The notes under the pieces: generated by a model
Database searches by the model: none
The model's input: the letters and a program-made list of their open reading frames with translations, nothing else
What the model was told of the DNA's origin: nothing
From: Deltaproteobacteria bacterium RIFOXYA12_FULL_61_11
GTDB lineage: Bacteria; Bdellovibrionota_F; JAHFAK01; YA12-FULL-61-11
Direction of reading: 5' to 3'
DNA: 27,953 nt
Assembly (NCBI GenBank): GCA_001799195.1
Contig: MGSU01000300.1
Coordinates: forward strand, 1,445 to 29,397
Shown here: positions 1 to 27,953 of the stretch, in pieces
How positions within the stretch are numbered: the first letter of the stretch is position 1
How the letters are laid out: each line of letters begins with the position of its first letter
Position numbers and translations under genes: made by a program

Positions 1-653
1 TTCTGCAGTTCCTCGGTCAGGTGGCTGGAGACGAGGTCGATCTTGCGGCCGAGGGTCTCTTCCAGGACTTGCAGGTCGACGGCCTTGATCGACTGGTCGA
101 GCTTGTCCAGCGAGGCGGCTTGTTTGCTCCCCGCGGCGTCGAACTTGGTCTCGAGGTTCTTGAGGGCCGTGACAGTATCGCCCTGGTTGAGCGAGTTGTA
201 GATGGTGTCGAGGTTCTTGGAAAGAGTCTCCTTCATGCCGTCGACCTTGTTCGCGAGGTTGGTCAGCGTGTCTTTCTCGGCAAGATTCTTTATGTTCTCA
301 GCTGCTTGCGAGATCTGCCCGAGTTTGCCGGCCATGCTCGACTGGAACTCCTGGAGGTTGGCGTTCGACACCGTCTCCTTGATCACGTTCAGGTTCTCGT
401 TGAGCGGTTTGAGGGTCAGATCGAGGTCGGCCTTGAGATTGGCGAGCACGTCCTTGAAGACCTCGGGCACGATGGTGATGTTCTTGGTGAGGTCGTTGAC
501 CTCGTAGGCGACCCTATAGAGGAAATAGATGTTGAAGCAGAAGGAGACGACGAGACAGCCCGAGAGCAGCACGAGCAGGTTCTCCGTCTTCTTGAGTTTC
601 TCGAGCCAATCCTCGAGCAGGGCGAAGCGCCGGGGTTCTCCGTGTTCGTTCAT
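1..653 (-). CDS. Membrane-anchored coiled-coil protein, truncated by window edge
   Basis: The frame is open from an ATG at 653 to the window edge, giving 217 residues with the C terminus missing. A GGAGGG ribosome site lies 8 bases before the ATG. Residues about 25-47 form one hydrophobic segment (LLVLLSGCLVVSFCFNIYFL), preceded by a charged cytoplasmic N terminus. The rest is a long Leu/Lys/Glu/Asn-rich helical stretch typical of a coiled coil. Only 18 bases separate it from the thioredoxin gene upstream, so the two are probably cotranscribed. The layout resembles methyl-accepting or tether-type proteins, but no HAMP or signalling domain is visible in the part present. No function is assigned. 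Confidence 0.75.
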   Translation of the reverse strand, partial: MNEHGEPRRFALLEDWLEKLKKTENLLVLLSGCLVVSFCFNIYFLYRVAYEVNDLTKNITIVPEVFKDVLANLKADLDLTLKPLNENLNVIKETVSNANLQEFQSSMAGKLGQISQAAENIKNLAEKDTLTNLANKVDGMKETLSKNLDTIYNSLNQGDTVTALKNLETKFDAAGSKQAASLDKLDQSIKAVDLQVLEETLGRKIDLVSSHLTEELQ

Positions 654-671
654 GGTCTTTGCCCTCCGGGG

Positions 672-1010
672 TCAATGTCCTTTGGTGCCGGCCAACCGGT
701 CGAGGAAGGCGACCAGGTCCTTGCGAGCCACGGCCCCGATCACCTGGTCGACCACGGTGCCGGCCCTGAAGGCCAACAGAGTGGGAACGCTGCGGATGCC
801 GAAGCGGTTGGGGATTTCGCTGCCCGCGTCCAGGTCATAGGCGCAGAACTTGAGTGTGGTCCGATAGGTAGGTGCGAGGCGTTCCAGCTCTGCACCCAGG
901 ACCTTGCAGGGACCGCACCAGGTCGCCCAGAAATCCACGATCACGGGGAGGGACGAGGAGAGGACCACGTCCTGGAAGGTCGTTGCGTTCACCGCGGTCA
1001 GGGTCGTCAT
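672..1010 (-). CDS. Thioredoxin-family protein
   Basis: This is a 112-residue thiol-disulfide oxidoreductase with the classic thioredoxin fold. The active site WCGPC is at residues 31-35 after VDFWAT, and the cis-proline is in RSVPT at about residue 76. The length matches cytoplasmic thioredoxins, and there is no signal peptide, so it should act in the cytoplasm by reducing protein disulfides. The frame stays open upstream to 1175, but that extension is antisense-like and Arg/Pro-rich. The ATG at 1010, preceded by CCGGAG, gives the family length. It lies 34 bases downstream of secA and 18 bases upstream of the coiled-coil gene, suggesting one operon. Whether it is the main TrxA or a paralogue cannot be told. 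Confidence 0.93.
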   Translation of the reverse strand: MTTLTAVNATTFQDVVLSSSLPVIVDFWATWCGPCKVLGAELERLAPTYRTTLKFCAYDLDAGSEIPNRFGIRSVPTLLAFRAGTVVDQVIGAVARKDLVAFLDRLAGTKGH

Positions 1011-1044
1011 CACCGTGCTCCGGAGCAGGTCCGGACCTCCTCGT

Positions 1045-3585
<2,541 letters not shown>

Positions 3586-3688
3586 GGTCGGGTCTGGTAC
3601 TCCGCTCGGTTAGGACGGGACCGCGGCAGGGGCTGCCGCCGGTTCAGCAGGTCGTGGGTCCGAACTCGTCGGATCGACGACGGCGGGA

Positions 3689-3718
3689 ACTCTAGCACGA
3701 GGGTCGCGGACCTGACAA
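3689..3718 (-). promoter_or_regulatory. Predicted sigma70-type promoter for secA
   Basis: On the minus strand, TTGTCA (3713-3718, five of six consensus bases) and TAGAGT (3689-3694, four of six) are separated by 18 bases. This would give a leader of about 100 bases before secA. It is the best promoter match in the 258-base divergent spacer 3586-3843. That spacer holds no other feature I can support. The opposite-strand promoter for the SbcD-like gene is not clear. Confidence 0.4.
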
Positions 3719-3843
3719 ACGAATTCCCCCGCGGGGCCCTCCTGACCGGGTTCTCGAAAATCGGACAAAGACTTGCAAAAGCAACGACCTTCCACTAGGT
3801 AAAGAGGAACGCGCTCGCCGATGCACTTGCCAGGACCTCGACC

Positions 3844-4926
3844 ATGCCGTGTCCCTCCAAGCTCCGATTCGTCCAGGTCTCGGACGTGGGTCTCGATCGC
3901 AGCTTCGAGCACCTCGGCGGCGGGGAGGTGCTCGGTGAAGCCCTCAGGAAGGAGACCGTGGCGGCCTTCGCTCGTATGGTAGGCTTCTGTACCGCCGCCC
4001 CGCACGACCTCCTCTTGCTCACCGGCTCGCTCGTCGATGCGGAGTTGTCGACCAGGTCGACCCGACTGTTCCTGGATGAACAATTCCTCCGCCTCGGGGA
4101 GGCCGGGCTCGAGGTGGTGCTCGTCCCGGACGGCGAACTGGACCTCCTGCGTGAACGTCCCTTCGTCCATGTTCTCGGACCGGGAGCTCCCGAACTCGTG
4201 CTCGAGCGATGCTGCGCCACCCTCGTCCGGTGGTCTGGTGATTCGACGCCTAACCCTCCTCGGAACGAGGGCTTCCGCTTCCTTCTCGGCAAGCTTCCCG
4301 GAGCGGACCCGGACGAAGCGTCGCTGGCCGGCCTCCACGCTCAGGCCGAGGCCGTGCGTCCCGATTATCTGGCGTTCTGGGGGAGTCCTGCCAAGCTCGA
4401 AGTTCCTCTGCAAGGTGACCGGGTCGCCCGTTGCCCCGGCAGCTTGTGCCAAAGCGTCTTCGACGATCCTTCGACGCACGGGTTCTTCTCGGGGGTCCTT
4501 GCCGGCTCCGGCCTGGTCCTCACCCACCATCTCGGTGGGGGCCTGGGTTTGCACCGGCGCGAGTTGACCCTCGAGCCTACGATGAACGGCGAGGAACTCG
4601 CGTCGGCCTTGGACCGGGTCTTCGAGGATCTGCCTTTACCTGCTGCCCTGCAGGTGCGTCTGACCGGGACGCGCAGTTTCCGCTTGGACCCCCGTCTCAC
4701 CGGCCGGACCCGACCGAGCGGTCTGTACTGGGTGGATGTCTCGGATTGCAGTCGCTATTGCCTTCCGTCGGACCGTCGATCGAGGTTCTTGTTGGACCAT
4801 TATACCCACGCCTTCGAGGTCGAACTCAGCCGCGCGTCGGGTGACGAGGTAGAAGAGCTCGAGAGAGCGCGGGAGCTCGGTCTCGGTCTTCTGCTCGAGG
4901 CCGCGGAGGACGAAGAACACCGATGA
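3844..4926 (+). CDS. SbcD/YhaO-like metallophosphoesterase homologue, catalytic residues lost
   Basis: This 360-residue protein has the shape of the SbcD/Mre11/YhaO nuclease family: an N-terminal FVQVSD strand, DLLLLTGSLVD, a late YLAFWGSPAK, and then a PGSLCQSVF strand like the PGNPQ of YhaO. The metal ligands are nearly all replaced. The D-x-H of motif I is SDVGLD (D14 kept, His gone), GD is GS (61-62), GNHD is PDGE, the following His is Gly in LLGK (147-150), and GHxH is GSPA (180-183). It is therefore probably a structural partner rather than a nuclease. Its stop overlaps the start of the ATPase gene (ATGA at 4923-4926), so the two are translationally coupled. The start is the ATG at 3844. 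The family assignment rests on motif positions and the neighbour. Confidence 0.72.
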   Translation: MPCPSKLRFVQVSDVGLDRSFEHLGGGEVLGEALRKETVAAFARMVGFCTAAPHDLLLLTGSLVDAELSTRSTRLFLDEQFLRLGEAGLEVVLVPDGELDLLRERPFVHVLGPGAPELVLERCCATLVRWSGDSTPNPPRNEGFRFLLGKLPGADPDEASLAGLHAQAEAVRPDYLAFWGSPAKLEVPLQGDRVARCPGSLCQSVFDDPSTHGFFSGVLAGSGLVLTHHLGGGLGLHRRELTLEPTMNGEELASALDRVFEDLPLPAALQVRLTGTRSFRLDPRLTGRTRPSGLYWVDVSDCSRYCLPSDRRSRFLLDHYTHAFEVELSRASGDEVEELERARELGLGLLLEAAEDEEHR

Positions 4927-7900
4927 TGCTGGGACTTCGTTCGATGCATCTGGCCGGTTTCGGCTGTCTGGCCGACCGGCGTTTCCTGTTCGGCGAAGGA
5001 GTGACTATCTTCGTCGGGGCTCCCGGCAGCGGCAAGACCACCCTCCTGGAAGCCATCCGCGCGCTGTTCTATACCTTCGGCTCCACCGGTGGAGCGTTGC
5101 GGGGGGTCGATCCAGCGCAGGCCCGTTTCCGGCCCTTCGACCGACAACTTCCGTATACGGCAGCCTTCGAGATGGTGCGGCAGGGGACGGTCCTGCCGGG
5201 CGAGCGCGATTTCGAGCGAGACCTGTTTCGCGACGCTGCGGGCCAGGCCTTCGAACCGGCCCCGGGCGAGGGTACCGACGGAGTCCCGAGAACGGTCCAC
5301 CAAACGCTATTCCGGCTCGAGGCCGGCCTCGCCGACTTGGAATCGCATCGCTCCGAGTTGTTGGCCTTCCTGACCGGGATCCTGGCCTCCAGCCTCGATC
5401 GGAAGGACCTACGGGTCTGTCTGGAGCGTCTCGGTGAGCTGGAGAGGACTCTGCAACAAGGTAACTACCCCGACCGAGGTTTGTTCGATACGGATCAAGT
5501 CCTCTCTTCCCTCGAGGCGGAAATCGTCGACGGAGAACGGAGGTGGAGGGAGCAGGCCGCTCTCGAACGAGAACTCGGGTTTTGCCGGCAGCGTCTCGGC
5601 GAACTCGAACACGAGAAGGCGATCCTCGGTTCAGCGATCCACCTCGAAGAATACCGCCGTCTGGACGAGACCCTTGGGGCACTCCGGGGCCTCGATCAGC
5701 GCTGGGAGGAACTCCTCGGGCGCGTGGATGTCCCGTACTCGATGCTCCGTGGGTATCCGGAAAGCTTCGAACGCTGCCTCGAAAGCACCGTGCGTCGACA
5801 GGCCTCACTCGTGCGTCTGGAAATCCTGACCACGGAACTCGAAGCGATCGTGGCCGAGCGCGATCGACTCGGCGAGGTCATGTCCGTTTCCCCGTGGCAG
5901 GGCGGCGATCCGGACGACGTGGTCCAGGTCTTGCGCGAGGAAGAGCGCCACCTGGTCGAACTGGAACGCGAGCTGAGCGAGAGCCGCTACCGGCACGAAC
6001 GCGCGCAGGAAGCATTGCTCGCGATCCAACGGTGCCAACGCGAGCTGGAGCGACGTCAGACCGACCTCCTCGATGTCGACGATGTCGATGACGAAGCCCT
6101 CGCCGAGTTGGATTTCGCCCAGCAGTCGGCGCATGAGGCCAAGGCCCACCTGACTCGCACCACGGCTCTGGTTGCGACCTCGGGCGAACGGCTCGAGCGT
6201 TGCGAACGGGAGTTCCTCGACGTCTTCGAGGCTCGGAGAGCGATGGCCGCGGAAGGGCAGCCCGACCCGGCAACCGAGGCCTTACTAAAAAACCTGCGCG
6301 AAGAGTATCGCCGACATGAGGCCGAACTCGTGACCTTGGAGCGCCGTACCGAGGAGGGCGACCGAGCGAGGATGACCCTGGCGGAAGAGCGCCGGCGACT
6401 CGAGGACGAGGTCGAGACCTATGCAGAGCTCGCCGAGGCCACGCTCGACACGGTGGCCGAGTTGCAAGCAGGCCGTGCTGAACTGATCGTGCTCCAGACC
6501 GAGGAGGCGAGTATTCTGACCGCGGAGCAGGAGCTGCAGCTCTCCGAAGCGCGTCTCGACGAGAGGACCAAGGCCCTCGAGCACGGCTTGGACCGTTGGA
6601 AGAGTCGCGAGGAACTCGAACACCACGCTCGCCACGTGAACGAGGATTGGCAAAGCCTCCTGGTTCATCGCGCAAAGCTCGCGACCTCGAGCGGATCAAT
6701 CGAGGAACAACGCCAACGTCGGGCGGCGATCGATACCCGTTTACTCCGATATCCCTTACGCCTGCGGGGGATGGACCGAGAAACCTTCCACCGTCTGAGC
6801 GAATATCACGATCTTGCCCTGTTCCGCAGATTGCAATTGCACGAACGCGTCGAGGAGACGACCGGAGTTCGCACCCGGGAACTCCGTTGGGCGATTGCGG
6901 TTGGTATCCTACTCTCGACCAGCGCTGTCCTCGCTCTGGGTTTTGCCGTGGCGCTCTGGATCCTGTATGCCGGAAACGGAGAAGCGTTCTACTCGTTCTG
7001 GGCCGGTGGAGCCACTGCTTTCTCGGGTCTGTTCCTTGCCCTTCGCCTGCTCCAACACCGGCACGCTCGTCGGGTCAGCGGGGAAACCGAACGCACTCTC
7101 GAAGCCCTCGCGCTCGACGGCCACGAACATCTCCAGTTCGGGTTGCTCATCGAAACTCTCAGGGCCGAGGCCGCTGTCGCCGATTTCGAGACCGTGAAAT
7201 CCCTGTACGAGGAAGGTTTCACTCTCCAACGCGAGCTTGTCGCGATCGACGAGAACCTCAGTGACCTGGTCGTGGACGAGGTCGCCTTGTGTACCCGGAT
7301 CGGAGAGGTCGAGACCCGCCTCCTCGGGTATCTCGAGGTCCTCACACCCGAGGCCTTCCAGCAGTTCGTGATCCGTTGCCGCAATGATCGTCGGGTGTTC
7401 CTCGAGTTGGAAACCCAACGCACCCAACGCGCGGAACTCGCCGCTCGCCGGCACACTCTCGGACAGACTCTCCACGACCTCCGCCGACGTCGGGACGAAC
7501 TCGAGAACCGGCTGGCCAGAATAGGCCTCCTGTACTGCACCGAGACCGGTGCGCCGGGCCAGGGCGACACCGAACGGTTGCGCAAGCGCCTTGAGGATCG
7601 GGATCGCTTGCTCCGACAACTCGCGCTCCACTCCGGGGAAGAAGACGCTGCCGCTCGGGCTTCGGTCTTGCTGGGCCAAGAGATGGAACACCGCCGGGAA
7701 GAACAACGCCGGGTGTTGGGGGAACTCGAGAAGCTCCTCGACGCGTGTTCGGCGCCCTCTGGAGAAACGCTTGGTCGAGCTGAACGAGCCTTGTCGAAGG
7801 CAGTCTCACTGCGTCGAGAGGATGAACGCCTCGAATTGCGGTACGAGGCGCTGCTCTCGGCTCACGTTGCTCTGGCCGAAGCCCGGGTCGAGTTGGTCGC

Positions 7901-9191
7901 CGTGGAAGACCTGCTCCAGCGGCGCCGGTGGGAGGTGCTGTTCAGAACCGGTGATAGCGACGAGGGTTGTGACCTGGAACTCACGGTCACGCGTTTCCGG
8001 TCGCGGGTCCTGGAATACCGAAGGGTATGCGATGACTTGATGCACCTGGTGCCCCGACGAGTCGAAGTCCTTGCCGCGATCGAGAGCGCGAACGAAACCC
8101 TGCATTGTATTGGCCTCCAACTCGATGAGCTGCGCGGCAACCTGCGCCAACGGCTGGGCGAGGATGAGGATCTTCCCTTTGAACATATGTTCGACCGGCT
8201 GCATGCTGAAACAAAGAATTACATTGAGCTGGCAGGCCGACGGGCTCACCTCGAGCAGGAATTACATGAGGTGCGCCGGGCCCATCTCGAGGCGGTACGG
8301 CAGGTCGAAACCGAGACCCGAGAGTTGACCGAGCTGCTGACCGAGGTACCTTCCGAGAAGCCGGTTCTGCCCTTGGAACCCTGCCCGGAACAAGAGGAGA
8401 TCTTGGGTCGGCTCGGTGCGCTCCACGCCGAAAGGACCAAGCTCCTCCAGGGGAGACAGTACCCGGCCCTGGTGCTACGCCACGCCGAATTGACCCGCAC
8501 CGTGGCCTTGCTGCAAGAGAGCCCGAGTTGGAGCGGGGAATCGCAGTTCCAAGACCCGGAAACGGCTCTGGCCGAGGTGGATGCCGATCTCATAGCGACG
8601 AGGAAGCGCTTCCAAGATACCTTGGAGGCCCTGCGGGAATTCGAAATCGCACAGCCTTCGTCGCCGGCCAGGTTGCGAGAACGCCGGGGGGCTCTCCTCT
8701 ATCACCGGCGAGGCCTGGAGCGCCGGATCGAACAGGTGCGCCTGGCGAGGAAACAGTTGCAAGAGAGTCGTTGGACTCTGGCTAATCGGTACGAAGAGAT
8801 GCTGAGTTCGGCGGCCAGCGAGGCTTTGACCGGGCTGTCGAAGAACGTGCGGTATCGCCTCGAGGTCGATCGCCACCTGGGCTTGATGTGGAGGGAGAAC
8901 GGGGCCGACCCGCGTCCCCTGGAATATCTCGGACGCGTCGGCCGGGCCCAGGCCTGGGTCGCTCTGCGCCTGGCTTGCCTACGGCTGGCGACGAACACCG
9001 TGCAGGTATGTCCTCCCGTCTTGCTCGACGATCCGTTTTCAGGCTGGGACGATGAACGAGCCCTCGCCGGACTCGAGGCCTTCGCTTCGCTCGCCGACCG
9101 CGTGCAAGTGGTCCTGGCGACCTCGGATGAAACCCTGGTGCGGGCTTTCTTGCGCGGCCATCCCGGTGGGGTGGTGCAGCACCTGCTCTGA
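4923..9191 (+). CDS. SbcC/YhaN-like AAA ATPase with coiled coils and central membrane segments
   Basis: This is a 1422-residue ABC/SMC-type ATPase of the SbcC/Rad50/YhaN group. Walker A GAPGSGKTT is at residues 32-40. The Walker B region VLLDDPFSGWDDERA is at about 1366-1380, preceded by LGRVGRAQAWVALRLA in the place of the ABC signature, where the usual Ser-x-Gly core is not obvious. Between the two halves lie about 1200 residues of Glu/Arg/Leu-rich heptad-like coiled coil. They are broken at about 655-715 by two hydrophobic segments (WAIAVGILLSTSAVLALGFA and ATAFSGLFLALRLL) instead of a zinc hook. This suggests an ATPase clamped to the membrane, as in YhaN-type relatives. It likely works with the upstream pseudo-phosphoesterase on DNA ends or at the envelope; the role is inferred. 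Confidence 0.85.
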   Translation: MMLGLRSMHLAGFGCLADRRFLFGEGVTIFVGAPGSGKTTLLEAIRALFYTFGSTGGALRGVDPAQARFRPFDRQLPYTAAFEMVRQGTVLPGERDFERDLFRDAAGQAFEPAPGEGTDGVPRTVHQTLFRLEAGLADLESHRSELLAFLTGILASSLDRKDLRVCLERLGELERTLQQGNYPDRGLFDTDQVLSSLEAEIVDGERRWREQAALERELGFCRQRLGELEHEKAILGSAIHLEEYRRLDETLGALRGLDQRWEELLGRVDVPYSMLRGYPESFERCLESTVRRQASLVRLEILTTELEAIVAERDRLGEVMSVSPWQGGDPDDVVQVLREEERHLVELERELSESRYRHERAQEALLAIQRCQRELERRQTDLLDVDDVDDEALAELDFAQQSAHEAKAHLTRTTALVATSGERLERCEREFLDVFEARRAMAAEGQPDPATEALLKNLREEYRRHEAELVTLERRTEEGDRARMTLAEERRRLEDEVETYAELAEATLDTVAELQAGRAELIVLQTEEASILTAEQELQLSEARLDERTKALEHGLDRWKSREELEHHARHVNEDWQSLLVHRAKLATSSGSIEEQRQRRAAIDTRLLRYPLRLRGMDRETFHRLSEYHDLALFRRLQLHERVEETTGVRTRELRWAIAVGILLSTSAVLALGFAVALWILYAGNGEAFYSFWAGGATAFSGLFLALRLLQHRHARRVSGETERTLEALALDGHEHLQFGLLIETLRAEAAVADFETVKSLYEEGFTLQRELVAIDENLSDLVVDEVALCTRIGEVETRLLGYLEVLTPEAFQQFVIRCRNDRRVFLELETQRTQRAELAARRHTLGQTLHDLRRRRDELENRLARIGLLYCTETGAPGQGDTERLRKRLEDRDRLLRQLALHSGEEDAAARASVLLGQEMEHRREEQRRVLGELEKLLDACSAPSGETLGRAERALSKAVSLRREDERLELRYEALLSAHVALAEARVELVAVEDLLQRRRWEVLFRTGDSDEGCDLELTVTRFRSRVLEYRRVCDDLMHLVPRRVEVLAAIESANETLHCIGLQLDELRGNLRQRLGEDEDLPFEHMFDRLHAETKNYIELAGRRAHLEQELHEVRRAHLEAVRQVETETRELTELLTEVPSEKPVLPLEPCPEQEEILGRLGALHAERTKLLQGRQYPALVLRHAELTRTVALLQESPSWSGESQFQDPETALAEVDADLIATRKRFQDTLEALREFEIAQPSSPARLRERRGALLYHRRGLERRIEQVRLARKQLQESRWTLANRYEEMLSSAASEALTGLSKNVRYRLEVDRHLGLMWRENGADPRPLEYLGRVGRAQAWVALRLACLRLATNTVQVCPPVLLDDPFSGWDDERALAGLEAFASLADRVQVVLATSDETLVRAFLRGHPGGVVQHLL

Positions 9192-9206
9192 GGGGTGTCG
9201 CGCACT

Positions 9207-10247
9207 TCAGCGACCGGCGGTCTTCGTTCCAACAGTGGCGAGTTGGCCGCAGGCCGCGGCGATATCCGCGCCGCGACGTTTGCGCACGTTCACCTGGAGT
9301 CCGCGTTCGGCGAGCGCTTCGAAAAAGGCCTGTACGCGGTCTTCCGTCGGGGCGGAGAGGCCTTCGATCCCGTTCTCGTTGTATGGGATGAGGTTGACCT
9401 TTGCCGGGATGCCGTGGAGCAGGGTCACCAGCTCGCGGGCATGCTTGGGCTCGTCGTTGAGGCCAGCGAAGAGAATGTATTCGATAGTGAAGCGCCGGCG
9501 TTTGGGCAAAGGAAACGAGCGCAGGGCCTCGAGAAGCACGGCGAGAGGGTAAGTGCGATTGACGGGCATCAACCACCCGCGCAGGTCATCGCGGGTGGCG
9601 TTGAGCGAGACCGCGATGCCGATGGTGGGTCTCTCCAGCAGGCGGTCGAGTTTCGGAACCAGGCCGGCGGTCGAGACCGTGGTGCGCCGGGGGGATTGCG
9701 CCAGGCCTCGATCGTCGCCGAGGATGGCCAGGGCGGCGAGCAGGTGGTCGTCGTTGTCCAGGGGCTCCCCCATACCCATGAAGACCACGTTGGTGACGTT
9801 CTCCTTGTCGCCGAACATGCGCCGGGCGAGTACGACTTGAGCCACGATCTCCGAGGTGCCGAGGTGGCGTACGAAGCCCATCTTACCGGTACGGCAGAAG
9901 CGGCAGCCGAGCTTGCAGCCGACCTGGGTGGAGACGCACAGGGTCGCTCGGTGGAGTTCGGGTATGTGCACGGTCTCGACTTTGCGGCCGTCCTGGAGTT
10001 CGATCAGCAGCTTGACTGTCCCGTCGATAGAGGTTTGGAGGTCGGCCACGGATGGGAGCTCGAGGCTGAAGACAGCGGCGAGCCGGTTCCGGTTGGATAG
10101 GCTGATGTTGGTCATGTCGGCGAAAGAGTTGGCGTGCTTGCGATAGACCCAATCGAAGACCTGGTCGGCGACATAGCGGTGGAAGTCCCCCAACTCATCG
10201 AGGTGCCGGTGCAGCTCCTCGCGGGAGAGCGAGAAGAGGTCAAGCAT
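9207..10247 (-). CDS. rlmN: Dual-specificity RNA methyltransferase RlmN
   Basis: This radical SAM enzyme methylates C2 of A2503 in 23S rRNA and of A37 in some tRNAs. The 346 residues contain the cluster motif CKLGCRFC at 111-118, GMGEPLDN for SAM contact, and the two extra cysteines used in the mechanism: C104 in ATLCVSTQVG and C333 in AAACGQL near the C terminus. Residue 119 is Arg where most relatives have Ala (FCRTGK, usually FCATGK). The ATG at 10247 is chosen over the longer open frame because it starts the family-like MLDLFSLSREEL and overlaps the previous gene's stop by 8 bases. It is the last gene of the overlapping channel cluster and converges on the ATPase gene with a 15-base gap. 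Confidence 0.96.
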   Translation of the reverse strand: MLDLFSLSREELHRHLDELGDFHRYVADQVFDWVYRKHANSFADMTNISLSNRNRLAAVFSLELPSVADLQTSIDGTVKLLIELQDGRKVETVHIPELHRATLCVSTQVGCKLGCRFCRTGKMGFVRHLGTSEIVAQVVLARRMFGDKENVTNVVFMGMGEPLDNDDHLLAALAILGDDRGLAQSPRRTTVSTAGLVPKLDRLLERPTIGIAVSLNATRDDLRGWLMPVNRTYPLAVLLEALRSFPLPKRRRFTIEYILFAGLNDEPKHARELVTLLHGIPAKVNLIPYNENGIEGLSAPTEDRVQAFFEALAERGLQVNVRKRRGADIAAACGQLATVGTKTAGR

Positions 10248-11142
10248 GGCAATACCTGGCGACGAGGGCCGCGAGGCGTTCGCCGCGGAGCTTGTCCAGG
10301 GTGCGTATAGAGTCACCTTTTAATGCAAATAGTTTCTTGTACCGAAGCGGGCGGTGTGGCCCCAGGGTGGACCGCAACACGGCCTCGACCGTTTCGAGAG
10401 CGAGCTCGAGTAATTCGGTCCTGCCTGCGCGTTCGGGATGGTTGCGCATTCTGAGGAAACGGTTCTTGAGAGGGGCTTGATAGCATTCTGCCGGATAACG
10501 CGCGGAGAGGCGGTCCAGACGTTCGAGACGGTGCTCTTCGAGGCTCTTGCCCGTATCTTTGATGTCTTCGAAGGATGCAGCGATCCAGCCGTCGAGGAGG
10601 ATGCGGTGAGGCAGGGTCGGTTGGAGACGCCGCAGGGCGATGAGCAAACGCAGGACTTTGAAGCGGAGGAGGTCGAACCCGTGTTCCTCGAGCAATTCCG
10701 GGAAGTGGTGACCGAGATGGGCCTCGATGCGGGAGCGACTGGCTTCCAACGCGTGCTCGACGGTGCAGCGGCTCTCCTGCCGGTGAACCGACCGCGACAG
10801 CTCTCGCAGTCGTCCGTCCAGGCTCGGGGTCTCGGGTGCCTGGACGGCCAGTTCATTGAGGACTCGCTGGCAAGCGTTGAGCCTTTCGTCGCGGAAACCT
10901 TCACGGTCCAGACGCTCGATCACCGCGCGGAGCTGTTGGAGTCGTCCTTGGATCTGGACTGCGAGGGCGACCTCGCGATGCAGAGCGGCCAGGGGTTTGA
11001 GCAGGACCGTGGCCGCGGTGCCACGCAGAGTCTTTCGATCCGAGACCAGCCGGGAATACCGTTCGCGCAGCGAAGGAGCCAGATCGGGATTGGCCTCGAG
11101 CCAGGTCGACAGATCGGAGAGGAGGAGGTCGACGGTCCTCAT
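10240..11142 (-). CDS. Helical protein of unknown function in MotA/MotB-like operon
   Basis: This 300-residue protein is not recognised. It is rich in Leu, Arg and Glu, lacks a signal peptide or membrane segment, and looks almost entirely alpha-helical, so a cytoplasmic location is expected. Notable stretches are LRFKVLRLLIALRRLQPTL and a C-terminal basic segment LRYKKLFALKGDSIRTLDK. The ATG at 11142 overlaps the stop of the MotB-like gene by four bases (ATGA), and its own stop overlaps rlmN by eight. An open frame extends upstream to 11319 but runs through the neighbouring gene. By position it is the third component of the channel cluster, the place where Zorya systems carry a helical ZorC, but I see no sequence motif shared with ZorC. 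Confidence 0.75.
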   Translation of the reverse strand: MRTVDLLLSDLSTWLEANPDLAPSLRERYSRLVSDRKTLRGTAATVLLKPLAALHREVALAVQIQGRLQQLRAVIERLDREGFRDERLNACQRVLNELAVQAPETPSLDGRLRELSRSVHRQESRCTVEHALEASRSRIEAHLGHHFPELLEEHGFDLLRFKVLRLLIALRRLQPTLPHRILLDGWIAASFEDIKDTGKSLEEHRLERLDRLSARYPAECYQAPLKNRFLRMRNHPERAGRTELLELALETVEAVLRSTLGPHRPLRYKKLFALKGDSIRTLDKLRGERLAALVARYCHA

Positions 11143-11876
11143 GGCTGGTCCATCCTCGAAGCAAGGACCAACTCGATCCGTCCGGCGCGGGGGGGAGCGA
11201 GGGTTAGGGCGAGCGAGGGCGGTGAAGCGCTTTCGCGGGTCAAGAGCTTGGCCAGGCGTCGGAGCAAGTCTTCGGCCTCGGTCAAGGGGCTGAGCGGACA
11301 GGGGGTCGCCGGCGGGCACTGGTCCGCGCTCGGGTCTGCCGGAGCGGCCACCGGGGGAGAGTCGGCGCTGACCTCGTTCTCGGGAAGCGGCTGCACGGAG
11401 AGTCCCCAGGACAGGTTGTCGCCGCTCGAGGCGGCCATGGCCTTGACCAGCTCGCGCAAGAGGAAAACCCCTTTCGCGCTCGGACCGCTCGGGCCGAGGA
11501 AATAGGCATCGGCGAGGACCAGGCGTTCGCAGGCGTCGGCACCCCGCTGGTACCAGAGATCGGGGGTACCATCGCCGTCGTAATCAAAACCGCCGGAGGA
11601 CGCATCGTAGGCGGTGCGCAAGGTTGTCACGACCAAGTCTCGCAGGGGAGTAAGCTCCTGCGGTTCTGCCGTGGCGCTACTGTCGGCGCTCGGTTCCCCG
11701 GGCGCTTCGCTCGGATCGGCGCTGGGGTCCCCGAGGAACTCGGGTTCACCGGAAGGAGCAGGAACTCGAGTAGTGTTCTCGCTCTTGTCGACGAGGGAAA
11801 AGACGATGGCCAGGAGGAAGAGCAGTAGGGCAAGCTCGAAGGCCAGTGGGGGCAGGTGACGCATGGCCGGCCTCAT
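11139..11876 (-). CDS. MotB/ZorB-like membrane-anchored protein (tentative)
   Basis: The 245 residues start with one membrane helix (about 9-29, PPLAFELALLLFLLAIVF) with an acidic residue, E14, near its start. MotB, ExbD and ZorB have their proton-carrying Asp at this place. A Pro/Ser/Glu-rich linker (35-75) follows, then an Asp-rich loop FDYDGDGTPDLW (97-108) that could bind calcium. The C-terminal domain begins RLVLADAYFLGPSGPSAKG and ends in GRIELVL, which could be a degenerate OmpA-like peptidoglycan-binding fold, but its TD and NxxLSxxRA hallmarks are absent. ATGA overlaps on both sides couple it to the channel gene and to the helical gene. Assignment rests on topology and gene order. 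Confidence 0.6.
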   Translation of the reverse strand: MRPAMRHLPPLAFELALLLFLLAIVFSLVDKSENTTRVPAPSGEPEFLGDPSADPSEAPGEPSADSSATAEPQELTPLRDLVVTTLRTAYDASSGGFDYDGDGTPDLWYQRGADACERLVLADAYFLGPSGPSAKGVFLLRELVKAMAASSGDNLSWGLSVQPLPENEVSADSPPVAAPADPSADQCPPATPCPLSPLTEAEDLLRRLAKLLTRESASPPSLALTLAPPRAGRIELVLASRMDQP

Positions 11877-13099
11877 TCGATCGGAGTGGTCAGCTTAGGG
11901 GAATCTTCCTCGAGCACCTCGTCTTCGGCGTCGATCAAGGGGGTGGGGCGTCCCGAGGGCGAGCGGCGGCGGCCCTCGTTCTCGCGGCGGGGGAGGCTCT
12001 CTTTGGGGAGTGGAGGCGTGGAAGCCTCGGCCATGATTTTTACGGCTCTCTTGACCTCGCCGAGCACCACATCCTCGCGTTTGAGGAATTCCTCGATCAG
12101 GTCGACCCGGGCGGTCTCATTTTTGGTCAGCTCTTCGCGGAGATCGAGCAGCAATTTGTTCTGGGCTTCGAGGTGTTCGTAGAGTTCCTCGACCCTGGCA
12201 TTGAAGTGGTGGTGGTTCTCGAAGATCTTCTCGTCGATGGCGAAGAAGCGTTCCAGGACCTCGTTGACGTCATCCTTGTAGGCCAAGAGGCGCTCGGTGC
12301 CTTTCTCGAAGGCATCGACGAAGATGGTCAGTTTCTCCTGCTCGACTTGCACGTTCTTGGAAGCATTGTGCAGGAGTTCGGCCGCCGCGACCGAATCGCG
12401 GGCCGCTTGTTCGAGTTTGCCCGAGGCTTGCCTGAGCAAATCGAAGAGGTCCTCGCTCCAGGCGAAGAGGCGATTGACTTCTTCGTGGGTGGTGTCGCGC
12501 AGGTAGCGAGGCAGGAGCTCGTGTTGGATCAGACCGTCGAACTCGCGGCGATTGCCGGTCGCAATGCTGTCCCGGAATGCCCGGAAGGGAGCCAGGACAA
12601 GCAAGCCGGCCACGGCCCAACCGAGGCTGGAGAGGGCGCCGAGCAGGGCGGAGCCTGTCTCGAGATCTCCTCCGGTTTTCGCAGAGAGCGCGGTGAAGAG
12701 GTTGAAGCAAGCGCCGAGAAGACCGGCGGCCATGATGGCGCGGGTAAGCAGTTCCAGCCCAGGGGCCTGGTCACTCAAGGCCAACGGGAGGTTCGTGCTC
12801 GAGGGTGTGTTCTTCCCCCGGAGTAGGCCGAGCCGGTGGAGTTGTTCCAGGGTGGTCGCGAGCAGGTTGTCTTTGCCGACCAAAGACCTGGCTTCATCAT
12901 GGTATTCCTGGAGGCTGCGATTCAGGGGGATGGTGCGGAGCAGCTCTCCTCGGGCGAGGATCTTGCGTTCTCCGAGGCCGGTCATGACCTGGACGAGCGC
13001 GAGCAGCACCCCGACCAGGGTGAAGGCGGCGATGAGGACGACGGGGATGAACACCGCCAAGTCGCTGCCCGGCAGTAGGAAGGTGACCAACTGATCCAT
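11873..13099 (-). CDS. MotA/TolQ/ExbB-like channel protein with coiled-coil tail
   Basis: The 408 residues have ExbB-like topology: membrane helix 1 at about 13-40, a cytoplasmic stretch at 41-115, helix 2 at about 118-139 (IMAAGLLGACFNLFTALS), a short loop, helix 3 at about 151-172 (ALLGALSSLGWAVAGLLVLA), then about 235 cytoplasmic residues. That tail is charged and heptad-like (KLEQAARDSVAAAELLHNAS...) and ends in a basic/acidic disordered region. The GLLG and Gly-rich helix pair are typical of the proton-channel superfamily, and the long coiled-coil tail is what distinguishes ZorA from MotA and ExbB. The ATG at 13099 has GGAGG eight bases upstream; an ATG two codons earlier is too close to it. 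The stop overlaps the MotB-like gene. A close homologue cannot be named. Confidence 0.7.
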   Translation of the reverse strand: MDQLVTFLLPGSDLAVFIPVVLIAAFTLVGVLLALVQVMTGLGERKILARGELLRTIPLNRSLQEYHDEARSLVGKDNLLATTLEQLHRLGLLRGKNTPSSTNLPLALSDQAPGLELLTRAIMAAGLLGACFNLFTALSAKTGGDLETGSALLGALSSLGWAVAGLLVLAPFRAFRDSIATGNRREFDGLIQHELLPRYLRDTTHEEVNRLFAWSEDLFDLLRQASGKLEQAARDSVAAAELLHNASKNVQVEQEKLTIFVDAFEKGTERLLAYKDDVNEVLERFFAIDEKIFENHHHFNARVEELYEHLEAQNKLLLDLREELTKNETARVDLIEEFLKREDVVLGEVKRAVKIMAEASTPPLPKESLPRRENEGRRRSPSGRPTPLIDAEDEVLEEDSPKLTTPIE

Positions 13100-13160
13100 G
13101 CCCATTTCCTCCAGGGGGATCGATGTGTGACGCCTCGATCGGGGTCGAGAGCGGGAGGGG

Positions 13161-13189
13161 ATTATGCAGCATGCACGGAGAAAAGGGAA
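13161..13189 (-). promoter_or_regulatory. Possible promoter of the MotA/MotB-like operon
   Basis: On the minus strand, TTCCCT (13184-13189, three of six consensus bases) and CATAAT (13161-13166, five of six) are 17 bases apart. They lie in the 141-base gap between the radical SAM gene and the channel gene. The start would fall about 55 bases before the ATG at 13099. The -10 is good and the -35 weak. Confidence 0.33.
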
Positions 13190-13240
13190 GAGGATAGGAG
13201 ACTCGAACAAGCTTGCCGATGCTCGCTCTCTTCTGCAGTC

Positions 13241-14119
13241 TCACTCTGCTTTCGGGGCATCTTGCGCGGCGGGCCGGATTTCGACCGAACAGTGTCCGGG
13301 ACGTTGGTAGCGGTCGGTCTTGAGCTTGACGTCGCAAGGATTGCACAGACCGTGCTTGTCGCAGGGGCGGAAGACGTCTGTCAGGCCCAGTTCCGGGTCG
13401 AGGATGGAACCGATCGGTTGGAAGGCGTTGTAGAGGTCGTGGTGACAGCGAAAAATGTTGCCGCTCGGGTCGATCAGCAATTCCGAGGTCCTGCAGGTGA
13501 CGGGAACACCACTAGGCTTCCCCAGGCAGGCTTCGGGATAGCGATAGGTCCCGTGGATTGCCCCCTGGTAGGGACCGAGCAACTCTTTGATTCTAAAGTC
13601 TATGCCCTCGGATGCGAAGACCCGTGCGGCTTCATCGAGAAGGGTTGGGGCGTCGGGTAGACGGACCGAATAGAGACCGAGGTCGAAGCCCGCATCGCGC
13701 AGTCGGCGGACTTTGGCGGTAAGGGTGCGGAGTTCGTCGTGGCGGGGGTGGTAGCTGATTCTGATCGGTGCGTAGGGGCCGGTTCGTCGGAAACGGGTCG
13801 GATCGACGCGGTCGAGGAAGGGAGCGAGGTCGAAGGTCAAAGAGGTCAGGAGGTCGATCTTGTACTCGGCTGGAAGGTCCTCGAGCAGGGTGCAGAAACC
13901 CGGATGTCGACCCGGATCTCCTCCTTGGAGGGTGATGGGTAGATCATGCAGTTGCACACGCTTGAAGAAGGTGAGCCATTCCGCGGCGCCAAGTTGCGGT
14001 CTCGGTTTGAAGGAATAGCGATTGATCTGGTTGATGCAGTAACTGCAGCACAAGCCGCAGGCGAAGGTGAGGAAAACCCCGAAATAATTGTAACGAGGTG
14101 GGAGGAGGACCGGGTTCAT
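13241..14119 (-). CDS. Radical SAM protein with SPASM-like C-terminal cysteines
   Basis: The 292 residues contain the radical SAM cluster motif C-x3-C-x2-C at C21, C25 and C28 (CGLCCSYC), and LQGGDPGRHPGF in place of the usual GGEP strand. The C-terminal third holds seven further cysteines (198, 209, 225, 253, 259, 262, 277), including RCHHDLYNAFQPIGS and CDKHGLCNPC. This is the spacing of a SPASM or twitch domain that binds an auxiliary iron-sulfur cluster. Such enzymes often modify peptides or assist maturation. No small precursor peptide is evident nearby, so the substrate is unknown. The ATG at 14119 has no strong ribosome site. It sits 94 bases after the HD-GYP gene in the same direction. 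Confidence 0.85.
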   Translation of the reverse strand: MNPVLLPPRYNYFGVFLTFACGLCCSYCINQINRYSFKPRPQLGAAEWLTFFKRVQLHDLPITLQGGDPGRHPGFCTLLEDLPAEYKIDLLTSLTFDLAPFLDRVDPTRFRRTGPYAPIRISYHPRHDELRTLTAKVRRLRDAGFDLGLYSVRLPDAPTLLDEAARVFASEGIDFRIKELLGPYQGAIHGTYRYPEACLGKPSGVPVTCRTSELLIDPSGNIFRCHHDLYNAFQPIGSILDPELGLTDVFRPCDKHGLCNPCDVKLKTDRYQRPGHCSVEIRPAAQDAPKAE

Positions 14120-14213
14120 GGTGGACCGGGGTGAGAAGACAAGAGCAATCCCGGGGTTACTCTGTCACTGGTAGGTGACGACATCGAGTTCGGAGCATCA
14201 TGCGAGGTGGTAC

Positions 14214-15392
14214 TCACGTGAAGAGGTCCTCTTCCTGGGATCGGAGTTGATCGACCGGGATCAGTCCGCGTTCAGTGATTTCGCCGTGCTCGGCGAGGGC
14301 TAACAAGAAGGTGTCGACGATGCGCGGGTCGAAGCGGGTGCCGCGACTATTATAGAGGTAACCCTTGACCGATTCCGGAGAGGATCGATCGTAGATATTG
14401 GCGGGATAGAGCAGAGAATCGTAGGCATCGATCACGGCGACGATCCTGGCACCGAAGGGGATGTCCTCCCCGGCCAAGCCGTCGGGCCAGCCTTTGCCGT
14501 CGTAGCGTTCGTGATGGCTGCGAATGATCGCTGCCACGGTGGAGAACTTGGGATCCTTGCCGACGAGGTTCTGGCCGATCTGGCTGTGTTGCTTGATGAG
14601 TCGTTTTTCGTCCTCGGAGCAGAGGGAAAACTTCTTCCGAGAGAGGATCTTGGGCAAGCCGATGAGCCCGAGATCGTGTAGCAGAGCTGAGAACTCGACG
14701 TGATTGCGATCCTTTTCCTCGAGGTCGAGCTTGGCGCAGACCAACCTCGCCAGCTCGGCCACGCGTTTGGCGTGTTGCATGAGCCAGGGGTCGAACACCT
14801 CGAGCAAACTCGAAAATATTTCAATAGATTTCAGGTAATTGAGATTGCTTTCCTCGTAGAGCTTCTTGAGGGCTCGATTCTTGAGTTCGATCTCCTTGGT
14901 TTTCTCGAGCAGAGCTTGGTTCTGGACCTTGGTCAGATCGAAGAGTTTGCGGTTGATTGCGGCTAGCTGGAAACGGTCTACGGCTTCGCGGATGATGGCT
15001 CGTATCTCTTTACCATTCCAGGGTTTGATGATGTAGCGGTAGATGCCGCCTTTGTTGATGGCCTCGATGGCAATGTTGGCTTCGTTGTAAGCTGTGAAGA
15101 GGATGCGCACGGTATCCGGATAGAGTTTTTGGGTGATGGCTAAGAGGTCGATGCCGTTCATCTTGGGCATCAGGTAGTCGGCCACGATCACGGCGAAGGT
15201 GTGTTTCCCGAGGAGCTGCAGGGCCTCGTCGCTGCTCTCGGCGGTGAACACCTCGTAGGGATCGACCTTGAGTTGTCTGGCCAGGGCGACGTGGACGTTG
15301 CGCTCGTCGTCGACCACCAGGACGCGGTGGGCTCTCGCGGAAGGTTCAGGTTCGCTCATGACCGGCTCATTTCTCGGTACTCGATCGCTCAT
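14214..15392 (-). CDS. Response regulator with HD-GYP domain (RpfG-like)
   Basis: An N-terminal receiver domain (about 23-140) has the acidic pair D28/D29, phosphoacceptor D72 in VADYLMP, T100 and K123 in IIKPW. A helical linker (about 140-185) leads to an HD-GYP domain with HAKR at 207-210, the HD pair H239-D240 in LLHDLGLIGLPK, and HHERYDGKGWPDGL at 293-306. The family tripeptide GYP is GWP here, a conservative change. HD-GYP enzymes hydrolyse cyclic di-GMP or related cyclic dinucleotides, so the protein probably links a sensor kinase to second-messenger turnover. No partner kinase is in the window. The ATG at 15392 is kept because GGAG lies about ten bases before it; an ATG at 15359 is an alternative. 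Confidence 0.93.
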   Translation of the reverse strand: MSDRVPRNEPVMSEPEPSARAHRVLVVDDERNVHVALARQLKVDPYEVFTAESSDEALQLLGKHTFAVIVADYLMPKMNGIDLLAITQKLYPDTVRILFTAYNEANIAIEAINKGGIYRYIIKPWNGKEIRAIIREAVDRFQLAAINRKLFDLTKVQNQALLEKTKEIELKNRALKKLYEESNLNYLKSIEIFSSLLEVFDPWLMQHAKRVAELARLVCAKLDLEEKDRNHVEFSALLHDLGLIGLPKILSRKKFSLCSEDEKRLIKQHSQIGQNLVGKDPKFSTVAAIIRSHHERYDGKGWPDGLAGEDIPFGARIVAVIDAYDSLLYPANIYDRSSPESVKGYLYNSRGTRFDPRIVDTFLLALAEHGEITERGLIPVDQLRSQEEDLFT

Positions 15393-15437
15393 CGTAGTCC
15401 AACTCCATCGGAATGCAAGCTCTTCGCGATCAGTCCT

Positions 15438-17399
15438 TTACCTCGTGCCGGCAGGAGCGTGTTCCGGGTTACGGCCGAAGAGGAGGAGAAGCCCGACCAT
15501 ACCCGCGAGCCCCAACACGTGGCAGAGCCAGAGCGGAACCCCCAGGGCCATGGGAAGATACCCGGTCAGAAGGGCTAAACCCATGCAACTCAGAGCATAG
15601 GGCATCTGGGTCCGTACATGATCGAGGTGATCGCAACTGCTGGCGATGGAGGACAGGATCGTGGTGTCGGAGACCGGACTGCAATGGTCACCGAAGATGG
15701 CCCCGTCGAGCACTGCGGCCATGGTCAAGATGATCATTGGCATGCCCCCCTGGTGCCAGGCCAGAGGACCTAGGGTCGGCAACAGGAGCGCCATGGTTGT
15801 CCAGGAGGAGCCGGTGCTGAAGGCGATCAGGCTGGCGAGGACGAACGTCAGGAGGGGGAGGAAAAGAGGAGGGACGAGCTCGCCGAGCGAGGCATAGAGG
15901 AAGTGGGCCGTGCCGACCGCCTCGGTGACCGAGGCCAGACCCCAGGCCAGGATGAGAATGACGAAGGCCAGGTACATGGCCTTGCACCCATCCCAGACCG
16001 TGCGCAGCGCCTCGGATAGCCCGAGCAAACGTTGACCAAGGGCGAGCAGGATGGCGCAGAGCAGGCCGGCGACTCCGGCTCCGGCCAAGACGTAGTTCGA
16101 GTTCTGGGTGTTGGCCAGGACCGTGCGATACAGAGAGAAGGAGAAGAGCGAATGGGAGCCATCCCGGAGGAGTTCGGGTAAGCCTCCGTCGAGGAGCAAT
16201 CCCCCGATGGTGCCGCCCACCACAACGAGTATTGGCAGGAACGCATTGTACCAACGGGCGGGAATGCCGGGCTTCACCTCGATGGCCTCGAAGTCTTGGC
16301 TGGTCATGGGTTTGGCGCCGTCGCGAAGGACCTTGCCCTCGTGGGCCGAGCGATGTTCCGCCCGGAACATCGCTCCGAAGTCACGGCTAAGGAAGACGTT
16401 GAGGGCGACGAACGCGAGCGTGAAGAGACAATAGAACCGCAAGGGGATCATCTGTATGAAGGCACCGTAGGCGTCGGCCGAGATCGAGAGGTCGGCGAAA
16501 ACGTCGCCGATCAGGCCGTTCTGATAGCCGATCCAGGTCGAGATGATGGCCAGGGCCGCGACCGGCGCGGCGGTGGAATCGACGAGATAGGCCAATTTCT
16601 CGCGCGAGATCCGGTAGCGGTCGGTCAGGGGACGCATGGTGGTGCCGATGACCATGGTGTTGGCGTAATCGTCGAAGAAGATTGCTCCGCCCATGGCCGC
16701 GGTCCAGATGCGCGCAGCTCGTGCGTTACGGGCATGGTGCACGACGTGGTCGATCACGCCGCGAATTCCTCCGGCTCGGGTCATCACCGCGACCATGGCG
16801 ATGATGCTGGCGGTAAAGACGAAAATGGTGCCATGGAAGGAATCGAAGAGGGGCTTCAGGAGAAAGTCAGCCACCGTACTATAGATGGCCAGGAAGGGAT
16901 TGAACCGATTGACGATAAGGGCTCCGAAGGCTATCCCGAAGAGGAGTGAGAGGACCATGCGGCGGGTGACGATTGCCAGGAACACCGCCAGGAGCGGTGG
17001 CAATACCGCCAGCCACGAGGGCAGGCGCTCACGCAGCAAGAATTCCAGAGAGACCGTGCCTTTCTGGGGTGTGAGGGGTTTGACGAGGGCGTGGAGTCGC
17101 AGCTCTTCTCCTTCCTCCGAGAGGGTCAGTTCGAGGGTGTCGGCGCTACTATCCCGAGAGAGGAGAGCGGTTCTCTCCCTCAGCGCGGCAGTCAGCATCT
17201 CGTGGTGCGGACCGATGGCGTTGACAGTGAAGGTGGGGGTCTCTCCGGTGTCTTCAGTCAGTTTGTGCTCGAGTTGCTCGACCAGGGCGTGCAGTTCGGT
17301 CTTCACCAGATAGTCCCGGTCACACGGAAGGAGGTAGGAACCGAGGGCGATGAGCCCGATCAACGCGGCGGCGGATAGGAGAGTAGTCATTCTCTTCAA
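15438..17399 (-). CDS. NhaC-family Na+/H+ antiporter with extra N-terminal domain
   Basis: The membrane part (about 130-640) carries the NhaC/MleN signature: IFFDDYANTMVIGTTMRPLT, then REKLAYLVDSTAAPVAALA near residues 240-280, and a second half with FSTGSSWTTMALLLPTLGPL and IFGDHCSPVSDTTILSS. About eleven hydrophobic segments are visible. The protein should exchange sodium for protons, or a substrate for a coupled ion, across the inner membrane. At 653 residues it is longer than usual because residues 1-130 add a membrane segment and about 100 periplasmic-type residues (YLVKTELHALVEQLEHKLTE). The first codon is TTG at 17399 with GGTGA nearby; an ATG at 17390 is possible. It lies 45 bases upstream of the HD-GYP gene. 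Confidence 0.9.
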   Translation of the reverse strand: MKRMTTLLSAAALIGLIALGSYLLPCDRDYLVKTELHALVEQLEHKLTEDTGETPTFTVNAIGPHHEMLTAALRERTALLSRDSSADTLELTLSEEGEELRLHALVKPLTPQKGTVSLEFLLRERLPSWLAVLPPLLAVFLAIVTRRMVLSLLFGIAFGALIVNRFNPFLAIYSTVADFLLKPLFDSFHGTIFVFTASIIAMVAVMTRAGGIRGVIDHVVHHARNARAARIWTAAMGGAIFFDDYANTMVIGTTMRPLTDRYRISREKLAYLVDSTAAPVAALAIISTWIGYQNGLIGDVFADLSISADAYGAFIQMIPLRFYCLFTLAFVALNVFLSRDFGAMFRAEHRSAHEGKVLRDGAKPMTSQDFEAIEVKPGIPARWYNAFLPILVVVGGTIGGLLLDGGLPELLRDGSHSLFSFSLYRTVLANTQNSNYVLAGAGVAGLLCAILLALGQRLLGLSEALRTVWDGCKAMYLAFVILILAWGLASVTEAVGTAHFLYASLGELVPPLFLPLLTFVLASLIAFSTGSSWTTMALLLPTLGPLAWHQGGMPMIILTMAAVLDGAIFGDHCSPVSDTTILSSIASSCDHLDHVRTQMPYALSCMGLALLTGYLPMALGVPLWLCHVLGLAGMVGLLLLFGRNPEHAPAGTR

Positions 17400-17430
17400 G
17401 GTGTCACCGACGTGGGAGTTGTGAGTAAGA

Positions 17431-17463
17431 GCGAGAAAAGCGGGGAGCCGGTCGGCTCCCCGC
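17431..17463 (-). terminator. Rho-independent terminator of the Cys-rich repeat gene
   Basis: A perfect 10-bp stem (GCGGGGAGCC at 17440-17449 against GGCTCCCCGC at 17454-17463) with a four-base loop is followed on the minus strand by TTTT. It begins 15 bases after the stop at 17478 and separates this gene from the antiporter gene. Confidence 0.88.
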
Positions 17464-17477
17464 GGGAACTCAACCGG

Positions 17478-19982
17478 TCACTGGTTAGTCACGGCCGGGT
17501 CGCCGGTGACGGTGTCGGGAAGGGGTTCGGGCATCAGCCCGATGTCGAAGCACTTCCAGGAGATCGGACAGCCCTTCTCGTCGAACCCGGCAACCACCTT
17601 CTGACCGCCGACGCAGGTCGTCGTCGAACGCAATCCGTCGAAGGCGCAGGTCTTGGGCGCGCACCTGGGGGGTTTGGGACAGATCATATTGCTGTCGGCG
17701 GTCTGCATGAAGAAGTCCTTCACGAGGACCTGTTCCGCGGTGCAGACAGGAAAATACTCGGGTATGCCTGGGCACGTCTCGGGCCGCACGCAGGTGGGGG
17801 GTAGCGGACATCCGTCCTCACCGGTACTCTGTAAGATCTTGCCGTCGAGACAGAAATCCGGACGCAGGTCGTAGTCGTACATCGGGCAGATCTTGGGTCT
17901 GCACACCGGGGGCAGCGGACAACCGATTTCGTCGTACCCACCGGAGGTGATGGTACCGTCGATACACCATTCGGAGGAAACCGCCATATCGGCCGTGCCT
18001 ACCGAGGTGCCGGTGATGAGATCTCCGTCAGGAGTCCTGACGTAGATGGGACATTCCTTGGGTTTGCAGACCGGGGGCAGCGGACAACCGCGATCGTCAT
18101 AACCGCCGAAGACCATGTTGCCGTCCGGGCAATAGACCATCATGGCATCATTGCCGGCTTCGGAGGAGGTTGCCATATCCGCATATTGCGGACATTCGTA
18201 CGGTTTGCAGCGCGGGGGCAGCGGGCAGCCGTTCTGGTCGAAGCCGCCGGAGATGATCTCGCCGTTCTCGCAGACCGGCATGGCCATGGTGTACATGGGG
18301 CAGATCTTGGGTTTGCAGACCGGGGGCAGCGGACAACCGTTCTGGTCGAAGCCGCCCGGGACTATCTCGCCGTCCTTGCACACGGGCATGACCGTGGGGT
18401 ATGCGGGGCAGATCCGCGGCTTGCAGACAGGGGGTAGCGGACAACCGCGTTCGTCGTAACCACCCGGGACCAGCTCTCCGTCCGGACAAGCGGGTTCCAT
18501 GATCCGGTCGGCGATTTCATCGCGCAGGACTCCGCCCAGGGCTGGGCCGGCATCCGTGGCGTTGGGAACCGCGGTGCGGTAGACAGGGCAGTCGACCGGT
18601 TGGCAGCGCGGCGGCAGCGGACAGCCGTTGGGGTCGAAACCGCCGGTGATGATGGCCCCGTCTTCACAACGCGGCATCACGTCGGGGTACATCGGGCACT
18701 GTTTGGGTTTGCAGGTCGGGGGCAAGGGGCAACCGCGGTCGTCGAAACCACCCGACACCGGGGTTCCGTCTGGGCAGAAGTTGTCCCAGTAAACCGGCAT
18801 GAGGTCGGCTTGGGCCGAGGAGGTAGTGATTTTCTCTTGGAGAGCGGTACCGCCGAGGATGTCGCGGTAGACCGGACAGTCTTTCGGCTGGCAGCGTGGC
18901 GGGAGCGGACAACCGTTCTGGTCGAAACCGCCGGAGATGATCCTGCCGTCCGGACAATTCGGCATCACCATGGTGTACATGGGGCATTCTTTGGGTTGGC
19001 AGACGGGAGGCATCGGACAACCGTCGGGGCCGATCGAGCCTGTGGTCCAATACCCCTCACACTTCTCGCGCACGAAATTCTCGTCCGCATTGCTGCTGAG
19101 GGTCCAACACTGTTTTGGTCTGCAGACCGGGGGCAAGGGGCAGCCCTCGGGGCCGAAACCGCCGTGGACGATGAGACCATCGATGCAGTATTTCTCCGGC
19201 ATGTCGAAATCGTAGGCAGGGCAGGTCTTCGGGCGGCAGATTGGAGGCATCGGGCAGCCGAGGTCGTCGAATCCACCGATGGTGATCTCGCCGCCTTCAC
19301 AGGTGGTCACACGTTCGCTCTGGAAGGTCGGGCAGGCCTTGGGCACGCAGCGCGGCGGCAACGGGCATCCGGCTTGATCGACCCCACCGGTCTGGATGAT
19401 ACCCATGGGACAGAATTCTTGGGTGATCTTAGGGTAGACCGGACAGGACTTCTTGTGACAGAGCGGGGGCATGGGGCAGCGCCGGTCGTCGAAGCCGCCG
19501 GGCATCCAGAACCCGCTCTCGCAAACCTGGGTCTCGGCGAAGGCATAGGCCGGACAATCCTTGGGCACGCAGAGCTTCGGCATGGGACACCAGTTCGAAT
19601 CGAAACCGCCGTGGATGAAGCGGCCGTCGGCGCACTCGGTCTCGGTGGTCTCCTGTAGGACCGGACAATCCACGGCTATCCCGCCCTGACTGTCGATGAA
19701 GATCTTGCGGGCCAGTTCGTGGACGTCGCTCATGTCGATCTTACCGTCGTTGTTGAGATCTTCGAGACCGGCTTCCTCGAGTTCGTTGGCGTCGGAACCC
19801 TGTTGAGCCATGCTGAAGAACTTGAGCACGTCGGCATTGTCGAGTTCGCCGTTACCGTCGACGTCGCCGACCACCTGTTGGACTTCTGCGCTGTCGGCGA
19901 GCTGGTCAATGAAGCTCTGACAGCCGAACATGGAGCCGAATACTGTCAAGAAGAACCCGATAAGTAAGACAGTGCGAAGCAT
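17478..19982 (-). CDS. Secreted Cys-rich protein with 17 repeats and a dockerin-like pair
   Basis: The 834 residues begin with a signal peptide ending MFGC (C21), a plausible though imperfect lipobox. Residues 40-95 hold two calcium-loop segments, DVDGNGELDNADVLKF and DLNNDGKIDMSDVHEL, arranged as in type I dockerins. From residue 106 to about 815 there are 17 repeats, mostly 36-40 residues and up to about 60. Each normally has four cysteines in the pattern CP...C-x-G...GGFD-x-x-GCPLPP-x-C-x-PK. Long inserts occur in repeats 8, 10, 13 and 14. The even cysteine count suggests disulfides formed outside the cytoplasm. The ATG at 19982 follows GGGAGGAAGCT, an excellent ribosome site; the frame further upstream is spurious. 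I know no function for this repeat; a surface or structural role is a guess. Confidence 0.9.
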   Translation of the reverse strand: MLRTVLLIGFFLTVFGSMFGCQSFIDQLADSAEVQQVVGDVDGNGELDNADVLKFFSMAQQGSDANELEEAGLEDLNNDGKIDMSDVHELARKIFIDSQGGIAVDCPVLQETTETECADGRFIHGGFDSNWCPMPKLCVPKDCPAYAFAETQVCESGFWMPGGFDDRRCPMPPLCHKKSCPVYPKITQEFCPMGIIQTGGVDQAGCPLPPRCVPKACPTFQSERVTTCEGGEITIGGFDDLGCPMPPICRPKTCPAYDFDMPEKYCIDGLIVHGGFGPEGCPLPPVCRPKQCWTLSSNADENFVREKCEGYWTTGSIGPDGCPMPPVCQPKECPMYTMVMPNCPDGRIISGGFDQNGCPLPPRCQPKDCPVYRDILGGTALQEKITTSSAQADLMPVYWDNFCPDGTPVSGGFDDRGCPLPPTCKPKQCPMYPDVMPRCEDGAIITGGFDPNGCPLPPRCQPVDCPVYRTAVPNATDAGPALGGVLRDEIADRIMEPACPDGELVPGGYDERGCPLPPVCKPRICPAYPTVMPVCKDGEIVPGGFDQNGCPLPPVCKPKICPMYTMAMPVCENGEIISGGFDQNGCPLPPRCKPYECPQYADMATSSEAGNDAMMVYCPDGNMVFGGYDDRGCPLPPVCKPKECPIYVRTPDGDLITGTSVGTADMAVSSEWCIDGTITSGGYDEIGCPLPPVCRPKICPMYDYDLRPDFCLDGKILQSTGEDGCPLPPTCVRPETCPGIPEYFPVCTAEQVLVKDFFMQTADSNMICPKPPRCAPKTCAFDGLRSTTTCVGGQKVVAGFDEKGCPISWKCFDIGLMPEPLPDTVTGDPAVTNQ
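17538..19667 (-). repeat. Array of 17 coding Cys-rich repeats
   Basis: This tandem array lies within the Cys-rich gene. The repeated DNA core encodes GCPLPP-x-C-(K/R/Q)-PK, seen on the plus strand as the recurring GGGGGCAGCGGACAACC-type block about every 110-180 bases. Repeats near the middle (7, 9, 11, 12) are the most alike, while the first and last ones have diverged, as expected for growth from the interior. The spacing is uneven and the units are translated, so this is not a CRISPR array. Confidence 0.88.
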
Positions 19983-20082
19983 AGCTTCCTCCCTCGAGGC
20001 AAGTACGTGGTCGCCCACGCTGATCTCAGATCGAGCCGTACGGTGTCTTCGCGGTAGTTGCGACTTGGCCACGATCGGGCGA

Positions 20083-20111
20083 AGAATACCCCTCCCTGCA
20101 AGGGAATGCAA
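20083..20111 (-). promoter_or_regulatory. Possible promoter of the Cys-rich repeat gene
   Basis: On the minus strand, TTGCAT (20106-20111) and TATTCT (20083-20088, four of six consensus bases) are 17 bases apart, in the divergent spacer 19983-20213. The implied leader is about 95 bases long and ends in the strong GGGAGGA ribosome site. Confidence 0.35.
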
Positions 20112-20120
20112 CTGCAAAGG

Positions 20121-20149
20121 TTGCCTTTCCCGCCGATCCATGCTATGGA
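20121..20149 (+). promoter_or_regulatory. Possible promoter of the MshEN-tadA-tRNA unit
   Basis: TTGCCT (20121-20126) and TATGGA (20144-20149) are separated by 17 bases, about 60 bases upstream of the MshEN gene. The match is moderate at best. It lies back to back with the candidate promoter for the Cys-rich gene. Confidence 0.28.
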
Positions 20150-20213
20150 CTCGACCGAACTCATGGAGAGGACTTTCTCGGTCCTGACGATGAGCTCGAC
20201 AACGTAGGGGGGG

Positions 20214-20690
20214 ATGATGACGAAACGCAAACGCTGGAAACTCGGAGAACTGCTGCTCAGACTTGGACTGATCGATGCCGAACAGCTCAATGCCGGGCTG
20301 ACCTACCAGAAGCTCGAGCGTGCGCACGACGAGGATGCGCCTCTAGGAGAATTCTTCACCAAGCATCGCATCGTATCACCCAAGGTAGTATCGACCCTGC
20401 TGGCCTATCAAGAAAAACATGCCGAAAAGAAAGAATACAAGATCAGTGGATTAGATGACCAGAGGGTTCTTGGGGCCATCGATTCCCTCACCGCCCGGCA
20501 GCATGGGATCTTCCCGATCGTACTCAAGGAAAGCCCTGAGGAAGCCTGGCTCTACCTGGCGATGCGCGATCCTGAGGATCGTTCCCTGATAGAGGACATC
20601 GAATTCCGTTCCGGCTATTTCGTCAAACCGGTGAAAGCCGATGACGAATCCCTAACCCGGGCCATCGAACGGTATTATCCCAGCAACTGA
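20214..20690 (+). CDS. Stand-alone MshEN (type II secretion E N-terminal) domain protein
   Basis: The 158 residues match the N-terminal domain of GspE/PilB/MshE ATPases: KLGELLLRLGLIDAEQLNAG, then a second LGEFF...IVSPKVVSTLLAYQ unit, and a C-terminal half with HGIFPIVLKE, LYLAMRDPEDRSLIEDIEF and VKPVKADDESLTRAIERYY. MshEN domains of this type can bind cyclic di-GMP. No ATPase domain follows, so this is a single-domain version, possibly an adaptor or second-messenger sensor. An HD-GYP protein is encoded nearby, but a link is only inference. Two ATGs in a row (20214, 20217) follow a G-rich ribosome site; the second has better spacing. It ends 21 bases before tadA, suggesting cotranscription. 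Confidence 0.8.
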   Translation: MMTKRKRWKLGELLLRLGLIDAEQLNAGLTYQKLERAHDEDAPLGEFFTKHRIVSPKVVSTLLAYQEKHAEKKEYKISGLDDQRVLGAIDSLTARQHGIFPIVLKESPEEAWLYLAMRDPEDRSLIEDIEFRSGYFVKPVKADDESLTRAIERYYPSN

Positions 20691-20711
20691 CCGCATCTTG
20701 TTCCTCCAGCG

Positions 20712-21203
20712 ATGACCTCCCTCACGATCACTGATCCTGGCCTCCCGTTTGAAACATTCATGCGTGAAGCCCTCACCGAGGCTGCCAGAGCCGCGACAGC
20801 GGGCGAGGTGCCGGTCGGGGCGGTCTTGGTCCTGGACGGGCTCGTGTTGGCTCGGGCCTGCAATACCCGCGAAGCGGAGCAGAATCCGCTCGGCCATGCC
20901 GAATTGAACGTACTCACCGCTGCCGCCGAACGGCTCCGCGACTGGCGGCTCACCGGGACTACCCTCTACTGCACCGTGGAACCTTGTGTGATGTGCGCTG
21001 GAGCCTTGGTCCATGCCCGAGTGCAGACCGTCGTGTTCGGTTGCCGTGATCAGCGTTGGGGTGGCCTGCGCAGCCTCTACCGTCTCGGCGAGGACGAACG
21101 CCTCAATCACCGCCTCGAGGTGATCGAAGGAGTGCTCGAGGAAGAATGCCGTAGTATGATAGTTGACTTTTTCCGGGCGAAGAGGAACAAGGGGAAAGCG
21201 TAA
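20712..21203 (+). CDS. tadA: tRNA-specific adenosine deaminase TadA
   Basis: TadA converts the wobble adenosine of tRNA-Arg(ACG) to inosine. The 163 residues contain the zinc-dependent deaminase motifs HAE (62-64, with E64 as proton shuttle) and PCVMC (91-95, C92 and C95 as zinc ligands). The flanking GEVPVGAVLV and GCRDQRWGGLRSLYRL segments are typical of the family, and the length is normal. The ATG at 20712 lacks an evident ribosome site, so translation may depend on coupling to the gene upstream. It lies 32 bases before the tRNA-Ser gene. Confidence 0.95.
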   Translation: MTSLTITDPGLPFETFMREALTEAARAATAGEVPVGAVLVLDGLVLARACNTREAEQNPLGHAELNVLTAAAERLRDWRLTGTTLYCTVEPCVMCAGALVHARVQTVVFGCRDQRWGGLRSLYRLGEDERLNHRLEVIEGVLEEECRSMIVDFFRAKRNKGKA

Positions 21204-21227
21204 GGACGGGCTCCCGCCGGCCCGTCC
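21204..21227 (+). other. GC-rich hairpin between tadA and tRNA-Ser
   Basis: An 8-bp perfect stem (GGACGGGC at 21204-21211 against GCCCGTCC at 21220-21227) directly follows the tadA stop. There is no T-run after it, so it is not a normal intrinsic terminator. It could stabilise the tadA mRNA end or mark a processing point before the tRNA. Confidence 0.5.
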
Positions 21228-21235
21228 CGTCTACC

Positions 21236-21321
21236 GGAGAGGTGGCCGAGAGGTCGAAGGCGGATGATTCGAAATCATCTGTAGGGTTTCCCTACCGGGG
21301 GTTCGAATCCCTCCCTCTCCG
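21236..21321 (+). tRNA. tRNA-Ser (anticodon CGA)
   Basis: This 86-base tRNA has a 7-bp acceptor stem (GGAGAGG with CCTCTCC) and G as discriminator base. The anticodon stem GATGA/TCATC has loop TTCGAAA, giving anticodon CGA for codon UCG. There is a long variable arm (about TGTAGGGTTTCCCTACC) and a T arm with GGTTCGAATCC. The long variable arm and G73 are serine identity elements. The 3' CCA is not encoded (TTA follows), so it must be added by CCA-transferase. Confidence 0.96.
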
Positions 21322-21332
21322 TTACAATAGGT

Positions 21333-21371
21333 CCAGGCAAGGCCAGGGAAGGCTGCCTGGATATTCTTTTT
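21333..21371 (+). terminator. Rho-independent terminator after tRNA-Ser
   Basis: A 7-bp stem (CCAGGCA at 21333-21339 with TGCCTGG at 21354-21360) with a possible inner GCC/GGC pairing is followed by ATATTCTTTTT. It lies 11 bases after the tRNA and probably ends the MshEN-tadA-tRNA transcript. The following stretch 21372-21628 (257 bases) shows no gene or motif I can support. Confidence 0.8.
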
Positions 21372-21628
21372 CAAAGAGTTGTAAGAACTATTTGAAGAAT
21401 ACGAGATCCACAACCCGGGTCGTGCGCGGTGGTGGCTGAGAAAACGGAGCCGGGAGGCGGAAACCTCATCCCCTTCGGGTGCAGGCGAGCGCTTCCGATG
21501 GCGACTCTCCCTCTGCATCATGGCGACCCGTTTGACCGCATGCTCATCGCCCAAGCATTGTCTGAAAACCTTTGTCTGGTAAGCGCTGATCGTGCACTCG
21601 TGTCGTAGGAGGCTGCCGTACTGTTGAT

Positions 21629-22489
21629 CTAGCGGCACTGCGCCGGAAGCTCCTCCAGCCGTCCGTGGATCTTCGGTCCTTCGGTGCCGGTGAGGACGAG
21701 ATGTGAGCCGTCCTTGGACAGGGTCTGGGTTTCCCGGCCATCGCAGCGCAAGTCCCGATCGAAGACTCGACAGGTGTAGGTGCTGAAGAGCAGGCCGACC
21801 TTGTCCTCGACGCATCCGAGCACGGTGCCGTCCTTCGCGATGGTGTAGAAGCTCGAGTACATGGCCTCGTGATGTTGCCAGGTTCCGACGTAGGCGGTAT
21901 CGGCCTCGCCGTGCGGTTCCTCCGCGGTCGTGGGGTCGGGTTCCTCCGGGGGGTGGATTGCTGGATCCTGGGGCTCGTCGATCGGTAGGGGTGGAGGATC
22001 TGGTGCTGCCGGGCATTCCGAGGGAATAGCGTCGAGTTTGCCGTAGGTCGCTGTCCCAGCGGTCGAACTGATGGAGAGATGCGAACCGTCCATGGAGAGA
22101 GTCTGGGGCTCTTCACCGGGGCAGGTCAGGAGGTCGTGGTCCAGGGTGCAGGTTTGTGCCTCAGGTGGGTTACCCAAGGTGTCGATCCGGCACGAGCGTA
22201 CGTTGCCGTCGCTGTCGATGTCGTAGTAGCGGGAGTACATGGCCTCGTGGTGCTGCCAGGTCCGGACATAGGCCGAGGCGACGTCGCGTTCGGGACCGGC
22301 CTGGTCGGTTTCGACGTCCTTGGCTGACGCAGGTGCCGGGTCCTCATCGCCCTTGGTCAAGGCGCCGAGCTCGAGGGTGCAACCCAGGACGAACAGGCCC
22401 CCGAGGCAGCAAGCCAAGAGGTGCCGCAAAGGTTGGGTGCCGGTCACGAGGTTGGAATATCGTAGGAACGTGTGCCCTTTCGGTTGCAT
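21629..22489 (-). CDS. Lipoprotein with a tandemly duplicated domain
   Basis: The 286 residues carry a signal peptide ending in lipobox VLGC (C37), so outer- or inner-membrane anchoring through lipid is expected. Two copies of an 85-residue domain follow, at about 75-159 and 200-285, joined by a Pro/Glu-rich linker. Shared features are the opening WQHHEAMYS, an aromatic strand with a DG turn, the closing QTLS-x-DGSHL, and four cysteines in each copy. The domain is not recognised. The ATG at 22489 is chosen because GGGGAG lies eight bases upstream, though the signal peptide N-region is then unusually long; a GTG 14 codons later lacks a ribosome site. The gene stands alone, facing the tRNA terminator. 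Confidence 0.8.
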   Translation of the reverse strand: MQPKGHTFLRYSNLVTGTQPLRHLLACCLGGLFVLGCTLELGALTKGDEDPAPASAKDVETDQAGPERDVASAYVRTWQHHEAMYSRYYDIDSDGNVRSCRIDTLGNPPEAQTCTLDHDLLTCPGEEPQTLSMDGSHLSISSTAGTATYGKLDAIPSECPAAPDPPPLPIDEPQDPAIHPPEEPDPTTAEEPHGEADTAYVGTWQHHEAMYSSFYTIAKDGTVLGCVEDKVGLLFSTYTCRVFDRDLRCDGRETQTLSKDGSHLVLTGTEGPKIHGRLEELPAQCR

Positions 22490-23043
22490 GAGGTTGTCTC
22501 CCCGATGTTGCCCGTTCATGCCGCAAGCGAGGTTGAACTCACGGGGGTGAGAGGTCAAGCCAATATCGAAGATGAAGGAACCATTGCCGTCGAAGGTGAA
22601 GTGGAGTCACCTTGCGGCGATCCTGGTGATGAAGCTCGGGCGGAAGAGCGTGATGAGCAAAAAAAACAGACCATTCTTCCAGGGCAGTTCTTGTACAGCG
22701 CGCGAAGAATGCGTAGGTGCGTCTTTTCTCGTGGCGGGCATCTTCAACTTGCCGATGGAACCGCCCCAAAACCACCCAATGACACCCTTGACGGCATGAA
22801 GAAGGTAACCAGGAAAGCGCGGTATGGAAACCAAGTCCGGCTTTGGGGTCCTTGTTTTCCAACGCATCGGCGATAGCGAGGCTTGGTGCCCGAGCGGCGG
22901 CGAGAGCTTTGGTATGCTCTCAAAAAGCCTGGAGGAGGCACTTGGTAGGGGTTTGACAGAAGTTCGGTGACCCACTGTAGAAGGACGGAAGTTCGGTGTA
23001 CACGAGAGGGGTGTCCGCATCGGCTTTGAGGATGGGGGGCGAC
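22490..23043. other. Unexplained 554-base spacer
   Basis: No convincing gene is seen between the two lipoprotein genes. Short open frames exist on both strands and overlap heavily (for example minus 22607-23020 and plus 22472-22876). None has a ribosome site, a recognisable motif or a clean frame. An 11-base direct repeat (GAAGTTCGGTG at 22959-22969 and 22988-22998) and a weak 4-bp hairpin with a T-run on the minus strand near 22920-22940 are present. The latter may end the phosphoesterase-DUF3089 transcript. The spacer may be the relic of a lost gene or element. Confidence 0.4.
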
Positions 23044-25257
23044 CTATTGGGCGCTGAGGTACTTCTCAACGCGGTTGGCGGCGTTGGTGCGCAGGTTGAA
23101 GTAGTAGAAGGGGATGTCGTACGAGTGGTACACGCCAGGGCCGAAGCCAAGGATCAGGTTGCTGTCCACTGCCGTGCTGCACACGACCACACCCTTGGAT
23201 TTGTCCACGCGGGCGTCCGCGTATTGGGGCACCTGGGAGAATACGCCGCCCTTGCCCGGCATGTACGAGCCAAGTCCCTCTTCTGTGGTGGCGGTGGTCT
23301 CGTCCAGGGTCCAGGAAATGGGGTTGATGGCGATGGCTCCGGGCAACAGGAAGGGCGCTTGGGACAGGTCAACCCCGGGGGCAAGGGTGTTGTAGGAGAT
23401 GATCACGCCCGTGTCGTCAGGGCCCTGGGCAAAGTGCAGGTGGGGATTGGCCGCCAGAAAGTCACTCGTAATCGAGTAACCGATGATATAGGCGGCCACC
23501 ATGCGCTTGAGGTACTCTGGATGGGTTTTGAAGTAGCCGGCTAGTAACAGTTTCAGCACATTGGCGCCCTGGGAGTGACCCAGCAGCAGGAACGGCCTAC
23601 CGTCGTTGTAGTGCTGGAAGTAGTAGTCCAGGGCAGCCTCGGCATCTGCAGCCGGGACACTGGCGATAAACGCGTCCCGCTGGTCGGGGGGCAGCGAGAG
23701 GCTGTAGACCCCTTCCCCCTGACGATAGTAGGGGGCGTAGACATTGCCGACGGTCTCGAAGGCCGTGGCTTGCCGGGCGTAGGCGGAAGCGGAACCAGCA
23801 AGCATGGAGGCGTTGTCGATGGGGCATATATTGGGCTCGGAGTCGTCCAGTTTGCGCCAGGCGGTGGGGTATAGGTAGAAGACATCCACTGCCTTGTTGG
23901 TGGCCTGGGGCAGGTGCAGCCAATGAGCCGCCAGGGAGTAATCGGTGAGGGCCCCACCTGCGGTATCCCCCAGGCGAAGCGAGTCGGCAGCCAGTTCCTC
24001 CATTCGGCCTTTGTTCATCCGGTAGAGCCTGACGTCGGTCTGCGAGTCAGCGGCGGAACCCTGGGGGTTGATGACGACGAAGTTCAGGTTGCTGCTGTTG
24101 GGGTTGTGGTCGATCCATGTGCCCGAGTTTGCGTAGATGGTTTTCAGGCCAGCGTGGTTTTCGCCCGCAATGATCCGCGGCTCGTGGGTGTGCCCGAAGA
24201 CGACAATACGAACCGGGGAGGCCGGGTTCTGGAAGTACTGTGTCTCTGCCTGCTTGTCGGTGCCTGACGCCTTCGCCGCGTCGGTCAGGGCCTGCATGAT
24301 CGGGATGTGGGCCGCTACGCGGTTGATGGTCTGGCGCTGGTCCCATGTATCCAGCGAGGTTCTAAACAGATTCATGTCAATGGGGCCTCCCGGGGCCTCT
24401 TGGAAGGGCGGGACGTCGTTGATGGCATAGGTCTTGGTGAAACCGTCAAGGTTGGTGACGATGATCTTTTCGGCGAAGGTATTCTCCACCGGGTACTTCT
24501 CGAGCAATGTCTTCCAAATGCCCCAGTACACATAGGCCAGTTGCTGTGCGGGGTTAAGGGTCACCTCAGGAATGGTGTCACCCGCGGTCTCGCAGCCCTG
24601 CAGCACGTGCAGCACGGCGATGCGGGTGAAGAAGTAGCCCGGAGGCATGATGGAACCTGGTGCCACGGCGGCGTTGGACAGGGGATCCGGCGCGCAGAAG
24701 AAGTTGTAGCGGTGGCCGTGCTCGATGGCTATCTCGGGGTGATCCTGGGGGCTGTAGGTGCCCAGGCCAAGCTGGTCGTCACGGGCCTGGTTGATGCCCG
24801 ATAGGATGCTGTCCACATTCGCTGCGGTGATGGTTAGGTCGTGGTTGCCTGGCACATAGGTCACCCGGATTGTGCCGTCCTGGATGATGTTGTTGAAGGC
24901 GCCGATGACTTCAGGGTTCGCTGCAGCGATACGCTTGACGAAGTCGGCCTGGTCCTTCCCCGCGTAGGTATCGGTGGTGGCCGGCACGAACCACTCATCC
25001 AGCAGGTCACCGGCAATGACCAACTCGCGCACAGTGGGCGACTGCCGGACCGTCTGCAGGAACTCGGCAAGGGCGGGAAGATTGTCATGGCACTCGGCGT
25101 AAGCCAGGTCGGCCCCGAGATGGAGGTCACTGATGACCACAATTTGGGTGCGGGCGTCGGCGCCGGTGTTCAGGGGACCAAGAGCGTTCTCTTTGGTTCC
25201 ACATGACACCATCAGCAAGAAGGCCAGGAAAAGGGTTACAGCCTGCAACTTGTGCAT
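23044..25257 (-). CDS. Phosphoesterase-DUF3089 fusion lipoprotein
   Basis: The 737 residues begin with a signal peptide and lipobox LMVSC (C19). Residues about 38-400 form a calcineurin-like metallophosphoesterase with every motif intact: SDLHLG (D44, H46), GD at 83-84, GNHD at 137-140, EHGH at 179-182 and GHTH near 370. Residues about 430-737 form an alpha/beta hydrolase of the DUF3089 type, opening with AVDVFYLYPTAW and holding the nucleophile elbow GHSQG (S562). One secreted, lipid-anchored chain thus joins a metal-dependent phosphoesterase with a probable esterase; phospholipid or nucleotide breakdown is conceivable but unproven. The ATG at 25257 follows GGAGGA by seven bases. Possible IS21-type end sequence lies just upstream. 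Confidence 0.88.
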   Translation of the reverse strand: MHKLQAVTLFLAFLLMVSCGTKENALGPLNTGADARTQIVVISDLHLGADLAYAECHDNLPALAEFLQTVRQSPTVRELVIAGDLLDEWFVPATTDTYAGKDQADFVKRIAAANPEVIGAFNNIIQDGTIRVTYVPGNHDLTITAANVDSILSGINQARDDQLGLGTYSPQDHPEIAIEHGHRYNFFCAPDPLSNAAVAPGSIMPPGYFFTRIAVLHVLQGCETAGDTIPEVTLNPAQQLAYVYWGIWKTLLEKYPVENTFAEKIIVTNLDGFTKTYAINDVPPFQEAPGGPIDMNLFRTSLDTWDQRQTINRVAAHIPIMQALTDAAKASGTDKQAETQYFQNPASPVRIVVFGHTHEPRIIAGENHAGLKTIYANSGTWIDHNPNSSNLNFVVINPQGSAADSQTDVRLYRMNKGRMEELAADSLRLGDTAGGALTDYSLAAHWLHLPQATNKAVDVFYLYPTAWRKLDDSEPNICPIDNASMLAGSASAYARQATAFETVGNVYAPYYRQGEGVYSLSLPPDQRDAFIASVPAADAEAALDYYFQHYNDGRPFLLLGHSQGANVLKLLLAGYFKTHPEYLKRMVAAYIIGYSITSDFLAANPHLHFAQGPDDTGVIISYNTLAPGVDLSQAPFLLPGAIAINPISWTLDETTATTEEGLGSYMPGKGGVFSQVPQYADARVDKSKGVVVCSTAVDSNLILGFGPGVYHSYDIPFYYFNLRTNAANRVEKYLSAQ

Positions 25258-25292
25258 GGGCGCGTCCTCCAAGAGGTTCGATGCCCCCAATG

Positions 25293-25340
25293 GCCACCTG
25301 AAAATGTTCCACCTGTGGCCGGGTCAAACTGTTCCACCGG
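25293..25340. mobile_element. Possible IS21-type terminal remnant
   Basis: Two direct copies of TGTTCCACC (25305-25313 and 25330-25338, 25 bases apart) lie within TGGCCACC...GTGGCC-type sequence. Several short tandem terminal repeats of this kind are typical of IS21-family ends. No transposase gene or second end is seen, so the call is tentative. Further right, an 8-bp inverted repeat (GATACTCT at 25355-25362, AGAGTATC at 25403-25410) is of unknown meaning. The rest of the 25258-25527 stretch holds nothing I can name. Confidence 0.3.
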
Positions 25341-25527
25341 CAGGGCGGGATAACGATACTCTGACCTGGGTTTCGGGTCTATGCTTGTTCCTTCTTCATC
25401 GTAGAGTATCATCACTGGACTTCACCTCGATCAACTGCTGCTCCATGCACTGCCCCCGGTCTTTTGTGTGTCTCCGGTAAACCTAGCCGAGTCCCACGAC
25501 CAGCGGAAGATGCGTTTGGTTACGCGC

Positions 25528-25701
25528 TTACCCATTACGTACAGAATACTGGGCAAAAGTACAGGTTGGGGCCTCGTTGCCCCACGGGTAAGTTCGACCG
25601 TCGCTGCCCCGCGCCGCATACTCCCACTGCGCCTCGGTTGGCAGGTCGCCGCCAGGGTTATCACTCCACATGTAATACTTGGCCCAAATCTGACTCTTCA
25701 T
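25528..25701 (-). pseudogene. Fragment of a formylglycine-generating-enzyme (FGE-sulfatase) domain
   Basis: A 57-codon frame (ATG at 25701, TAA at 25528-25530) encodes the core FGE/SUMF1 signature [17 protein letters not shown], followed by [14 protein letters not shown]. This is a highly characteristic block of that roughly 250-residue domain. Everything before and after it is missing, so it is a fragment. It overlaps the 3' end of the thrombospondin-type gene by 41 bases in another frame. That suggests the upstream gene's tail was joined to the middle of an FGE gene by a deletion or insertion event. Confidence 0.7.
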
Positions 25702-27388
25702 ACCCGGTTACTATCCGGGTGTCATATGAAAATGATATTTGCGAAAAACCATATGACCATTGAATCTCATTCAGCGATTGGTAAACCTGGACAGCAGTGG
25801 GCGTCCCTTGAGCATCGATGACTTCCTGTTGGGTCGAGCCCAAGGTAAAAGTTTCACCAGGTATTTTGCTACCCATGTAGACGATCAAATCTTCTCCCAT
25901 ACTGTATTCGTCATATCCAATAACTTGTTCCGTGTCATAAGCGAAGGTTACCTGTGAAAAACCATACGACCATTGAATCTCATTTAACGATTGATAAACC
26001 TGGATTTCTGTTGGTGGTCCTTGAACATTCCTGACAGCTTCCTGCGTTGATCCTATTGAAAATGTAGCGATATTTGGCAGCAGATCACTAAGATCAGGAT
26101 AATCATCACCATCGGTATCTGTATCATTCGGGTTAGTGCCGGTATCCTTCTTCAACGGATCGGTCCCCGCCGTCACCTCCGCCTGATCCGTCAACCCATC
26201 TCCGTCGTCATCGGTATCAGCGTTGTTGCCGATACCATCGTGGTCTGTGTCCACACTCTCGTCGGGATCCCGGGGGAAGGCATCGCTTGCATCGGCTACC
26301 GTGTCCCCGTCTTGATCGCCGTCCCCTGCATCGCACAACCCGTCGCCGTCAAGATCCGGCCCGTCGGCCGAGGGGTCTACCTCCTCCCCTCCAGCGCACT
26401 CGTCGCAGGTGTCTTCGTCGAGATCGTGACAAAGCAGACCATCGAGGGGCTGCTCATCGTCCTCGTTCAACACCCCATCGCCGTCGATATCGTCATCCTC
26501 GAAGTCGTACAAGCCGTCATCATCGGTATCGGGCACCACGTCGCTGCTCACGTCCGGGTCACTGCCGTGCTCTTCTTCGAAGTCATTGTCTTGGCCGTCG
26601 CCGTCGATATCGTCATCCAGATAGTCGTATATCTTATCCCCGTCCAGGTCCGCCGGCAGCGAAGCCTTGTTCAGCGGGTCGCTACCCTGGGCGGTCTCAT
26701 CCTCATTCAATACCCCGTCGCCGTCGATATCGTCGTCAAGATAGTCGTATACCTTGTCACCATCCAGGTCCGCCGGCACCGAAGCCTTGTTCAGCGGGTC
26801 GCTACCCTGGGCGGTCTCATCCTCATTCAACACCCCGTCGCCATCGATATCGGCATCCTCGAAGTCGAACAACCCATCATCGTCGGTATCAGGCACCACC
26901 TCGCTGCTCACGTCCGGGTCACTGCCGTGCTCCTCTTCGAAGTCATTGTCCTGGCCGTCGCCGTCCCGATCGTTATCTGTTGTATCTCGCTTCCCATCCC
27001 CATCGGCATCGAGCACGGCCTCGATCTTCGAAGTTGTTGGTGAGGGCTGCGGGGTTCCTCCCACACACGCGATGGTGTACGAATAGTTGACCCCGTCCTC
27101 GGTCGCGGCGTCGAGCCAGGTCAAGGTGGCAACCCTGCCCACCTCTTCAGGCTTGCCGCCGGCCTCGCTGCGGTAGACCATGTATTCAACGCACGGCACC
27201 TTCCCTCCCGGGGCTTTCCAGGTCAGCACCACCCCGTCATCCTGGGATTTCACGGTGAGCTGATAGGGGTTGCCATGGGTGGTGGGGTTCTTGGGGTCGA
27301 AGGGGTTGCTGTGTTCGAATGGGGGTTCAAAGCAGGAGACAAGGGAAAGAAGGACCAGCAGAAAGCATTTCCGTAGGGGCGAGACCAT
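25661..27388 (-). CDS. Lipoprotein with FnIII, thrombospondin type 3 repeats and duplicated C-terminal domain
   Basis: The 575 residues begin with a signal peptide and lipobox LVSC (C19), then [10 protein letters not shown]. Residues about 40-125 resemble a fibronectin type III domain ([19 protein letters not shown]). Residues 126-435 are thrombospondin type 3-like Asp-rich calcium repeats (DxDxDGxxD). Four 40-residue modules at 146-305 are followed by a Cys-containing stretch ([15 protein letters not shown]). Residues 443-575 are two copies of a 71-residue unit ([18 protein letters not shown]...[10 protein letters not shown]). The protein is probably a rigid calcium-loaded stalk anchored by lipid. 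The ATG at 27388 lies in the loop of a REP hairpin; the open frame further upstream is not coding-like. The stop falls inside an FGE fragment. Confidence 0.87.
25664..26062 (-). repeat. Tandem duplication encoding the C-terminal 71-residue unit
   Basis: Two copies (26062-25850 and 25849-25664) encode the same unit, including the identical run [17 protein letters not shown]. The DNA is also very similar, for example ACCATTGAATCTCATT in both, so the duplication is recent. This part is visibly more AT-rich than the rest of the gene. Confidence 0.85.
26474..26953 (-). repeat. Four 120-bp modules (A-B-B-A) in the thrombospondin-type array
   Basis: Exactly four 40-codon units fill residues 146-305. 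Units one and four share [17 protein letters not shown]. Units two and three share [18 protein letters not shown] and are nearly identical in DNA (compare 26641-26700 with 26761-26820). All four end DIDGDG except for one substitution. Confidence 0.9.
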
Positions 27389-27436
27389 GTTCTCGCCCCT
27401 TGGCTCGAATGGGCGGATACATGGATCCGCCCCTAC
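27373..27436. repeat. 64-bp REP-like double hairpin, copy 1
   Basis: The element starts GTAGGGGCG and ends CGCCCCTAC and contains two hairpins: GGGGCGAGA/TCTCGCCCC (27376-27384 with 27391-27399) and GGGCGGAT/ATCCGCCC. It overlaps the first codons of the thrombospondin-type lipoprotein gene. A second copy lies about 430 bases away in the same orientation. The stretch 27437-27543 between it and the RAYT fragment shows nothing else I can support. Confidence 0.88.
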
Positions 27437-27543
27437 GACGGCACTGAAACCATCTCCATCGTTGGTCACCATGATGCCAGGCGCTTGCATGGCCCATCGT
27501 AAGGACGAAAAAGGTTTCGCCGCTATCGGGGGATACTTACCCT

Positions 27544-27798
27544 TCATTCGCACCATGGATCCATCCCCTTGTTTGAGGTTTGGGGAGCCGAGGGATGGTT
27601 GCGGTCCTCTTCCCAGCGCCAGGGGTTCTGAACAATGTAGTTGCGAATGCGTTGGAGTTCGGCCTCGTCGCGGATGATGCGATCGTGATAGTTGCGTTGC
27701 CACAGCCGACCCCGAAAGGGCGGCCAAGCGTTCCGTTCCACCCTTCGGATGTATTCATTGGTGGTCATGCGTTTGAACCACGAAATATATCTGCCCAA
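27544..27798 (-). pseudogene. REP-associated tyrosine transposase (RAYT), C-terminal fragment
   Basis: The frame reads ISWFKRMTTNEYIRRV, then RLWQRNYHDRIIRDEAELQR and IRNYIVQNPWRW. This is the C-terminal half of TnpA_REP/RAYT proteins, with the catalytic-tyrosine segment WQRNYHDRII. RAYTs are single-strand HUH-type transposases that act on REP hairpins. The N-terminal half with the His-hydrophobic-His motif is missing. Upstream the frame runs directly into REP copy 2, so the gene was truncated at the REP. It is unlikely to be active. Confidence 0.8.
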
Positions 27799-27803
27799 CC
27801 CCC

Positions 27804-27867
27804 GTAGGGGCGAAACCAAGTTTTCGCCCCTGGGTTCGATTGGGCGGATACATTGATCCGCCCCTAC
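27804..27867. repeat. 64-bp REP-like double hairpin, copy 2
   Basis: It has the same length and orientation as copy 1. The first stem is GGGGCGAAA/TTTCGCCCC, differing from copy 1 by a G-to-A and a matching C-to-T change that keep the pairing. The second stem GGGCGGAT/ATCCGCCC is unchanged. It sits exactly at the 5' break of the RAYT fragment. Confidence 0.88.
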
Positions 27868-27890
27868 ATATTGCAGTCCCAAGCGGGACA

Positions 27891-27953
27891 TCACCACACT
27901 CCCGTCAGGGCCAGACCGCCGGAGGGCAGGAACTGCAGGGAATACCGGCGTTG
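27891..27953 (-). CDS. Possible C-terminal end of a protein cut by the window edge
   Basis: From the window edge the minus strand reads 20 open codons (ending PSGGLALTGVW) to TGA at 27891-27893. It looks like a natural protein end, but 20 codons cannot establish a gene. Sequence beyond the window would decide. Confidence 0.22.
   Translation of the reverse strand, partial: QRRYSLQFLPSGGLALTGVW

What the first reader, a model, noticed from the sequence alone, without database searches (positions are those of the whole stretch)
9207..13099. ZorAB-like channel cassette with an unknown helical third gene, coupled to rlmN
Seen: three overlapping genes encode a three-helix ExbB-topology protein with a long cytoplasmic coiled-coil tail, a partner with one membrane helix carrying an acidic residue, and a soluble helical protein. 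Their overlaps (ATGA, ATGA, 8 bases) continue into rlmN. Established knowledge: Zorya anti-phage systems use ZorA (MotA-like with coiled-coil tail) plus ZorB (MotB-like) and cytoplasmic effectors. Inference: this may be a divergent ion-driven system with a new effector, for defence or for envelope mechanics.
Basis: partly seen in the sequence, partly recalled or inferred. Interest (0 to 1): 0.68.

Follow-up and report, generated by a model that had tools for sequence, protein, structure and literature searches.

The report
Orphan membrane-motor-like gene trio beside rlmN
Three overlapping genes of a poorly sampled bacterium encode two membrane proteins laid out like a proton-driven motor plus a helical partner, but none has a detectable relative anywhere I searched, so the motor reading is plausible but unproven and nothing links it to phage defence.

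Summary
The anatomy is as described: A (11873-13099, -), B (11139-11876, -), C (10240-11142, -) and rlmN (9207-10247, -) overlap by 4, 4 and 8 bases, and codon statistics support all of them as genes. A has ExbB/TolQ-like topology: N-out, three membrane helices, short TM2-TM3 loop, and a long cytoplasmic tail with heptad periodicity (3.52 residues, 0/300 shuffles). B has one N-terminal membrane helix with a glutamate near its cytoplasmic end, as ExbD/MotB have an aspartate. C is soluble and helical. Membership is not shown. A misses PF01618, and profile tests give only marginal support (about p 0.01-0.08). B shows no statistical OmpA signal. C matches no Zorya effector model and no fold. No homologue of A, B or C turned up in 386 genomes of many families, in pattern scans of about 85,000 species (A and C), or in plasmids. 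The one same-class genome lacks the trio, also next to its rlmN. No defence system was recognised nearby. Best reading: a very divergent, lineage-restricted ion-driven motor (5:2 type) with a cytoplasmic partner and an envelope role. A non-conducting membrane scaffold is a serious rival. Zorya-like defence is unlikely.

The parts
11873..13099 (-). gene A, 408 aa: N-out, three membrane helices (about 14-40, 114-141, 146-172), cytoplasmic heptad tail about 182-360, charged C-terminus predicted without structure
   Evidence: no family match above cut-off
13107..13111 (-). Shine-Dalgarno GGAGG upstream of the A start codon (approximate coordinates)
   Evidence: sequence CCCTGGAGGAAATGGGCATG
11139..11876 (-). 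gene B, 245 aa: N-in single membrane helix (about 8-29) with Glu14, acidic Pro/Ser/Ala linker 30-75, extracytoplasmic domain 76-245
   Evidence: no family match; no OmpA signal
10240..11142 (-). gene C, 300 aa, soluble, basic, all-helical
   Evidence: no family above cut-off (weak HrpB1_HrpK 17.2 vs 29.3 bits)
9207..10247 (-). rlmN, overlaps C by 8 bases
   Evidence: RlmN_N and Radical_SAM domains

Best explanation
A and B form a membrane complex of the ion-driven 5:2 kind: a ring of A around a dimer of B, whose membrane glutamate (E14) is protonated and released as ions pass, turning A against B. The bundled coiled-coil tails of A reach into the cytoplasm and hand the motion or a conformational signal to C, made by the next coupled gene. 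B's outer domain contacts the cell envelope. The likely job is a lineage-specific envelope or housekeeping role, not phage defence. Shown: gene order, overlaps, topology from charge and hydropathy, heptad tail, Glu in the membrane helix. Inferred: complex formation, 5:2 stoichiometry, ion flow, contact of the tail with C, envelope role.
For: Charge pattern puts A N-out with a 73-residue cytoplasmic TM1-TM2 loop and a short acidic TM2-TM3 loop, and puts B N-in/C-out: the ExbB/ExbD arrangement. The A tail has a hydrophobic period of 3.52, 0/300 shuffles. TM2 'GLLGACFNLFTALS' lines up with 'GLLGTxxGLxxxLs' of 11 MotA/ExbB/ZorA proteins; score 5.5 bits against a maximum of 3.2 in 121 windows of three unrelated transporters; 9/1000 local shuffles reach the A61-200 score. 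ATGA overlaps fit partner subunits. GldLM shows that a 5:2 motor can lack obvious sequence homology with MotAB (PMC9389320).
Against: A is not recognised by PF01618. 150/2000 hydrophobicity-preserving shuffles reach its score, A1-200 by profile comparison is exceeded by 3 of 100 shuffles, and A1-200 by HMM by 318 of 1000. The family Thr of TM2 is Ala in A. B has Glu, not Asp, and no statistical OmpA/MotB similarity. The structure model of A is too poor to judge and its fold search found nothing.
Confidence: 0.45

Rival explanations
1. A, B and C form a non-conducting membrane-anchored scaffold: A is a membrane protein with a coiled-coil stalk, B a bitopic envelope anchor, C a cytoplasmic adaptor. 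No ion flow.
For: No statistically convincing link of A to PF01618 or of B to OmpA/ExbD; many membrane proteins have stalks; charged residues at the membrane edge are common (general knowledge).
Against: The combined topology of the two proteins, the GLLG motif in TM2 and the placement of Glu14 near the cytoplasmic side of the only B helix are what a 5:2 motor would need.
Confidence: 0.35
2. C is unrelated to A and B and belongs with rlmN (for example an RNA- or ribosome-associated helper); only A-B form a unit.
For: C is basic (52 K+R, 41 D+E), soluble, and overlaps rlmN by 8 bases.
Against: C also overlaps B by ATGA; no RNA-binding family match.
Confidence: 0.14
3. A divergent Zorya-like anti-phage system with C as a new effector.
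For: A has a motor-like head and a long cytoplasmic coiled-coil tail as ZorA does, followed by a possible motor partner and a cytoplasmic gene.
Against: The ZorA profile matches only the coil (E 0.0043). B shows no peptidoglycan-binding OmpA signal. C hits no ZorC/D/E/F/G model. No defence system recognised in the window; the trio is coupled to a housekeeping gene; no homologue in viral contigs or plasmids.
Confidence: 0.06

Closest known systems
ExbB-ExbD / TolQ-TolR (MotA_ExbB superfamily, PF01618)
   Same: Three-helix N-out head, short TM2-TM3 loop, GLLG motif in TM2; partner with one N-terminal helix with an acidic residue near the cytoplasmic side; adjacent overlapping genes
   Different: No significant profile match; Glu instead of Asp; Thr of TM2 absent; long coiled tail on A; no TonB/TolA-like gene beside it
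Zorya ZorA-ZorB (PMC11890865)
   Same: Motor-like head with elongated cytoplasmic coiled-coil tail, partner gene next, then a cytoplasmic gene
   Different: Tail about 180 residues (the ZorA I tail deletion covers residues 237-696); no ZorB/OmpA signal; no ZorC/D/E/F/G; not in a recognised defence setting
Generic ion transporters of Puente-Lelievre et al. (PMC12505986)
   Same: A subunits with varied C-terminal extensions and compact B periplasmic domains without OmpA homology
   Different: Those were collected by sequence homology; A and B are not found by it
GldL-GldM
   Same: A 5:2 motor with no obvious sequence homology to MotAB (PMC9389320)
   Different: GldM has four periplasmic domains (PMC9389320); GldL has fewer membrane helices and no such long coiled tail (own knowledge, not tested here)

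Membership tests
MotA/TolQ/ExbB superfamily (PF01618) | profile match over the curated cut-off | tested here: not met
   no match at E up to 1 (full protein) or up to 10 (TM2-TM3 part); the locus is absent from the 11 PF01618 hits of its genome
MotA/TolQ/ExbB superfamily (PF01618) | N-out topology with three helices and cytoplasmic tail | tested here: met
   hydropathy and charge only
MotA/TolQ/ExbB superfamily (PF01618) | TM2 GxxGT motif and polar Ser/Thr in TM3 | tested here: inconclusive
   GLLGA present, Thr missing; Ser157-Ser158 in TM3; 150/2000 class-preserving shuffles score as well
5:2 ion-driven motor | A5B2 assembly around a membrane acidic residue of B | not testable with these tools
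   no multimer prediction available; Glu14 present in B
5:2 ion-driven motor | conserved aspartate in the B helix (PMC9389320, PMC11890865) | tested here: not met
   the residue is Glu14; no Asp inside the helix
MotB/ZorB type partner | OmpA-like peptidoglycan-binding domain | tested here: inconclusive
   no Pfam match; profile score reached by 213/1000 shuffles; by eye an OmpA-like strand-helix pattern, not significant; no structure model made
Zorya | ZorA profile over head and tail | tested here: not met
   PDLC00601 E 0.0043, only residues 212-341 of the query, in the tail
Zorya | a known cytoplasmic component (ZorC, D, E, F or G) | tested here: not met
   C: only LmuB at E 0.016
Zorya | anti-phage activity | not testable with these tools
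   needs phage challenge

The most novel reading that the evidence does not exclude
A sequence-isolated class of ion-driven 5:2 motor, with glutamate as the proton site and a coiled-coil tail feeding force to a dedicated cytoplasmic protein, diverged within one rare bacterial lineage.
Probability: 0.25. Interest if true: 0.65.

Novelty: new variant of a known kind. Interest (0 to 1): 0.33.

Why it matters
If A-B is a motor, the known spread of ion-driven 5:2 machines, now counted by sequence similarity, is an underestimate, and this would be a further case besides Zorya of such a motor sending its output into the cytoplasm. If not, it is one more lineage-specific orphan operon.

Tried and rejected
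Homologue searches all came back empty or spurious. A in 98, then 386 genomes: of the weak hits, those overlapping TM2-TM3 that I read were a tape-measure protein, a glycosyltransferase, acyl-CoA dehydrogenases, a RelA-like protein and antisense-type frames; the remaining ones cover mostly the coiled tail and were not all read. A in 77 genomes of the phylum of G006. B and C in 386 genomes: the best C hits are an antisense-type frame and an acyl-CoA dehydrogenase; the B hits (E 0.004-0.02, short, half of them interrupted by stops) were not read one by one. Pattern scans of genome contigs with A and C and viral contigs with A and C use exact 8-residue stretches and reach only close relatives. 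A, B, C against plasmids and C against phages by tblastn: none. PDB by sequence: none. The fold search with the A model (pLDDT 45) gave only generic helical matches. For C (residues 1-126 mostly pLDDT 70-89, most of the rest under 60) Foldseek found nothing below E 2 and the second aligner at most Z 8.0, mostly designed helical bundles, which for helical bundles carries no weight. A phylum search around G048 returned a single genome. Synteny: rlmN of the only same-class genome lies next to parA/parB-like genes, without the trio.

Full report
Observation. On the minus strand four genes run A (11873-13099), B (11139-11876), C (10240-11142), rlmN (9207-10247), overlapping by 4, 4 and 8 bases. Codon scores favour these frames over all others, including the long antisense ORFs; B is the weakest. 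Upstream lies a radical-SAM-like gene (13241-14119), 141 bases from the start of A. Downstream, a convergent ATPase gene ends 15 bases from the end of rlmN.

Anatomy. A has three hydrophobic helices and a tail. Its loop charges place the N-terminus and the short TM2-TM3 loop outside and the TM1-TM2 loop and tail inside. The tail has a hydrophobic period of 3.52 residues, which no shuffle out of 300 matches. B has a positively charged N-terminus, one helix with Glu14 about a quarter of the way in, an acidic Pro/Ser/Ala-rich linker and an outer domain of about 170 residues. C has no membrane helix; a single-sequence model shows helices throughout, with fair confidence only for its N-terminal part.

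Is A a MotA/ExbB protein? By topology yes, by sequence not shown. PF01618 does not match A at E 1, nor its core at E 10, while it finds 11 other loci in the same genome. I built profiles from 11 MotA/ExbB/ZorA-type proteins from the fetched loci. The core of A scores 5.5 bits, above all 121 windows of three unrelated transporters (maximum 3.2), but 150 of 2000 shuffles that keep the hydrophobic pattern do as well. Other versions of the test gave 9 of 1000 local shuffles for residues 61-200 but 318 of 1000 for residues 1-200, and 3 of 100 with profile-profile comparison. The aligned core is the TM2 stretch GLLGACFNLFTALS. I read this as suggestive only.

Is B a MotB/ZorB protein? The helix fits by position of the acid, but the residue is Glu and no statistical similarity to OmpA-type domains exists: 213 of 1000 shuffles score at least as high. 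By eye I can lay the outer domain over the OmpA pattern (strand, helix, strand, helix, strand), but this did not survive the test and I do not claim it.

Is C a Zorya effector? No PADLOC model of ZorC to ZorG matched; the only Pfam hit is HrpB1_HrpK at 17.2 bits against a cut-off of 29.3, over 42 residues. No fold could be named.

Distribution. The genome (G000, 4.64 Mb, 87% complete) has one same-class relative among those held and none closer. That relative lacks A, B and C at the thresholds used and its rlmN has other neighbours. No homologue was found in 386 genomes, nor in the exact-pattern scans of 84,980 species, which reach only close relatives. The trio is therefore an orphan at present, and neither joint conservation nor selection on particular residues could be tested.

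Setting. The window holds secA, a tadA-like deaminase, an NhaC-type antiporter, a response regulator with an HD domain, secreted Cys-rich and TSP3 proteins. No defence system was recognised; the ATPase at 4923-9191 has LmuB-like similarity, as SMC/Rad50-type ATPases tend to. The own genome has no ZorA match at 1e-6.

Mechanism. The most economical reading is an ion-driven A5B2 machine whose tails act on C. Known features of such motors: the B aspartate packs against Ser/Thr of the A ring, and the ZorA tail is needed for defence (PMC11890865). GldLM shows that sequence homology may be invisible (PMC9389320), and non-flagellar relatives vary widely in tails and periplasmic parts (PMC12505986). 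Ion flow, stoichiometry and contact with C are inferences. A scaffold without ion flow remains nearly as likely.

Verdict. Interest is moderate because a sequence-isolated motor would be notable, but the evidence cannot tell it from an ordinary orphan membrane operon.

Noticed in passing
window 3844-4926 (+) with 4923-9191 (+): An SbcD/YhaO-like phosphoesterase that has lost its metal ligands (DVH to DVG, GD to GS, GNHD to PDGE-type, against a Mesorhizobium relative, 34% identity over 124 columns) overlaps a 1422-aa SbcC/YhaN-like ATPase gene with apparently intact Walker motifs: a nuclease subunit turned pseudoenzyme.
   Followed up: partly
window 13241-14119 (-): Radical-SAM-like protein (Cys cluster CGLCCSYC) with no Pfam match and only weak PqqE/ScmE-type similarity, just upstream of gene A.
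   Followed up: no
window 17478-20327 (-): Probably secreted protein made of many Cys-rich repeats of the form CPxY...CPDGxxxxGGFDxxGCPLPPxCxPK behind a dockerin-like calcium motif.
   Followed up: no
window 23044-25290 (-): Fusion of a calcineurin-like phosphoesterase with a DUF3089 domain in one protein with a lipoprotein-like N-terminus.
   Followed up: no
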